From Halomonadaceae bacterium T82-2 (GTDB lineage: Bacteria > Pseudomonadota > Gammaproteobacteria > Pseudomonadales > Halomonadaceae), in contig LSBP01000006.1 of assembly GCA_001577635.1 (NCBI GenBank), positions 1-64,000 on the forward strand: 64,000 nt of DNA, read 5' to 3'. Shown one piece after another: positions 1-64,000 of the stretch (position 1 is its first letter; the number at the start of each line of letters is the position of its first letter). A program made the position numbers and the translations under genes. A model generated the notes under the pieces. That model did no database searches. It was given only the letters and a program-made list of their open reading frames with translations, and had not been told where the DNA came from.

Positions 1-85
1 GGCAGAGATGCATTCGGCGGTTGAGACGGAATCGGAGGTCAAAAAATGCTCGCTGACGGCGATAGGGAAAGTGTCGACGCCGGCA
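1..85. other. Left edge beyond the truncated integrase
   Basis: No complete gene is visible here. On the minus strand, in a frame shifted from the integrase, an open frame continues from about position 90 to the window edge without a stop. I do not recognise its translation. It may be the edge of an element or gene that replaced the end of the integrase; this is inference. Confidence 0.3.
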
Positions 86-1210
86 TCACGGATTCAGGAC
101 TTTGTTTTCAATGGTGTGAGCGAGAGCCATCTCTGCGACGTCGCGGGGATAGCTGGTGACTTCGCCCGTCCAGTCGCGAAAGCTCGAGCGGAAGCCGTGG
201 GGTACGTAGTCGCCACGTTCGCTGCCGACACCGTACCCCATGCCGCGCATCAGCTGCAGCATGGCCATATTGGAGAGAGGGCGACCATAGCGAGCGCCGG
301 GGAATACGTGTGTATTGCCTTGTACCTTCGGCAGCTGGGCCAACAGCTCCACCGCTTGCCGTGACAGCGGCACACGGTGTTCGCGGCGTGCCTTCATCCG
401 GTCAGCTGGGATCGTCCAGGTTTCATTGTTGAGGTCGATCTCCAGCCAATCAGCGCGCAGGACCTCTGAAGTGCGCGTAGCTGTGAAGATCAGGAATTGC
501 AGTGCCTTGGAGGAGATGCTGGTATAGCCCTGAAGCTCTGACATGAAGGCAGCGACATCATCGTAGGGCATGGCGGGGTGGTGGGTCACTTTCTTGACCC
601 TTGCCGGCTTGGCCAGCAGCTTGTCGAGGTGGCCACGCCAGCGGGCAGGATTTACGGGGTCTCGGTAGCTGTGCGCTGCGGCGTAGTCGAGAACGTTCTC
701 AATACGGCCTTGCACACGCTTGGCTGTCTCGGTTTTGTTGGTCCAGATCGGCGACAGGATCTTTAGGACGTCCTGGGTGGTGACCTCATCCACTGGCATG
801 GAACCGATCACCGGTCGGGCATACGCCTTGAGCGTGCTGACCCACTGCCGCGCGTGCTTGGCGTTCCGCCAGCTACGGCGGTGAGATTTGATGTAGCGAG
901 CGGCACAGCTGGTGAAGGTGGGAGTCGTCTCGTCTGCTTGTTCTTCCTCTACCTTGGCCTCAAGGGGGTCAACGCCCTCCTTGACGAGACTACGGTTTTT
1001 TCCGGCACGAGCACGCGCTTCAGAAAGGCTGACGTCCAAATAGCTACCAAGGCCCATGTCGCGAAGCTTGCCATTTCGCCGGAACCGATAGATCCAGCTA
1101 GCTCCCCCTTTCTTGCCGATCTTGAGGTACAGGCCTTCGCCATCGTTGGTCAATCCGGGCTTGGCCTCCCTGACCAGTTTCTGTACCCCGCGTGTGGTGA
1201 GCTTTCCCAT
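86..1210 (-). CDS. Tyrosine recombinase/integrase, P4 type, C-terminally truncated
   Basis: Site-specific integrase of the DUF4102/P4 family, which inserts islands at tRNA or tmRNA genes. The N-terminal arm-binding domain (LTTRGVQKLVREAKPG, GLYLKIGKKGGASWIYRFR) is followed by the catalytic domain, with the box I Arg in TATRTSEVL and the HxxR box in PHGFRSSFRDW. The protein stops at ALAHTIENKVLNP, where relatives continue to the nucleophilic Tyr, so the catalytic residue is missing. It is about 374 aa, against the usual 400 or so. The start chosen is the ATG preceded by GAGGAG about 7 nt upstream; the frame stays open upstream to 1285. It is probably inactive. Family call sure; the cause of truncation is not. 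Confidence 0.88.
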   Translation of the reverse strand: MGKLTTRGVQKLVREAKPGLTNDGEGLYLKIGKKGGASWIYRFRRNGKLRDMGLGSYLDVSLSEARARAGKNRSLVKEGVDPLEAKVEEEQADETTPTFTSCAARYIKSHRRSWRNAKHARQWVSTLKAYARPVIGSMPVDEVTTQDVLKILSPIWTNKTETAKRVQGRIENVLDYAAAHSYRDPVNPARWRGHLDKLLAKPARVKKVTHHPAMPYDDVAAFMSELQGYTSISSKALQFLIFTATRTSEVLRADWLEIDLNNETWTIPADRMKARREHRVPLSRQAVELLAQLPKVQGNTHVFPGARYGRPLSNMAMLQLMRGMGYGVGSERGDYVPHGFRSSFRDWTGEVTSYPRDVAEMALAHTIENKVLNP

Positions 1211-1285
1211 GGCAGCCTCCTCGTTGCTTGAGAAGCAGCGTACCATACCTGAGCCCATACTCCAGCCCATACTTTGATTCTGCAA

Positions 1286-1621
1286 TCGGCGATACAGCTT
1301 CGGATGTCTCTGGACGAAAAAGCCAAAAAAATATATATAAAACAGTTAGTAAAAGTTTGAAGATAGACTTCCCTGTATTTTAATCAAGCGGACTCCCCCT
1401 CCGCCACAGAATTTAGAAGGGGAATCAAGTTTAGCTTGATTCCCCTTCGTCGTTTCTACCCCATGGGAACGGTATTGGGAACAAATCTGGGAACGCTTAT
1501 AGATCCAGAAGTTTCTCGATCATTTCCAATATTGCTTTCTACCTCTCCTGTCCCGGTGTCTTCCGAACAGTTCGATGATGCCCGCCACCAGGCGAGCACC
1601 ATCGGTGGTTTCACGCCTGCG
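1286..1621. other. Intergenic region with AT-rich tract and att-like scrap
   Basis: No convincing gene. The stretch at about 1315-1370 is markedly AT-rich against its GC-rich surroundings, as is common at island edges or promoters. Positions 1390-1408 read like the 3' end of a tRNA (ending CTCCGCCA), without a tRNA body upstream. A strong hairpin follows at 1416-1448. The remainder to 1621 shows nothing I can name. Confidence 0.4.
1416..1448. terminator. Perfect 14-bp hairpin, probable terminator
   Basis: A perfect inverted repeat with 14-bp arms (GAAGGGGAATCAAG and its complement) and a 5-nt loop (TTTAG). It lacks a long T-run on either side, with only scattered Ts downstream on the plus strand. 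It could end transcription from a lost tRNA on the left or from the leftward gene whose stop is at 1622. Confidence 0.55.
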
Positions 1622-2062
1622 TCACAGCGTCATGAACGGCGACGCTTCATGGTCCTGGAACTGGTAGACCTTGTAGGGTGCCTGCTTCGGCCCCGGCATG
1701 CCGGGGGTGCCGCTGGGCATGCCGGCCAGGCCGATGCCGTCGGCCTCGGGCTGCTGTTCGAACAAAGCCTTTACTGCCGCCAGCGGGACATGCCCTTCGA
1801 TGGTGTAGTCGCCCATCTTGACCGTGTGGCAGGCGCCCATGCCGTAGGGAACGCCGGCTGTCTGCTTGATCTCGGCAAGCGCCTCGTCGTCGACGATGGT
1901 GACGTCGACACCCATTTTTTCCAGATGACGCGCGTAGCCGTCACAGCAGCCGCACTGCGGGTTCTTGTACAGAGTGGCTTCGTGCGGCAGGGCGGCGCTG
2001 GCACTGGTGGCGCCCATCAGCAGACCGGTAGTGATCAGAAGGCGAGACAGTGTGATTTTCAT
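1622..2062 (-). CDS. DUF411 family periplasmic metal-binding protein
   Basis: Secreted protein of about 146 aa. A signal peptide (MKITLSRLLITTGLLMGATSASA) precedes the DUF411 core. The metal-site motifs are clear: YKNPQCGCCDGYARHL near residue 33 and GACHTVKMGDYTIEGHVP near residue 78. Family members are linked to copper handling and often sit in metal-resistance loci, but no copper pump or CopA-like oxidase is seen here. The start is the ATG directly before the signal peptide; an upstream extension in frame is not protein-like. The next gene upstream, on the same strand, also encodes a small exported Cys-containing protein. Family sure, exact metal inferred. Confidence 0.85.
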   Translation of the reverse strand: MKITLSRLLITTGLLMGATSASAALPHEATLYKNPQCGCCDGYARHLEKMGVDVTIVDDEALAEIKQTAGVPYGMGACHTVKMGDYTIEGHVPLAAVKALFEQQPEADGIGLAGMPSGTPGMPGPKQAPYKVYQFQDHEASPFMTL

Positions 2063-2233
2063 GCGTGATAACCCAAGTTGGTGGTAAACAGGTCTGTTAT
2101 GTGGGGTGCGATGTGGGGGCCGGGACGCCGCAGGGCCGCAGCCCGTTCGGCCGCCATGGGCAACGGCGCAGCAGCAGGCCGTCAACATGGGGTGGTGCTC
2201 GGCGTGTGGCGTCGGGGTGGCCCGTCAGCAGGC

Positions 2234-2563
2234 TCAGGTTCTTGGAGGGCGGCGCGGAGGCTGGGGAATGTGGTCACTCACGGCGGTGGTGGCCATGAAC
2301 GGGCGAACGGCCGGAGGGATGACCGCAGGCGGGGCCGGGGCGAGAGGAAGAGCACAGGCTGTGCTGCAGTCCGCCTGCATGTCGAGCACCTGTCCCTGAT
2401 CGAGCATCTTGCCCTGAAGCTGGATGCAATCATCGCGGCAGCTGTCCGTCGCCGCATGAGCGGAGAGCGTCGCCAGGGCGAGCACCAGAACCATCGACAG
2501 CGCCAGCAGGCGTTGCCACGTCTTTTGTCCTGATGTCGATAATGTCCAGCGCCGCAATGTCAT
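2234..2563 (-). CDS. Small exported protein with paired cysteines, function unknown
   Basis: About 109 aa. Basic residues and a long hydrophobic stretch (LLALSMVLVLALATLSAHA) form a signal peptide ending near residue 37. The mature part carries two Cys pairs (CRDDC and CSTAC) flanking a short helix, then a Pro/Ala-rich tail. I do not recognise a named family. The Cys spacing and the DUF411 neighbour suggest a role in periplasmic metal binding or disulfide chemistry, which is inference. The start is the ATG before MTLRRW; an upstream in-frame ATG adds 14 basic residues. Confidence 0.6.
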   Translation of the reverse strand: MTLRRWTLSTSGQKTWQRLLALSMVLVLALATLSAHAATDSCRDDCIQLQGKMLDQGQVLDMQADCSTACALPLAPAPPAVIPPAVRPFMATTAVSDHIPQPPRRPPRT

Positions 2564-2666
2564 GGCGGACTCCCCGGTACGTCGACGCCTATTGAACCCC
2601 GCCAAACGGAGCGATGCAATCCCGTACCGTCCGCTTGCCGATGTCGGCTCGGGCGAGGGCCGGGAT

Positions 2667-3434
2667 TCACTCCCAGCAGGCGGTGGGAAGCCCTCGTGTC
2701 AGGGCCGGGTTGAGCCGGTCGGTCAGTTTCATGGGGTCGAACGACGATATGGCCAGCAGCCGGTCGACATCCTGGATCTGCAGGGCCTTGCGAGTCTTGC
2801 GCAACAGGTTCTGGGACTCCATTTCACTCAGCGTTCGGCTGACGTGCACCTTGGTCATGCCGAGAAGCTTGCTGAAATCCCCCTGCGAGAGCGGGACCAG
2901 AAAATCCCGTTCGACAGCCGGGTCGACGCGCCGCAGCCGGAAATAGAGCTCGAGCACGAAGTGAGCGATTCGCGCCCGGGCGTCATGACGCAGGATGTTG
3001 ACCAGACGCTCGCTGATGATGGCTTGCTGTCGGGCGGCCGCGGCGTGAATGGCCAAGGACAGCGAAGAAGACTGCTGGAAGATATCGAGCAGACGCTCGG
3101 CGGGGAACGGGCAGACCACCCCCTCCGTCAGCATGACGACGTCAGTCGAGTGGGCCGGAAAGGTCAGCTCGCGAATGCCCATCAGGTCGCCGGGGATGAA
3201 GACATCCAGCACCTGCTCCTCGCCGCTTTCGGACTTGTGCATGCTGTAGGCCCAGCCGCAGCGCAGGGTGTACAGGGTATGGGGCGTATCCGCAGCCTCC
3301 CACAGCATATGCCCTCTGGCCACCGACCGAGGCGACTGCTCGAGTTCGGCCAGCAGGCGCTTGTCCGTGTCGGACAGCGCCAGGAAGTGCATGAGATTGT
3401 CGGAGACGCAGACTTCGTGAGGGGCTGTCGTCAT
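2667..3434 (-). CDS. Crp/Fnr family transcriptional regulator
   Basis: About 255 aa, usual for the family. A cyclic-nucleotide-binding-like jelly roll (residues about 25-140, with GHMLWEAADTPHTLYTLRCGWAY and GEEQVLDVFIPGDLMGI) is followed by a dimer helix. The winged HTH reads LSQGDFSKLLGMTKVHVSRTL, where the recognition helix lies. The N-terminal Cys cluster of true oxygen-sensing FNR is absent, so an Fe-S oxygen sensor is unlikely and the signal is unknown. The start is the ATG giving MTTAPHEV; the extension upstream looks non-coding. It stands alone, downstream of umuDC. Confidence 0.85.
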   Translation of the reverse strand: MTTAPHEVCVSDNLMHFLALSDTDKRLLAELEQSPRSVARGHMLWEAADTPHTLYTLRCGWAYSMHKSESGEEQVLDVFIPGDLMGIRELTFPAHSTDVVMLTEGVVCPFPAERLLDIFQQSSSLSLAIHAAAARQQAIISERLVNILRHDARARIAHFVLELYFRLRRVDPAVERDFLVPLSQGDFSKLLGMTKVHVSRTLSEMESQNLLRKTRKALQIQDVDRLLAISSFDPMKLTDRLNPALTRGLPTACWE

Positions 3435-3731
3435 GAAGACACCTGTCCCTAGGGCCATCCGTGCGAGCCAGGATAGCGGCAAATTGAATAATACAGGTTG
3501 AGTATTTTTTGCCTTTCATAACATGGGTTATCCAGGGGCGTCGGGTCAAGGGGCGTATGGTGGTACTGGGCACGGACGCCACTCAGGGAAGAACGGGCAC
3601 GGGACGCTCGCCATGCCAGGGATGCACGAGCAGGAAGCTTGTGGTGAGTTTGCAAGGACACGCGGCGATTGAGGGCCTGCTCCCGGGAGGGGGTGGGCCT
3701 TCTCTTTGTCCCGTCCAACGAGCCGTTCCGT

Positions 3732-5012
3732 TCAACGCGTCTTCGCGATGGGCAGTTCCTGCCAGCGTGTCGTCCAGCGGTTGCTGCGGTTGCCGCAACG
3801 CAGCGACCAGGCGGCTCCGGGCGTGGGCATGCCGAATGTCACGGTGTCGCGCCCCATGCGCCGGTTGAGCCGGTCCAGCGTGGCCATGAGCGCGGCGCTG
3901 CGCTGTCGTTCGGTCTCGCTCTGTGTGACATCCAGCAGTGAAAGCTGATGATGGTCGATATCGACCAGATCCAGCAGCATCACGCCGCCCTTCAGGAAGC
4001 GATACCCCCGGCGATGGATCCGTTCGAGCGCCATCAGGGCGGCCTGCAGGATCAGCCGACTGTCGTCGGTGGGGCGCGCCAACTCGACGATCAGGCTCGG
4101 CGCATATTGCGGCAGATCCGGGCGGTGCGGAGGTGTTCGTAGGAACACTTGCACCGCCCGGCACAGGCTGCGCTGTTGGCGCAATTTTTCCGCGCCACGC
4201 TGGGCGTGCTGGCGAATCGCCTCGCGCAGCTCGCGGAGTTCATGGGTCAGCCGGCCGAAGCTGCGGGAAGTCATGATCCGCTGCCTGGAGGCATCGGTGG
4301 CGTTCATCTCGATGGCCGGGATGCCGCGCAGTTCCAGCACGGTCCGCTCGAGGGGGGTGCCGAAACGGCGGCGAATGTATCGGGCCTCCGCCTGGCGCAG
4401 GTCCGCGGCGGTGCGGATACCCACCAGGGGCAGTCGTTCCGCCAACCGGCGGCCGACGCCCCAGATTTCGCCCGGCGGTGTGCGCTGGAGAAGTTCCCGC
4501 GTTTCCGGACCATCGGCGGTGAGCCGCAACACACCGTGGCCGCCGGAGTGTGCCTTGGCGGCACGATTGGCCAGCTTGGCCAGGGTGCGAGTGGGCGCGA
4601 TGCCCACGGAAACTGGAATGCCGGTGTACTGGCGCACCCGGTGGTGCAGGGTGTGGGCCAGGGCGAGGGTGCCTTCGGCATCGAGGCCGTCGAAGCGCAC
4701 GAACATCTCGTCGATCGAGTAGGGCTCCACCCGCGGGGCAGACTCCTCCAGAACCGCCTGTACCCGGGCGGACATGTCCCCGTAAAGCTCATAGTTGGAC
4801 GAGAGCAGCACCACGCCGTGACGCCTCGCCAGGGGCTGGAGCTGGAAGGCCGGCGTGCCCATCCTGACGCCCAGCGCCTTGAGTTCCTCCGATCGGGCGA
4901 TGACGCAACCATCGTTGTTGGAGAGCACCCCCACCGGGACGCCTTCCAGATTGGGCTGGAAGACCCGCTCGCAACTGACATAGAAGTTGTTGCAGTCGAC
5001 GAGACCGATCAT
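3732..5012 (-). CDS. umuC: DNA polymerase V catalytic subunit UmuC
   Basis: Y-family translesion polymerase, acting with UmuD' and RecA at blocked forks. The N-terminal palm begins MIGLVDCNNFYVSCERVF with a catalytic Asp; the second acidic site is in PYSIDEMFVRFDG near residue 100. The thumb and little finger follow, and the C-terminal DUF4113-like tail ends TTRWQELPIAKTR, as in E. coli UmuC. Length about 426 aa is normal. The ATG at 5012 is preceded by GAGG at good distance; a GTG two codons upstream is the alternative. umuD lies immediately upstream, so the pair is an SOS-controlled operon. Confidence 0.96.
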   Translation of the reverse strand: MIGLVDCNNFYVSCERVFQPNLEGVPVGVLSNNDGCVIARSEELKALGVRMGTPAFQLQPLARRHGVVLLSSNYELYGDMSARVQAVLEESAPRVEPYSIDEMFVRFDGLDAEGTLALAHTLHHRVRQYTGIPVSVGIAPTRTLAKLANRAAKAHSGGHGVLRLTADGPETRELLQRTPPGEIWGVGRRLAERLPLVGIRTAADLRQAEARYIRRRFGTPLERTVLELRGIPAIEMNATDASRQRIMTSRSFGRLTHELRELREAIRQHAQRGAEKLRQQRSLCRAVQVFLRTPPHRPDLPQYAPSLIVELARPTDDSRLILQAALMALERIHRRGYRFLKGGVMLLDLVDIDHHQLSLLDVTQSETERQRSAALMATLDRLNRRMGRDTVTFGMPTPGAAWSLRCGNRSNRWTTRWQELPIAKTR

Positions 5013-5019
5013 GCGCACC

Positions 5020-5460
5020 TCACACCGGGTACTGGTGAATCACGGAGCGAATCACGCCCCAGATCCGGCATTCGTGCCCGGCCAGCGGGATCGGCGCATA
5101 GCGCGGATTGCCGGAAACGAGGCAGGGGCGGCCGCCATGCACTTCGTAACGCTTGACGATGACCTCGCCGTCGACGAGCGCGGCCACCATGTGGCCGGGG
5201 CGCGGGTCCAGCGAGCGGTCGATGATCAGCAGGTCACCGTCGTGCATGCCGAAGTCCTCCATGCTGTCGCCGCTCACGCGCATGAAGAAGGTGGCGCTGG
5301 GGCGCTTGATCAGGTGCTCGTTGAGATCGAGCCGATCACTCGTGTAGTCCTGGGCCGGCGAGGGGAAGCCGCTGAGGCCGGCGCGTATGCGGATTTCGGG
5401 GAAGGGGAGTGCGAGCGGCATGGCCGGTTGCCGGGGCTGATGGAAGGCGTGTTGCGACAT
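5020..5460 (-). CDS. umuD: SOS mutagenesis protein UmuD
   Basis: LexA-fold S24 peptidase, 146 aa. RecA* triggers self-cleavage to UmuD', the activating partner of UmuC. The active-site Ser lies in SGDSMED (about Ser66) and the Lys in VIVKRYE (about Lys103), offset by six from E. coli Ser60/Lys97. The cleavage position aligned with E. coli Cys24-Gly25 reads LSGFPSPAQDY, so the scissile bond would be Ser30-Gly31, an uncommon P1 residue. A perfect LexA box lies 25 nt upstream of the ATG. Confidence 0.96.
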   Translation of the reverse strand: MSQHAFHQPRQPAMPLALPFPEIRIRAGLSGFPSPAQDYTSDRLDLNEHLIKRPSATFFMRVSGDSMEDFGMHDGDLLIIDRSLDPRPGHMVAALVDGEVIVKRYEVHGGRPCLVSGNPRYAPIPLAGHECRIWGVIRSVIHQYPV

Positions 5461-5484
5461 GGCCGGATCCCTGAGGTATGGTTT

Positions 5485-5500
5485 CTGTATTTATATACAG
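5485..5500. promoter_or_regulatory. LexA (SOS) box between umuD and a small gene
   Basis: CTGT-N8-ACAG matches the gammaproteobacterial LexA consensus exactly, with an AT-only centre. It is 25 nt from the umuD start (minus strand) and 20 nt from the small plus-strand gene at 5521. One operator could repress both. Confidence 0.93.
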
Positions 5501-5520
5501 TATTCAGTGAAAGGTCCGTC

Positions 5521-5649
5521 ATGGCAAATTCGCCGATGCGGAAATGCATGTTTTCAGGCGTGGTGTTGTCGGCAATCGCTTACACGTCGTATGGAGTCTG
5601 GCTGATGGGCAGTCTGGAACGCGAGGCCTACATTGAAATCGACAGGTAA
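5521..5649 (+). CDS. 42-aa single-span membrane peptide, probably SOS-induced
   Basis: A short gene diverging from umuD. An AAAGG ribosome site lies 6 nt before the ATG and a strong terminator about 30 nt after the stop, so the unit is complete in itself. The peptide has a polar N-terminus (MANSPMRKC), one hydrophobic stretch (MFSGVVLSAIAYTSYGVWLM) and an acidic tail (LEREAYIEIDR). I do not recognise a family. By position it resembles SOS-induced membrane peptides such as TisB in layout only; no sequence link is claimed. The promoter is not clear apart from the LexA box. Confidence 0.6.
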   Translation: MANSPMRKCMFSGVVLSAIAYTSYGVWLMGSLEREAYIEIDR

Positions 5650-5680
5650 CAGTCCCTGTCTTGACCCCAACGCATTGTAT

Positions 5681-5708
5681 GGCCCCGCCGTCCGGTGGGG
5701 CCTTTTTT
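5681..5708 (+). terminator. Rho-independent terminator after the small SOS-linked gene
   Basis: A GC-rich hairpin (GGCCCCGCCG, TC loop, CGGTGGGGCC with one G-T pair) is followed by six T. The T-run is on the plus strand, so it ends the unit starting at the LexA box. Confidence 0.9.
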
Positions 5709-5780
5709 GTTTGCGGCGTGCGTTAGCCGAAAAAGCCATTGCTGCCGAGCGTGTCAAGACCCGCCGCCTGGGGCGCTGAC

Positions 5781-7043
5781 TCAGAGTGTTGGCGTGTCGC
5801 CCGTTACCAGCGACGCGACACGCCGCTCCCGCTCGGCGCGGCGCAACATGCGCAGCCGCGAGCGAATCTCGTCGCGCTCCAGGTAGCAGCCCTGCAGCCA
5901 GCGCTGCCCCGAGTCGCCCGCAAAGGCGTCGCGGGCATGCAGCAGCCGCCGGTTGTCGAAGATCACCAGGTCGCCGGGGTGGTAGGTGAAGCGCATGGCA
6001 AAATGCGGTTCATGCAGCATCCGTTGCAGGGTGGTCAATGCCGCGTAGGCTGGTTCCACGTCATCGAACGGCGCCATCAGCGGCCCGCGCAGGAAATCGG
6101 CGATGCGTACCTCGCTCAGTCGGCCGCTGTCGTCGCGCCGGATCATCGGCGCGTACCAGACGTAGTCGCTGGTGCGGGCGGTGTTGGCGTAGCACCACTT
6201 GACGCGGGTCAGCGTCTCGAAGGCATACGGGTCACGCTCCCGCAGGGCCTCGGCGACCGCGAAGCCGTCCATCATCACCGCCTGGCCGCCGGCGACGCTG
6301 TTTTCCAGGCAGTGCAGCAGCTGCAGGCCGGGCTGGTATTCGCGGGTGGGCAGGTCGACGTGTGGCGGCAGGGCGATCGAGGTATAGGCATTGGAGTCCG
6401 GATCGGGCTTGGCGCGCACGTCGAACAGGCTGCCGAAGTTGGTACTCCGCAGCGGGCCGATACGCTCGGCGATGCGCGCCAGGGTGCCGGGCTCGGTGGG
6501 CAGGTTGCGCAGCCGCACCAGGCCGTGGCTCAGCACCGCGGTGAGTGCCGACTCGAGCAGGGCCTGCGCGTCGGGGGCCTCTGGCTCGCGTTCGAGCCAG
6601 CCAGCGGCATCGAGGCTGTGCGGGGCGTCGTGGCGATCGCCGGTCCAGACGGTGACGGGCACCAGTGGGGCATCGATATGCTCGGTGTTCGAGTAGTCAT
6701 GGGCGCGCAGCCAGCCCGGGTGGAAGCGCAGCGTGCGCTGTTCCGGGGCGAAGGTCACGCTGAGCGCCCCGGTGTCGTCCAGCCGGGCGGCCTCGACGGT
6801 CGGCCAGGCGCCGAGCCGTGATAGATCGAGGGTTCGCTCGCGGGTCGCCGGGTTGACGGTGCTGTCGTCCGCGGCGTTCTCGCGCAACCAGATGCTGTGA
6901 TAATGGCTCGTTCGGCCGTCCTGCCAATGCAGCGTGACAAGATGGGGCTGGTGCTCGACGGTAGAGAGCCGGGTCTCTACCGGCCAGGCGTCGTAGTCGG
7001 GTGTCGGTGGCAGTTGATCGGGGCTGTCAGGTGCATGTTGCAT
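5781..7043 (-). CDS. Gamma-butyrobetaine dioxygenase-like 2-oxoglutarate oxygenase
   Basis: About 420 aa, the length of BBOX-type enzymes, which hydroxylate gamma-butyrobetaine to carnitine using Fe(II), O2 and 2-oxoglutarate. The N-terminal DUF971-like zinc-binding domain (about 30-110) contains HYHSIWLRENA. The TauD/TfdA double-stranded helix follows, with the first Fe ligands in PPHVDLPTREYQPGLQLLHC (HxD) and the distal His in NRRLLHARDAF, with the Arg for 2-oxoglutarate nearby in RWLQGCY. The neighbour is a GlxA-type regulator like those of carnitine and betaine genes. A trimethyllysine dioxygenase role is possible. Confidence 0.85.
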   Translation of the reverse strand: MQHAPDSPDQLPPTPDYDAWPVETRLSTVEHQPHLVTLHWQDGRTSHYHSIWLRENAADDSTVNPATRERTLDLSRLGAWPTVEAARLDDTGALSVTFAPEQRTLRFHPGWLRAHDYSNTEHIDAPLVPVTVWTGDRHDAPHSLDAAGWLEREPEAPDAQALLESALTAVLSHGLVRLRNLPTEPGTLARIAERIGPLRSTNFGSLFDVRAKPDPDSNAYTSIALPPHVDLPTREYQPGLQLLHCLENSVAGGQAVMMDGFAVAEALRERDPYAFETLTRVKWCYANTARTSDYVWYAPMIRRDDSGRLSEVRIADFLRGPLMAPFDDVEPAYAALTTLQRMLHEPHFAMRFTYHPGDLVIFDNRRLLHARDAFAGDSGQRWLQGCYLERDEIRSRLRMLRRAERERRVASLVTGDTPTL

Positions 7044-7142
7044 CAGGGTCTCCGTCGCGAAGCGGGCATGTCATCGAGCATGCCGGTGCATCGTGACGGC
7101 GGGTTCGCCGCAGGCGACGTTTTCTTGACGTTGGTCGTCGTG

Positions 7143-8153
7143 TCAGGTGGCGCTCGGTTTCAGGCGCGTCTGGCGAGGACTTTCGCGGTAGCGCTGGCGG
7201 TAGGCACGCGAAAAGCTCGATGCCGAGGTGAAGCCGCAGGCCAGGCCGATGCTCAGGATGTCGTGGTCGGTTTCCTGCAGCAGCTGGCGGGCCCGCGCCA
7301 GGCGCAGGTGGCGATAGTAGTCGCGTGGCCGCACCCCCAGCTCCTGCTCGAAAAGCCGCTGCAGCTGGCGCAGCGACAGGGCGACCCTCGAGGCGATCCG
7401 GTCCAGAGGCAGTGGGGATTCGACATGTCGTTCCATCAGGGCGACGGCATCCACCAGGGCGGGCTTGTGGGTGCCGAGGCGCTGCACCAGGGCCTGACGC
7501 TGCTGGTGCTGGGGCGTGCGGCCCTGGTCGTGGATCAGCTGCTCGCTCACGGCAGTGGCCAGTGCCCGGCCGTGACGCCGGGCGATCAGGTCGAGCGACA
7601 TGTCCATGGCGGCCGCGCCGCCGGCGCAGGAGAAACCCTGCTCGGTGACTTCGAACAGCGACTCGACGGCGTCGATATCGGGAAAGCGCTCGCGAAAGGC
7701 GGGCAGGCTCTCCCAGTGCAGGGTCACGCGACGTCGTGCCAGCAGCCCGGCCCGGGCGAGGATGATGCTGCCGGTATCGATGCCGCCCAGCGCGCAGCCG
7801 TCCTCGGCGAGACGGTGCAGCCAGCGCAGGGTGTGCCGGGTCAGCGTCGCCTCCGGCTCGAAACTGCTGCAGATCGCCAGGCTGGGCAGCCGGGGCGCCG
7901 TGTCCGGCGAGGCATCGGCGAGCAGCGTCATACCGTTGCTGGCGGTGATCGGCTCGCCGTCCTGGGTGATGATCTTCCAGGCGAACAGCTCGCGGCCTGC
8001 GACCCGATTGGCGATGCGCAGTGGCTCGACGGCGGAGAAGAACGCCACCATCGCGAAGCGGGGCATCAGCAGGAAGCCGAGCGTTTCGGGGAAAGGGCCG
8101 GTGTAGTGAAGTCGCATGTCGCCGTCGAAGCCTTGGCTGCCTGAAGCCGGCAT
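7143..8153 (-). CDS. GlxA/GbdR-type AraC-family regulator
   Basis: About 336 aa. An N-terminal DJ-1/PfpI-like sensing domain (TLGFLLMPRFAMVAFFSAVEPLR, then GCALGGIDTGSIILARAGLL) is joined to a C-terminal double-HTH AraC domain (LSLRQLQRLFEQELGVRPRDYY, then SIGLACGFTSASSFSRAYR). Regulators of this type (GbdR, CdhR) control carnitine and glycine-betaine breakdown. Its position just upstream of the butyrobetaine-dioxygenase-like gene on the same strand fits that. A second ATG 12 codons downstream (MRLHYTGPF) is an alternative start. Confidence 0.88.
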   Translation of the reverse strand: MPASGSQGFDGDMRLHYTGPFPETLGFLLMPRFAMVAFFSAVEPLRIANRVAGRELFAWKIITQDGEPITASNGMTLLADASPDTAPRLPSLAICSSFEPEATLTRHTLRWLHRLAEDGCALGGIDTGSIILARAGLLARRRVTLHWESLPAFRERFPDIDAVESLFEVTEQGFSCAGGAAAMDMSLDLIARRHGRALATAVSEQLIHDQGRTPQHQQRQALVQRLGTHKPALVDAVALMERHVESPLPLDRIASRVALSLRQLQRLFEQELGVRPRDYYRHLRLARARQLLQETDHDILSIGLACGFTSASSFSRAYRQRYRESPRQTRLKPSAT

Positions 8154-8318
8154 GGTAACCGATGGCGGTCGTCAGGCAAGGCGCCGCCGGTGCTAGGCAG
8201 TGGCCCCTGCCTTGGCGTATTGTTGCCCGGCCCGGTCACCGCAGACGTCATGACGTGTGCTGTCTCGCAGTGTGCGGCGGCAGGGCGAAAGCGGGTGGTT
8301 TGCCGGTCAGGAGAGAGG

Positions 8319-8879
8319 ATGAAGCGCGCGTTCTGGTGGGTGGTTCTGGGCATGTTGTTCGTCTTGCCGTCATGGGCTCGGGCGGCTCCGGAGACGGACA
8401 AGGTCTGGGTGTTGATCGATCATGCCAGTTCGACCCTGACGGTCTATCGAGGCCAGCAGGAAATCGAACGTTTTCATCCCGTCGCCGTGGGGCGACGAGG
8501 AGTCGCCGACACGCGATTGCGGGGCGATATGACCACGCCCAGCGGTGTCTATCATGTCACACGATTCAATTATGATAGTGACTTTCATCTCTTTATCGGG
8601 CTGGATTTTCCCAACCTGACCCAGGCTCGTCGGGCTGAGGAAACCGGTGTCCTGAGTGAGCGGGAGTTCGAGCGTTACCTGCGTTTCTATCGACGGCATG
8701 GGCGACCGCCTCAGGACACGGTGCTGGGCGGTGACATCGGTATTCACGGGCTGGGTCAGGCCGACCCCGTCATGCATCGTCGCTTCAATTGGACACAGGG
8801 TTGCGTTGCCGTGACCAACCCGCAGATCGATCGTCTGGGCGAGCTGGTGCAACTTGGCACCAAGGTCATCATCCGCTAG
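8319..8879 (+). CDS. L,D-transpeptidase (YkuD domain), exported
   Basis: About 186 aa. The signal peptide (MKRAFWWVVLGMLFVLPSWARA) is followed by a YkuD domain beginning VWVLIDHASSTLTVYRG. The active site reads GIHGLG then NWTQGCVAVTN, with the nucleophilic Cys about residue 157. Such enzymes make 3-3 cross-links in peptidoglycan, attach Lpp-type lipoproteins, or (the YafK/DpaA branch) detach them. It is directly upstream of an Lpp-like gene, so a role on that lipoprotein is an attractive inference. The start is the ATG after GAGAGAGG, at the signal peptide. Confidence 0.9.
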   Translation: MKRAFWWVVLGMLFVLPSWARAAPETDKVWVLIDHASSTLTVYRGQQEIERFHPVAVGRRGVADTRLRGDMTTPSGVYHVTRFNYDSDFHLFIGLDFPNLTQARRAEETGVLSEREFERYLRFYRRHGRPPQDTVLGGDIGIHGLGQADPVMHRRFNWTQGCVAVTNPQIDRLGELVQLGTKVIIR

Positions 8880-8894
8880 TTTCTAGGGTGGAAG

Positions 8895-8916
8895 TGATGC
8901 AGGTTTGCTTGCATCA
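8895..8916. repeat. Short inverted repeat between the L,D-transpeptidase and lpp
   Basis: Arms TGATGCA and TGCATCA, 7 bp with an 8-nt loop, 16 nt past the transpeptidase stop. There is no T-run, so it may be a weak RNA hairpin or an operator ahead of the lipoprotein gene. Confidence 0.35.
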
Positions 8917-9012
8917 TAGAGGCGGGTTTCATGGACGACGACCATCGTTGCCCTGAAGACCTGCCGAGCAGGAATCCAACGCAAAGAACCAAGGATAGAC
9001 TCTAAGGAGATC

Positions 9013-9279
9013 ATGATGGCTAACAGCTTCAGCAGCGCTCTCAAGCTTTCCGCAGTTGGTGCCGCCATGCTGGTCATGGCAGGCTGTGCTGCACAGGGCG
9101 GTGACGAGCAGAGCAAGTGGGATCAGATGGATTCCGATGTCGCCGAGGCTCGCAGCATGTCGAGCGAGGCGCTGAACACCGCCAACCAGGCGCAGCAGAC
9201 TGCCCAGTCTGCCCTGCAGATGGCGCGTGAAAACCGTCAGGCCATGGACCGCATGTTCCAGCAGTCCATGCAGAAGTAA
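9013..9279 (+). CDS. lpp: Lpp/OprI-type outer-membrane lipoprotein
   Basis: About 88 aa. Lipobox LVMAGC with the lipidated Cys near residue 25; the mature part is a heptad-like Ala-rich coiled coil (ALNTANQAQQTAQSALQMA) ending in MQK. The terminal Lys is the residue that links Lpp to peptidoglycan in relatives. Expected in the outer membrane as a trimer tethered to the wall. AAGGAGA stands before two consecutive ATGs; the second (9016) has the better spacing. Two hairpins follow, consistent with a short, abundant mRNA. The L,D-transpeptidase upstream may act on it. Confidence 0.88.
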   Translation: MMANSFSSALKLSAVGAAMLVMAGCAAQGGDEQSKWDQMDSDVAEARSMSSEALNTANQAQQTAQSALQMARENRQAMDRMFQQSMQK

Positions 9280-9285
9280 TGCGAC

Positions 9286-9312
9286 GATTCTGCCTCGCGG
9301 AGAGGCAGAATC
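9286..9312 (+). terminator. Hairpin after lpp
   Basis: Perfect 11-bp arms (GATTCTGCCTC and its complement) with a 5-nt loop, 6 nt after the lpp stop. No T-run, so it may stabilise the mRNA 3' end or act with the next hairpin. Confidence 0.6.
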
Positions 9313-9320
9313 TGCATGAC

Positions 9321-9346
9321 GAAGGCCCCGCTCCGGCGGGGCCTTC
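9321..9346. terminator. GC-rich hairpin between convergent lpp and mfd
   Basis: Arms GAAGGCCCCGC and its near complement around a short TCC loop. It lies between the 3' ends of lpp and mfd and could serve both directions; the T-tail is poor on either side. Confidence 0.6.
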
Positions 9347-9377
9347 GACGTTTCGGGGCACACTCGGGGCGTGCAGG

Positions 9378-12300
9378 TCAGGCGGCCGCCGCCTTGCGAT
9401 TCAGGGTCTCGAGCAGGGCTTCGACCACCGCGAAGCGCCGGGCCTCGTCGGCCATGTCGGCCTCGAAGCGCAGGGTCTCCGCGCCATCCAGCCGGTACTG
9501 CTCGGGGTTCTGCTGAATCAGCTGCACCAGGGTCATGGGGTCGACGGCCGGATGGTCGCCGAAGATCACGCGTCCGCGTGACTCGCCGGCTTCCAGGCGC
9601 ACGATGCCCAGCCGCTCGGCGCGCTGGCGCAGCCGGGTCTGGCGCATCAGCGTCTTGACCGGCGCCGGCAGCAGCCCGAAGCGGTCGATCATCTCGACCT
9701 GCAGTTCCTTGAGCGCGGCCTCGTCATCGGCATGGCTGATGCGCTTGTACATGACCAGCCGCTGCTGGACGTCATGCAGGTAGTCGTCGGGAATCAGCGC
9801 CGGCAGATTGAGGCTGATCTCCACGCCTTCCTCGAGCGGCGCCTCGATGTTGGGCGTCCTGCCGGCACGGATCGCCTTCACCGCGCGGTCGAGCATCTGC
9901 ATGTAGAGGCTGTAGCCGACGGTTTCCATCTGGCCGCTCTGTTCGTCGCCGAGCAGTTCGCCGGCGCCGCGAATCTCCATGTCGTGGCTGGCCAGGGTGA
10001 AGCCGGCGCCGAGGTCCTCGGCCTGGCCGATGGCCTCGAGCCGCTTCACGGCATCCCTGGTCATCGCCCTGGGATGCGGGGTGAGCAGGTAGGCATAGGC
10101 CTGGTGGTGGCTGCGGCCCACGCGGCCGCGCAGCTGGTGCAGCTGGGCCAGGCCGAACTTGTCGGCGCGCTCGATGATGATGGTGTTGGCGCTGGGCACG
10201 TCGATGCCGGTCTCGATGATCGTCGAGCACACCAGCACGTTGAAACGCTGGTGATAGAAGTCCGACATGATCCGCTCCAGCGAGCGCTCGGGCAGCTGGC
10301 CGTGGGCCACCGCGACCCGGGCCTCGGGCACCAGTTCGCGTATCGCCTCGGCGCTCTGCTCGATGGTCTTGACCTCGTTGTGCAGCACGTAGGCCTGGCC
10401 GCCGCGCAGGATCTCGCGCAGCAGCGCCTCCTTGATCACGCCATCGTCGCGCTGCTGGACGAAGGTCTTCACCGACAGGCGGCGTGCCGGCGGGGTGGCG
10501 ATGATCGATAGATCGCGAATGCCGCTCATGGCCATGTTGAGCGTCCGTGGGATTGGCGTGGCGGTCAGCGTGAGGATGTCGACCTCGGCGCGCAGGTTCT
10601 TGAGCCGCTCCTTCTGACTGACCCCGAAGCGATGTTCCTCGTCGACGATCAGCAGCCCCATGTTGGGGAACTTCATCGACTTGGAGAGCAGCTTGTGGGT
10701 GCCGATGACGATGTCGGCACGGCCTTCCTCGATGCGCTTCAGGGTGTCGGCCTGGCCCTTGCCGCCGGTGAAGCGCGAGATCAGCTCGACTTGCACCGCG
10801 GTGTCGGCGAAGCGATCGCGGAAGTTGTCGTAGTGCTGGCGGGCGAGCAGGGTGGTGGGCACCAGCACCACCACCTGGCGGCCCGAGTGCACGGCGAGGA
10901 AGGCGGCGCGCATGGCGACCTCGGTCTTGCCGAAGCCGACATCGCCGCAGACCACCCGGTCCATGGGGCGTGGCGCGGTCATGTCGCCGATCACCGCCTG
11001 GATTGCCGCGCGCTGGTCGGGGGTCTCCTCGAACGGGAAGCTGGCGGCGAAACGCTGGTAGTCCTCGCCGGGCGCTTCGCAGGCGAAGCCTTCGCGGGCC
11101 TCGCGGCGCGCGTAGATGTCGAGCAGTTCGGCGGCGGTATCGCGGATGCGCTCGGCGGCCTTCTTCTTGGCCTTGTCCCAGGTGTCGGAGCCCAGCTTGT
11201 GCAGCGGGGCGAGCTCATCACTGGCGCCGGCATAGCGCGAGATCAGGTGCAGGCTGTCGACCGGCACATAGAGCCGTGCGCCGTCGGCATACTCGAGCGC
11301 CACGAACTCGGCGGCCTGGCCGCCGGCCTCGAGGGTCTCGAGGCCCAGGTAGCGGCCCACGCCGTGGGCCTGGTGCACCACCGGAGCGCCGGGTCGCAGC
11401 TCCGAGAGGTGGCGGATCGCCAGCTCGTTGTCGTCGGTGGCCTTCTCGCGGCGACGGCTCTGGCGGACCACATCGCCGAACAGCTCGGTCTCGGTGATCA
11501 CCGCCAGTGCCGGGTCATCGAGGTTCAGCCCTTCCTCGAGCAGCCCCTCGGTAATCGCCAGCGGCGTGTCATCGGCCAGGAAACTCTGCCAGCTATCGGC
11601 ATGGGGAATCTCGCGGTGCAGGACGGCAAGGGTTTCCTCCAGGGCCTCGCGGCGGCCGCGGGATTCGGCGACGAACAGGATGCGCTGGCCGGCGTGCGCG
11701 GTCAGGTAGCGCTCGAGTGCGGCCAGCGGTTGCTGCGCACGGGCATTGATCGCCACCTGGGGCGGCGGCTGGGTCGCCGGGTGCCGGGCGTGAGGGTGCG
11801 CTTCGTCGCGGGTCAGCTCGAGGCGGGGGCGCGCCTTGATGGCGGCGAACACCTCGGGCACCGGGATGAAGGCCCGGGACGGGGGCAGCAGGGGACGTGT
11901 CGGGTCGACGCCGAGGTTCTCGTAGCGGCTCTGGATCGCTGCCCAGTGGTGGTCCGCCGCCTCATGGACGCCGGGCATCAGGGCGATGCGAGTGCCCGCG
12001 GCGAGGTGGTCGAACAGCGTCGCGGTTTCCTCGAAGAACAGCGGCAGGTACTGCTCCAGCCCCGGCGAGGGAATCCCCTTGATGGCGTCGTTGTACAGCG
12101 GGCACTGGCGCGGGTCGACATCGAACAGCGTCTCGAAGCCCTCACGGAAACAGGCGATCGCCGAGCGCGTCAGCGAGTACTCGTGCGCGGGCAGCAGCTC
12201 GATCGTCTCGACCTTGTCGCCGCTTCGCTGGGTGTCGGGGTCGAAGCGGCGCAGGGTGTCGATCTCGTCATCGAACAGGTCGATGCGCAGTGGTGTTTCG

Positions 12301-12839
12301 CTGCCCATCGGGAAGAGGTCGATCAGCGCGCCGCGCAGGGCGTACTCGCCGGGCTCGTAGACGGTTTCCACCGCACGGTAGCCGGCACGTGCCAGGCGGG
12401 TGCGGAAGGCGTCGCGGTCGAGCGTCATGCCGACTTCCAGTGTCATCACCCGCCCGGCGATGTAGTCGGTCGGCGGCAGGCGCTGCATCAGGGTGTTGAT
12501 CGGCACGATGACGATACCGCCATCGGCGCTCTGCAGGCGACGCAGGGTACGCAGACGCTCGGAGACGATGTCCTGATGTGGCGAGAAACTGTCGTAGGGC
12601 AGCGTCTCCCAGTCGGGGAAGGGCAGCACCGGCACGTTCGCGAAGAAGCGCAGGGCGCTTTCCAGGCGCTGGGCACCGGCGGTGTCGGCGGTGATCACCA
12701 GCAATTGGGCATCGTCGGCGAGTCGCGCCAGGCTCAGTGGTGTGGCGGCACCGTGGGGTGCCAGGCAGTAAAGCGTGTCGCGAACCCCCGAGGGGCGCGG
12801 TGGATCGAGTGGCGAAAAGTCAGGCATGTTCGACAACAT
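9378..12839 (-). CDS. mfd: Transcription-repair coupling factor Mfd
   Basis: About 1153 aa, full length. It removes RNA polymerase stalled at DNA lesions and recruits UvrA. In order: UvrB-like N-terminal modules, the RNA-polymerase-interaction domain (VVHQAHGVGRYLGLETL, about 490), the SF2 helicase with Walker A (GDVGFGKTEVAMRA, about 631) and DEEH box (LLIVDEEHRFG, about 731), the RecG-like TRG region (HQLRGRVGRSHHQAYAYLL), and the C-terminal D7 domain. The start is the first ATG (MLSNMPDF); the ATG four codons on is as likely, since no clear ribosome site is seen. It diverges from the GAPDH gene. Confidence 0.97.
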   Translation of the reverse strand: MLSNMPDFSPLDPPRPSGVRDTLYCLAPHGAATPLSLARLADDAQLLVITADTAGAQRLESALRFFANVPVLPFPDWETLPYDSFSPHQDIVSERLRTLRRLQSADGGIVIVPINTLMQRLPPTDYIAGRVMTLEVGMTLDRDAFRTRLARAGYRAVETVYEPGEYALRGALIDLFPMGSETPLRIDLFDDEIDTLRRFDPDTQRSGDKVETIELLPAHEYSLTRSAIACFREGFETLFDVDPRQCPLYNDAIKGIPSPGLEQYLPLFFEETATLFDHLAAGTRIALMPGVHEAADHHWAAIQSRYENLGVDPTRPLLPPSRAFIPVPEVFAAIKARPRLELTRDEAHPHARHPATQPPPQVAINARAQQPLAALERYLTAHAGQRILFVAESRGRREALEETLAVLHREIPHADSWQSFLADDTPLAITEGLLEEGLNLDDPALAVITETELFGDVVRQSRRREKATDDNELAIRHLSELRPGAPVVHQAHGVGRYLGLETLEAGGQAAEFVALEYADGARLYVPVDSLHLISRYAGASDELAPLHKLGSDTWDKAKKKAAERIRDTAAELLDIYARREAREGFACEAPGEDYQRFAASFPFEETPDQRAAIQAVIGDMTAPRPMDRVVCGDVGFGKTEVAMRAAFLAVHSGRQVVVLVPTTLLARQHYDNFRDRFADTAVQVELISRFTGGKGQADTLKRIEEGRADIVIGTHKLLSKSMKFPNMGLLIVDEEHRFGVSQKERLKNLRAEVDILTLTATPIPRTLNMAMSGIRDLSIIATPPARRLSVKTFVQQRDDGVIKEALLREILRGGQAYVLHNEVKTIEQSAEAIRELVPEARVAVAHGQLPERSLERIMSDFYHQRFNVLVCSTIIETGIDVPSANTIIIERADKFGLAQLHQLRGRVGRSHHQAYAYLLTPHPRAMTRDAVKRLEAIGQAEDLGAGFTLASHDMEIRGAGELLGDEQSGQMETVGYSLYMQMLDRAVKAIRAGRTPNIEAPLEEGVEISLNLPALIPDDYLHDVQQRLVMYKRISHADDEAALKELQVEMIDRFGLLPAPVKTLMRQTRLRQRAERLGIVRLEAGESRGRVIFGDHPAVDPMTLVQLIQQNPEQYRLDGAETLRFEADMADEARRFAVVEALLETLNRKAAAA

Positions 12840-12999
12840 TTCGACGTGGCGACGGTGGAGCGATCATAACAGCTGCGAGTGGCTGCCGGGAAAAGCGCGG
12901 CCCTTGTGCCTCGTAAACCCGCGGCACAGGCCGATTTTGCGCTTGTAGTCAACCCGTGATTTCTGTAGTGGGCCTACAGCAAGTGCGACCATACAGCGA

Positions 13000-13029
13000 T
13001 TGCAGTCCTGTCTCAGCGGCACGGATAAT
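13000..13029 (+). promoter_or_regulatory. Candidate sigma-70 promoter for GAPDH
   Basis: TTGCAG (13000-13005), 18 nt, then GATAAT (13024-13029), 42 nt before the GTG start. A short inverted repeat CGTGG...CCACG (13031-13048) sits at the expected transcription start. Confidence 0.5.
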
Positions 13030-13070
13030 ACGTGGGTCATTATCCACGCGATTCCGTAAGGGGCGACTAC

Positions 13071-14525
13071 GTGAGTCAAGACAAGCTCGACACCTGTTTC
13101 CAGGAATGGCAGGACAACGAAGCACTGGCCGAAGAGATGATTCCCCTGCTCGGTCAGCTGTACCGCAAGTACAATGTGGTGCCTTCGCTGTACGGCCGCT
13201 CGCTGATCATCCGTTCGGTGATCCGGATTCTCAAGAACCACCGCTACGTGAAGAAGGTCGAGGGCACCGAGCTGTCCGTGCGGGATACCCTGCCGATGGT
13301 TCGCGCCATGCTGAACCTGGAGCTGGGGCCGGCGCACATTGACCTGGGCAAGCTGGCGGTCGCCTTCAAGCGCAGCGGGCGCAGCGACGTCGAAGCCTTC
13401 CTGCGCGAGGAGCTGGCCGAGATTGTCGGCGGCCACGAAACCAACGGCATGGGCGGCGAGCCCAAGGACGTGGTGCTCTACGGCTTCGGCCGTATCGGGC
13501 GCATCCTGGCCCGCATCCTGATCGAGAAGGCTGGCGGCGGCAACCTGCTGCGCCTGCGTGCCATCGTGGTGCGCGGCGGTGGCGACGACCTCGAGAAGCG
13601 CGCGAGCCTGCTGCGTCGCGACTCGGTCCACGGGCCGTTCTCCGGCTCGATCAGCGTCGATCACGAAAACAGCGCCCTGATCGCCAACGGGCACTATATC
13701 AAGGTGATTCACGCCGACTCGCCTGCCGAGATCGATTACACCGCCTACGGTATCGACAACGCCATCGTCGTCGATAACACCGGCAAGTGGCGCGACGAGG
13801 AGGGGCTGTCCCAGCACCTGGCGAGCAAGGGCGTGGCCAAGGTGCTGCTGACCGCGCCGGGCAAGGGCGATCTCAAGAACATCGTCTACGGTATCAATCA
13901 CGGCGACATCGGCGACGAGGACCGGATCATCTCCGCGGCGTCGTGCACCACCAACGCCATCGTGCCGGTGCTCAAGGCCATCAACGACGAATTCGGCATC
14001 GCCAATGGCCACGTCGAGACGGTGCACTCCTACACCAACGACCAGAACCTGATCGACAATTACCACAAGGGCGATCGCCGCGGCCGCAGTGCGCCGCTCA
14101 ACATGGTGTTGACCGAGACCGGGGCGGCCAAGGCGGTGGCCAAGGCGCTGCCGGAGCTGTCCGGCAAGCTCACCGGCAACGCGATTCGCGTGCCGACGCC
14201 CAACGTCTCCATGGCGATCCTCAACCTGAACCTGACGCGCGAGGCCGACCGGCAGACCCTCAACGACTACCTGCGTCGCATCTCGCTGGACTCGCCGCTG
14301 CAGAAGCAGATCGACTACGTCGACTCGCCCGAGGTGGTGTCCTCGGACTTCGTCGGCAACCGCCACGCCGGCATCGTCGATGCCAAGGCGACCATCGCCG
14401 ACGGCACCAATGCCGTGCTCTACGTCTGGTACGACAACGAGTTCGGCTACAGCTGCCAGGTGGTGCGCATCCTCCAGTCCATGTCCAACGTGCGTTTCCG
14501 CTACCTGCCTCGCGCCCGCGACTGA
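13071..14525 (+). CDS. gap: Glyceraldehyde-3-phosphate dehydrogenase, N-terminally extended type
   Basis: About 484 aa, roughly 150 longer than ordinary GAPDH. It interconverts glyceraldehyde 3-phosphate and 1,3-bisphosphoglycerate with NAD(P). An extra N-terminal domain of about 130 residues (SQDKLDTCFQEWQDNEALAE onward) precedes the Rossmann fold (VVLYGFGRIGRILARIL, about 136). The catalytic Cys is in SAASCTTNAIVPV (about 296), the His in VHSYTND, and the C-terminus keeps WYDNEFGYS. This long form is known in Pseudomonas next to mfd and nqr, as here, and is thought to favour gluconeogenesis. Start: GTG with AAGGGG 7 nt upstream. Confidence 0.93.
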   Translation: MSQDKLDTCFQEWQDNEALAEEMIPLLGQLYRKYNVVPSLYGRSLIIRSVIRILKNHRYVKKVEGTELSVRDTLPMVRAMLNLELGPAHIDLGKLAVAFKRSGRSDVEAFLREELAEIVGGHETNGMGGEPKDVVLYGFGRIGRILARILIEKAGGGNLLRLRAIVVRGGGDDLEKRASLLRRDSVHGPFSGSISVDHENSALIANGHYIKVIHADSPAEIDYTAYGIDNAIVVDNTGKWRDEEGLSQHLASKGVAKVLLTAPGKGDLKNIVYGINHGDIGDEDRIISAASCTTNAIVPVLKAINDEFGIANGHVETVHSYTNDQNLIDNYHKGDRRGRSAPLNMVLTETGAAKAVAKALPELSGKLTGNAIRVPTPNVSMAILNLNLTREADRQTLNDYLRRISLDSPLQKQIDYVDSPEVVSSDFVGNRHAGIVDAKATIADGTNAVLYVWYDNEFGYSCQVVRILQSMSNVRFRYLPRARD

Positions 14526-14534
14526 CGGGCCTTT

Positions 14535-14558
14535 GCGGCGCCCCGCCCGGGGCGCCGC
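14535..14558 (+). terminator. GC-rich hairpin after GAPDH
   Basis: Perfect 10-bp arms (GCGGCGCCCC and complement) with a GCCC loop, 10 nt after the stop. It is followed by CTGTCTTCT, a weak T-rich tail. Confidence 0.7.
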
Positions 14559-14595
14559 CTGTCTTCTGCCGGCGCCGTCACTCTCCGGCTGCTGG

Positions 14596-14624
14596 TGGCC
14601 TTTCGATCGGTGTCTCTTTATAAT
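14596..14624 (+). promoter_or_regulatory. Candidate promoter for the nqr operon
   Basis: A perfect TATAAT (14619-14624) with a weak -35 (TGGCCT, 14596-14601) at 17-nt spacing. This leaves a leader of about 180 nt before nqrA, in which no further gene is visible. Confidence 0.4.
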
Positions 14625-14809
14625 GGCTGCGTTTTTTTGGGCGCGGTCCGTATGGCCACGGGCTGTACATATCACAATATTCTGACAAGAAAGTTTTCGA
14701 GCACCGTGACTGTTGCCGCTCACGACGCAGGCCTGCGCGTCGGAGTCATTGCCATGTCGTGCGTCGAACCCCTTTCCTTGCTAATCAGATTCGATAACTG
14801 GGCGAGACT

Positions 14810-16162
14810 ATGATCGAAGTCAAACGAGGCCTGGATCTCCCCATCGCGGGGGCGCCCGAGCAGCGTATCGAGGATGCGCGGCCGGTGCGCCACGTGGCCG
14901 TCCTGGGCACCGACTATGTCGGCATGAAGCCGACGATGGAAGTCCGGGAGGGGGATCGGGTGAAACTGGGGCAGCGCCTCTTCACCGACAAGAAGATCCC
15001 GGGAGTGACCTTCACCTCGCCGGCGGCCGGCGAGGTGGTCGAAATCAACCGTGGCGAGCGGCGTCGCCTGCTGTCGGTAGTGATCAAGGTCGATGATGCC
15101 GAGGAGCAGGTGGCGTTCACCGCCCATGGTGCCGATGCCCTGGAGCGGCTCGAGCGTCAGTCGGTGGTCGATCAGCTGGTCGAGTCCGGGCTGTGGACCG
15201 CGCTGCGCACCCGGCCCTTCTCGCGCACGCCGGCACCGGATGCCGAGCCGGCCAGCATCTTCGTCACCGCCATCGACACCCATCCGCTGGCTGCCGACCC
15301 CGCGCTGGTCATCAACGAGCAGCCCGAGGCGTTCGCCAACGGCTTGAAGGTGCTGGGGCGTCTCACTCAGGGCAAGGTGTTCCTGTGCCATGCACCGGAT
15401 GCCAGGCTGCCTGGTTCCGACGTGGCCGGCGTGCAGGCCGAGAGCTTCAAGGGGCCGCATCCGGCGGGCCTGGTAGGCACCCATATCCACCATCTGTCGC
15501 CGGTCAGTCTGACGCGCCAGGTCTGGCACCTGGGCTATCAGGACGTGATCGCCATCGGCAAGCTGTTCGCCGAGGGCAAGCTCGACGTCAGCCGGGTGAT
15601 CGCGCTGGGCGGACCGCGCGCCGAAAAGCCGCGCCTGATCCGCACACGGATGGGAGCGAGCTGCCGTGAGCTGCTCGACGGCGAGATCGCTTCGGCCGAC
15701 AACGACACCCGCGTGATCTCGGGCTCGGTGTTCGGCGGCAAGGTCGCCGAGGGCGCGCTGAGCTATCTGGGCCGCTTCCACCAGCAGATCAGCCTGCTCG
15801 AGGAAGGCAACAAGCGCAGCTTCATGGGCTGGCTGTCGCCGGGGCGCGACCGTCACTCGGTGCTGGGTATCTATCTGTCGCGGCTGACCGGCCTGCACAA
15901 CTATGCGCCGACGACCACCACCAACGGTTCCGAGCGCGCCATGGTGCCGGTGGGCGCCTACGAGGCGGTGATGCCGCTGGATATCCTGCCGACCCAGCTG
16001 CTGCGGTCGCTGATCGTCGGCGACATCGAAACGGCCATGCAGCTCGGCTGCCTCGAGCTGGATGAGGAAGACCTCGCGCTGTGCACCTATGTGTGCCCCG
16101 GCAAGTACGAGTACGGTCCCATCCTGCGCGACAATCTCACCACGATCGAGAAAGAGGCTTGA
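14810..16162 (+). CDS. nqrA: Na+-translocating NADH:quinone reductase subunit A
   Basis: About 450 aa, usual length. Peripheral subunit of the sodium pump that oxidises NADH, reduces ubiquinone and exports Na+ across the inner membrane; NqrA takes part in quinone binding. It opens [18 protein letters not shown] and carries the conserved [33 protein letters not shown] and [13 protein letters not shown] segments. First of six contiguous nqr genes. The stop overlaps the nqrB start. Confidence 0.97.
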
Positions 16163-17394
16163 TGATGGGCATCCGACAGACACTCGACAATCTCGAGCCG
16201 CACTTTCACAAGGGAGGCAAGTACGAGAAGTTCTACGCGCTCTACGAAGCCGTGGACACTATCTTCTACTCGCCCCCCGACGTCACCCGCACCACCTCGC
16301 ATATCCGTGACGGCATCGATCTCAAGCGGATCATGATCACGGTGTGGTTCTGCACCTTCCCGGCGATGTTCTTCGGCATGTACAACGTCGGTCTGCAGGC
16401 CAACCAGGCCATCGCCGACGGCTACAGTGCCCTGGGTGGCTGGCGCGAGGCGGTAACCATGCTGCTGGCCAGCGGCAACGATCCGGCGAACTGGTGGGAC
16501 AACTTCGTACTGGGCGCCACCTACTTCCTGCCGATCTATTTCGTGACCTTCGTGGTCGGCGGTTTCTGGGAGGTGCTGTTCGCCGTCAAGCGCGGTCACG
16601 AGGTCAACGAAGGCTTCTTCGTCACCTCGGTGCTGTATGCGCTGATCCTGCCGGCGACCATCCCGCTGTGGCAGGTGGCGCTGGGCATCACCTTCGGTGT
16701 GGTGATCGGCAAGGAAGTCTTCGGCGGTACCGGCAAGAACTTCCTCAACCCGGCACTCACCGGCCGCGCCTTCCTGTATTTCGCCTATCCGGCGCAGATT
16801 TCCGGTGACTCCGTGTGGGTGCCGGCGGACGGCTACACCGGTGCCACCGCGCTTTCCACGGCCCACGGCGACGGCATGATGGCCCTGCACCAGCAGATGA
16901 GCTGGACCGATGCCTTTTTCGGCTTCATCCCCGGGTCGATCGGCGAGGTCTCGACCCTGGCGATCCTGATCGGTGCCGCGGTGCTGCTGTGGACCAAGAT
17001 CGCCTCTTGGCGGATCATGCTCGGCGTGTTCCTGGGCATGGTGGCGACCAGCTCGCTGTTCAACGTCATCGGCTCCGACACCAATGCGCTGTTCGCCATG
17101 CCCTGGTACTGGCATCTGGTGATCGGCGGCTTCGCCTTCGGCATGGTGTTCATGGCCACCGATCCGGTGTCCGCCTCGATGACCGACACCGGCAAGTGGG
17201 TGTTCGGTGCCCTGATCGGGGTCATGACCGTGCTGATCCGCGTGGTGAACCCGGCGTTCCCCGAGGGCATCATGCTGGCGATCCTGTTCGCCAACCTGTT
17301 CGCCCCGCTGATCGACCACTTCGTGGTGCAGGCCAACATCAAGCGTCGGCAGAAGCGTGAAGCGGCTGTCACGATGAGCAAGGAGACCGCCTGA
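16162..17394 (+). CDS. nqrB: Na+-NQR subunit B
   Basis: About 410 aa integral membrane subunit with about ten hydrophobic spans. It carries riboflavin and a covalent FMN on the Thr of the GATALST motif (about residue 229), the flavinylation site filled by ApbE, encoded downstream. The opening [20 protein letters not shown] is typical. Two adjacent ATGs (16162 and 16165) are possible starts; the first overlaps the nqrA stop. Its C-terminal Lys/Arg-rich tail overlaps nqrC by 1 nt. Confidence 0.97.
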
Positions 17395-18179
17395 TGGCCA
17401 GCAACAACTCCGTCAAGAAGACCCTCACGGTCGCGTTCGCGCTGTGTATCGTCTGTTCCGTGGTGGTCGCCTCGGCAGCGGTCGTGCTGCGGCCGACCCA
17501 GCAGAAGAACCAGGAACAGGACCGCATGCGCAACCTGCTCCAGGTGGCCGAGCTCTACAAGCCCGGCAAGGATATCCGAGACCTGTACGACGAGCTGGTC
17601 ACGCCGCGCGTGGTCAACCTGAAGACCGGGGAGTATGCCGAGGACAAGAACCCCGAGACCTTCAACCAGTTCGAGGCCGCCAAGGACCCGGCGCAGTCGA
17701 TCACCCTGTCCGGCAGTGACGACATTGCGGGTATCGGTCGTCGCGAGAACTACGCTACGGTATATCTGGTAGGGGACCCCGACCGTCCCGACGAGATCAT
17801 CGTGCCGGTTCGCGGTCAGGGGCTGTGGTCGCTGATGTCCGGCTATCTGGCCCTCAAGGGTGACGGCAACACCGTCGTTGGCCTGTCCTTCTACGATCAG
17901 GGGGAAACCCCGGGACTCGGCGGCGAGGTTGAAAATCCCAAGTGGAAGGCCCTGTGGGACGGCAAGAAGATCTATCCGGAAGACAGCATGGATCCGGCCA
18001 TCAAGCTGGTGAAGGGCGGTGTCGGGCCCCAGACGCCGGATGCCATCCACAAGGTGGACGCGCTCTCCGGGGCGACCCTGACCAGCAAGGGGGTAACCCA
18101 TCTGCTGCAATTCTGGCTGAGTGACGAAGGCTTCGCCGAGTACTTGGCCCGGTTCCGCGACAAGACGCAAGGAGCGTAA
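17394..18179 (+). CDS. nqrC: Na+-NQR subunit C
   Basis: About 261 aa. One N-terminal membrane span (VAFALCIVCSVVVASAAVVL) anchors a periplasmic FMN-binding domain. The covalent FMN site is the Thr of SGATLTSKGV near residue 228, matching the D/SGATxxS/T signature recognised by ApbE. Starts 1 nt inside the nqrB end. Confidence 0.97.
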   Translation: MASNNSVKKTLTVAFALCIVCSVVVASAAVVLRPTQQKNQEQDRMRNLLQVAELYKPGKDIRDLYDELVTPRVVNLKTGEYAEDKNPETFNQFEAAKDPAQSITLSGSDDIAGIGRRENYATVYLVGDPDRPDEIIVPVRGQGLWSLMSGYLALKGDGNTVVGLSFYDQGETPGLGGEVENPKWKALWDGKKIYPEDSMDPAIKLVKGGVGPQTPDAIHKVDALSGATLTSKGVTHLLQFWLSDEGFAEYLARFRDKTQGA

Positions 18180-18182
18180 GCC

Positions 18183-18851
18183 ATGGCTGCCTATACGCCC
18201 AAAGGCGTGCTGACCACGCCGATCTTCAAGAACAACCCGATCGCCCTGCAGATTCTGGGGATCTGCTCCGCGCTGGCGGTCACCAACTCCATGAGCACCT
18301 CGCTGGTCATGGGGCTGGCGGTCATCGCGGTCACGGCGTTCTCGAGTTTCTTCGTGTCCCTGATTCGCCGTCAGATCCCGTCGTCGATCCGCATCATCGT
18401 GCAGATGACGATCATCGCCTCGCTGGTCATCGTGGTCGACCAGGTGCTCAAGGCCTATGCCTACGAGATCTCCAAGCAGCTCTCGGTGTTCGTCGGCCTG
18501 ATCATCACCAACTGCATCGTGATGGGCCGCGCCGAGGCCTTCGCCATGCAGAACGGGCCGGTGATGAGTTTCCTCGACGGTGTCGGCAATGGCCTCGGTT
18601 ACACTGTGCTGCTGTTGGCCGTGGGCTTCTTCCGTGAGCTGTTCGGTTCCGGCAGCGTGTTCGGCTTCACCGTGCTGCAGCCGGTCAACGACGGCGGCTG
18701 GTATGTCACCAACGGCCTGCTGCTGCTGCCGCCCTCGGCGTTCTTCGTGATCGGCCTGATCATCTGGGGTCTGCGCAGCGTCAACCCGGAACAGGTCGAG
18801 GAAAACGAGTTCAAGATCACGGCCAACACCAAGGCCAAGGAGGCAGCGTAA
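18183..18851 (+). CDS. nqrD: Na+-NQR subunit D
   Basis: About 222 aa, six-span membrane subunit of the RnfE/NqrD family. The pair NqrD/NqrE holds an intramembrane iron centre bound by Cys residues; a candidate here is the Cys of [16 protein letters not shown]. It opens with [20 protein letters not shown]. The stop abuts the nqrE start codon with no gap. Confidence 0.96.
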
Positions 18852-19472
18852 ATGTTCGAACATTACCTGAGCCTGTTCGTGAAGGCCGTGTTCGTCGAGA
18901 ACATGGCCCTGGCCTTCTTCCTCGGCATGTGCACCTTCATGGCGGTGTCCAAGAAGGTCTCCTCGGCCATCGGTCTGGGCGTGGCGGTCATCGTGGTGCT
19001 GACGATCACCGTGCCGGCCAACAACCTGATCCTGCACTACCTGCTGCAGGAGGGCGCCTTGAGCTGGACCGGTGTCGAGGGCGCCGAGAACATCGACCTG
19101 TCGTTCCTCGGCCTGCTCAGCTACATCGGCGTGATCGCGGCGATCGTGCAGATCCTCGAGATGTTCCTCGACAAGTTCGTGCCCACGCTCTACAACGCGC
19201 TGGGCGTGTTCCTGCCGCTGATCACGGTCAACTGCGCGATCCTCGGCGCCTCGCTGTTCATGGTGCAGCGTGACTACAGCTTCGGCGAGTCGGTGATCTA
19301 CGGCTTTGGTGCCGGTGCCGGCTGGACGCTGGCGATCACCGCGCTGGCGGGCATCCGCCAGAAGCTCAAGTACAGCGACGTGCCTGCCGGCCTGCGGGGC
19401 CTGGGCATCACCTTCATCACCGTGGGGTTGATGTCGCTGGGCTTCATGTCCTTCTCCGGCATCCAGCTGTAA
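18852..19472 (+). CDS. nqrE: Na+-NQR subunit E
   Basis: About 206 aa, six-span partner of NqrD in opposite topology. It starts [20 protein letters not shown], and Cys residues in [12 protein letters not shown] and [12 protein letters not shown] are the expected ligands of the NqrD/E iron centre. Placed directly after nqrD and before nqrF. Confidence 0.96.
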
Positions 19473-19498
19473 GCACAACACGACAATAGGAAACCGAC

Positions 19499-20731
19499 AT
19501 GGTCGATACATCGATTATCGTGCTCGGCGTCGTCATGTTCACCGTGATCGTCATTGGCCTGGTGGCGATCATCCTGGCGGCGCGCAGCCGACTGGTGAGC
19601 AGCGGTGACGTGACCATCGAGATCAACGACGATCCCGACAACACCCTGACCACGCAGGCCGGCGGCAAGCTGCTGCAGACCCTGGCCTCCAACGGCATCT
19701 TCCTGTCCTCCGCCTGTGGCGGCGGGGGCTCCTGCGCCCAGTGCAAGTGCCGGGTCACCGAGGGGGGCGGCTCGATCCTGCCCACCGAGGAATCCCACTT
19801 CACCATGGGCGAGAAGAAGGAAGGCTGGCGACTGTCCTGCCAGGTGCCGGTCAAGCAGAACATGAAGATCGAGGTCCCCGAGGAGGTCTTCGGCGTCAAG
19901 AAGTGGGAATGCGAGGTCATCGAGAACCCCAACGTCGCCACCTTCATCAAGGAGCTCAACCTCAAGCTGCCGGAAGGCGAGGAAGTGGCCTTCCGTGCCG
20001 GCGGCTATGTGCAGCTGGTGGCACCGCCCTACGACGTCAAGTTCTCCGACTTCGATATCGAGGAGGAGTACCGGGGCGACTGGGAGAAGTTCGGCCTGTT
20101 CAATGTCTCCCACAAGAACGACGAGGAAGTGATCCGCGCCTACTCGATGGCCAACTACCCGGAAGAGAAGGGCATCCTCAAGTTCAACATCCGTATCGCC
20201 ACGCCGCCGCCCAACACCAGCCATCCGCCGGGCGTGATGTCGACCTACGTCTTCAATCTCAAGGCGGGCGACAAGGTCACGGTGATGGGGCCGTTCGGCG
20301 AGTTCTTCGCCAAGGACACCGACGCCGAGATGGTGTTCATCGGCGGTGGTGCGGGCATGGCGCCGATGCGTAGCCACATCTTCGACCAGCTCAAGCGCCT
20401 GGATACCAAGCGCAAGGTCTCGTTCTGGTACGGTGCGCGCTCCTGGCGCGAGACCTTCTACAACGAGGAATACGACAAGCTGGCCGAAGAGCACGACAAC
20501 TTCGAGTGGCATCTGGCGCTTTCTGACCCGCAGCCGGAAGACAACTGGACCGGGTACACGGGCTTCATTCACAACGTGCTCTACGAGAACTATCTCAAGG
20601 ATCACCCGGCGCCCGAGGACTGCGAGTACTACATGTGCGGGCCGCCCATGATGAACGCGTCGGTGATCAAGATGCTGACCGACCTCGGGGTGGAGCCGGA
20701 GAACATCCTGCTGGATGACTTCGGCGGATGA
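19499..20731 (+). CDS. nqrF: Na+-NQR subunit F, NADH-oxidising
   Basis: About 410 aa. An N-terminal membrane span ([20 protein letters not shown]) is followed by a [2Fe-2S] ferredoxin domain with Cys at about 70, 76 and 79 ([14 protein letters not shown]) and about 112 (RLSCQVPV). Then come the FAD domain (RAYSMANYP) and the NADH domain ([27 protein letters not shown]). It is the electron entry point. The end overlaps apbE by 4 nt. A clear AGGAAA precedes the ATG. Confidence 0.97.
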
Positions 20732-21795
20732 CCGCGCCAGTCAGACCAACCGCAACAGGGCCGCTCAAGGCCCTGTTGTCGGTAGTGGCCCTGGCAATTC
20801 TGCTGGCCGGTTGCGACGGTCGCCCGGACGTGGCGGCCCATCGCTTTCAGGGTCCGATCTTCGGTACCGGCTACCACGTTACCGTCTACGCCGCGCTCGA
20901 CGAGGCCGAGGACAAGGCGCTGGGGCAGGGCATTCTCGACACGCTGCAACATGTCGACCACCTGATGTCCACCTACAAGCCGGATTCGGAACTGTCGCGC
21001 TTCAACCGCTATCCGGTCGGCGTGCCGTTCTTCCTCTCGCCGCAGACGGCCGAGGTCATCCGCGAGTCCCTGCGGATCGCTCGACTCTCCAATGATGCCT
21101 TCGACGTGACCGTGGGGCCGGCAGTCAACCTGTGGGGATTCGGTCCCGATGGGCGGCCGGACCGGGTGCCCGACCCGACCGCGCTTACCGCGGCGTTGGC
21201 GCGGATCGACATCCATGCCCTCAAGCTCGACGGCGACACGCTGACCAAGACCAAGCCGGTCTACGTCGACCTGTCGGCGATCGCCAAGGGCTACGGCACC
21301 GATCAGGTCGCCGACTACCTGGAGAAACAGGGTGTCGACAGTTATCTGGTCGAGGTGGGCGGTGAGATTCGCACTCGCGGGCAAAAGCCGGATGGCGCCG
21401 AATGGCGAATTGCCGTCGAGAAGCCGGTCTCCAGCGAGCGCAGTGTGCAACGGGTCATCGACCTGGGCACGTCGGCGGTGGCCACCTCCGGGGATTACCG
21501 CAACTATTTCGAGCAGGACGGCGTGCGCTATTCGCACACCATCGACCCGCGAACCGGCCGGCCGATCACCAACCATGTCGCCTCGGTGACGGTGATCAGC
21601 GAACGTTGTGCCACCGCGGATGCCCTGGCCACGGCGCTGACCGTGATGGGCGAGCAGGCGGCACTGGATCTGGCCGAACGGGAAAACCTGGCGGTCTACT
21701 TGATTGTCAGAACGGATGAAGGGTTCGACATTCGCATGAGTTCGGCTTTCGCGCCCTATCTTGAAGGGGCGAAGACAGTCGGCAAGGAGGAATGA
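20728..21795 (+). CDS. apbE: FAD:protein FMN transferase ApbE, lipoprotein form
   Basis: About 355 aa. It transfers FMN from FAD to the Thr of NqrB and NqrC through a phosphoester bond, in the periplasm. A lipoprotein signal ends at LLAGC (about Cys29). The flavin-binding core shows [50 protein letters not shown] and [16 protein letters not shown]. It is translationally coupled to nqrF and followed by nqrM, as in other NQR operons. Confidence 0.96.
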
Positions 21796-21796
21796 C

Positions 21797-22054
21797 ATGA
21801 CGATCTGGCTACTGGTACTGGGTGCCATGCTGTTGCTGGTAACCGCAATGTCGGTGGGGGTGCTGCTCGGCCGCAAGCCGATCACCGGCTCCTGTGGCGG
21901 GCTCAACAACCTCGGGCTCAAGGATGGCTGTGATATCTGCGGCGGCAAGGATGAGGTCTGCGAGGAGGAAAACCGCAAGCGCCGGGCCGGTGCCCGTCGG
22001 CAGTCCGATGAGCAGCGCGGCCTGGACCTGGGCTACGACGCGACACGCCGGTGA
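21797..22054 (+). CDS. nqrM: NqrM, Na+-NQR iron-site maturation protein (DUF539)
   Basis: About 85 aa. One N-terminal span ([21 protein letters not shown]) is followed by four Cys in the order C33, C45, C48, C55 ([20 protein letters not shown]). This pattern is that of NqrM, needed for assembly of the NqrD/E iron site. The Arg-rich tail (RKRRAGARR) is cytoplasmic. It lies 1 nt after apbE with GGAGG ahead. Confidence 0.95.
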
Positions 22055-22124
22055 GCCGCGGCGGCTGGCCACGGGCGAGCCGCCGCCCCCATCTATCAGA
22101 ACCAACGAGGAGACGCGAGAACTG

Positions 22125-23516
22125 ATGGCAGTCCATAACTACGATGTGGTGGTGATCGGTACCGGGCCGGCCGGGGAGAGTGCGGCGATCAATGCGGCCA
22201 AGCATGGCAAGCGGGTGGCCATCATCGAGAAGCAGCCGGCCGTGGGCGGCAACTGCACGCACTGGGGGACGATTCCCTCCAAGGCGCTGCGCCATCAGGT
22301 CAAGCAGATCATGCAGTTCAACACCAACCGCATGTTCCGCGATATCGGCGAACCCCGTTGGTTCTCGTTTCCCCGGGTGCTCGAGCGCTCGCGGGTGACC
22401 ATCGATCAGCAGGTGGAGATGCGCACCACCTTCTATGCGCGCAACCGCATCGACCTGTTCTTCGGCGTGGCCCGCTTCAAGGACGAGCACACCGTGGTGG
22501 TGCGCGACAACCACGAAGGCGCCGAGGAGCTCTGCGCCCAGAAGATCGTCGTCGCCACCGGCTCGCGTCCCTACCGGCCGGGCGACGTCAACTTTCGGCA
22601 CCCGCGCATCTACTGTTCGGACACCATCCTGGGGCTCTCGCATACGCCGCGTACGCTGATCATCTACGGGGCGGGGGTCATCGGCTCCGAATACGCGTCG
22701 ATCTTCTCCGGGCTGGGCGTCAAGGTCGACCTGATCGACACGCGTGATCGTCTGTTGTCGTTCCTCGACGACGAGATCAGCGACGCGCTGTCCTATCACC
22801 TGCGCCACCATGGCGTGCTGGTACGTCACAACGAGGAGTACGAGAAGGTCGAGGGTGACGAGTCCGGCGTGGTGGTACACCTGAAGTCGGGCAAGAAACT
22901 GCGCGCCGACGCCTTCCTGTGGGCCAACGGCCGTACCGGCAACACCGACGAGCTGGGTCTGGAGACCATCGGCCTGGAGGCCAACGGCCGCGGTCAGCTG
23001 ACCGTCGATGATCACTATCGCACGGCGATCCCGCACATCTATGCCGTGGGCGACGTGATCGGCTGGCCGAGCCTGGCCAGTGCCGCCTATGACCAGGGGC
23101 GCAGCGCCAGCGACGAATTCCTCGATGAGCCGTTTCGCTTCGTTACCGACATACCCACCGGCATCTACACGATTCCCGAGATCAGCTCGGTGGGGCGTAC
23201 CGAACGCGAACTCACCGAAGCGAAGGTGCCCTACGAGGTGGCGCAGGCCTTCTTCAAGGATACCGCCCGCGCCCAGATCACCGGCGATACCGTGGGTATG
23301 CTGAAGATCCTCTTCCATCGCGAGACGCTGGAGATTCTCGGCATCCACTGCTTCGGCGACCAGGCCTCCGAGATCGTGCACATTGGCCAGGCGATCATGC
23401 AGCAGCCGGGCGAGGCCAACAGCCTCAAGTACTTCATCAATACCACCTTCAACTATCCCACCATGGCGGAAGCCTACCGGGTGGCCGCCCAGAACGGTCT
23501 CAATCGCCTGTTCTGA
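22125..23516 (+). CDS. sthA: Soluble pyridine nucleotide transhydrogenase
   Basis: About 463 aa flavoprotein of the disulfide-reductase fold. It moves hydride between NADPH and NAD+ and mainly drains excess NADPH into NADH. The FAD motif is [14 protein letters not shown]. The usual redox-Cys segment reads [17 protein letters not shown], the SthA form with Thr in place of the second Cys. The NAD motif is [17 protein letters not shown] and the C-terminus [22 protein letters not shown] is typical. ATG chosen over an upstream open frame inside nqrM. Confidence 0.97.
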
Positions 23517-23544
23517 GCGCCGGCAGTTTTCGGGCACAGCGTCG

Positions 23545-23564
23545 GGCCCGCCACAGCGCGGGCC
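23545..23564 (+). terminator. Hairpin after sthA
   Basis: Arms GGCCCGC and GCGGGCC with a 6-nt loop, 28 nt after the stop; the T-tail is poor. It probably marks the end of the nqr-sthA unit but could simply be leader structure of the next gene. Confidence 0.4.
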
Positions 23565-23597
23565 TGCATGTTCATCTCATCGCGACAGGAGGTCAGG

Positions 23598-23882
23598 ATG
23601 CGCAAGGAACGTGACCCGCAGAGCAACGACTGGATCTTCACCATCGGCCACGAGGAACTGGTGATCCATCGGCGCTACGAGGTCCTGAGCATCATCAACG
23701 ATGCCATGCTGGGGATCTGGTTCACCGTCGGCAGCATCTGCTTCTTCTACGAAGGCTTCCTCAAGACACTGGGCGTCTGGCTGTTCGTGATCGGCAGTGT
23801 GCAGTTGCTGATTCGTCCCATGATTCGCCTGCATCGCTACGTGTATTTCAAGCGGATGCCTGATACCGACCAGGACTACTGA
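23598..23882 (+). CDS. YrhK-like small membrane protein
   Basis: About 94 aa. Two hydrophobic spans (AMLGIWFTVGSICFFYEGFL and LGVWLFVIGSVQLLI) separated by a short turn, with a basic C-terminal segment (RLHRYVYFKRM). The arrangement IGHEELVIHRRYE then SIINDAML matches the YrhK domain, whose function is not known. A CAGGAGG ribosome site precedes the ATG by about 8 nt; an in-frame ATG ten codons upstream is less likely. Converges on the Tus-like gene with 18 nt between. Confidence 0.8.
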   Translation: MRKERDPQSNDWIFTIGHEELVIHRRYEVLSIINDAMLGIWFTVGSICFFYEGFLKTLGVWLFVIGSVQLLIRPMIRLHRYVYFKRMPDTDQDY

Positions 23883-23900
23883 CTCGCCGGGGGCGCACCC

Positions 23901-24767
23901 TTACCGGCTGCGGTAACGGTAGACGCGCAGGCTGGGCAGGAAGACGTCTTCCTCGAGGCGCTCGTCGCTGCGCTTGGCGCGGGTGCGGCCTTCCGGCGGG
24001 CGGGGCAGCGGCGTGTTGTGCTGTGGCAATCGTGCGTTCGGGGCGGGAATGAACAGCGGCAGGGGCAGGTTCATGGCGCGCCGCTCACGGCCGTCGGCGA
24101 GCGGTTCGGCGAAAAACAGGTTGGCGCGCATCACCGGCGCCTGTTTCTGGACCTGGGCCAGTGGCTCGCTCGACGGCAGCCTGGCGAGCTGTTCCAGCTG
24201 GATGCGAATGTGCGCTGCCTCACTGTCCATCGCCAACAGCCGCTGCTCGGCCTCGCGCACGCTGAGACGCTTGATCGAACGGCCACTCGAGTACCAGGCC
24301 AGGCGAACCCGGGACAGGGGGGCGTCGGCGACGGGAATGTGCCGCCAGCACTGCTTGAGATGCAGGCGGGCCAGCCCCTGGCCGCGCAGGTGCTGGTGCA
24401 GGGCCGGGTGGCGGAAGGGCAGCACGGCCTTGGCTTCGGGGATCAGGCCGGCGGCCTGATCGCGGATCTCGCCCAACTTGGTGGCGAAGGCGGACTTGCA
24501 CCGGTTGACCTCACCCACGGCGTCGAGCAGCGCGTCGTCGGCGGCGACCAGGCCCACGTAGCTGCGTGTGGCCCGGCCATCCTGGCCGTCGTGATACCAG
24601 ACGTCGAAGAGGGCGCCTTCCAGCCAGTCGCGGTCCGGTGTCGGCGTGTCCAGTGCCCAGGCCTCGCGAGGCGCGTCGGCGTAGACATCGAGCAGCCGGT
24701 GAGTGGCGTCTATCAGCGAATCGAAGGCGGCTTCGAGTTCGGCCATCAGGCGATACTGGACTTCCAT
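23901..24767 (-). CDS. tus: Tus-family DNA replication terminus site-binding protein
   Basis: About 288 aa, near the 309 aa of E. coli Tus, which binds Ter sites and blocks forks from one side. I recall matching blocks by eye: VNRCKSAFATKL (Tus INKLKTTFE), VRLAWYSSGRSIKRLSVREA (Tus LRFGWANKHIIKNLHRDEV), the strand NLFFAEPLADGRERRAMNL before LPLPLFI, and the C-terminus LPSLRVYRYRSR (Tus IPRLHLYVAD). Identity is low but ordered across the protein. Ends 19 nt from the convergent YrhK gene. No obvious Ter sequence is seen at its promoter. Confidence 0.75.
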   Translation of the reverse strand: MEVQYRLMAELEAAFDSLIDATHRLLDVYADAPREAWALDTPTPDRDWLEGALFDVWYHDGQDGRATRSYVGLVAADDALLDAVGEVNRCKSAFATKLGEIRDQAAGLIPEAKAVLPFRHPALHQHLRGQGLARLHLKQCWRHIPVADAPLSRVRLAWYSSGRSIKRLSVREAEQRLLAMDSEAAHIRIQLEQLARLPSSEPLAQVQKQAPVMRANLFFAEPLADGRERRAMNLPLPLFIPAPNARLPQHNTPLPRPPEGRTRAKRSDERLEEDVFLPSLRVYRYRSR

Positions 24768-24872
24768 CGGGCTATTCCTTTTTATACCGTTATCTTTGTG
24801 CGTCCAGAATAGCTGTCAGGTTGGCAGTTGTCACGCCGCCCGCGCGCCATGGCGACGGGCGGCGGTCATCGA

Positions 24873-25811
24873 TCAGGATTCCACGAGTTCCCGAGGGTCG
24901 CGGCCGATCGGGTGGGGCTCTTGGCGGGCTTTTGCCAGCTCGATCTGACGCTGGCGCTCGGCGGCGCGTGCCCGGGTCTTCTCCGAGAGCGAATCCCAGC
25001 AGTGCGGGCAGCTCACGCCGGGTTCGTACTTTTCGGACGCCCGGTCGGCCTCGGAGATGGGGCGGCGACAGGCATGGCACTGGTCGTATTCGCCCTCGCT
25101 GAGATCGTGCCGAACGGTCACGCGGTTGTCGAAGACGAAGCAGTCGCCGCGCCACAGTGACTGTTCTTCGGGGACCTTCTCGAGATAGTTGAGGATGCCG
25201 CCCTTGAGGTGGTAGACCTCCTCGAATCCGGCGTCGAGCATGAAGCTCGACGCCTTCTCGCAGCGAATGCCGCCGGTGCAGAACATGGCTACCTTCTTGT
25301 GGCGGCTGGGGTCGTAGTGCGCCTTGATGTACTCGGGGAACTCACGGAACGACTTGGTTCGCGGGTCGACGGCGCCCTCGAAGCTGCCGATTTCCACTTC
25401 GTAGTCGTTGCGGGTGTCGATCACCAGTACCTCGGGGTCACTGATCACGTCGTTCCACCGTTCGGGATCGACGTAGGTGCCGACCTGGCGGTTGGGATCG
25501 ACGCCGGGTACGCCGAGGGTGACGATCTCGCGCTTGAGCTTGACCTTGGTGCGATAGAAGGGATGCGTCTCGCAGTAGGACTCCTTGTGGTCGAGCCCGG
25601 CCAGGCGCGGGTCCGCCTTGAGCCAGTCGAGCAGGGCGTCGATGCCCTCGCGAGGGGCGGAGACGGTGCCGTTGATGCCTTCCTCGGCAAGCAGCAGCGT
25701 TCCCTTGACGTCATTGGCCTGCATCACGGCGAGCAGCGGCTCGCGCAGTTCCTGATAATCGGTCAGCGTGACGAACTTGTACATCGCCGCCACGACGATG
25801 GAATCACTCAT
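24873..25811 (-). CDS. trhO: tRNA uridine(34) hydroxylase TrhO (YceA)
   Basis: About 312 aa rhodanese-related enzyme that uses O2 to form 5-hydroxyuridine at tRNA position 34. The N-terminal ferredoxin-like domain ([15 protein letters not shown], about 38-51) is followed by a rhodanese domain ([21 protein letters not shown]) with the active Cys in [15 protein letters not shown] (about Cys178). The C-terminal CHACRRP...CPHCWD motif can bind zinc. The start is MSDSIVV; an open upstream extension is not protein-like. Confidence 0.95.
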
Positions 25812-25996
25812 GCAGAAGCTCCAGTCAGTCGTCCGCGTAAAGGACGGTCCGGATGGGTATCGAGAGCGGTGGTTGGCACCGCGCGGCGCTATTCTACGGC
25901 AAACGGCCGAGACGCGCAGCACGGCGGGGTGTCGCTGGGGCAGGACGGGCGATGCCGCAGCAGTCGCCCGTCAGAATGCGCAAGGCGGTCGGGCGA

Positions 25997-26896
25997 TCAG
26001 CGGTCGCGATAGCGCCGGGTCAGGTCGCCGTAGGCATCGATGCGCCGGTCACGCAGGTAGGGCCACATACGGCGGACGTTCTCGCTGCCGGCCATGTCGA
26101 GTTCGACCAGCAGGTTCTCGGGCTCGTCGCCGGCATGGGCCAGCAGTTCGCCCTGGGGGCCGCAGATGAAGCTGCCGCCCCAGAAATCGATGCCGGGTGT
26201 GACCCCGCTGTGGTCGGCTTCGTGACCGACGCGATTGGCGACCAGCACCGGCAGGCCGTTGGCCACGCCGTGAGCGCGCTGGATCAGCGTCCAGGCGTCC
26301 TTCTGGCGGCCTTTCTCCGGCAGGTCGTCGGGCGGATGCCAGCCGATGGCGGTCGGATAGAGCAGCAGCTCGGCGCCGGCCAGTGCCATCAGGCGTGCCG
26401 CTTCCGGATACCACTGATCCCAGCACACCAGCACGCCGAGGCGGCCCACCGAGGTGTCGATGGGTTCGAACCCCTGCTCGGCATCGGCGTCACCCGGGGT
26501 GAAGTAGAACTTCTCGTAGAAGCCGGGGTCGTCGGGGATGTGCATCTTGCGGTAGTGGCCGACCCGGCCGCGGGCCCGGTCCATCACCACGGCGGTGTTG
26601 TGATAGACCCCGGCGGCACGCCGCTCGAAGATCGAGCCGACCAGCACGATGTCCAGCTCCCGGGCCAGTTCGGCCAGGCGCGTGGCGGTGGGGCCGTCCA
26701 GTGCTTCGGCCTGGTCGAACAGTGCCGGGTCCTCGTACTGGCAGAAGTAGTGCGTGGCGTGCAGCTCCTGCAGCAGCACCAGTTCGGCGCCCCGGGCGGC
26801 CAGGTCGCGAATGCCGGCTTCGCTGGCGGCCAAGCTGCGCGCCTTGTCGGGCCAGGCAGCCTGCTGGACCAGGCCGACCTTGAGGGTCTTCGTCAT
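25997..26896 (-). CDS. aguB: N-carbamoylputrescine amidase AguB
   Basis: About 299 aa nitrilase-superfamily enzyme that hydrolyses N-carbamoylputrescine to putrescine, CO2 and ammonia. The Glu-Lys-Cys triad is visible: E44 in LLQELHATHYF, K117 in HYRKMHIPDDPGFYEKF, C158 in VLVCWDQWYPEAAR. These segments are diagnostic of AguB. Its start is 1 nt from the stop of aguA upstream, so the two enzymes of agmatine breakdown form an operon. Confidence 0.96.
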   Translation of the reverse strand: MTKTLKVGLVQQAAWPDKARSLAASEAGIRDLAARGAELVLLQELHATHYFCQYEDPALFDQAEALDGPTATRLAELARELDIVLVGSIFERRAAGVYHNTAVVMDRARGRVGHYRKMHIPDDPGFYEKFYFTPGDADAEQGFEPIDTSVGRLGVLVCWDQWYPEAARLMALAGAELLLYPTAIGWHPPDDLPEKGRQKDAWTLIQRAHGVANGLPVLVANRVGHEADHSGVTPGIDFWGGSFICGPQGELLAHAGDEPENLLVELDMAGSENVRRMWPYLRDRRIDAYGDLTRRYRDR

Positions 26897-26897
26897 G

Positions 26898-27965
26898 TCA
26901 GCGCTCCTCTTCTAATGGCGTCGCGTCGGCGGCGTTCAGGCTGCCCCGCGGTAACTGCATGGTCAGGCAGTGTAGGCTGCCATGCTGGCGGATCACAGTA
27001 CGGCAGTCGATGGGCACGATGTCCCGGTCGGGAAACGCCTCGCCCAGTGCTGCGAGTGCCCGGGTGTCGGCCGGGTCGGCGTAGGTGGGCACCAGCACCG
27101 CCGCGTCGAGGATCAGGAAGTTGGCATAGGTCGCCGGCAGTCGGTGGCCGTCCTCGGGGTCGTGGCAGGGCCTTGGCCAGGGCAGCGGGATCAGCCGGTA
27201 GGGCGAGCCGTCGCGTCGGCGCAGCGCCTGAAGTTCGCGCTCCATCGCCTTGAATTCCGCATGGTGCGGGTCCTGTGGATCGTCGCAGCGCACGTAGGCG
27301 ATGGTCCGGGCATCGCAGAAGCGCGCCAGGGTATCGATGTGGCTGTCGGTGTCGTCGCCCTCGAGATGGCCGTGACGCAGCCAGAGCACGCGGTCGACCC
27401 CGAAGTCCTCGCGCAGACGCGCCTCGATCGCCGCCCGGTCCAGCGTCGGGTTGCGATTGGGGTTGAGCAGGCAGGCCTCGGTGGTCAGCAGCGTGCCCTC
27501 GCCGTCGGTCTCGATGGCGCCCCCCTCGAGCACCAGGTCGCGGGACTCCACCGGGGCGGCGAAGCAGCCGGATCCGGCCAGGCGGCGGGTCAGGGCATTG
27601 TCGCGGGCGGCGGGAAACTTGCCGCCCCAGCCGGTGAAACGATAGTCGAGCAGTACCACCCGGCCGTCGCGCTCGACGGCGATGGGGCCGTGGTCGCGGG
27701 CCCAGGTGTCGTCGCTGGGGGCCACGGCGATGCGCAGGCGCGCGACAGGCACGCCGAGGTGATCGAAACGGGCTCTCAGGCGTTCCCGGACGGTCGCGTC
27801 GGCCACCGTGATCAACACGGCCTGATAGCGGGCGATGGCCACCGTCATGGCTTCCAGGGTCGCCTCGATGCACGCCAACAGGGTCGCCCAGTCGCTCTCG
27901 GCGGTGGGCCAGGTAAGCTGAATGGCATCCTGCGGGTGCCATTCGGGGAACAGACGCTGCGTCAT
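26898..27965 (-). CDS. aguA: Agmatine deiminase AguA
   Basis: About 355 aa member of the guanidino-group-modifying superfamily. It converts agmatine to N-carbamoylputrescine and ammonia. Visible: MEWHP-like opening (FPEWHPQDAIQLTWP), DDTWARDHGPI, VLEGGAIETDG, GHLEGDDTDSHIDTLARF, and the catalytic Cys near residue 333 in HGSLHCLTMQLPRG. Feeds AguB directly. It diverges from lolC across 155 nt that must hold both promoters. Confidence 0.96.
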   Translation of the reverse strand: MTQRLFPEWHPQDAIQLTWPTAESDWATLLACIEATLEAMTVAIARYQAVLITVADATVRERLRARFDHLGVPVARLRIAVAPSDDTWARDHGPIAVERDGRVVLLDYRFTGWGGKFPAARDNALTRRLAGSGCFAAPVESRDLVLEGGAIETDGEGTLLTTEACLLNPNRNPTLDRAAIEARLREDFGVDRVLWLRHGHLEGDDTDSHIDTLARFCDARTIAYVRCDDPQDPHHAEFKAMERELQALRRRDGSPYRLIPLPWPRPCHDPEDGHRLPATYANFLILDAAVLVPTYADPADTRALAALGEAFPDRDIVPIDCRTVIRQHGSLHCLTMQLPRGSLNAADATPLEEER

Positions 27966-28120
27966 GGTGTCTCCTGAAGCCGAGAACGCGCCCGTGGGGC
28001 AGGCGGCGGCATTTTAGACGTCGCCGTGTGCGTTGCAAGCCTTTCGTCGCGTCGGGGCTCGATGCGTCGGCGCCGAAAAAACCGTACCATGGGTCGCCTG
28101 TCGACAAGGAACCGAAGTTG

Positions 28121-29362
28121 ATGCTGGATCGCCTACCTTTTCTGATCGGATTGCGCTACGTGCGCGCCAAGCGCCGCAATCACTTCATCTCGTTCATCTC
28201 GCTGACCTCGATGCTGGGCCTGACGCTGGGCGTGGCGGTGCTGATCCTGGTGCTCTCGGTGATGAACGGCTTCGACCACGAACTGCGCACCCGCGTGCTG
28301 GGCATGGTGCCCCACACGCGCATCGAGAAACCCGCGGGGATGAGTGACTGGAAGCCGCTTGCCGAGCGCCTGACCCAGCGCAAGCACGTTGTCGCCGCGG
28401 CGCCCTATGTCGAGCAGCAGGGCATGCTGGCGGCCGGGGGCAACACCCAGGGCGCCATGGTGTGGGGTATAAAGCCCGACTACGAGAAGCGTGTGTCGAT
28501 CATCGACCAGCATATGCAACAGGGCAGCCTCGACGACTTGGCTCCCGGGGAATGGCATGTCGTGCTCGGTGATCTGCTGGCGCGCAATCTGGGCGTGGGA
28601 GTCGGCGACCGGGTGACGCTGCTGGTGCCCGAGGCCTCGATCACCCCGGGCGGGGTCTTCCCGCGCATGAAGCGCTTCACGGTGAGCGGCATCTTCAAGG
28701 TGGGCGCGGACCTTGACGCCCGTCTGGCCTACGCCAACATCCAGGATATGCAGAAGCTCGCCCGGATGGGCGACAACGTCGGCGGGCTGCGCCTCGAACT
28801 CGACGACCTGTTCCTGGCCGGCAGTGTCACCCAGTCGATTCTCAACGAGCTGGGCTACGGCTATCGCGGCATGGACTGGACCTACACCCACGGCAACCTG
28901 TTTCAGGCGATCCAGATGGAGAAGCGCATGATCGGGTTGCTGCTGATGGTGATCGTCGCGGTGGCGGCCTTCAACATCGTCTCGACGCTGGTGATGGTGG
29001 TGACCGACAAGCACGCCGACATCGCCATCCTGCGCACCATCGGTGCCACGCCACGGACCATCATGGGCATCTTCATCGTCCAGGGACTGGCCATCGGCCT
29101 GATCGGCATTCTCATCGGCGTGGGGCTGGGCATCGTCCTGGCGCTGTCGGTGTCCGACATCATCGCCTGGTTCGAATCGGTCACCGGCATCCAGTTCCTG
29201 GACCCCAACGTCTACTTCATCAGCTATCTGCCCTCGCGGCTCGAATGGAGCGATGTGGGCATCATCGTTGCCACGGCCTTCGGGCTGAGTTTCCTGTCGA
29301 CGCTGTATCCCGCCTGGCGGGCGTCACGCGTGCAACCCGCGGAGGTCCTGCGCTATGAGTGA
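28121..29362 (+). CDS. lolC: Lipoprotein-releasing permease LolC/LolE/LolF-type
   Basis: About 413 aa. Inner-membrane subunit of the Lol ABC system that extracts lipoproteins and hands them to LolA. One N-terminal span (near SMLGLTLGVAVLILVLSVMN), a periplasmic domain with the hook-like loop EASITPGGVFPRMKRF (about 167-185), then three FtsX-type spans with ILRTIGATPRTIMGIFIVQG and the end TLYPAWRASRVQPAEVLRYE. It is the only such permease here: lolD follows with an 8-nt overlap, then DUF2062, with no lolE. A LolF-like homodimer is possible. Confidence 0.93.
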   Translation: MLDRLPFLIGLRYVRAKRRNHFISFISLTSMLGLTLGVAVLILVLSVMNGFDHELRTRVLGMVPHTRIEKPAGMSDWKPLAERLTQRKHVVAAAPYVEQQGMLAAGGNTQGAMVWGIKPDYEKRVSIIDQHMQQGSLDDLAPGEWHVVLGDLLARNLGVGVGDRVTLLVPEASITPGGVFPRMKRFTVSGIFKVGADLDARLAYANIQDMQKLARMGDNVGGLRLELDDLFLAGSVTQSILNELGYGYRGMDWTYTHGNLFQAIQMEKRMIGLLLMVIVAVAAFNIVSTLVMVVTDKHADIAILRTIGATPRTIMGIFIVQGLAIGLIGILIGVGLGIVLALSVSDIIAWFESVTGIQFLDPNVYFISYLPSRLEWSDVGIIVATAFGLSFLSTLYPAWRASRVQPAEVLRYE

Positions 29363-30077
29363 TCCGATCTCTTCCGTCGCCGCGCCCGACATGGCACAGC
29401 GCGAGGTCATGCTGGCCTGCGAGGGGCTGACCAAGGTCTACCGCGAGGGGCCGCAGGACGTCACCGTGCTCAACGGGCTCGACCTGGCGGTGCGGGCCGG
29501 CGAGCGCATCGCCGTGGTGGGCAGCTCGGGCTCCGGCAAGACCACGCTGCTCAACCTGCTGGGCGGGCTCGACCGGCCCACCGCGGGCACGGTGCGGGTC
29601 GCCGGCCAGTCGCTGGCCGAGCTGGGCGAGGCGGCCCTGGGGCGCTTCCGCAACCGGCATATCGGCTTCGTCTACCAGTTTCACCACCTGCTGGCCGAAT
29701 TCACCGCCTGCGAGAACGTGGCCCTGCCCCTGATGATCCGGGGCGAGAAGCGCCGCGAGGCGCAGCAGCGGGCGCTGGCCATCCTCGAGCGGGTCGGCAT
29801 GGCGCCGCGCGCCGACCACAAGCCGGGCGAGCTCTCCGGCGGCGAGCGCCAGCGGGTGGCGATCGCCCGGGCGCTGATCACCGACCCGAGCCTGATGCTG
29901 ATGGACGAGCCCACCGGCAACCTGGATCAGACCACCGCGGCGAGCATCCTCGGCCTGATGGACGAGCTGGCGGCGACGGCGGCCTGCGCCTTTGTGGTGG
30001 TGACCCATGACCCGGGACTGGCCGCGCACCAGGACCGCGTGATGCACCTCGACCTGGGCCACCTGACCGAGACCTGA
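29355..30077 (+). CDS. lolD: Lipoprotein-releasing ATPase LolD
   Basis: About 240 aa ABC ATPase powering lipoprotein release. Walker A GSSGSGKTTLLN (about 55), the Q-loop with GFVYQFHHLLAEFTACENV, typical of LolD, the signature LSGGERQRVAIARAL, and Walker B LMLMDEPTGNLD. Starts inside the permease gene, so coupled translation is likely. Converges on the DUF2062 gene. Confidence 0.96.
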   Translation: MSDPISSVAAPDMAQREVMLACEGLTKVYREGPQDVTVLNGLDLAVRAGERIAVVGSSGSGKTTLLNLLGGLDRPTAGTVRVAGQSLAELGEAALGRFRNRHIGFVYQFHHLLAEFTACENVALPLMIRGEKRREAQQRALAILERVGMAPRADHKPGELSGGERQRVAIARALITDPSLMLMDEPTGNLDQTTAASILGLMDELAATAACAFVVVTHDPGLAAHQDRVMHLDLGHLTET

Positions 30078-30100
30078 CCGAGGCGGGCCGCGCCGGAGGC

Positions 30101-30685
30101 CTAGGCGGAAGGCGGTCGTCCGGCGTGGGCCGCCCGGGCCCGCCGGCGGCGGCGCTGGCGACGCCGCCAGCTGCGCGCCACGTGCCAGCGCCAGATCAGG
30201 CGGATCGCCACGTTGGCCACCACCCCGGTGACCACCGCGGCGACCAGCGAGCCGAGCAGCAGCGGCGGCAGGATCTCGGCCATCTTGGCGGCGATCCAGT
30301 GGGTGCTGAACTGGTCGGGAGCGGGGCGCGCCGGGGTGTTCAGAAGCCAGGCGCCCAGCCGATAGTTGCCGTAGAAGATCAGCGGCATGGTCAGCGGGTT
30401 GGTCAGCCAGACCAGCCCGACCGACAGCGGCAGGTTGCAGCGCAGCAGCCAGGCGCCGGCGGCGGCGACCACCATCTGGAAGGGCATCGGCAGCAGGGCG
30501 CAGAACAGGCCGACCATGAAGGCATTGCCCACCGAGCGGCGGGTCAGCATCCACAGCGTGGCATTGCCGATCAGGTGGCTCATGAAACGCAGCGAGCGAT
30601 TGCGCTGCAGGGTTTCCGGGTGAGGCATGTAGCGCTGGAGAAGACGGCGCGGCATGGTATCGCTCGCTGTATCGGGTTCGGTCAT
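30101..30685 (-). CDS. DUF2062 membrane protein
   Basis: About 194 aa. Opens with MPRRLLQRYMPHPETL and carries the DUF2062 core with three hydrophobic spans (NAFMVGLFCALLPMPFQMVV, LPLSVGLVWLTNPLTMPLIF, and ILPPLLLGSLVAAVVTGVVA). The C-terminus is strongly basic (RRRQRRRRRARAAHAG). Function unknown; relatives often stand near lol, comEC and msbA genes, as here. It is read opposite to its neighbours. Confidence 0.88.
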   Translation of the reverse strand: MTEPDTASDTMPRRLLQRYMPHPETLQRNRSLRFMSHLIGNATLWMLTRRSVGNAFMVGLFCALLPMPFQMVVAAAGAWLLRCNLPLSVGLVWLTNPLTMPLIFYGNYRLGAWLLNTPARPAPDQFSTHWIAAKMAEILPPLLLGSLVAAVVTGVVANVAIRLIWRWHVARSWRRRQRRRRRARAAHAGRPPSA

Positions 30686-30750
30686 TATCCATAGTTGGCC
30701 CGCCTTCTGCCATGTCCGCGTGTCAGTGAGGAGCGTCGTCCATCGTCTCG

Positions 30751-33078
30751 TTGTCCTTTCCTCGTTTCCCCGCGCCGAGCCTGGCCGTCGGCCTGGCGCT
30801 GGCCGCCGTGTCGGGCAGCCTGGCGGGCTGGTGGGCGCCGCCCGGTCTGCCGGGGTTCCTGGCCGTCGCCGTGCTGCTCGGCCTGGCGGCGGGGCGTTAC
30901 CGGCTCGTCGTGCTGTTGCTGGTCATGGGCCTGACGGCACTGGCGATCGGCGAGGCGCGGCAAGCGCGTCTGCCAGAAGGGTTGTCGCGGCAGGACCTGC
31001 GGGTGACCGCCACCATCACCCAGTGGCAGCGGGACGGGTCGCTGGCCCGGCTGCGCCTGGCCGTGTCGGACTGCCGGCCCCTGGCGGCGGTGCGTCCGGA
31101 CTGCCGGCGGCTCGAGCGGGTGCGGGTCAGCTGGTACGATCCGCCGGCCCTGGCGACGGGCGATGTCTGGTCCCTGACACTGCGGCTGCGACCGCCGGCC
31201 GGCTTCGCCAACCCCCACACCTTCGACTATGGCGCCTGGCTGTGGCGCGAGGGCATCGGCGCCACCGGCTATGTGCGCGACGCGCCACCCCCGCGGCGGC
31301 TCGTGGCCGGCAGGCCCGGCGTGCGCGAGGCGGCGCTGGCGCATCTCGACCAGCGGGTCGCTGACCCGCTGACCCGGCGCTGGCTGGGGGCGCTGACCCT
31401 GGGGGCGTCCGAGCGGCTGACGGAGGCCGACTGGGACCTGCTCAATGCCACCGGCACCACGCATGTGATGGTGATCTCGGGGCTGCACGTGGGGCTCGTC
31501 GCGACGCTGATGCTGTGGCTGGCGCGCGGGGTGGCCCGGCTGGTCATGCCCGCTCGCTGGCGGCTGGCGGTGTGGCCCTGGTGGGCGGCGGCGCTGGCCG
31601 CGGTGGGCTACGGCTGGCTGGCGGGGCTGGAGCCGCCCACGCTGCGCGCCATCATCATGACCCTGATCGGCCTGTGGGTGGCCAGCGGCCGCCATGCGCC
31701 GGGCCCCTGGCAGGGCTGGTGGCTGGCGCTCGCATTGGTGGTGGCGATCGACCCGCTGTCGCTGTGGCGCCCGGGGCTGTGGCTGTCGTTCACCGCCGTG
31801 GCGCTGCTCATCCTGGCCTGGCAGGGGCGCCGACGGCCCGCCGGTCGGCGAGGCTGGTGCCTGGCCCTGCTGCGTACCCAGCTGCTGCTGTCGCCGCTGA
31901 TGGCGGCGGCCGTGCTGCTCGCCTTCGGTCGGCTGGCTCCGGCGGCCCCCCTGGTCAACCTGCTGATCGTGCCGCTGGTCGGCAGCCTGCTGGTGCCCCT
32001 GGGGCTGGCCGGCTGGATGGCGGCGCCCGTGCCGCCGCTGGCGTCGTTGTGCTGGCAGGGCTTTGGCTGGCTGGCCCACGGGCTGCACGCCGCCCTGGTG
32101 GCGACGGCCGGTGCCGTTCCGCTGTGGGAGCCGCCGGGCTGGGCGATCTGGCCGACGGCGCTGGCGCTGATCCTGATCACGCTGCTCTGGGGGCTGCCTG
32201 GGGTCACGGCGGTGCCCCGCTGGCTGGGCAGCCTGACGCTGGCCGTGCTGGTCGTGACCCTGGCCCCGCCCGACATGGCGAAGGGCCGGTTGCGCCTGCG
32301 GGTGCAGGACGTCGGCCAGGGGCAGCTGGTCGAGCTGCGCACCGCCCATCACCGGCTGCTCTACGACACCGGGCCACGATTTCGTTCCGGCTTCATGCCG
32401 CTGTCCACTCTCTGGCCGGCGGGGCAGCACTTCGATGCCGTGATCGTCAGCCACGGGGATCGCGACCATGCCGGCGGCGTACCCGAGCTGGTGGCCCGGC
32501 ATGCGGTGGCGCGCTGGTACTCGCCGCTGGCGGACCGGCCATCAACCGCCGGCGAGGACGCCGAGCGACGGCGCTGCCGAGCCGGACGCGGATGGCGCTG
32601 GGACGGTGTGCGCTTCCGGTTCCTCTGGCCGCGCGGGACGCCTCCCGAAAAGCCTCGCAACGATCGCTCCTGCGTGCTGCTGGTGACGGCGGCCAACGGC
32701 GAGCAGGCCCTGATCAGCGGGGATGCCACCACGGCCGTCGAGACGCGTCTGCTGGATACGGTGCCACGGAACGTGACGGTGCTGGTGGCCGGGCATCACG
32801 GCAGTGCCACCAGTTCGTCGCCGGCCTGGGTGGCGACGACCCGGCCGCGACAGGTCGTGTTCAGCGCGGGGCGGGACAATCCCCACGGCCACCCCCGTCC
32901 CGCGGTGGTGAGGCGCTACCGGCGCGCCGGCAGCTGCCTGTGGAACACGGCGCTGGACGGCGCGGTGACCCTGTGGCTGGGCGGCGGACCCGCACCGGCG
33001 GTGACCACTCGGCGAGCCCTGCCGGGCGGGGGCGAGAGTGTCGGAGGGGACTGCCATGCGATAGAATCGCCGCACTGA
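30751..33078 (+). CDS. comEC: DNA internalisation/competence protein ComEC (Rec2)
   Basis: About 775 aa inner-membrane channel for single-stranded DNA uptake in natural transformation. N-terminal spans and a DUF4131-like domain, the Competence domain with the marker ATGTTHVMVISGLHVGLVA-like segment (about 230-250) and many spans, then a C-terminal metallo-beta-lactamase-like domain (VQDVGQGQLVEL, SHGDRDHAGGVPEL, VLVAGHHGSATSS). The start is uncertain: TTG at 30751 is used because no ATG or GTG gives a suitable N-terminus. Followed by exbB after 38 nt. Confidence 0.93.
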   Translation: MSFPRFPAPSLAVGLALAAVSGSLAGWWAPPGLPGFLAVAVLLGLAAGRYRLVVLLLVMGLTALAIGEARQARLPEGLSRQDLRVTATITQWQRDGSLARLRLAVSDCRPLAAVRPDCRRLERVRVSWYDPPALATGDVWSLTLRLRPPAGFANPHTFDYGAWLWREGIGATGYVRDAPPPRRLVAGRPGVREAALAHLDQRVADPLTRRWLGALTLGASERLTEADWDLLNATGTTHVMVISGLHVGLVATLMLWLARGVARLVMPARWRLAVWPWWAAALAAVGYGWLAGLEPPTLRAIIMTLIGLWVASGRHAPGPWQGWWLALALVVAIDPLSLWRPGLWLSFTAVALLILAWQGRRRPAGRRGWCLALLRTQLLLSPLMAAAVLLAFGRLAPAAPLVNLLIVPLVGSLLVPLGLAGWMAAPVPPLASLCWQGFGWLAHGLHAALVATAGAVPLWEPPGWAIWPTALALILITLLWGLPGVTAVPRWLGSLTLAVLVVTLAPPDMAKGRLRLRVQDVGQGQLVELRTAHHRLLYDTGPRFRSGFMPLSTLWPAGQHFDAVIVSHGDRDHAGGVPELVARHAVARWYSPLADRPSTAGEDAERRRCRAGRGWRWDGVRFRFLWPRGTPPEKPRNDRSCVLLVTAANGEQALISGDATTAVETRLLDTVPRNVTVLVAGHHGSATSSSPAWVATTRPRQVVFSAGRDNPHGHPRPAVVRRYRRAGSCLWNTALDGAVTLWLGGGPAPAVTTRRALPGGGESVGGDCHAIESPH

Positions 33079-33116
33079 AATCGGCGTTGCCTTCACGACG
33101 CGGGAGACGGAACGCA

Positions 33117-33770
33117 ATGAACGTTTACGACACCCTGGTGGCCGGCGGGGTCCTGATGATTCCCATCCTCGGCTGTTCGCTGCTGGCGACGATGATCGTC
33201 ATCGAGCGGCTGTGGAGCCTGCGGGCCTCGCGCATCGCGCCGCCGAGCCTGGCCGAGGAGGTCTGCGAGCTGATCCAGCAGGGGCAGGTCAACCTGTTCT
33301 GGCTGGAGAGCCACTCGCCGCTGGGCGGGGTGCTGGCGGCGGGGCTGCGCAACGCCCGGCTGGGCCAGGATGCCGTGCGCGCGCGCCTCCAGGAGTCGGC
33401 CACGGCGGTGATCCATGACATGGAACGCTTCCTCAGCCCGCTGGGCACCATCGCCTCGATCACGCCGCTGATCGGCCTGCTGGGCACCGTGGTGGGCATG
33501 ATCCAGGTCTTCGCGGTGATCGTCGGTGCCGAGGGCGCGCAGCGGACCAGCGAACTGGCCGGCGGCATTTCCCAGGCGCTGGTGACCACGGCGGCGGGGC
33601 TGGCGGTGGCGATCCCGGCGCTGATGTTCCACCGCTACTTCCAGCGCCGCGTCGAGGCGATCACCGTGCGCATGGAAGAGCAGGCCGGGCGCATGGTCGA
33701 GTTTCTCGCCCATCATTCGGGGGACCTGACCCTGGCGGAGCGCCACGAGCCGCGGGGCGAGCGGGCATGA
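33117..33770 (+). CDS. exbB: MotA/TolQ/ExbB proton channel family protein
   Basis: About 217 aa with three spans: LMIPILGCSLLATMIVIERL, ASITPLIGLLGTVVGMIQVF, and SQALVTTAAGLAVAIPALMF. With the ExbD-like partner it should form a proton-driven motor in the inner membrane. No tonB lies nearby; its place between comEC and msbA-lpxK is also known in Pseudomonas, where the target of the motor is unclear. The start is the ATG after GGGAGACGG. It overlaps exbD by 4 nt. Confidence 0.93.
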   Translation: MNVYDTLVAGGVLMIPILGCSLLATMIVIERLWSLRASRIAPPSLAEEVCELIQQGQVNLFWLESHSPLGGVLAAGLRNARLGQDAVRARLQESATAVIHDMERFLSPLGTIASITPLIGLLGTVVGMIQVFAVIVGAEGAQRTSELAGGISQALVTTAAGLAVAIPALMFHRYFQRRVEAITVRMEEQAGRMVEFLAHHSGDLTLAERHEPRGERA

Positions 33771-34198
33771 AGTTTCCGCGCCGCCAGCGCGACCCGGTGG
33801 AGGTCAACCTGACGCCGCTGATCGATGTGGTGTTTCTGCTGTTGATCTTCTTCATGGTCTCGACCACCTTCACGCCCCGGCAGGCACTGGAACTGAGCCT
33901 GCCCGCCAGCGACCATGCCGCGCGGCTCGAGTCGAGCCCGGTGACTGTGGTGGTCACCCGCGACGGCACCTACCGGCTCGATGCGCAGGCGCTGGCCTCG
34001 CGTGATGCCCTGCATCGCGCCCTGGCCCAGCACGCCGACGCCGCCCGGGAGCAGGGCCTGGTCATCGAGGCCGACGGCCGGGCGACGCATGCCGCCGTGG
34101 TGGCGGCGCTCGACCAGGCGGCGGCGCTGAACATTCGGCAGGTCCGCATCGCCACGCGGCCCTCGGCCGCCTCGCAACCGCAAACGGAGACGCCGTGA
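33767..34198 (+). CDS. exbD: ExbD/TolR family protein
   Basis: About 143 aa. A basic N-terminus, one span with the proton-carrying Asp (VNLTPLIDVVFLLLIFFMVS, Asp near residue 20), and a periplasmic domain. Partner of the ExbB-like protein just upstream. Stop and start overlap with msbA. Confidence 0.94.
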   Translation: MKFPRRQRDPVEVNLTPLIDVVFLLLIFFMVSTTFTPRQALELSLPASDHAARLESSPVTVVVTRDGTYRLDAQALASRDALHRALAQHADAAREQGLVIEADGRATHAAVVAALDQAAALNIRQVRIATRPSAASQPQTETP

Positions 34199-35937
34199 CA
34201 CAACCCGACAGCCTGACCCTGTACCGGCGCCTGCTGGGCTATGTGAAGCCCCACTGGCGGCAGTTCGCCGTCGCCGTGCTGGGCTACGCCATCTACGCGG
34301 CCTCGAGCACGGCGCTGGCCGAGATGATGAAGCGGCTGATCGACGGCATTCGCGATCCGGATGCCGCCTTCCGGCTGTACCTGCCGCTGTTCGTGATCGT
34401 CATGTTCGCGGCGCGCGGCCTGGGCACCTTCCTGGGCACCTATTTCATGAGCGGCGTGGCGCGCAACGTGGTGCACGCCCTGCGCTGCAACGTGTTCAAT
34501 CACATGCTCCACCTGCCGGGGTCCTTCTTCGACGCCCACTCCAGCGGGCACCTGATCTCGCGGGTCACCTACCACGTCGAGCAGGTCACCGGCGCGGCGA
34601 GCAACGCCATCACCGTCATCCTGCGCGAGGGGCTGTTCGTCATCGGGTTGATCCTCTACCTGCTGTGGACCAACTGGATGCTGACCCTGCTGTTTCTCGC
34701 CGTGACGCCGCTGATCGGCGGCGTGGTGCGCTACGCCAGCAAGCGCTTCCGGGAGATCTCGCGGCGCATCCAGAACTCCATGGGCGATGTCACCCATGTT
34801 GCCTCCGAGGCGCTGACCGGCTACAAGGTGGTGCGCACCCACGGGGCGGAAGACTACGAGAAGCGCCGCTTCGCCGCGGCCAGTGCCTACAACCGCGACC
34901 AGAGCATGAAGGAGGCGCTGACCAAGGCGGTCAGCACGCCGGTGATCCAGCTGTCGGTGGCCATCTCGCTGGCGGCGCTGGTGTGGCTGGCCATGGCGCC
35001 CGAGCTGATGGAGGACATGACGCCGGGCGAGTTCGTGGCCTTCATCACCGCCGCCTCGCTGATGGCCAAGCCCATCAAGTCGCTGACCGATGTCAACTCG
35101 GTGATCCAGAAGGGGCTGGCCGCCTCCGACGAGCTGTTCCGCCTGCTCGAGGAACCCGCCGAGATCGACGCGGGCTATCGCGACCCCCAGAGCGTGCGCG
35201 GCGAGGTGCGCTTCGAGGGCGTGCGCTTCGCCTATGGCAGCGATCAGCCCGAGGTGCTCAAGGGCATCGAGCTGACGGTGGCCCCCGGCGAGATGATCGC
35301 CATCGTCGGTCGCTCGGGCAGCGGCAAGTCGACTCTGGTCAACCTGCTGCCGCGCTTCTATCGTCCCACGCAGGGGCGGGTGACCCTGGACGGGGTGCCG
35401 CTCGACGCGTACCGGCTGTCGCCGCTGCGCCGCCAGATCGCGCTGGTCTCGCAGCAGGTCACGCTGTTCAACACCACGGTGGCCGACAACATCGCCTACG
35501 GCGTGCCCGGCGCCGATCGCGAGGCCGTCGCCGCGGCGGCGCGCGCGGCCTACGCCGACGATTTCATCCGGCGCCTGCCGAATGGCTACGACACCGTGAT
35601 CGGCGACAACGGGGTGATGCTCTCGGGCGGCCAGCGCCAGCGCCTGGCGATCGCCCGGGCGATCTTCAAGGATGCCCCGCTGCTGGTGCTCGACGAGGCC
35701 ACCTCGGCCCTGGACACCGAGTCGGAACGCTACATCCAGCAGGCGCTGGAAACGGTCTGCCGCGGACGCACCACCTTTGTCATCGCCCACCGGCTGTCGA
35801 CCATCGAGCGCGCCGATCGCATCCTGGTGATGGAGCAGGGCGAGATCGTCGAGAGCGGCACCCACGGCGAGCTCATCGAGCGTGACGGCGCCTACGCGGC
35901 ACTCCACCGCCTGCAGTTCCAGGAGGTGACGGCATGA
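34195..35937 (+). CDS. msbA: Lipid A export ABC transporter MsbA
   Basis: About 580 aa half-transporter that flips core-lipid A across the inner membrane. Six spans in the first 310 residues, then the ATPase domain with Walker [19 protein letters not shown] (about 380), signature [16 protein letters not shown], and Walker [21 protein letters not shown] start within the exbD end. lpxK overlaps its 3' end by 4 nt, placing lipid A synthesis and export in one unit. Confidence 0.96.
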
Positions 35938-36971
35938 GCCGCTGGGTGGACGCCTGGTACCGTGATGCCGGCTGGCTGCAGGCGCTGCGCCCGCTGGCCT
36001 GGCTCTATCGCCGCGGTGTCGAGGCACGACAGCGGGCCTATGCCGCCGGGCGGTACACGGTGTGGCGCTCGCCGGTGCCGGTGGTGGTGGTCGGCAACCT
36101 GACCCTGGGCGGCACCGGCAAGTCGCCGCTGGTCGCCTGGCTGGCGCGCTGGCTGGGCGAGCAGGGCTGGCGGCCGGGCATCGTCTCCCGGGGCTACGGC
36201 GGCCAGGCGCCGCGCTATCCGCTCTACGTCAATACCGACAGCGACCCCGCCCACAGCGGCGACGAGCCGCTGATGCTCGCCCAGCAGACCGGGCGACCGG
36301 TGGTGGTCGACCCCGACCGCCCGCGCGGTGCCCGCAAGCTGATCGCCGCCGGCTGCGACATCATCATCGCCGACGACGGCCTGCAGCACCTGGCGCTGGG
36401 GCGCGATCTCGAACTGGTGGTGGTCGATGGCGCCCTGGGCTTCGGCAACGGCCGCTGCCTGCCGGCCGGCCCTCTGCGCGAGCCGCTGTCGCGGCTGGAC
36501 TCGGTGGATGCGGTGATCGTCAACGGGGCGCAAGGCGCCGAGCGTGCGGTCGCCGGTCACGCCATGCACCTCGAGCCGGCACGCTGGCGCCACCTCACCG
36601 ATGACGCCTGCTATCCCATCGCGCGGGTGCCGTTCTCCGGACGGGTGCATGCCTTGGCCGGCATCGGCCATCCGGCCCGGTTCTTCGCCACGCTGACGGC
36701 GCTGGGCGTGGCGCACGATGCGCACCCGCTGGCCGACCATCACCGCTACAGCGCCGAGGACCTGCGCTTCGCCGACAACCGCCCGGTGGTGATGACCGCC
36801 AAGGATGCGGTGAAATGCCGACGCTTCGCCAACGAGCGCTGCTGGGCGCTGGACGTCGAGGCCGTGCCGGACCCGGCCTTCGCCGACTGGCTGCGCGAGC
36901 GCCTGGCGACGCTCGTCGCCGAGCGACACGACACGCTACAACCCGCCACCTGCGAGGTAAACGATGGATAA
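35934..36971 (+). CDS. lpxK: Tetraacyldisaccharide 4'-kinase LpxK
   Basis: About 345 aa membrane-associated kinase that phosphorylates the lipid A precursor at the 4' position. P-loop NLTLGGTGKSPLVAWLA (about 57-73), followed by VSRGYGG, DEPLMLAQQTGRPVVVD, and IIADDGLQHLALGRD, all diagnostic. Overlaps the next small gene by 8 nt. Confidence 0.97.
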   Translation: MSRWVDAWYRDAGWLQALRPLAWLYRRGVEARQRAYAAGRYTVWRSPVPVVVVGNLTLGGTGKSPLVAWLARWLGEQGWRPGIVSRGYGGQAPRYPLYVNTDSDPAHSGDEPLMLAQQTGRPVVVDPDRPRGARKLIAAGCDIIIADDGLQHLALGRDLELVVVDGALGFGNGRCLPAGPLREPLSRLDSVDAVIVNGAQGAERAVAGHAMHLEPARWRHLTDDACYPIARVPFSGRVHALAGIGHPARFFATLTALGVAHDAHPLADHHRYSAEDLRFADNRPVVMTAKDAVKCRRFANERCWALDVEAVPDPAFADWLRERLATLVAERHDTLQPATCEVNDG

Positions 36972-37179
36972 GGAACTGCTGGCCATGCTGGTCTGCCCGC
37001 TGTGTCAGGGCAAGCTGGCCTACGACCGCGAGCGCGGTGAGCTCAAGTGCCTGTATGACGGCCTGGCCTTCCCGATACGCGACGACATCCCGGTGATGCT
37101 CGAGGAGGAGGCGCGGGTGATGGATGCCGAGGAGAAGCTGGGCGAGCGCCTCGGCCCGGCGCCGGGGCCGAATGCATGA
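36964..37179 (+). CDS. Trm112/UPF0434-like small protein (YcaR type)
   Basis: About 71 aa. A CPLCQGKL motif near residue 12 and the conserved [20 protein letters not shown]. The family is called Trm112-like and lies between lpxK and kdsB in many gammaproteobacteria; a precise role is not settled. Only one CxxC pair is visible, plus a single later Cys. Overlaps both neighbours. Confidence 0.93.
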
Positions 37180-37949
37180 GCGAGTTCGTGGTGGTGATTC
37201 CGGCGCGCTACGCGGCCAGCCGCCTGCCGGGCAAGCCGCTGGCCGACATCGCCGGCGTGCCGATGGTGGTGCGTGTCTGGCAGCGCGCCTGTCTCAGCGG
37301 TGCCGCCCGCGTGGTGGTGGCCAGCGACGATGCGCGCGTCTGCCGGGCGGTGGAAGCCGCCGGCGGCGAGGCGCTGATGACCCGCGACGACCACCCCTCG
37401 GGGACCGATCGGCTGGCCGAGGTGGCGCAGGCGCTCGCGCTGCCCGCCGAGACCCTCGTGGTCAACGTCCAGGGGGACGAGCCGCTGCTGCCGCCGGCGT
37501 CGATCGCCCAGGTGGCCGCGCGGCTGGCCGACGACCCCGAGGCCTCGATCGCCACGCTGGCGGCCCCGATCAGCGACGTCGAGACCCTGCTCAACCCCAA
37601 CGCCGTCAAGGTGGTGCGCGACGTGCGCGGCCGGGCGCTGTACTTCTCGCGGGCGCCGATCCCCTGGGACCGGGCGCACTTCAGCGCGCGCCCGCAGACC
37701 CTGGCCACCGATGCCTGGCTGCGGCATATCGGCCTGTATGCCTATCGGGCGGGCTTTCTCGCCGACTTCGTCAACTGGCTGCCCAGCCCGCTCGAGCAGC
37801 TCGAGCAGCTCGAGCAGCTGCGTGCCCTGCATCACGGCCATCACATCCAGGTGGCGCTGGCCCGCGACGTGCATCCCGCCGGGGTGGACAGCGCCGAGGA
37901 TCTGGAGCGGGTGCGCCGTCAGATCGTCGAACAGGAGGGAGCCTCATGA
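37176..37949 (+). CDS. kdsB: CMP-KDO synthetase KdsB
   Basis: About 257 aa. It activates 3-deoxy-D-manno-octulosonate with CTP for the inner core of lipopolysaccharide. N-terminal nucleotide motif [17 protein letters not shown], then [15 protein letters not shown] and [13 protein letters not shown], then [11 protein letters not shown]. The segment [16 protein letters not shown] is encoded by three exact 9-bp repeats at 37791-37817; relatives have the same length with varied codons. Confidence 0.97.
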
Positions 37950-38422
37950 TGCGCGTGCTGTTCGTGTGCCTGGGCAACATCTGCCGCTCGCCGAGCGCCG
38001 AGGGCGTGTTCCGCGAGCAGCTGCGCCAGGCGGGGCTGGCCGAGCGGGTCGAGGTCGACTCCTGCGGCATCGGCCACTGGCATGTCGGCAAGGCGCCGGA
38101 CCGGCGGGCCCAGGCCGCGGCGAACCAGCGCGGCATCGATCTCTCCGCGCTGCGCGCACGCACCCTGGCGGCCGAGGACTTCGAGCGCTTTGACTACATC
38201 CTGGCCATGGATCACGACAACCTGGCCGCGATCGAGGCGCGAAAGCCTGCGGATTGCCGGGCGCAGACCGAGCTCTTCTTGCGCTATGCCGGGCGTCCCG
38301 GCGAAGCGGTCCCGGACCCCTACTTCGGTGGCGATGACGGCTTCGAGAGGGTGCTCGATCTGATCGAGTCGGCCAGCGACGGCCTGATTGTCGAGATCCA
38401 GCGCCGTCTGGCGGGGTCATGA
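37946..38422 (+). CDS. Low-molecular-weight protein-tyrosine phosphatase
   Basis: About 158 aa. The P-loop [15 protein letters not shown] (Cys8, Arg14) lies at the N-terminus and the general acid Asp in [13 protein letters not shown] near residue 128. It acts on phosphotyrosine of cytoplasmic or wzc-like kinases; the substrate is unknown here. Two consecutive ATGs are possible starts; the first overlaps kdsB. Overlaps murB by 4 nt. This position, between kdsB and murB, recurs in related genomes. Confidence 0.94.
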
Positions 38423-39444
38423 TCCAGCACGACGTCGATCTGACCGCCGCCAACACCCTGGGGCTGCCGGCGACCGCCGAGCGCCTGGTGACGGTAACCT
38501 CACTGGCTCAAGCCCATGAGGCCCTGGTCGAGGCCGAGCGCCACGATTGGCCACTGACGGTGATCGGCGGCGGCAGCAACCTGGTGCTCGAACCCTGGCT
38601 GCCGGGGCTCGTGGTGCGCCCGGCGCTGACCGACTATTGGCTCGAGCCGGCCGATGGCGACACGGTGCGCGTTCATGTGGGGGCCGGCGTGAACTGGCAC
38701 GAGCTGGTCGTGGCCATGGCCGAGCGTGGCCTGTGGGGCATCGAGAACTTGGCGCTGATCCCCGGGCAGGCCGGGGCGGCACCGATCCAGAACATCGGCG
38801 CCTATGGCGTGGAGCTTGCCGAGGTGCTCGAGACCGTGCACCTGCTCGAGCGCGACGGCGCGCGCGAGCGGGTGCTGGGGCGCGATGAGTGCGCTTTCGG
38901 CTATCGCGACAGCGTCTTCAAGCACGCCCTCGAGAATCGCGTGATCATCACCCGCCTGGTGCTGCGCCTGTCGCACCGTCCCCGGCCGCGGCTCGACTAC
39001 GGTGATCTCGCCGCGCGTGTGCCCGCTTCCCCGTCCGCCGCCGATGTCGTCGCCGCCGTCAGCGCGGTGCGGCGCGAAAAGCTGCCGGACCCGGCGGTAC
39101 TCGGCAATGCCGGCAGTTTCTTCACCAACCCGATCGTCGACGCGGAGAAAGCACAGCGGTTGCTGGACGAGTGGCCCGACATGCCGCACTTCCCGCTGCC
39201 TGATGGCCACGTCAAGCTCGCCGCCGGCTGGCTGATCGATCGCTGCGGTCTAAAGGGGGTGCGCGACGGCCATGTCGGCGTGCACGACCGCCAGGCCCTG
39301 GTGCTGGTGCATCACGGGGGCGGAAGTGCCGCGGAGCTGCTGGCGCTCGCCGAGCGGGTGACGGCGATGGTGGAGGCGCGCTTCGGCGTGCGCCTGACGC
39401 GCGAGCCGCGGGTGCTGGGGGAAGCCGTGCCCGGCAAGGCGTAA
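38419..39444 (+). CDS. murB: UDP-N-acetylenolpyruvoylglucosamine reductase MurB
   Basis: About 341 aa FAD enzyme making UDP-MurNAc for peptidoglycan. Opening HDVDLTAANTLGLPATAER, FAD motif TVIGGGSNLVLEPWLPG, then GLWGIENLALIPGQAGAAPIQNIGAYG, and the catalytic Ser in GNAGSFFTNPIV (about 235), with the C-terminal Glu expected near the end. Last gene of the rightward envelope block. Confidence 0.97.
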   Translation: MIQHDVDLTAANTLGLPATAERLVTVTSLAQAHEALVEAERHDWPLTVIGGGSNLVLEPWLPGLVVRPALTDYWLEPADGDTVRVHVGAGVNWHELVVAMAERGLWGIENLALIPGQAGAAPIQNIGAYGVELAEVLETVHLLERDGARERVLGRDECAFGYRDSVFKHALENRVIITRLVLRLSHRPRPRLDYGDLAARVPASPSAADVVAAVSAVRREKLPDPAVLGNAGSFFTNPIVDAEKAQRLLDEWPDMPHFPLPDGHVKLAAGWLIDRCGLKGVRDGHVGVHDRQALVLVHHGGGSAAELLALAERVTAMVEARFGVRLTREPRVLGEAVPGKA

Positions 39445-39478
39445 GCGGGGGCATGGGGTTCAATCCACGCAACACGAA

Positions 39479-39509
39479 AAGGGCCCGTCGGCAAAACCGA
39501 CGGGCCCTT
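39479..39509 (-). terminator. Terminator between murB and tRNA-Met
   Basis: Perfect 13-bp arms (AAGGGCCCGTCGG) and a 5-nt loop. The T-run (TTTT) is on the minus strand, 10 nt beyond the tRNA-Met 3' end, so it mainly ends the tRNA; the murB mRNA also runs into it. Confidence 0.88.
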
Positions 39510-39518
39510 CGCGTATTC

Positions 39519-39595
39519 TGGTGGCTACGCCCTGATTCGAACAGGGGACCCCATCATTATGAGTGATGTGCTCTAACCAGCTGAGCTACGTAGCC
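39519..39595 (-). tRNA. tRNA-Met (anticodon CAU), elongator type
   Basis: A 77-nt cloverleaf with encoded CCA. Acceptor GGCTACG pairs with CGTAGCC, the anticodon loop is CTCATAA and the T-arm contains GTTCGAATC. The body matches the E. coli elongator tRNA-Met closely in my memory. It is a single-gene unit with its own promoter and terminator. Confidence 0.96.
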
Positions 39596-39610
39596 GTTCA
39601 ACGAGGGCGA

Positions 39611-39639
39611 ATATTACGCTCAAGATACTGAGCTGTCAA
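39611..39639 (-). promoter_or_regulatory. Strong sigma-70 promoter for tRNA-Met
   Basis: On the minus strand TTGACA (39634-39639), 17 nt, then TAATAT (39611-39616), 16 nt before the tRNA 5' end. The -35 is perfect and the spacing is ideal. Confidence 0.85.
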
Positions 39640-39822
39640 GGAATATCGCACTGACTGGAAGACGGCGCCTGTCTGATCCCAAGGGGCCCTGGGGACAAGC
39701 TGCGGAGGAGGTCCGACGCCAGGGAGGGCGTCGGTAGCCTACAAGGATGTATTCATGGCGCCTCATCGCAAGCTTGTCGACAGGTCAGCCCCGAGCGCCA
39801 TGGTACTTTCCGACGAGATCAG

Positions 39823-40914
39823 TCAGACGTTGAAGCGGAAGTGGATGACATCGCCATCGGCGACGATGTAGTCCTTGCCTTCCAGGCGCCACTTGCCGGC
39901 TTCCTTGGCCCCGGACTCGCCACCCAGCGTGACGAAGTCGTCGTAGGCGACCACTTCGGCGCGGATGAAGCCCTTCTCGAAGTCGGTGTGGATGACGCCA
40001 GCGGCCTGCGGGGCGGTGGCGCCGACCTTGACCGTCCAGGCGCGGACTTCCTTGACGCCCGCGGTGAAGTAGGTCTGCAGGCCGAGAAGGTGGTAGCCGG
40101 CACGAATCACCCGGTCGAGTCCCGGCTCCTCCATGCCCATCTCGTCGAGGAACATCGCCCGCTCCTCGTCCTCCAGCTCGGCGATTTCGGCCTCCAGCTG
40201 GTTGCAGACCGGCACCACCACGGCGCCTTCCTCGGCGGCGATCTCGTGAACCGTGTCGAGGTGCGGGTTGTTCTCGAAGCCGTCCTCGTTGACGTTGGCG
40301 ATGTACATGGTTGGCTTGAGCGTCAGGAAGCCGTAGCTCTTGAGCTGGCGCTTCTCGTCATCGGACAGGCCGACGCTGCGCAGCGGCAGCCCCTCGGCCA
40401 GGTGCGGCTGGATGCGCTCGAGAATCGCCTTGGTGGCGATCGCTTCCTTGTCGCCGCCCTTGACCACTCGGGTCAGGCGCTGGATGGCGCGCTCGACGCT
40501 GTCCAGATCGGCCAGCGCCAGCTCCAGGTTGATGGTCTCGATATCGGCCCGCGGGTCGACCTGGTTGGCCACGTGAATGACGTTGTCGTTGTCGAAGCAG
40601 CGCACCACATGGGCGATGGCGTCGGTCTCGCGGATGTTGGCGAGGAACTGGTTGCCCAAGCCTTCACCCTTGGAGGCGCCCGCCACCAGACCGGCGATGT
40701 CGACGAATTCCATGGTGGTGGGCACGACCTTCTCGGGCTTGACGATCTCGGCGAGCTTGTCGAGCCGCGGATCGGGCATCGGCACGATGCCGGTGTTGGG
40801 CTCGATGGTGCAGAAGGGGAAGTTCTCGGCGTCGATGCCGGACTTGGTGAGCGCATTGAAGAGCGTGGACTTGCCGACGTTGGGCAAGCCGACGATGCCG
40901 CAGTTGAATCCCAT
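39823..40914 (-). CDS. ychF: Ribosome-binding ATPase YchF
   Basis: About 363 aa Obg-family P-loop protein that prefers ATP and binds ribosomes, also linked to stress responses. G1 [14 protein letters not shown] (about 8-21), switch region [15 protein letters not shown]3 [18 protein letters not shown]4-like ANVNEDG, and the C-terminal TGS domain ending [14 protein letters not shown]. Downstream of pth, separated by 173 nt that include a 7-bp tandem repeat. Confidence 0.97.
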
Positions 40915-40996
40915 GGGTGTTCCTGACGATGAGAAGAGCGAGTGAACGAATGGCGGGCATTCTACGGGACACCGCGGGCGGGGGCCATACTCTCAG

Positions 40997-41094
40997 CTAC
41001 GGGCTACGGGCTACGGGCTACGGGCTACGGGCTACGGGCTACGGGCTACGGGGTACGGGCTACGGGCTACGGGCTACGGGCTACGGGCTACGGC
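40997..41094. repeat. 14-copy 7-bp tandem repeat (CTACGGG) between pth and ychF
   Basis: Unit CTACGGG repeated without gaps: eight exact copies, one variant (GTACGGG at 41053-41059), four exact copies, and a last copy ending GGC. The final copy begins with the complement of the pth stop codon (41088-41090). The plus strand shows regular G3-N4 spacing, so G-quadruplexes are possible on the template strand of pth-ychF transcription. The exactness suggests a young, changeable array. Confidence 0.95.
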
Positions 41095-41672
41095 GTGAAA
41101 CTGTGCAGCCGGTTCATGGCTCGGGCCCAGTCGCCGGCGAGGGCGTCGGGCAGGGTGGCGAGGCATTCGTCGAGGGCGGCGTCGATGGCCTGACGCTCGG
41201 CCTTGCCGGGGCGACCCAGCACGTAGTTGGTGACCTGCCTGGCGTTGCCGGGGTGGCCGATGCCGATGCGCAGGCGGTGGAAGTCCCTGCAGTTGCCCAG
41301 CGCGCTGATGGTGTCGCGCAGGCCGTTGTGGCCGCCGTGACCGCCGCCGGTCTTGTAGCGGGCGGTGCCGGGGGCGATGTCGAGCTCGTCGTGGGCGACG
41401 AGCAGTTCATCGGGGGAGAGCTTGAAGAACTGGCAGAGCGCGGCGACAGCGGCGCCGCTGCGATTCATGAAGGTGGTCGGGTTGAGCAGATGCACATCCC
41501 GACCGGCGAAGTGGACCTTGGCGTACTGGCCGAGGAACTTCTTCTCCATGCGCAGCGGCGCGTGGCTGTCGCGCGCGATGGCTTCCACCAGCCAGGCGCC
41601 CGCATTGTGACGGGTGTCGGCGTACTCGGGGCCGGGATTGCCCAGGCCGATGATCGCTTTCACTGGACTCAT
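41088..41672 (-). CDS. pth: Peptidyl-tRNA hydrolase Pth
   Basis: About 194 aa. It releases tRNA from peptidyl-tRNA that drops off ribosomes. Catalytic His in GNPGPEYADTRHNAG (about 22), the conserved NPTTFMNRSGAAV, and DELDIAPGTARYKTGGGHGGHNGL with the active Asp. Lies 42 nt after rplY on the same strand. The TAG stop codon falls in the last copy of the tandem repeat. Confidence 0.97.
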   Translation of the reverse strand: MSPVKAIIGLGNPGPEYADTRHNAGAWLVEAIARDSHAPLRMEKKFLGQYAKVHFAGRDVHLLNPTTFMNRSGAAVAALCQFFKLSPDELLVAHDELDIAPGTARYKTGGGHGGHNGLRDTISALGNCRDFHRLRIGIGHPGNARQVTNYVLGRPGKAERQAIDAALDECLATLPDALAGDWARAMNRLHSFTP

Positions 41673-41714
41673 GCGGGGCCTTGTCTCGCGGGTGGTTGCC
41701 AGGCGTCCGACGTC

Positions 41715-42365
41715 TTACTCTTCGGACTGGCCTTCTTCGCCTTCGGCGGCTTCCTCGTCGCTGCCTTCATCCGCGGTGGTGCCGCGGGTCGGGCGGGTGA
41801 TGCTGACCACACCGGCGTCGTGAGACTCGCCGTGGCTCAGCTCGACCAGGGTCACGCCGGCCGGCAGCTGGAGGTCGGACAGGTGCAGGGTCTCGCCCAG
41901 GCCCAGGCCGCTGATGTCGACCTCGAGGTACTCCGGCAGGTCCTTCGGCAGGCAGCTGATCTGGACTTCGGTGGCCAGCACGTGGAGCACGCCGCCGTCT
42001 TCCTTGATGCCCTTGCACTCTTCCTCGCCCAGCACGTGCAGCGGGACGTTCAGGGTCATGGCGTGGGTGGCGTCGACACGCAGGAAGTCGGCGTGGGTGA
42101 TCAGCGCCTTGTACGGATGGCGCTGCAGGTCACGGATGACGACCTGCTCCTGGGTGCCGTCGACGTCGATGCTGATGATCGAGGAGAAGAAGGCTTCCTC
42201 TTCGAGCGCCTTGTAGAAGGCCGGCTTGTCGATAGTGATCGGCTGCGGGGCCTTCTCGCCGCCGTAGATGATGGCGGCGACTTGCTGGTTCTCGCGACGC
42301 AGGCGGCGGCTCGCACCTTTCCCCAGGTCGGTTCGAACGTTGGCGGTCAGTTGATAGTCGGACAT
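41715..42365 (-). CDS. rplY: Ribosomal protein bL25, CTC type
   Basis: About 216 aa long form (general stress protein CTC family). The 5S-rRNA-binding N-terminal domain ([30 protein letters not shown]) is followed by a beta-rich C-terminal domain ([20 protein letters not shown]) and an acidic tail ([14 protein letters not shown]). The start [10 protein letters not shown] has AGAGG ahead; the longer upstream frame is leader. Confidence 0.96.
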
Positions 42366-42395
42366 GGTTAACCTCTCGGGGTCGAAATAAGGAAG

Positions 42396-42423
42396 CGGCA
42401 TCGCCCGCGACCAGACGATGCCG
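42396..42423 (-). promoter_or_regulatory. Inverted repeat in the rplY leader
   Basis: Arms CGGCATCG and CGATGCCG, 8 bp with a 12-nt spacer, 31 nt upstream of the rplY start. It could form an RNA hairpin in the leader; no known L25 leader motif is recognised. Confidence 0.35.
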
Positions 42424-42453
42424 TTTCCGATCAGCGCCTCACGGCGCACGTTC

Positions 42454-42470
42454 CGGGGCGAAATGCCCCG
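42454..42470 (-). terminator. Small hairpin after prs
   Basis: Arms CGGGGC and GCCCCG with a 5-nt loop, about 10 nt after the prs stop. No T-run, so it may only reduce readthrough into rplY. Confidence 0.4.
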
Positions 42471-42480
42471 ATGCAAGCGC

Positions 42481-43422
42481 TCAGTGGAACATCGCGCTCA
42501 CGGATTCCTCGTTGCTGACCCGGCGGATGGCCTCGGCGATCAGCCCGGCCACCGACAGCTGGCGAATCTTGCCGCTGCGGCGCGCCGGTTCGGAAAGCGG
42601 AATGGTATCGGCCACGACGAGTTCGTCAAGTACCGAGCCGCTGATGTTGTCGACGGCCGGGCCCGACAGGATCGGGTGCGTGGCGTAGGCGACGACGCGA
42701 CGGGCGCCGTGATCCTTGAGCGCCTCGGCGGCCTTGCACAGGGTACCGGCGGTGTCGACCATGTCGTCGACCACCACGCAGGTGCGGTCGTCGATGTCGC
42801 CGATGATGTGCATGACCTGGGCCTGGTTGGCCTGCGGGCGACGCTTGTCGATGATCGCCAGGTCGGCGTTGAGCTGCTTGGCGATGGCGCGAGCCCGCAC
42901 CACGCCGCCGACGTCCGGCGAGACCACCACCAGGTCGTCGTAGTTCTGGCGCTCGATGTCGTCGAGCAGGATCGGCGAGCCGTAGACGTTGTCCACCGGC
43001 ACGTCGAAGAAGCCCTGGATCTGGTCGGCGTGCAGGTCCATGGTCATCACCCGGTCGACACCGGCCTTGACCATCATGTCGGCGACCACCTTGGCGGAGA
43101 TCGGCACGCGGGCGGAGCGCACCCGGCGATCCTGACGGGCGTAGCCGAAGTAGGGCACCACAGCGGTGATCCGGGTGGCGGACGCGCGACGCAGGGCGTC
43201 CACCATGAGGATCAGTTCCATCAGGTTGTCGTTGGTCGGGGCGCAGGTGGACTGCAGGATGAAGACGTCCTTGCCGCGAACGTTCTCGTTGATCTCGACC
43301 GCGATCTCGCCGTCGCTGAACTGGCCGACCGTGGCGTGGCCCAGCCGATTGTCGAGGGCCTCGGCTACCTTGCGGGCGAGTTCGGGATTGGCGTTCCCGG
43401 CGAAAACCATCAATTTAGACAC
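42481..43422 (-). CDS. prs: Ribose-phosphate pyrophosphokinase Prs
   Basis: About 313 aa. It makes PRPP for nucleotides, histidine and tryptophan. Opening [37 protein letters not shown], the catalytic flexible loop with [18 protein letters not shown], and the PRPP loop [16 protein letters not shown] (about 215-230). A GTG start preceded by AAAGGTGG. Downstream of tRNA-Gln and ispE, an order conserved in related genomes. Confidence 0.97.
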
Positions 43423-43488
43423 GCGCAGCCACCTTTGGAGTCTTGGGGGATCTCAGGAGCGGGATTGTGCGGTCGCGTTCGGAAGGAA

Positions 43489-43563
43489 TGGCTGGGGTAC
43501 CAGGATTCGAACCTGGGAATGGCGGTACCAGAAACCGCTGCCTTACCACTTGGCTATACCCCA
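43489..43563 (-). tRNA. tRNA-Gln (anticodon CUG)
   Basis: A 75-nt cloverleaf with encoded CCA. Acceptor TGGGGTA pairs with TACCCCA, anticodon stem GCGGT/ACCGC, loop TTCTGGT (anticodon CTG), and T-arm GGTTCGAATCC. It sits between ispE and prs on the same strand, so it is probably processed from their shared transcript. Confidence 0.95.
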
Positions 43564-43634
43564 GTAGTCATGATTTCCCGAACTCGTCGCGACATCGGGT
43601 CGCGATTGCAACCACGGTAGCGCCGGCAAGCCGT

Positions 43635-44486
43635 TCAGAGCAGGCCCAGCGCCCGATGGAGGGGTGAGGTGTCGCAGCCGCGAGCCTTGAAGGCCTGCCA
43701 GCCCTCGCCGACACGGGACAGTATCCTATCGGCCTCGGATTCCTGCGTCAAATGGCAGAACACGCAGGCGCCGGTGCCGGTCAGCAGGCTCGGTGCATGG
43801 TGCGACAGCCAGTCGAGTGCCTCGCCCACGGCCGGGTATAGCGCGCGAACGGTCGGCTGGCAGTCGTTGCGCCAGGCGATCGGCCCCTCCTGCAATGCGC
43901 GCGCCATGGTAATGGGGGGGGTGTCACGTGTCAATTCGGGCGCCTGAAACACCGCCGGCGTGGACACCGCGACGCCGGGGTGAATGACCACGAACCAGCC
44001 GGCGTCGAGGGACACCGGGACGAGGCGCTCGCCGATGCCCTCGGCCCAGGCGGAGCGGCCGCGCACGAAGACCGGCACATCGGCGCCCAGCGTCAGGCCC
44101 AGACCGGCCAGGTCGTCGAGGTCGAGCCCCAGCCCCCAGAGCCGGTCGAGCCCCAGCAGGGTGGTCGCCGCGTTGGAGCTTCCGCCGCCCAGCCCGCCGC
44201 CCATCGGCAGGCGCTTGTCGAGGCGGATGTCGGCGCCGCGGCGACAGCCGCTGGCCTGTTGCAGCAGGGTGGCGGCACGTACCACCAGGTTGTCCGCGTG
44301 GGCCACGCCGGGCACGGCCGGCGAGAGGGTGATGCGGCCGTCGTCACGGGGCGTGAAATGCAGGGTGTCGCCGGTGTCGAGCAGCTGGAACAGCGTCTGC
44401 AGCTCGTGGTAGCCGTCGGCGCGGCGCCCGGTGATGTGCAGCAGGCGATTGAGCTTGGCCGGCGCCGGCAGGCTCAGTGACGTCAT
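43635..44486 (-). CDS. ispE: 4-diphosphocytidyl-2-C-methylerythritol kinase IspE
   Basis: About 283 aa GHMP kinase of the non-mevalonate isoprenoid route. N-terminal PAPAKLNRLLHITGRRADGYHEL, the ATP loop LPMGGGLGGGSSNAATTLLGL (about 95-115), and the C-terminal LLTGTGACVFC. The start MTSLSLPAPAK overlaps the lolB stop. Confidence 0.96.
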   Translation of the reverse strand: MTSLSLPAPAKLNRLLHITGRRADGYHELQTLFQLLDTGDTLHFTPRDDGRITLSPAVPGVAHADNLVVRAATLLQQASGCRRGADIRLDKRLPMGGGLGGGSSNAATTLLGLDRLWGLGLDLDDLAGLGLTLGADVPVFVRGRSAWAEGIGERLVPVSLDAGWFVVIHPGVAVSTPAVFQAPELTRDTPPITMARALQEGPIAWRNDCQPTVRALYPAVGEALDWLSHHAPSLLTGTGACVFCHLTQESEADRILSRVGEGWQAFKARGCDTSPLHRALGLL

Positions 44487-45094
44487 GAGGACTCCGGATT
44501 CGGATGCCATTCCTTGACCACCAGGGTGGCGCGCAGCCCGGGAAAGGTCATCACCACGCGGCTGGGCAGCCACAGGCCGCCGGCGCGGGTCCAGTCACGG
44601 TAGTCGATGGTCCAGCCGGCCTGGTGCAGCTGCAGGGGAAAGCCCCGGTCGTCGCGGGTCAGGCGGTGCGCGACGATCGGCGCCGGCAGGCCGCGCACCC
44701 AGTCGTCGAGCGCCGAGACGGGCAGCGACCAGCCGAGCTGCTGTTCCATCAGCCGTTCCGGGGTGTCGGCGGTGAAACGGCCCTTGCCGGTGGTCAGCAC
44801 GACCCCGTCGGGGCCGCCCTCGAGGACGCTGCGACCGCTGCCGAAGGGGCCGCTGATCAGCATGTGGTAGCGCGAGGCGCGCTGGACCCAGTCCAGATTG
44901 GCGCTGGTGGCGTCGTCGGGCGTGCGCAGGCCGACCTTGCCGGCCAGGCGCCAGTGGTCGAAGGCTTCCAGCCGGGCCTTCTGGGCGTCCCAGTCGCCGC
45001 GCTCGCGGGGCTGTTCCGGCGACGGGGCCTGGCTGGCGCAGCCCGCCAGCGTCAGCAGGGCGAGCAGCAGGGCGGGAAAGGCGAGAGATCGCAT
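44483..45094 (-). CDS. lolB: Outer-membrane lipoprotein receptor LolB
   Basis: About 203 aa. It accepts lipoproteins from LolA and inserts them into the outer membrane. Lipobox LTLAGC (Cys19), then WRLAGKVGLRTPDDATSANLDW and YHMLISGPFGSGRSVLEG, matching LolB. It lies 3 nt after the TPR lipoprotein gene and overlaps ispE. It completes the Lol pathway with lolC/lolD found 15 kb away. Confidence 0.94.
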   Translation of the reverse strand: MRSLAFPALLLALLTLAGCASQAPSPEQPRERGDWDAQKARLEAFDHWRLAGKVGLRTPDDATSANLDWVQRASRYHMLISGPFGSGRSVLEGGPDGVVLTTGKGRFTADTPERLMEQQLGWSLPVSALDDWVRGLPAPIVAHRLTRDDRGFPLQLHQAGWTIDYRDWTRAGGLWLPSRVVMTFPGLRATLVVKEWHPNPESS

Positions 45095-45097
45095 GGG

Positions 45098-46816
45098 TCA
45101 CTCCGGTCGGGCATGGGTGGGTGCGAGGGCCGGGATGCGCTGGATCAGCGCCTCGATCTGGGGCCGCGAGTCGAAGCGTTCGAGGGCCTCGGCCACCAGG
45201 CGGCGGGCCTCCGCGCGCCGGCCCTGTTGCCACAGCACTTCCGCCAGGTGGGCGGCGATCTCCTGGTCGGGCTGGCGCCGATAGGCCTCGCGCAGGTGCA
45301 CCAGCGCCTGCTGCGGCCGGCCGAGCTTGTACTGCAGCCAGCCCATGCTGTCGATGACCGCCGGATTGTCGGGCGCAAGGCGGTAGGCCTTCTCGATCAG
45401 CGGGCGCGCCTCGTCGAGACGCTCGGTCTCGTCGAGCAGGGTGTAGCCCAGGGCGTTGAGGGCTGCGGCGTCCTCGGGCTGCTGCTCGAGGATGCGGCGC
45501 AGGTCGCTCTCCATGCCGGCGATGTCGCCCTGCTGGTAGCGGCGCATGCCGCGCATGAAGCGCAGTTGCGTGTCGTCGGGACGACGCTTCAGGGCGCGGT
45601 CGAGCAGGGCGTCGGCCTCGGTCTCCTGGTGATGCTCGCTCAGCAGCTGGACCTCGATCGCCGCCAGCTCGCCGTAGGACTCGGGATGTCGCAGGCGTTC
45701 GACGTGCAGGAAGGTCCGGGCGTCGGGCAGCCGGTCGTGCTCGGCCAGCATCTGCGCGGCCCGCCGGCGGGCGTCGAGGAAGCCGTCGCCGGGCGGGACC
45801 TGGCGATAGTAGAGCAGGGCATTGTCCACCTCGCCTTCGGTCTCGGCGATCATGCCCAGCAGGATGAAGGCCGCCGGCGAGGCGTCGTCCTGTTCGATGA
45901 GCGGCAGCAGCAGGCGCTTGGCCGGGGCCGGGTAGCCCTCCTCGAGGTACAGGCGGGCCAGGGCCAGGCGCAGTTGCGGGGCGTCGGCATGGCGCTCGAG
46001 CAGCGTGTCGATGCGCGACTCGGCGGCGTCGACGTTGCCCAGGCGCAGCTGCGCCTGGGCCAGCAGCAGGGTCAGGCGGCTGTCGTCGGGCGCCGCCTCG
46101 AGCCCGCGACGGGCGGCGTCGCGGGCGGCGGCGTAGCGGTCTTCCTGCAGGGCGAGGCGCGTGCGGGCCAGCCACAGCCCCGGGAGCTCGGGATGGCGCT
46201 CGGCGAGTCGCGACAGACGGGTCTCGGCGCGCCGGGTGTCGCCGCCGGCGGCCTCCAGCAGGGCCGTGGCCAGTTGCGCCTGCGGCTGGTCGTCGTACTC
46301 GGCGAGGAAGTCCTGCAGGCGTGCGATCAGCGGGGCCGGGGCGACGTTCTGCTCGATGGCGGTCTCGGCGAAGCCGGTGAGATCCCCCTGGCCGCCACGT
46401 GCCGCCAGGGTCAGGCGCTGGTTCAGGCTGTCCAGCCAGTCGCCGCGTTCCATGGCCAGGCCGGCGAGCAGGCGGGCGGGCGCCTCGGCGTCCGGCGCCA
46501 GCGACTGCCAGCGGCGCGCGGCCTGCTCGAGCAGGTCGCGGTCGTCGGTGTAGCGGGCGGCGAGGGTGGCGCGCTCGGCCAGGGCCGCGGAGTGATAGCG
46601 TTGCGCGGCGTCCAGGTAGCCCCGGGTGGCGCGGGCGAAATCACCCCGCTGGCCGGCCAGCTCGGCGCTGATCAGGGTGGTCAGGCCCGCGGCGTCCAGC
46701 CCCGATTCCACGGGCGGGGCCGAGGCCATGGGATCCGCCGGCGGGGGCGGTGAAAGGGTCTGGCAGCCCGCCAGCCAGGTGGCGGTCAGTGTCGTCACAA
46801 GCCAGCGTGCGTGCAT
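45098..46816 (-). CDS. TPR-repeat lipoprotein, LbcA-like
   Basis: About 572 aa. Lipobox TWLAGC (Cys18), then at least ten tetratricopeptide helices pairs (for example DSRLTLLLAQAQLRLGNVDA and EDAAALNALGYTLLDETERL) to the end. In Pseudomonas the gene in the same place, divergent from hemA and upstream of lolB, encodes LbcA, the outer-membrane partner of the protease CtpA. Orthology here rests on position and architecture, not on a search. No ctpA is in the window. Confidence 0.8.
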   Translation of the reverse strand: MHARWLVTTLTATWLAGCQTLSPPPPADPMASAPPVESGLDAAGLTTLISAELAGQRGDFARATRGYLDAAQRYHSAALAERATLAARYTDDRDLLEQAARRWQSLAPDAEAPARLLAGLAMERGDWLDSLNQRLTLAARGGQGDLTGFAETAIEQNVAPAPLIARLQDFLAEYDDQPQAQLATALLEAAGGDTRRAETRLSRLAERHPELPGLWLARTRLALQEDRYAAARDAARRGLEAAPDDSRLTLLLAQAQLRLGNVDAAESRIDTLLERHADAPQLRLALARLYLEEGYPAPAKRLLLPLIEQDDASPAAFILLGMIAETEGEVDNALLYYRQVPPGDGFLDARRRAAQMLAEHDRLPDARTFLHVERLRHPESYGELAAIEVQLLSEHHQETEADALLDRALKRRPDDTQLRFMRGMRRYQQGDIAGMESDLRRILEQQPEDAAALNALGYTLLDETERLDEARPLIEKAYRLAPDNPAVIDSMGWLQYKLGRPQQALVHLREAYRRQPDQEIAAHLAEVLWQQGRRAEARRLVAEALERFDSRPQIEALIQRIPALAPTHARPE

Positions 46817-47150
46817 GCCGTCCTCTATGTCGTGAACCGCTCGTCGCGGGCCTTCCCCGGGGGCCCCGGAACGCCTCCCTGCCGGCAGGGCCGGGCCGAG
46901 CTGTCAGCATACCGGTTCGCCGGGGGCGGGCAAAGTCGTGGCGGGCCGGGTGGGGGCGTCGGGGGTTGCGTGTCGCCGGGCGCGTCCCCATGTCGGGGCG
47001 TGCTGTGATAGACTGGGGCGCCGAAAACGGCCAGTCACTCAAGGTCATGCCGCATGACCGCGCCGCCAGGTCGTGCCGTGAGCCCGTGTGGCTCCTGCCG
47101 TCCGACCCGGGGTGTTCTCGATCGCCTAGGACTCAACGACCCTGACTGCA
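46817..47150. other. Divergent intergenic region between the TPR lipoprotein and hemA
   Basis: About 330 nt without a convincing gene. It must hold promoters for both flanking genes. A TAGACT-like -10 (47009-47014) is the best candidate for hemA, with no clear -35, leaving a leader of about 130 nt. The left half is very G-rich (about 46920-46970). No named RNA element is recognised. Confidence 0.4.
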
Positions 47151-48425
47151 ATGACCCTTCTCGCTCTGGGAATCAATCACAAGACCGCGGACGTGGCGGT
47201 ACGCGAACAGGTCGCCTTCACGCCCGAGCAGCTGGAAGCCGCCCTGGCGCAGCTCAAGGCGTTGCCGGTGGTCGACGAAGCCGCGGTGCTCTCGACCTGC
47301 AATCGCACCGAACTCTACTGCGTCATTCAGTCGCAGGGCGAGCGGCCGCTGCTGGAGTGGCTCGGTGGCTTTCACGGCCTGCCGGTCGAATCACTGATGC
47401 GCTGCGCCTACCACTACCTCGACGACGCCGCGGCCCGGCATCTGATGCGTGTCGCCTCGGGGCTGGACTCGATGGTGCTGGGCGAGCCGCAGATCCTCGG
47501 CCAGATCAAGGATGCCTACCAGCAGGCGCGCCAGGTCAAGGGGCTGGGTGGCGAGCTCGAGCGGTTGTTCCAGCACACCTTCGCGGTGGCCAAGCAGGTG
47601 CGCACCGAGACCGGCATCGGCGAGAACCCGGTGTCGGTGGCCTATGCCGCGGTCAGCCTGGCGAGCCGCATCTTCGACGACTTCTCGCGTTCCCGGGCGC
47701 TGCTGGTGGGGGCCGGCGAGACCATCGAGCTGGTCGCGCGCCACCTCCATGAAGCGGGCGTGCGGGAGCTGACCGTGGCCAACCGCACCCGCGAGCGGGC
47801 CGAGCAGCTGGCCGGCGAGTTCGGCGCCGAGGCCATCGCCCTGGGCGAGATCCCGCGTGCCCTGGAGCAGGCCGACATCGTCATCACCTCCACGGCGGCC
47901 CCGCTGCCGATTCTCGGCAAGGGCATGGTCGAGCGGGCGCTCAAGGTGCGTCGTCATCGCCCGATCTTCATGGTCGACATCGCCGTGCCGCGGGACATCG
48001 AGCCCCAGGTGGGCGAGCTCGACGATGTCTTCCTCTATACCGTCGACAATCTTCACGAAGTGATCGAGGAGAACCGCCGGCACCGCCAGGTCGCGGCCCG
48101 TCAGGCCGAGGAGCTGATCGACCAGGGCGTGGGGCAGTGGCTTCACGAGCGCCGGGTGCGGGGCGCGGGCGACCTGATCCGCCGCTACCGCGAGCAGGGC
48201 GAGGCGCAGCGCCAGGCCGCCGAGGCCCAGGCGCTGGCCCAGCTGGCGCGGGGCGGCGACCCGGAGAAGGTCCTGCGCCGGCTCAGCCAGCAGCTCACCA
48301 ATCGCCTGCTGCACGGGCCGACCCTGCGCCTGCGCGAGGCCTCCGGTGCCGAGCGACACGACCTCATCCAGGCGGCCGAAAGCCTGCTGCTCGACCCCGC
48401 CGCGCCCTCCCAGGACCCGGAATAG
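47151..48425 (+). CDS. hemA: Glutamyl-tRNA reductase HemA
   Basis: About 424 aa. First step of C5 haem synthesis: Glu-tRNA to glutamate-1-semialdehyde with NADPH. Opening [18 protein letters not shown], the catalytic Cys in [12 protein letters not shown] (about 50), and the NADPH fold [17 protein letters not shown] (about 185). The C-terminal dimer helix is long and Glu/Arg-rich. 8 nt before prfA. Confidence 0.97.
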
Positions 48426-48433
48426 GACACTGC

Positions 48434-49518
<1,085 letters not shown>

Positions 49519-49519
<1 letters not shown>

Positions 49520-50373
49520 TGCGCATCGACCGCCTGCTGGCCGCGGCCACGACACGCCTGACGGCGGCCGGTTCGCCGACGCCGCGCCTCGATGCCGAGG
49601 TGCTGCTGGCCCACGTGCTGGGGCGCGACCGGACCTGGCTGTATACCTGGGGCGACCGCGAGCTCGACGGCTTCGAGCGGGCGCGCTTCGAGGCCCTGGT
49701 GGCGGCGCGCGACGGCGGGCAGCCGGTGGCCTACCTGACCGGGGAACGCGAGTTCTGGGGGCTGCCCCTGCTGACCGAGGCGACCACGCTGATCCCGCGT
49801 CCCGACACGGAAACCCTGGTCGAGGCGGCGCTGGCCGGCGACACGCCCGAGTCGGCGGCGGTGCTCGACCTCGGCACCGGCAGCGGCGCGATCGCCCTGG
49901 CATTGGCCAGCGAGCGACCGGGCTGGGAGGTTACCGGGGTCGACCGGGTCCCGGCGGCCGTGGCCCTGGCGCGGCGCAACGCCGAGCGGTTGGGCATCTT
50001 GAATGCGGCCTTTCACGAGAGCCACTGGTTCGACGCCCTGGCCGGGCGACGCTTTGCGCTGATCGTGGCCAATCCGCCCTACCTGGCCGTCGACGACCCC
50101 CACCTGGCGCGCGGCGACGTGCGCTTCGAGCCGGCTTCGGCGCTGGTTGCCGAGGACCGGGGGCGGGCGGATCTCCTGCACCTGATCGACACGGCCCGCG
50201 GCCATCTGCTGGCCGGCGGACGCCTGCTGCTGGAGCACGGCATGGCGCAGGACGAGTGGCTGCGCGAGGCGTTCCGGGCCGCCGGCTTCGCGACGGTTCA
50301 CACGCATGCCGATCTGGCCGGGCTGCCTCGAGTGACCGAGGGGCGCTGGCCGGGATCCGTCGACGGGGCGTGA
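49519..50373 (+). CDS. prmC: Release factor glutamine methyltransferase PrmC
   Basis: About 284 aa. It methylates the GGQ glutamine of release factors with S-adenosylmethionine. An N-terminal helical domain, motif I VLDLGTGSGAIALALA (about 115), and the NPPY motif VANPPYLAVDD (about 190). Overlaps the prfA stop by 1 nt. Confidence 0.97.
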
Positions 50374-50544
50374 CTGGCCCCCCTTCCCGGGAATGTGATA
50401 TGAGTGTGTGGCGGCCGTGTGCCGGCATGGTGAATTCGGCTGCCCTCATGTCCTTTCGTGTGATGTATTTGCCGCCGGCTGCCCTGCCGGGCGGCAAATT
50501 CAGATGATCATTCTGCCGGTTGGCAGCGGGGAATCGACCCAACA

Positions 50545-51045
50545 ATGAAAGCCAAGACCCGATCGCTGGACCGTATCGACCTCAATATCCTGCGCTGCCT
50601 GCAGGAAAACGCCCGTATCTCCTATGTCGACCTGGCATCGCAGGTCGGCCTGTCCACCACGCCCTGCCTGGAGCGCGTCAAGCGCCTGGAGCGGGCCGGC
50701 ATCATCCGCGGCTATCGGGCCGTGCTCGATCCGCGGGCGCTCAAGGCCAACCTGCTGGTGTTCGTCGAGATCTGCCTGGAAACCCAGTCGCCGACGGTCT
50801 TCGACGAGTTTCGCCGGGCGGTGGCCAAGCTGCCGCAGATCCAGGAGTGCCATCTGGTCTCCGGTCAGTTCGACTACATCCTCAAGTGCCGGATTCCGGA
50901 GATGTCCGCCTATCGCCAGCTGCTCGGCGACGTGGTGCTGACCCTGCCCGGGGTCAAGGAATCGAAGAGCTACGTGGTGATGGAGGAGGTCAAGGAAGAG
51001 TTCGTCCTGCATGTCCCCGAGCTCGAGCAACTCGACGAGAAATAG
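50545..51045 (+). CDS. lrp: Leucine-responsive regulatory protein, Lrp family
   Basis: About 166 aa. HTH LDRIDLNILRCLQENARIS then LSTTPCLERVKRLERAGII, and a C-terminal RAM domain (IQECHLVSGQFDYILKCRI, LPGVKESKSYVVMEEVKEE). The whole length aligns with E. coli Lrp in memory, better than with AsnC or BkdR types. It has its own upstream gap (171 nt) and precedes a ThiF-like gene; what it controls here is not shown. The polyamine cluster starts under 1 kb downstream. Confidence 0.9.
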   Translation: MKAKTRSLDRIDLNILRCLQENARISYVDLASQVGLSTTPCLERVKRLERAGIIRGYRAVLDPRALKANLLVFVEICLETQSPTVFDEFRRAVAKLPQIQECHLVSGQFDYILKCRIPEMSAYRQLLGDVVLTLPGVKESKSYVVMEEVKEEFVLHVPELEQLDEK

Positions 51046-51068
51046 CCACCCAGCCTGGTGCCCCTGCC

Positions 51069-51818
51069 ATGAACGATGAATCCCTGCTGCGCTACAGCCG
51101 CCATATCATGCTCGATGCCATCGACATCGCCGGGCAGGAACGGCTGCTGGCCGGACATGCCCTGGTGGTCGGTGCCGGCGGGCTGGGCTCGCCCGTGGCC
51201 CTCTACCTGGCCGCGGCCGGCGTGGGGCGGCTGACCCTGGCGGACGCCGACCGCGTCGACCTGACCAACCTGCAGCGCCAGATCGCCCACGGCGAGGCGG
51301 ATGTCGGGCGCAACAAGGCCGAGTCCGCCGCCGCGGCGGTGCAGCGGCTCAATCCCCATTGCGAGGTGCGCGCCCTGGACCACCATCTCGACGGGGAAAC
51401 GCTGCACGCGGCGGTGGCCGAGGCCGATGTGGTGCTCGACTGCACGGACCGCTTCGCCAGCCGCTACGCCATCAACCGGGCCTGTCTGGCCGCCGGGCGA
51501 CCGCTGGTATCGGGGGCGGCGATCCGCTTCTCCGGGCAGCTGGCGGTGTTCGACCCGCGCCGCGCGGACTCGCCCTGCTATGCCTGCCTCTATCCCCCCG
51601 AGGCGGGCGAGGAGGAAGAGCTGCGCTGCGCGGAAAGCGGCGTGGCGGGGCCGCTGGTGGGCCTCATCGGCACCTTTCAGGCGCTCGAGGCGGTCAAGCT
51701 GCTCAGCGGGGCGGGCCGCGTGCACCGGGGGTTGTCCACCTTCGATGGTCTGCGGGGGGAATGGCGCCACTTCAATGTCGCGCGCGACCCCGCCTGTCCG
51801 GACTGCGGCGGGCGCTGA
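51069..51818 (+). CDS. moeB: HesA/MoeB/ThiF family adenylyltransferase
   Basis: About 249 aa. It adenylates the C-terminal Gly of a ubiquitin-like sulfur carrier (MoaD or ThiS). Opening LLRYSRHIMLDAIDIAGQERL, nucleotide loop ALVVGAGGLGSPVALYLAAAG, LTNLQRQIAHGEADVGRNKA, VLDCTDRFASRYAIN, and zinc Cys pairs CYAC and CPDC. Adjacency to prmC favours MoeB over ThiF, but lrp intervenes; the choice is not settled. Confidence 0.87.
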   Translation: MNDESLLRYSRHIMLDAIDIAGQERLLAGHALVVGAGGLGSPVALYLAAAGVGRLTLADADRVDLTNLQRQIAHGEADVGRNKAESAAAAVQRLNPHCEVRALDHHLDGETLHAAVAEADVVLDCTDRFASRYAINRACLAAGRPLVSGAAIRFSGQLAVFDPRRADSPCYACLYPPEAGEEEELRCAESGVAGPLVGLIGTFQALEAVKLLSGAGRVHRGLSTFDGLRGEWRHFNVARDPACPDCGGR

Positions 51819-51980
51819 GACCCGCCGGTGCAGGGCCATGCTCTGTTATTGAATACTTGACATTCGACGTCTTGGTGGTGTCAGACTAGGCGTCAATTGC
51901 TGCGGTATTGATACCGCCTGGTAAAAGAAATTCAACAATAATCAGGCCAACGGGATGGCCGACCTACCGGGATACTCGCG

Positions 51981-53270
51981 ATGACTGCCGCCGCCTTGCG
52001 ACGCCCTGATTCCTACTATAACGCCAGTGTGGCGGTCAGCCTCGCGCCGGCACCTGCTCTGGACGGCGATACCCAGGCCGACGTGTGCGTGATCGGCGGT
52101 GGCGTCACCGGCTGTTCGGCGGCGCTGCATCTGGCCGAGCGCGGCCACCGCGTGGTGCTGCTCGAGGCCGGCGAGATCGGCTATGGCGCCTCGGGGCGCA
52201 GCGGCGGTCAGATCCTGCCCGGGCTGGGCACCGACATCGGCGTGATCGAGAAGGCCCTGGGGCGCGAGCGCGCGCGGGCCGTCTGGGAGATGAGCCGCGA
52301 GGCGGTGCGTCTGACCGCTTCGCTCGTCGAACGACACGCCATTCCCTGCGACCTGAGCTGGGGCTATCTGCACGCCGCGGTCAAGCCGCGCCACGTGCGC
52401 GAGCTGCGCGAGTTCCGCGACACCCTGGCGGAACGCTACGGCTATTCGGCGCTGTCACTGCTCGAGGGCGAGGCGCTGCGCGAGCATGTGGTCACCGATG
52501 CCTATCCGGCCGCGCTTCACGACGCCGAGGGCGGCCACCTTCATCCGCTCAACTACACGCTGGGACTGGCGCGAGCCGCCCAGGATGCCGGCGTCATCAT
52601 CCACGAACACAGTCCCGCCGTTGCCATCGAGCGTGGTGAGCCGGCTCGCGTGCGCACGCCGCAGGGGAGCGTCAGCGCGGATGTCGTGGTACTGGCCGCC
52701 AATGCCTACCAGCACGGGCTGGTGCCGGAGCTCTCCGGGCGCATCATGCGCGCCGCCAACTACATCGTCGCCACCGAGCCGCTCAGCGACGCCCAAACGG
52801 CCCGGGTCCTGCCGCGCAACGATGCGCTGTCCGACGCCAATTTCGTGCTCGACTACTATCGACTTTCCGCGGATCGCCGGCTGATCTACGGCGGGGAGGT
52901 GAGCTACAACGGCCGTGAACCGCGCGGCCTTCAGGCCCGCATGGACGCCAAGATCGCCCGGCTGTTCCCGGCGCTCGAGGGCGTGCGCATCGACTACCGC
53001 TGGGGGGGCGATGTGGCCATCACCCGCAACCGGGCGCCCGACTTCGGCTGCCTCGACGGCAACCTGTTCTACGCTCAAGGCTATTCGGGCCACGGCATGG
53101 CGCTGGCCGGGCTGGCCGGGCAGCTGCTGGCCGACGCCATCGAGGGGCGAGGCGAGCGTTTCGAGCACTTCGCCGCCATGCCGCACCATGCCTTTCCGGG
53201 CGGCGAGTGGCTGCGCATGCCGCTGCTGGTGCTGGCGACCAGCTTCTACAAGTTGCGCGATCGACTCTGA
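51981..53270 (+). CDS. FAD-dependent oxidoreductase, PuuB type (copy 1)
   Basis: About 429 aa DAO-family flavoprotein. The FAD motif VCVIGGGVTGCSAALHLAERG (about 36) is followed by YGASGRSGGQILPG. The C-terminus has DYRWGGDVAITRNRAPDFG and YAQGYSGHGMALAG. The closest known role is oxidation of gamma-glutamylputrescine to the aldehyde (PuuB). It heads a run with a polyamine transporter. About 160 nt upstream contains TTGACA at 51857 without a clear -10. Confidence 0.87.
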   Translation: MTAAALRRPDSYYNASVAVSLAPAPALDGDTQADVCVIGGGVTGCSAALHLAERGHRVVLLEAGEIGYGASGRSGGQILPGLGTDIGVIEKALGRERARAVWEMSREAVRLTASLVERHAIPCDLSWGYLHAAVKPRHVRELREFRDTLAERYGYSALSLLEGEALREHVVTDAYPAALHDAEGGHLHPLNYTLGLARAAQDAGVIIHEHSPAVAIERGEPARVRTPQGSVSADVVVLAANAYQHGLVPELSGRIMRAANYIVATEPLSDAQTARVLPRNDALSDANFVLDYYRLSADRRLIYGGEVSYNGREPRGLQARMDAKIARLFPALEGVRIDYRWGGDVAITRNRAPDFGCLDGNLFYAQGYSGHGMALAGLAGQLLADAIEGRGERFEHFAAMPHHAFPGGEWLRMPLLVLATSFYKLRDRL

Positions 53271-53344
53271 ACCGGGCCGTGGCCTCTCCAGCGGCACCGG
53301 CGACGGCATCGTGACAGTCCGACAACAACAAGGGGAGTAGTGCG

Positions 53345-54475
53345 ATGAGTGATTCGACCCCGGCGGTCACCCGAGCGGCGGCGGAAACGGCCGCGGCCGA
53401 TGGCGGTGCTCCGCCGCGCGCGGCTTCATCGATACGCCTCGAGGGACTGCACAAGCGGTTCGGCAGGGACACCGTGGCACTCGATGGCGTCGACCTGACC
53501 ATCGAGGCGGGGGAGTTCTTCACCCTGCTGGGGCCGTCCGGCTGCGGCAAGACCACGTTGCTGCGGATTCTCGCCGGGCTCGAGGAGCCCAACGCCGGCC
53601 GGCTGTGGATTGGCGGCCGCGACGTCACCGACACCCCGCCGCACCGGCGCAGCGTCAATACCGTCTTCCAGTCCTACGCCCTGTTTCCCCACCTGTCGGT
53701 GCGCGACAACCTGGCCTTCGGCCTGCGTATGCGGGGCGAATCGGCCGCCGAGCGCGAGCGCAAGGTGGCCGAGGTGGCGGAGTTCATCCAGCTCGGCTCG
53801 CTGGTCGAGCGGCGCGTCGACCAGCTCTCGGGTGGCCAGAAGCAGCGTATCGCCCTGGCCCGGGCGCTGGTCTGCGAGCCCGACGTACTGCTGCTCGACG
53901 AACCCCTGTCGGCGCTCGATGCGGGGCTGCGCAGCCAGCTTCAGGTCGAGCTGCAGCGCCTGCAGAAACGCCTGGGCATGACCTTCGTGTTCGTCACCCA
54001 CGATCAGGACGAGGCGATGGTGATGTCGGATCGCATCGCCGTGCTCGACGGCGGGGTCATCCAGCAGGTGGGCACGCCCAGCGAGGTCTACGAGCATCCG
54101 GCCAACGCCTTCGTGGCGCGCTTCATGGGCCACGACAACCTGGTCGCCATCACCGCGGTCGACGGCGACCGGGTGGAGACCCGGCTGGGCTGGCTGCGGC
54201 TCGCCCCCGCCGAGCGGCGCGCCGAGTCGGACGGCTGGCTGCTGATCCGCCCCGAGACCCTGGTGCTCGACGACGCGCTGCCGGAGGGCTACAACCGGCT
54301 CGAGGGCACCGTCGAGGAGCGCCTCTACCGGGGCAGCCGCATCGAGTATCGAGTGACGGTCAACGGCCAGCCGCTGATGGTCGTGGCCAGCAACCTGGGG
54401 CAGCGCATGCACGAGATCGGTGACCGGGTGGTCATCGGCGTCTGTCCCGAAGACCTGGTCCGGGTCGCGGCCTGA
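53345..54475 (+). CDS. Polyamine ABC transporter ATPase (PotA/PotG type)
   Basis: About 376 aa. Walker A GPSGCGKTTLLRILAGLEEP (about 62), Q-loop VFQSYALFPHLSVRDNLAFG, signature QLSGGQKQRIALARAL, Walker B LLLDEPLSALDAG, and a C-terminal TOBE domain with NRLEGTVEERLYRGSRIEY. A 30-residue Ala-rich N-terminal leader is extra compared with PotA. First gene of the transporter set. Confidence 0.93.
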   Translation: MSDSTPAVTRAAAETAAADGGAPPRAASSIRLEGLHKRFGRDTVALDGVDLTIEAGEFFTLLGPSGCGKTTLLRILAGLEEPNAGRLWIGGRDVTDTPPHRRSVNTVFQSYALFPHLSVRDNLAFGLRMRGESAAERERKVAEVAEFIQLGSLVERRVDQLSGGQKQRIALARALVCEPDVLLLDEPLSALDAGLRSQLQVELQRLQKRLGMTFVFVTHDQDEAMVMSDRIAVLDGGVIQQVGTPSEVYEHPANAFVARFMGHDNLVAITAVDGDRVETRLGWLRLAPAERRAESDGWLLIRPETLVLDDALPEGYNRLEGTVEERLYRGSRIEYRVTVNGQPLMVVASNLGQRMHEIGDRVVIGVCPEDLVRVAA

Positions 54476-54485
54476 GGAGGGCATC

Positions 54486-55406
54486 ATGGTGGAATCGTCC
54501 CTGACGGCGTCGCGGCGGCGCGCGGTGGTCGGCGAGACCCGGCATCTGCTGTTCAGCGTGACGCCGGGGGCCGCCTGGATCACGGTCTTCCTGGTCCTGC
54601 CCAGCCTCTACCTGATGGCGGTGGCCTTCATGACCAACGGCCCCTACGGCCTGCCGGAGATGCCGCTGTCGCTGGATGCCTTCCGGCAGCTCGCCGGATT
54701 CGGCTTCCTGGGCTGGAGCCCGGGCAATCTCTACACTCTGTTGCGCTCGCTGTGGCAGACCGTGGTCTCCACAGCGCTGGTGGTCGTCGTTGCCTACCCG
54801 CTGGCCTACTACATCACCACCTGTCGCGAGCGATGGCGGCCACTGATGCTGCTGGCGGTGGTGGTACCCTCCTGGACCAACCAGGTGATCCGTACCTTCG
54901 GCTGGATGAACCTGCTGGCGCCGGGCACGCCGCTCTCCGACCTGGCCGAGTCGCTGGGCCTGATCGGTCCGCACATGGGCCTGTACCCCTCCGACTTCGC
55001 GGTGACCCTGGGGCTGGTCTACAACTTCCTGCCGTTCATGGTGCTGCCGCTCTACGCCGCCTTCGAGAAGCTCGACGTCGCCCAGGTGCAGGCCGCTCAG
55101 GATCTCTACGCCTCGCCGGTACGCGCCTTCCGGCATGCGGTGTTCCCGCAGACCCTGCCCGGGCTGCTGGCGGGCACCGTGCTGGTGGCGATCCCGGCGT
55201 TCGGCATGTACGTGATTCCCGAGCTGCTGGGCGGCGGCAAGAGCATGATGCTCGGCAACCTGGTGGCCCGTCAGTTCTCGGGGGGCTCCAACTGGCCGCT
55301 GGGCGCCGCCGGGGCGATCCTCATGCTGCTGGCCACCTTCGTCGGCCTCTACGCCATGCGCCGCATCGGCCGGCGCCTGGGCGGCGGCGAGGAGGTGGTG
55401 ATATGA
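54486..55406 (+). CDS. Polyamine ABC transporter permease (PotB/PotH type)
   Basis: About 306 aa with six spans. The EAA-like coupling loop lies near QAAQDLYASPVRAFRHAVFPQTLPG. The segment VVPSWTNQVIRTFGWMNLL is typical of PotB/PotH. Starts after GAGGAG; overlaps the next permease by 4 nt. Confidence 0.93.
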   Translation: MVESSLTASRRRAVVGETRHLLFSVTPGAAWITVFLVLPSLYLMAVAFMTNGPYGLPEMPLSLDAFRQLAGFGFLGWSPGNLYTLLRSLWQTVVSTALVVVVAYPLAYYITTCRERWRPLMLLAVVVPSWTNQVIRTFGWMNLLAPGTPLSDLAESLGLIGPHMGLYPSDFAVTLGLVYNFLPFMVLPLYAAFEKLDVAQVQAAQDLYASPVRAFRHAVFPQTLPGLLAGTVLVAIPAFGMYVIPELLGGGKSMMLGNLVARQFSGGSNWPLGAAGAILMLLATFVGLYAMRRIGRRLGGGEEVVI

Positions 55407-56200
55407 GACGGCGCACCCTCGCTCGCGGGCTGGCCGGCTTCTGGTGGCTGACGCTCGTCTTTCTTTATCTGCCGCTGGCGGTGGTGGTGCTGTTCTCCTT
55501 CAACTCGGTGAACAGCGCCGCGCATTTCGCCGATGTCTCGCTGCGCTGGTACCACCAGCTGCTGGGCAACGCGCAGATTCTCTCGGCGTTTCGCAACAGC
55601 CTGATCCTGGCGATCGTCTCCTCGGTGATCGCCCTGGTGATCGGCTGCCTGATCGGCTATGGCATGTATCGTCACCGGCATCGCCGGCTGGGCTGGCTGA
55701 TCGTGCTGATCTACCTGCCGATCGTGCTGCCGGACATCGTCTTCGGCATCTCCGAGATGGCCTTCTTCGTGCAGATCAACCGCGCGACCGGGCTGCTCGA
55801 GCCGGGGCTGGGCACCATGATCATCGCCCATGTCACCTTCCAGATTCCTTTCGTGGCGCTGATCGTCTATTCGCGGTTCGTGGGGCTCGATCCGACGCTG
55901 TTCGAGGCGGCCAAGGACCTCTACGCCTCGCCGTTCAAGCGGGCCCTGCATTTCCTGATCCCCACGCTCAAGCCGGCGCTGATCTCGGCATTCTTCCTGT
56001 CGTTCACGCTGTCGATCGATGACTTCGTGATCAGCTTCTTCACCGCCGGCCCGGAAAGCGCCACGCTGCCGATCTACATCTGGGGAGCGATCAAGAAGGG
56101 CGTGACGCCGGAGATCAACGCCATCGCCTCGCTGATGATCGGCGCCGTGCTGCTGGCGGCGCTGGTCAGCCTGCTGTTCAACCGACCGCGGCGCCGCTGA
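55403..56200 (+). CDS. Polyamine ABC transporter permease (PotC/PotI type)
   Basis: About 265 aa with six spans. Typical opening FLYLPLAVVVLFSFNSVNSA, the loop EAAKDLYASPFKRALHFLIP, and TLSIDDFVISFFTAGP. It forms the channel with the preceding permease. A binding protein follows after 39 nt. Confidence 0.93.
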   Translation: MRRRTLARGLAGFWWLTLVFLYLPLAVVVLFSFNSVNSAAHFADVSLRWYHQLLGNAQILSAFRNSLILAIVSSVIALVIGCLIGYGMYRHRHRRLGWLIVLIYLPIVLPDIVFGISEMAFFVQINRATGLLEPGLGTMIIAHVTFQIPFVALIVYSRFVGLDPTLFEAAKDLYASPFKRALHFLIPTLKPALISAFFLSFTLSIDDFVISFFTAGPESATLPIYIWGAIKKGVTPEINAIASLMIGAVLLAALVSLLFNRPRRR

Positions 56201-56239
56201 GCGTCCGCTGACCCTGAAACCCGAGGAGAGAGCGACACC

Positions 56240-57304
56240 ATGACAACAATCAAGACGCGTCTCGTGACCGCCCTGGGCGGTCTCCTGCTGGCCGGCGGCG
56301 CCCAGGCGGCGTCGGAGAAGCTGTACCTGTTCAACTGGACGCAGTACATGGACCCGGCGATCATCCAGGCCTTCGAGGACAAGTACGACGTCGAGGTGGT
56401 GCAGAACTACTTCAACTCGCTGCCCGAGATGTTCGCCAAGCTCAAGGCCGGCGGCGTCTCCCAGTACGACATCATCGTGCCCTCCAACTACTATGTGCCG
56501 CGGCTGATCCAGACCGGCATGGTGCAGAAGCTCGACAAGTCGAAGCTTCCCAACTTCGACAACATCATGGACAAGTTCCGCGACACGGCCTACGACCCGG
56601 GCAGCGACTACACCGCCGCCTACCAGTACGGTGTCACCGGCATCGTCTACAACGCCGAGACCTTCCCCGACGCGCCCAGGAGCTGGTCGCTGCTGTTCGA
56701 TCCCGAGGTCAACCCCAGCTATCCGTTCGCCATGATGGGCGACGGTCAGGTGAGCATGGGCGCCGCCTGCGCCTACCTGGGCCACGGCTACGACTGCACC
56801 GACCTCGACGCCTGGAAGGAGAGCGCCAGGCTGCTGCTCAAGACCAAGCAGCGCGGCAACTTCAGCGGCTTCGTCGACGGCACTCCGGCGCTGCAGCAGC
56901 TCGCCCGCGGGGTGACCCACGTCTCGCTCTCCTACAACGGCGACTATCTCTTCTACAAGGAAGAGAACCCGGACACCTTCAAGAACATCAAGTTCATGAT
57001 TCCCGACGAGGGGACCGAGCTCTGGGTCGACTCGATGATGATCCCGGCCCAGGCCCCGCACCCGGACCTGGCCCACAAGTTCATCAACTTCATCCTCGAT
57101 CCCGAGATCGGCGCCCAGCTGTCCAACTACAACTACTATTCGAGCCCCAATGCGGCCGCCACGCCCTACCTCGACAAGGTGCTGACCGAGCCGCCGGTGA
57201 CGCCCGCCGAGAGCGACATCGACAAGCTGCACTTCACGCCGAGCCTCGAGGGCGACAAGCTGCAGACCTTCAACCAGCTGTGGACCGAAGTGCAATCCCG
57301 CTGA
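56240..57304 (+). CDS. Periplasmic polyamine-binding protein (copy 1)
   Basis: About 354 aa. Signal peptide ending GGAQAAS, then LYLFNWTQYMDPAIIQAFED, and the SYDV-like SQYDIIVPSNYYVPRLIQ. The family (PotD/PotF) binds putrescine or spermidine through aromatic and acidic residues in the cleft. It shares the permease genes with a second, separate binding protein 1.5 kb downstream. Confidence 0.93.
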   Translation: MTTIKTRLVTALGGLLLAGGAQAASEKLYLFNWTQYMDPAIIQAFEDKYDVEVVQNYFNSLPEMFAKLKAGGVSQYDIIVPSNYYVPRLIQTGMVQKLDKSKLPNFDNIMDKFRDTAYDPGSDYTAAYQYGVTGIVYNAETFPDAPRSWSLLFDPEVNPSYPFAMMGDGQVSMGAACAYLGHGYDCTDLDAWKESARLLLKTKQRGNFSGFVDGTPALQQLARGVTHVSLSYNGDYLFYKEENPDTFKNIKFMIPDEGTELWVDSMMIPAQAPHPDLAHKFINFILDPEIGAQLSNYNYYSSPNAAATPYLDKVLTEPPVTPAESDIDKLHFTPSLEGDKLQTFNQLWTEVQSR

Positions 57305-57369
57305 CGTGTCCCGCCGCGGCGACCCGGGTCGTCGCGGCCGGTACCGGCCTTTCGAGCAAGGATATTCCG

Positions 57370-58734
57370 ATGAGCGAGCGTAACGGCCATGAACTCAGTG
57401 AATGGTTCCATGCGCATGGCATCACCGAAGTGGAGTGCCTGGTCAGCGACCTGACCGGGATTCTCAAGGGCAAGATCATGCCCGCCGGCAAGTACCTCAA
57501 CGGCGGGCGGCCGCGTCTGCCCGACTCGATCTTCATCCAGACCGTCACCGGCGGCTACCCGGACGACGAGGACATCCGCTTCTGGAACCCCGCCGAGCGG
57601 GACATGGAGCTGGTACCCGATCCCGGTGCCGTCTATCTGGTGCCCTGGGCCGACGACCCCACCGCGCAGATCATCCATGACTGCTACTACCTGACCGGCG
57701 AGCCGGTGGAGCTGTCGCCGCGCAGCGTGCTCAAGCGCGTGCTGGGGCTCTACGCGGCCCGTGGCTGGCGGCCGGTGGTGGCCCCCGAGGTGGAGTTCTA
57801 TCTGGTCAAGACCAACACCGACTCCGACTACCCGCTGGAGCCGCCGATCGGTCGCAGCGGCCGTCAGGAGAGCAGTCGCCAGTCGTTCTCGATCGATGCG
57901 GTCAACGAGTTCGACCCGCTGTTCGAGGAGATGTACGACTACTGCGAAGCCATGAATCTGGACCTGGATACGCTGATCCACGAGGAAGGCGCCGGCCAGA
58001 TGGAGGTCAACTTCCAGCACGGCGACCCGCTCACGCTGGCCGACCAGGTGGTGATCTTCAAGCGTACCCTGCGCGAGGTGGCGCTGCGCCACGGCATGTA
58101 TGCCACCTTCATGGCCAAGCCGATGGCCAACGAGCCGGGCAGTTCCATGCACATCCACCAGAGCCTGGTGGCGATCGAGAGCGGCCGGAACCTGTTCGCC
58201 GGCGAGGGCGACGAGCCCAGCCGGCTGTTCCATCATTACATCGGCGGGCTGCAGGAATACCTGCCGGCGGCCATGCCGTTCTTCGCCCCCAACGTCAACT
58301 CCTACCGCCGGCTGATGCGCAGCGAGAGCAGCGGTTCGGCACCGATCAACATCGAGTGGGGCTTCGACAATCGTACGGTGGGGCTGCGTGTGCCGGTGGG
58401 GGCGGCCGAGGCGACCCGCGTCGAGAATCGGCTGGGCGGCGCCGACGCCAACCCCTATCTGGCGATGGCCGCCTCGCTGGCCTGCGGCTATCTGGGCATG
58501 CTCGCCCAGATCGACCCGCGCCCGCCGATGGTCGGCTCGGCCTGGTCGGCCGGCCACAAGCTGCCCGACGACATCGGCCCGGCACTGGCCGCGCTGCGCG
58601 AATGCGGGCCATTGTCGGACCTGCTCGGTGAACGCTTTACCAACAGTTATCTGGCGGTCAAGCGGGCCGAGCACTCGGCGTATTTCGGGGTAATCAGTTC
58701 CTGGGAACGCGAACACCTGCTGCTGCGGGTGTGA
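57370..58734 (+). CDS. Glutamine synthetase-like gamma-glutamylpolyamine ligase (PuuA/SpuI type, copy 1)
   Basis: About 454 aa. GS beta-grasp start (VECLVSDLTGILKGKIMP) and catalytic domain with PEVEFYLV, EEGAGQMEVNFQHGDPL, PGSSMHIHQSL and NRLGGADANPYLAMAA. In the Puu route this enzyme links glutamate to putrescine with ATP. Between the two binding-protein genes, which supports a polyamine substrate. The start is the ATG for MSERNGHELSEW, after GCAAGGA. Confidence 0.92.
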   Translation: MSERNGHELSEWFHAHGITEVECLVSDLTGILKGKIMPAGKYLNGGRPRLPDSIFIQTVTGGYPDDEDIRFWNPAERDMELVPDPGAVYLVPWADDPTAQIIHDCYYLTGEPVELSPRSVLKRVLGLYAARGWRPVVAPEVEFYLVKTNTDSDYPLEPPIGRSGRQESSRQSFSIDAVNEFDPLFEEMYDYCEAMNLDLDTLIHEEGAGQMEVNFQHGDPLTLADQVVIFKRTLREVALRHGMYATFMAKPMANEPGSSMHIHQSLVAIESGRNLFAGEGDEPSRLFHHYIGGLQEYLPAAMPFFAPNVNSYRRLMRSESSGSAPINIEWGFDNRTVGLRVPVGAAEATRVENRLGGADANPYLAMAASLACGYLGMLAQIDPRPPMVGSAWSAGHKLPDDIGPALAALRECGPLSDLLGERFTNSYLAVKRAEHSAYFGVISSWEREHLLLRV

Positions 58735-58764
58735 CGCAACGTATAACAATACAAGGAGACAGGC

Positions 58765-59838
58765 ATGCAAGGTTACGGCTGGAAGGGATTGCTGGGGATG
58801 GGGCTGCTGGGCATGACGCTGCCGGCGATGGCGGCCGGGCAGCAGCTCAACCTGTTCAACTGGTCGGACTACATGGACCCCGCGATCATCGCCGACTTCG
58901 AGCAGGAAACCGGCATCGAGGTGGTGCAGAACTACTACAACTCCAACGCCGAGCTGTTCGCCAAGCTCAACGCCGGCGGCGATTCGCAGTATGACGTGAT
59001 CGTGCCCTCCGGCTACTTCATGCCGCGGCTGATCCAGGCCGGGCTGGTACAGCCGCTGGCTCCGGAAGGGCAGAGTCTGGCCGGCCGCGAGGCGATCCTC
59101 GAGGAGTTCCGCAAGCCGGCCTATGATCCCGAGGGGCGCTATACCGTGCCCTACCTGTGGGGCACCACCGGCATCGTCTACAACACCGAGATCTGGCCGG
59201 ACCCCGAGCCGAGCTGGTCGCTGCTCTACGATCCCGAGGTCAACCCCGACCAGCCGTTCGCGCTGCTCAAGGGCGATGCCCAGTTCACCTTCGGCACGGC
59301 CTGCGCCTACCTCGGCGAGGGCTTCGACTGTGTCGGTCAGGAGCCCTGGAAGAAGGCCGCCAGGCAGGTGATCGAGACCCGCCATCGCGACAACTTCGTG
59401 GGCTTCGTCGATGCCACGGCGACCATCGAGCAACTCGCGCGCGGCGTGATCCAGGCGGGGATCGCCTACAATGGCGACCTGGCCTCGAAGCAGGCGGAAA
59501 ACCCCGACGTCTATGGCAAGATCGGCTTCTTCATCCCCCGCGAGGGCTCGCAGCGCTGGGTCGACGTCATGGCGATCCCCGCCCGGGCGCCGCACCCCGA
59601 GGCCGCGCGGGCCTTCGTGCGTTACATGCTGAAGCCGGCGGTGGCCGCCCGGCTGGCCAATTACAACTACTACACCACGCCCAATGCGGCGGCGCTCGAG
59701 CAGGTCGACGACGTGCTGCGCCGGCCCCCGGTGATGCCCGATACCGAGGCGCGGCAGGCCCTGCACTTCGCCCCGTCGGTCCAGGGCAAGCAGCTGCAGT
59801 GGCTTCAGCAGCTCTGGTCCGAGGCGTTGAGTCGCTGA
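58765..59838 (+). CDS. Periplasmic polyamine-binding protein (copy 2)
   Basis: About 357 aa, same family as copy 1 (LFNWSDYMDPAIIADFEQET, DSQYDVIVPSGYFMPRLIQ) but clearly diverged. Signal peptide ends TLPAMAAG. Probably a different polyamine specificity serving the same permease; this is inference. A TACAAGGAG site lies before the ATG. puuB copy 2 follows. Confidence 0.92.
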   Translation: MQGYGWKGLLGMGLLGMTLPAMAAGQQLNLFNWSDYMDPAIIADFEQETGIEVVQNYYNSNAELFAKLNAGGDSQYDVIVPSGYFMPRLIQAGLVQPLAPEGQSLAGREAILEEFRKPAYDPEGRYTVPYLWGTTGIVYNTEIWPDPEPSWSLLYDPEVNPDQPFALLKGDAQFTFGTACAYLGEGFDCVGQEPWKKAARQVIETRHRDNFVGFVDATATIEQLARGVIQAGIAYNGDLASKQAENPDVYGKIGFFIPREGSQRWVDVMAIPARAPHPEAARAFVRYMLKPAVAARLANYNYYTTPNAAALEQVDDVLRRPPVMPDTEARQALHFAPSVQGKQLQWLQQLWSEALSR

Positions 59839-59897
59839 AGGCGTCACGCCCGTTCGCGTTTCGCCATCACTCATCCTGTGCTTTCTGGAGACTTGCC

Positions 59898-61190
59898 ATG
59901 CCGGCATCCGCCGCTACCGACCACGTCGCGTCCTACTACGCCGCTTCCGCCAATCCCGCTCCCGAGCGCCCGGCGCTGGCGGGCGAGACCCGCTGCGATG
60001 TCTGCGTGGTGGGGGCCGGCTTCACCGGGATCTCCGCCGCCCTGCACCTGGCCGAGCAGGGGCGGCGCGTGGTGGTGCTCGAGGCGACCCGGGTCGGCTT
60101 CGGCGCCTCGGGGCGCAACGGCGGGCAGATCGTCAACAGCTACAGCCGCGACATGGATGTCATCGAGTCGCGCTACGGCGCCGACACGGCCCGCGCGCTG
60201 GGCGACATGGCCTTCGAGGGCAACCGCATCATCCGCGAGCGCATCGCGCACTACGGCATCGCCTGCGATCTCAAGGAGGGCAACCTGTTCGCGGCCTGCA
60301 ACGCCCGGCAGTTCCAGGCGCTGGTCGAGCACCAGGCGCTCTGGGAGCGCTACGGCAACGATCGGCTCGAGCTGCTCGAGGGCAGGGCCTACCGGCGCGA
60401 GATCGGCAGTGAGCGCTACGTGGGCGCGCTGCTGGACCATTCCGGCGGCCACCTGCATCCGCTCAACCTGGTGCTCGGCGAGGCGGCGGCGCTGGAGTCG
60501 CTGGGCGGGGTGATCCACGAGCACACGCCGGTGACGCGCATCGAGCACGGCGAGCCGGTGCGTCTGCACACACCGCAGGGCAGGGTCGTCGCCGATCGGG
60601 TGGTGCTGGCCGGCAACGCCTACATGACGGGGCTGCTACCGCCGCTGGAGGGCAGGTCGATGCCCGCCAGTACCCAGGTGGTCGCCACCGCGCCGCTCGA
60701 CGAGGCTAGTGCCCGCGAGATCCTGCCCACCGACCGGGCCGTCGAGGATGGCAACTACCTGCTCGACTACTATCGGCTGTCGGCCGACCGGCGGCTGATC
60801 TACGGCGGCGGCGTGAACTACGGTGGCCAGGACCCGGCCAGCATCGAGGGCGCGATCCGGCCCAAGCTGGAGACGACCTTCCCGCAGCTCCGGGGCGTGG
60901 CGATCGACTACGCCTGGGGCGGGACCTTCCTGCTGACCATGAATCGCCTGCCCCAGTTCGGACGTCTCAACGCCAACGTCTACTACGCCCAGGGCTACTC
61001 CGGGCATGGCGTGACCTGCTCCCATCTGGCCGGGCGCCTGATCGCCGAGGTCATGGCCGGGCACGGCGAGCGCTTCGACGCCTTCGCCGGGATTCCGCAC
61101 CTGCCGTTCCCCGGCGGGCGCATGCTGCGGGTACCGCTCACCCGCCTGGGTGCCTGGTACTACCGGATGCGTGATGCACTGGGTCGTTGA
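59898..61190 (+). CDS. FAD-dependent oxidoreductase, PuuB type (copy 2)
   Basis: About 430 aa, the same architecture as the gene at 51981: VCVVGAGFTGISAALHLAEQG, FGASGRNGGQIVNSYS, DYAWGGTFLLTMNRLPQFG and YAQGYSGHGVTCSH. The two differ along the whole length, so this is not a recent duplication. Its active site reads GRNGGQ, copy 1 GRSGGQ. It probably oxidises a gamma-glutamylated polyamine. Confidence 0.9.
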   Translation: MPASAATDHVASYYAASANPAPERPALAGETRCDVCVVGAGFTGISAALHLAEQGRRVVVLEATRVGFGASGRNGGQIVNSYSRDMDVIESRYGADTARALGDMAFEGNRIIRERIAHYGIACDLKEGNLFAACNARQFQALVEHQALWERYGNDRLELLEGRAYRREIGSERYVGALLDHSGGHLHPLNLVLGEAAALESLGGVIHEHTPVTRIEHGEPVRLHTPQGRVVADRVVLAGNAYMTGLLPPLEGRSMPASTQVVATAPLDEASAREILPTDRAVEDGNYLLDYYRLSADRRLIYGGGVNYGGQDPASIEGAIRPKLETTFPQLRGVAIDYAWGGTFLLTMNRLPQFGRLNANVYYAQGYSGHGVTCSHLAGRLIAEVMAGHGERFDAFAGIPHLPFPGGRMLRVPLTRLGAWYYRMRDALGR

Positions 61191-61398
61191 GGCCGCGGCC
61201 GGCAAGTAAGAAAACGTTGTTCGATAACCGGTTTCGAGGTACGCTTTACCTGTCTTGTCGCGGCGGCACCGTCGAGCCCGGTGCCGTGCGCACATCGCCT
61301 TCCGCAGACGCCTGATCGGTTGTCGTGAGTTCCGCTCCTGCAAGGAGTGGGCGTCACGGCCATGACAATGACGTCAGCCCATATGCAAAGGAGGCGAC

Positions 61399-61956
61399 AT
61401 GAACAAATCCATCATCATCGGTACCACGCTGTCGGTACTCGGCCTGGGCGGCCTGGCCTTCGGTGCCTATCAGATCCAGGGGGCCGATCAGGGGCCGCGT
61501 TTCGCCCAGGTGACCCAGGTCGACAAGGTGACCGAGAGCGTCGCGTCACCGCGCCAGGTCTGCAAGGACGTGGCGGTGACCCACCGCCGTCCGGTGAAGG
61601 ACGCCAACCGCATCGCCGGTACGGCCGTCGGTGCCATCGTCGGCGGTGTGTTGGGCAACCAGGTCGGCGGCGGCACCGGCAAGAAGCTGATGACCGCCGC
61701 CGGGGCCGTGGCGGGCGGCTTCGCCGGTCGCGAGGTGCAGGGGCGCATGCAGCAGGGCGATACCTACACCACGACCGAACGGCGCTGTCATGAGGTCAAC
61801 GATACTCAGGAAAAGGTGGTCGGCTATGACGTCGAGTACCGCGTCGACGGCCAGTCCTACCGCACGCGCCTGGACGAGGCGCCCGAACGCCAGCAGGTGC
61901 CGCTGATCGATGGGCACCCGCAGTGGAAGGCCGAGGTGGTCGATTCGGCCGGCTGA
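61399..61956 (+). CDS. Glycine-zipper 2TM-domain envelope protein
   Basis: About 185 aa. N-terminal hydrophobic segment (SIIIGTTLSVLGLGGLAFGAY) and a glycine zipper (AGTAVGAIVGGVLGNQVGGG, then AAGAVAGGFAGREVQG) of the Rick_17kDa type, then a soluble C-terminus with YDVEYRVDGQSYRTRLDE. No lipobox Cys at the signal end; Cys residues flank the zipper. Function unknown; relatives are envelope-stress or outer-membrane proteins. An AAAGGAGG site precedes the ATG at good spacing. Confidence 0.85.
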   Translation: MNKSIIIGTTLSVLGLGGLAFGAYQIQGADQGPRFAQVTQVDKVTESVASPRQVCKDVAVTHRRPVKDANRIAGTAVGAIVGGVLGNQVGGGTGKKLMTAAGAVAGGFAGREVQGRMQQGDTYTTTERRCHEVNDTQEKVVGYDVEYRVDGQSYRTRLDEAPERQQVPLIDGHPQWKAEVVDSAG

Positions 61957-61980
61957 GGTAGCGAGTCTCTCCTGAGTGGC

Positions 61981-61999
61981 GCCCGCCAGGCCGGCGGGC
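61981..61999. terminator. GC hairpin between convergent genes
   Basis: Arms GCCCGCC and GGCGGGC with a 5-nt loop, between the glycine-zipper gene and the minus-strand ligase gene. No T-run on either side. Confidence 0.5.
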
Positions 62000-62013
62000 G
62001 TCGCCTGCCAGTA

Positions 62014-63393
62014 TCAAACGTTCCTCAGATACCACTCGTATTCCAGCGGACTGACCGTGCGCATGGCTTCGTCGCGCTCGGCCTGGCGATTGGCCAGGTA
62101 GACGTGTAGAAACTCGCGACCCAGACGCTCGGCCAGCGGTGCGCAGGCCCCCAGCAGGTCGAGAGCCTTCTGCCAGCTGTTGGTGAGCGTCGGCGGGAGT
62201 TGTTCGTAGGCGTTGCCCTCGATGGGCCCGCCCGGTTCGCAGCGGTGCTCCAGGCCGTGCTGGATCGAGGCGAGCAGGGTCGCCACCAGCAGGTAGGGGT
62301 TGACGTCGGCTCCGGCGACCCGGTGCTCCAGACGCCGGGCACTATTGGGACCGGAGGGGATGCGTACCGCGACCGAGCGGTTGTCATAGCCCCAGGCGGG
62401 CGCCATGGGCACGTAGAGCCCGGGCTGGAAGCGGCGGAAGGCGTTGAGGTTGGGGGCGAAGAGCGCCATCGAGGCCGGCATCAATTCCAGCAGGCCACCC
62501 ACAGCATGACGCAGCAGCGCCGTGCCCAGCGGCGTCTCGTCGTCGCTGGCGAACACATTGTGCCCGGTATCGTCGACGAGGCTGACATGCACATGAGCGC
62601 CGCTGCCGGCTTCGTCGCCGTAGGGCTTGGCCATGAAGGTGGCCTCGAAGCCGTGGTTGAGGGCGACCCCCCGGATCAGGCGCTTGAGCAGCACCGCGCT
62701 GTCGGCGGCGAACAGGGCGTCGTTACTGTGCAGCAGATTGATCTCGAACTGCCCGGGGGCGCACTCCTTCAGCGCGGTGTCCAGCGGCAGCCCCTGCGCC
62801 TGGGCGGCCTGCTGGATTTCCTCCAGGAAGTCGGCGTAGTCGTCCAGTTCATTGATCGAGTAGAGCTGGCTCTGGGTGGCGCGCTCGCCGGTGCCGGGCG
62901 ACAGCGGCGGCCGGGCCAGGCCGCCATCGTCGCGGCGTCTATCGACCAGGTAGAACTCCAGTTCCAGGGCGACCACCGGTGTCAGTCCCTGTTCGCGAAA
63001 GCGTGCCAGTTGCCGGCGCAGCAGCTGGCGCGGGTCGGCAAAGAAGGGCGAGCCGTCGCGCTCCTCCATGGTCATCAGCAGCTGGGCCTGGCGGCCGTCG
63101 CGCAGCCAGGGTGTGGTCATCAGCGTGCCGGGAATCGGCCGGCAGACCCGGTCGCTGTCGCCGGACGCCAGGCCCAGCCCGGTTTCCTCGATGGTGTTGC
63201 CGTTGATGTCGAGCGCGAAGATCGACGCCGGCAGGTTGATGCCGTGACGATAGGCCTTGCGCAGGTTGTCCCGCGGGATGCGCTTGCCACGCAGCACGCC
63301 GTTCATGTCGCTGATCAGCAGGTCCACCGTCTCGATGTCCGGATGCTGTTCAAGGAAGGCGCGCGCCTCGGCCGGGTCGGTGGCGGACGACAT
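62014..63393 (-). CDS. Glutamine synthetase-like gamma-glutamylpolyamine ligase (PuuA type, copy 2)
   Basis: About 459 aa. LLISDMNGVLRGKRIPRDNL at the start, VALELEFYLVD, KECAPGQFEINLLHSND, EAGSGAHVHVSLVDD and HRVAGADVNPYLLVA in the catalytic domain. It differs from copy 1 over the whole length, so substrates may differ. It diverges from the SpuC-like gene across 240 nt. The start is the first ATG, MSSATDPAEARAFLEQ. Confidence 0.91.
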   Translation of the reverse strand: MSSATDPAEARAFLEQHPDIETVDLLISDMNGVLRGKRIPRDNLRKAYRHGINLPASIFALDINGNTIEETGLGLASGDSDRVCRPIPGTLMTTPWLRDGRQAQLLMTMEERDGSPFFADPRQLLRRQLARFREQGLTPVVALELEFYLVDRRRDDGGLARPPLSPGTGERATQSQLYSINELDDYADFLEEIQQAAQAQGLPLDTALKECAPGQFEINLLHSNDALFAADSAVLLKRLIRGVALNHGFEATFMAKPYGDEAGSGAHVHVSLVDDTGHNVFASDDETPLGTALLRHAVGGLLELMPASMALFAPNLNAFRRFQPGLYVPMAPAWGYDNRSVAVRIPSGPNSARRLEHRVAGADVNPYLLVATLLASIQHGLEHRCEPGGPIEGNAYEQLPPTLTNSWQKALDLLGACAPLAERLGREFLHVYLANRQAERDEAMRTVSPLEYEWYLRNV

Positions 63394-63560
63394 GATCGGT
63401 TTCCTCTGCTGCTCGGGAGAGTGGCTCAGGCTTCATCTTTTCGTTGCGGCGAAGTGTTGTCAAATCCTTTACGGAAAGGTCGGGCGGGGAATCGGGTGTT
63501 ACGACAGAGCGCGAAGGAATCACCTGGTTTTGAAGAAAGGTGAGGCGGGGAGCCTCGGGA

Positions 63561-63589
63561 TTGGCATTCTCGCTCTCCAGTCGTTATGT
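63561..63589 (+). promoter_or_regulatory. Candidate sigma-70 promoter for the aminotransferase gene
   Basis: TTGGCA (63561-63566), 17 nt, then TTATGT (63584-63589), 44 nt upstream of the ATG. The -10 overlaps an inverted repeat. Confidence 0.5.
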
Positions 63590-63606
63590 TGAAAATATAA
63601 CAACAT
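63586..63606. promoter_or_regulatory. Operator-like inverted repeat in the divergent region
   Basis: Arms ATGTTG and CAACAT with a 9-nt AT-only centre, overlapping the candidate -10 of the rightward gene. It is a good candidate site for a repressor of polyamine use; the protein is unknown. Confidence 0.45.
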
Positions 63607-63633
63607 CTTTCCCGCAAGCGAGGGGCGTGTGAC

Positions 63634-64000
63634 ATGGACCCGGCGACACGCGAATGGCAGGCTCTCGATCGGGCGCACTACCTGCACCCCTTCACCGACC
63701 ACAAGGCGCTCGGCGAGGAGGGCAGCCGCGTCATCACGCGGGCCGAGGGCGTCTACATTCACGACAGCGAAGGGCGGCGGATCCTCGATGGCATGGCCGG
63801 CCTATGGTGCGTCAATCTCGGCTACGGCCGTCATGAGCTGGCTGAGGCCGCCGCCGAGCAGCTGCGCGAGCTGCCCTACTACAACAGCTTCTTCAAGACT
63901 ACCCATCCGCCGGCGGTACGGCTGGCCGAGAGGCTCTGCACGCTGGCGCCGGCCCACATCAACCGGGTGTTCTTCACCGGCTCGGGCTCCGAGGCCAACG
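63634..64000 (+). CDS. Putrescine/omega-amino-acid--pyruvate aminotransferase, SpuC type (5' part only)
   Basis: Only the first 122 codons are in the window. The visible part, TREWQALDRAHYLHPFTDHK, then GVYIHDSEGRRILDGMAGLW, YNSFFKTTHPPAVRLAERL and VFFTGSGSEAN, is that of class III PLP aminotransferases of the SpuC/putrescine-pyruvate group. The Lys that binds PLP lies beyond the end. Divergent from the PuuA-like gene, it adds a direct transamination route for putrescine. The frame runs open to the last base. Confidence 0.9.
   Translation, partial: MDPATREWQALDRAHYLHPFTDHKALGEEGSRVITRAEGVYIHDSEGRRILDGMAGLWCVNLGYGRHELAEAAAEQLRELPYYNSFFKTTHPPAVRLAERLCTLAPAHINRVFFTGSGSEAN

Follow-up and report, generated by a model that had tools for sequence, protein, structure and literature searches.

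A GGGCTAC array between pth and ychF of Halomonadaceae bacterium T82-2 is one member of a dispersed intergenic heptanucleotide repeat family

The array between pth and ychF

The stretch analyzed here (the window) comprises 64,000 nucleotides of Halomonadaceae bacterium T82-2 (contig LSBP01000006.1, positions 1 to 64,000, forward strand). Its minus strand carries rplY/ctc, encoding ribosomal protein L25 (41715..42365; TIGR00731, NF004130), then pth, encoding aminoacyl-tRNA hydrolase (41088..41672; ORF, TIGR00447, 196.7 bits), and then ychF, the next gene downstream (39823..40914; ORF, TIGR00092, 542.1 bits). The identities of pth and ychF were taken from curated models, with both matches above cut-off.

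Between these two genes, TRF found an array of GGGCTAC units with the RGCTAC strand on plus (40996..41093, 98 bp; period 7, 14.0 copies, 97% matches, score 189, chance expectation 0), the strongest tandem repeat of the window (runners-up, scores 94 and 74). Read in register, CAGCTAC at 40994 comes first; from 41001 to 41091 the GGGCTAC unit stands 12 times in perfect form and once as the variant GGGGTAC (41050..41056), and GGCGTGA comes next. Three consecutive units with at most two mismatches were matched 12 times in the window and 0 times in 100 dinucleotide shuffles, tandem 7-nt units thus being far above chance, as in heptanucleotide simple sequence repeats of the LSSR5-11 type. The array enters pth by a few bases, and the TAG stop codon (41088..41090, minus strand) falls within its last full unit; its 3′ edge, not its 5′ edge, adjoins the stop, and it is antisense to pth. 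A preliminary description, made from these letters, had seen a near-perfect 14-copy, 7-bp array at the pth stop codon, lying on the template strand of both genes and bearing GGG runs every 7 nt; all three observations are borne out, since pth and ychF are both on the minus strand and the G runs are regularly spaced (G4Hunter, 1.04; G3N1-7 motifs start at 11 overlapping positions). The C-rich strand is the one present in the pth-ychF transcript.

A putative −10 box of ychF (TAGAAT, 40959..40964, minus strand) was recognized by eye between the array and the gene, and a GTARRAT box occupies the space between the pth stop and ychF in 14/14 genomes of the genus (by eye). The array lies upstream of the putative −10 and −35 elements, and its edge is some 9 bp past where the −35 element would be expected. 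Judging from this arrangement, ychF probably has its own promoter, the spacing of which would not be altered by array length because the box lies between the array and the gene. Phase-variable repeats lie within an ORF or between promoter elements; this one is located at the pth stop and behind it, and the promoter is itself a prediction. A stricter consensus scan of the spacer returned no standard promoter and no terminator, and an Rfam search of 351 bases (E up to 1) returned no known RNA family. The spacer RNA folded worse than its shuffles (z, +3.4), and the two DNA strands of the array gave z scores of +2.5 and +0.4, with programs that did not cover quadruplexes; the unit is thus not the palindromic stem-loop of a REP/BIME element. 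No inverted partner track was seen beside the array.

The pth-ychF spacer was compared in 14 genomes of the genus, including the window's own (G000). The sister species G002, whose Pth is 98% identical, has 13 perfect units at this site, lacks the variant unit, and matches the window in all 90 bases on the ychF side. An assembly error, the caveat raised in the preliminary description, is therefore an unlikely source of the array. One unit fewer and no variant unit in G002 fit slippage, and copy number differs between close relatives as in LSSR5-11 repeats; the earlier suggestion that copy number slips is thus upheld as a difference of 14 versus 13 units between species, in two genomes only. 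The other 12/14 members are without this array, and their spacers measure 83 to 426 bp. In four of these spacers (L176, L177, L178, and L187), pth is followed by degenerate AAGCTNN heptamers, with an inverted set ahead of the ychF promoter region; in the sister genomes L176 and L178 a GTAGCY precedes the heptamers behind pth. Two spacers, L182 (G007) and L179 (G012), instead repeat a 12-bp unit, TTCAAGGGCTAG, 8 and 3 times; this unit copies the last pth codons plus the stop, a tandem duplication across the stop codon that leaves the protein unchanged.

Two further arrays of the unit exist in the window's genome: contig C2 carries an imperfect array about 21 units long, and C46 a short array with three units. 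The C46 site is occupied by eight GAGCTAC units in G006 and by degenerate heptamers in G008 and G011; in G008 the C2 site carries GAGCTAC units in place of the GGGCTAC of the window's genome. Comparison of G000 with G002 at two sites showed replaced spacers, and no clean insertion was found. G006 also has 15 reverse-transcriptase domain matches (C1 and C2), several with identical scores and perhaps a multiplied group II intron, versus 0 to 1 in the other 13 genus members.

Spread, strand, and placement of the RRGCTAC family

The array at pth-ychF is one member of a dispersed intergenic heptanucleotide repeat family and is not special to this site. The pattern CTACGNGCTACGNGCTACG was present in 9/58 genomes searched (the window's own included), and its reverse in 0/58. 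A public scan with one genome per species gave at least 116 matching stretches; among the matches listed by name (80), most were from Halomonas, Salinicola, Chromohalobacter, Alcanivorax, Shewanella, Paraglaciecola, Thalassotalea, and other Gammaproteobacteria, and the matches listed also included Streptomyces, Actinomadura, and metagenome-assembled genomes of other phyla, the last of which may be misbinned. A viral collection queried with four units gave one matching stretch. With a looser pattern (RGCT every 7 bases), 43 of 369 gammaproteobacterial genomes were matched versus 27 for the reversed control (own count); heptamer arrays in general are common in Gammaproteobacteria, and at this level RGCT units are favored only modestly over other heptamers.

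Local GC skew was read from up to 20 kb fetched round the arrays of 13 genomes, giving 114 arrays after same-strand arrays less than 150 bp apart were merged. G423 to G429 were fetched in full and G018 at one of its at least 11 listed places; G431, G432, G433, G434, G435, G016, and G008/G430 (apparently one genome, with the same coordinates) were left out, as were L235 and L236, which held no array. The pattern behind the list holding G423 to G435, G016, and G018 misses arrays with a C seven bases upstream. Contigs end or begin at or near arrays in G425 (C14, C15, and C18), G431 (C14 and C22), and G435 (C10 and C50); short-read assemblies probably break at arrays, so array counts and lengths may be too low.

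The family units are GAGCTAC, GGGCTAC, and AAGCTAC (RRGCTAC), joined in Alcanivorax by CTACAAG, and other heptamers often form arrays nearby. In 94/114 arrays the unit was mainly GAGCTAC, without GGG runs, and 20 were GGG arrays; a G tract in every unit is therefore a property of the window array and not of the family. The median length was 7 copies among arrays of at least three perfect units, the only ones sought, a floor that applies when this value is set against the four-unit preference of GGGNATC-type repeats.

The RGCTAC strand was the G-rich, leading strand in 95/114 arrays, and in 82/98 when one array was kept per homologous group (p = 7e−12). Among the matches listed in the public scan, a set that overlaps these 114 arrays, 88/116 loci agreed with the skew (p = 2e−8). 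The assembly of G006 is almost a single contig, with dnaA at 3.05 Mb and sign changes of the skew at that point and between 1.4 and 1.62 Mb; 17/18 of its arrays had the RGCTAC strand on the leading strand, and 10/18 matched the majority coding strand, which excludes gene direction as the cause of the bias in that genome. Where skew and majority coding strand conflicted, arrays sided with the skew in 34/44 cases. Contigs bearing dnaA in G014 (C22, two arrays) and G018 (C3, two arrays) supplied, among the matches listed, four more arrays on the leading strand. The window array also obeys the rule, lying on plus in a window of skew +0.038 (flanks, +0.034 and +0.052), though pth and ychF both run the opposite way. 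Exceptions were Paraglaciecola (5/11), Chromohalobacter (4/6), and the window's genome (2/3, the C2 array breaking the rule).

Mainly-GAG arrays (78/94) and GGG arrays (17/20) both follow the strand rule, which is thus explained neither by G content nor by folding. CTACAAG-type arrays of Alcanivorax agreed in 12/12 cases, several of them adjoining GAG arrays and so not independent; G4Hunter gave 0 for GAGCTAC and −0.14 for CTACAAG, and both are oriented as in GGGCTAC arrays. Single heptamers outside arrays had no bias (166/311 overall; 44/86 intergenic). Base composition is excluded as the cause, GAGCTAC having equal G and C and single copies being unbiased, and since only arrays are biased, the bias must enter as units multiply in tandem or as arrays are retained, and not at seeding. 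Other heptamer units had no common rule (23/39, the 12 of CTACAAG type included, followed it when oriented by likeness to CTACGAG), and at the same loci their G-richer strand lay on the G-rich strand in only 7/35 cases.

Genes round the arrays were called with a simple codon-usage script. Sixty arrays lay between codirectional genes, 39 between convergent genes, and 9 between divergent genes; 4 at contig ends and 2 inside called genes (one being the window array, by a spurious call) were kept out of the edge statistics. The 5′ edge was within 15 bp of a codirectional stop codon in 43/64 arrays, versus 5.6 expected from random placement in the same gaps (maximum, 13 in 2,000 trials), and the 3′ edge adjoined a stop in 3/75 versus 7.1 expected, in a set that does not include the window array. 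Among arrays between codirectional genes, 36/60 were antisense to both. Inverted degenerate heptamer tracks downstream reached 19/28 matches to (CTCGTAG)4 in 29/91 spacers (those shorter than 60 bp or containing N left out) and in 0/91 shuffled ones; same-direction tracks reached this threshold in 15/91. Degenerate RGCT tracks lay behind 26/1,060 genes with open 3′ space, versus 12/1,135 upstream regions.

Sequences beyond the arrays were compared by eye. Many Alcanivorax arrays (such as those at L257, L267, L268, L288, L290, L299, and L312 to L314) have a shared sequence, GATTGGAT ... AAAAGTTCCC, on their 3′ side, and the REP-like stem GTAGGAGC often comes after this shared linker, as if all were one composite repeat. 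In Shewanella, REP-like TGTAGGAGCGGCTTTAGCCGCGAAT lies up to about 45 bases beyond the array at six of the 16 loci shown (L271, L273, L279, L280, L283, and L285), and on the other side of the array at L272.

Known heptamer repeats and competing explanations

Long simple sequence repeats with units of 5 to 11 nt are reportedly a genome-wide class, described by Mrazek and colleagues in 2007, in which heptanucleotides are said to be the commonest category in most genomes and for which slippage is said to have been proposed; the RRGCTAC arrays resemble this class in their heptanucleotide unit and in their probable growth by slippage. REP/BIME elements, the partners of RAYT transposases, lie behind genes and carry a GTAG motif, and the arrays are like them in both respects and in their REP neighbors in Shewanella and Alcanivorax (by eye); unlike them, the arrays are not palindromic stem-loops and show no clear tie to the presence of a Y1 transposase in the 58 genomes compared.

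The closest description is that of Rehm et al. (2015; PMC4692102), whose available sections report GGGNATC repeats of 2 to 26 copies in Xanthomonas and Nostoc, with such G-rich heptamers found in Xanthomonas and not in other gammaproteobacteria. As set out there, the shared features are 7-nt intergenic units that sit on the sense strand a short way past stop codons and are rare between divergent genes (here, 43/64 and 9/114), a frequent inverted neighbor, and lengths that vary among related species. Our unit is RRGCTAC and not GGGNATC, most arrays lack GGG runs, and they lie mostly on the leading strand, whereas those sections report no leading or lagging preference for GGGNATC. MacGregor (2015; PMC4679880), in the parts available, describes TAACTGA direct repeats of Beggiatoaceae, Cyanobacteria, and Bacteroidetes; these, too, are intergenic heptamers with a patchy distribution across phyla that may overlap stop codons, but the unit differs, its copies number 2 to 6 in the genome of Maribeggiatoa and as many as 43 elsewhere, and in Maribeggiatoa it mostly lies just ahead of start codons. 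A term search of its text gave neither "leading strand" nor "lagging"; the paper cites Mrazek 2007 for heptamer abundance and for polymerase slippage as the explanation. Heptamer-derived satellites (PMC6749651) are likewise bacterial heptamer repeats, thought in the text available to arise as local duplication errors, with a different unit (GATAGRA of Chloroflexus); a term search of that text gave no mention of Halomonas, Alcanivorax, or strand. Among the open-licence papers listed, none was found on the RRGCTAC unit or its strand bias, and the repeat letters matched two plant papers only. The RRGCTAC arrays are therefore bacterial heptamer simple sequence repeats of a known class, set apart by their unit, their GGG-less members, and their strand rule; the leading-strand bias looks new relative to published heptamers.

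The preliminary description had proposed that the GGG-bearing template strand folds into G-quadruplexes that stall RNA polymerase between pth and ychF, with slippage varying ychF output between cells. The G3N4 spacing and G4Hunter score, the unit missing from G002, and the folding of similar GGGNATC heptamers in vitro by circular dichroism (PMC4692102, as available) speak for it, and the motif could fold in this way. The family does not need folding, however: its commoner GAGCTAC arrays have no GGG runs and the same strand bias, which excludes a quadruplex as the shared property while leaving one possible for the window array. The −10-like box of ychF, conserved in all 14 genomes, comes after the array, 12 of these genomes have no such array here, and Rehm et al., in the sections available, could identify no regulatory role for their own repeats. 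The proposed switch is thus not supported, and we rate it the least probable of all the explanations weighed here. Very doubtful also, if slightly less so, is an element acting at the 3′ ends of genes, in which heptamer tracks and inverted partners behind stop codons would fold into stem-loops or serve as binding sites for a protein that terminates transcription or shields the mRNA. The excess of inverted tracks over shuffled spacers, the frequency of arrays between convergent relative to divergent genes, and the RGCT tracks behind genes would suit such a role, but same-direction tracks occur downstream too, the window array has no visible partner, its spacer RNA folds worse than shuffles and yields no terminator or Rfam match, and more than half of the arrays in codirectional gaps are antisense to both genes.

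A mobile or copied element is a somewhat better candidate and still an improbable one. It would enter new sites behind stop codons strand-specifically, on the single-stranded lagging-strand template, as RAYT/REP-like or reverse-transcriptase-made DNA. One unit at unrelated sites in distant taxa, the strand bias, the hugging of stop codons, and the linker and REP-like sequence that follow Alcanivorax arrays (by eye) all point in this direction. Neither candidate mover was associated with arrays, though both families are broad: the Y1 transposase (PF01797) was present in 5/9 array-bearing versus 30/49 array-free genomes, and the reverse transcriptase (PF00078) in 4/9 versus 18/49, with none in the window's genome. 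Single heptamers are unbiased, the viral collection gave one matching stretch, and the two sites compared with G002 look like replaced spacers and not insertions.

Proposed growth of the arrays and its meaning

The explanation we favor, with a probability of roughly 0.7, is an RRGCTAC repeat grown by slippage, whose growth or retention depends on the direction of the replication fork, and which selection keeps out of genes and promoters, with no dedicated switch at pth-ychF. Direction-dependent slippage or loss is known for triplet repeats in E. coli. As far as the sequences compared here can tell, the window array most likely grew in place, by replication slippage, from a heptamer already present behind pth; the degenerate heptamers at pth in L176 and L178, and the heptamers of relatives at the C46 and C2 sites, are consistent with such a seed. 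Long arrays would then persist chiefly at sites where RGCTAC stands on the leading, G-skewed strand, which is the template of lagging-strand synthesis, and purifying selection would exclude them from genes and promoters. Direction-dependent slippage or loss at the fork would be the simplest reading of biased arrays beside unbiased single copies, and would also account for the degenerate partner track in the other direction. Under this explanation the arrays would for the most part have no function in genes and no dedicated switching role is expected at pth-ychF, where the array may have a small effect on read-through from pth.

Several observations sit uneasily with growth by slippage. A simple growth-rate model predicts shorter arrays in the wrong orientation, but these are no shorter (median, 7 versus 7 copies; p = 0.28), and the model of direction-dependent slippage is therefore incomplete. 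Local slippage does not readily account for a single RRGCTAC unit shared by unrelated genomes and phyla; Alcanivorax arrays often precede a shared linker and REP-like sequence, and some may travel with an element. The placement of the window array, with its 3′ edge at a stop codon, is also unusual for the family. A broader reading, which we regard as tentative and rather unlikely, is that long RRGCTAC arrays develop, in about five cases out of six, solely where the heptamer is on the leading strand (Halomonadaceae, Alcanivorax, and Shewanella), and that they are made and homogenized either by a strand-specific feature of the replisome or by a process dedicated to copying single strands; stop-codon placement and the eroded inverted partner would in that case be what is left of a common 3′-end element of which the leading-strand half alone is renewed.

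The wider question is why heptamers dominate the repeats of many bacteria and whether G-quadruplexes explain that. Units with and without GGG runs that share a common place and direction argue against folding as the reason, and a strong leading-strand bias in arrays, with none in single copies, points to the replication fork.
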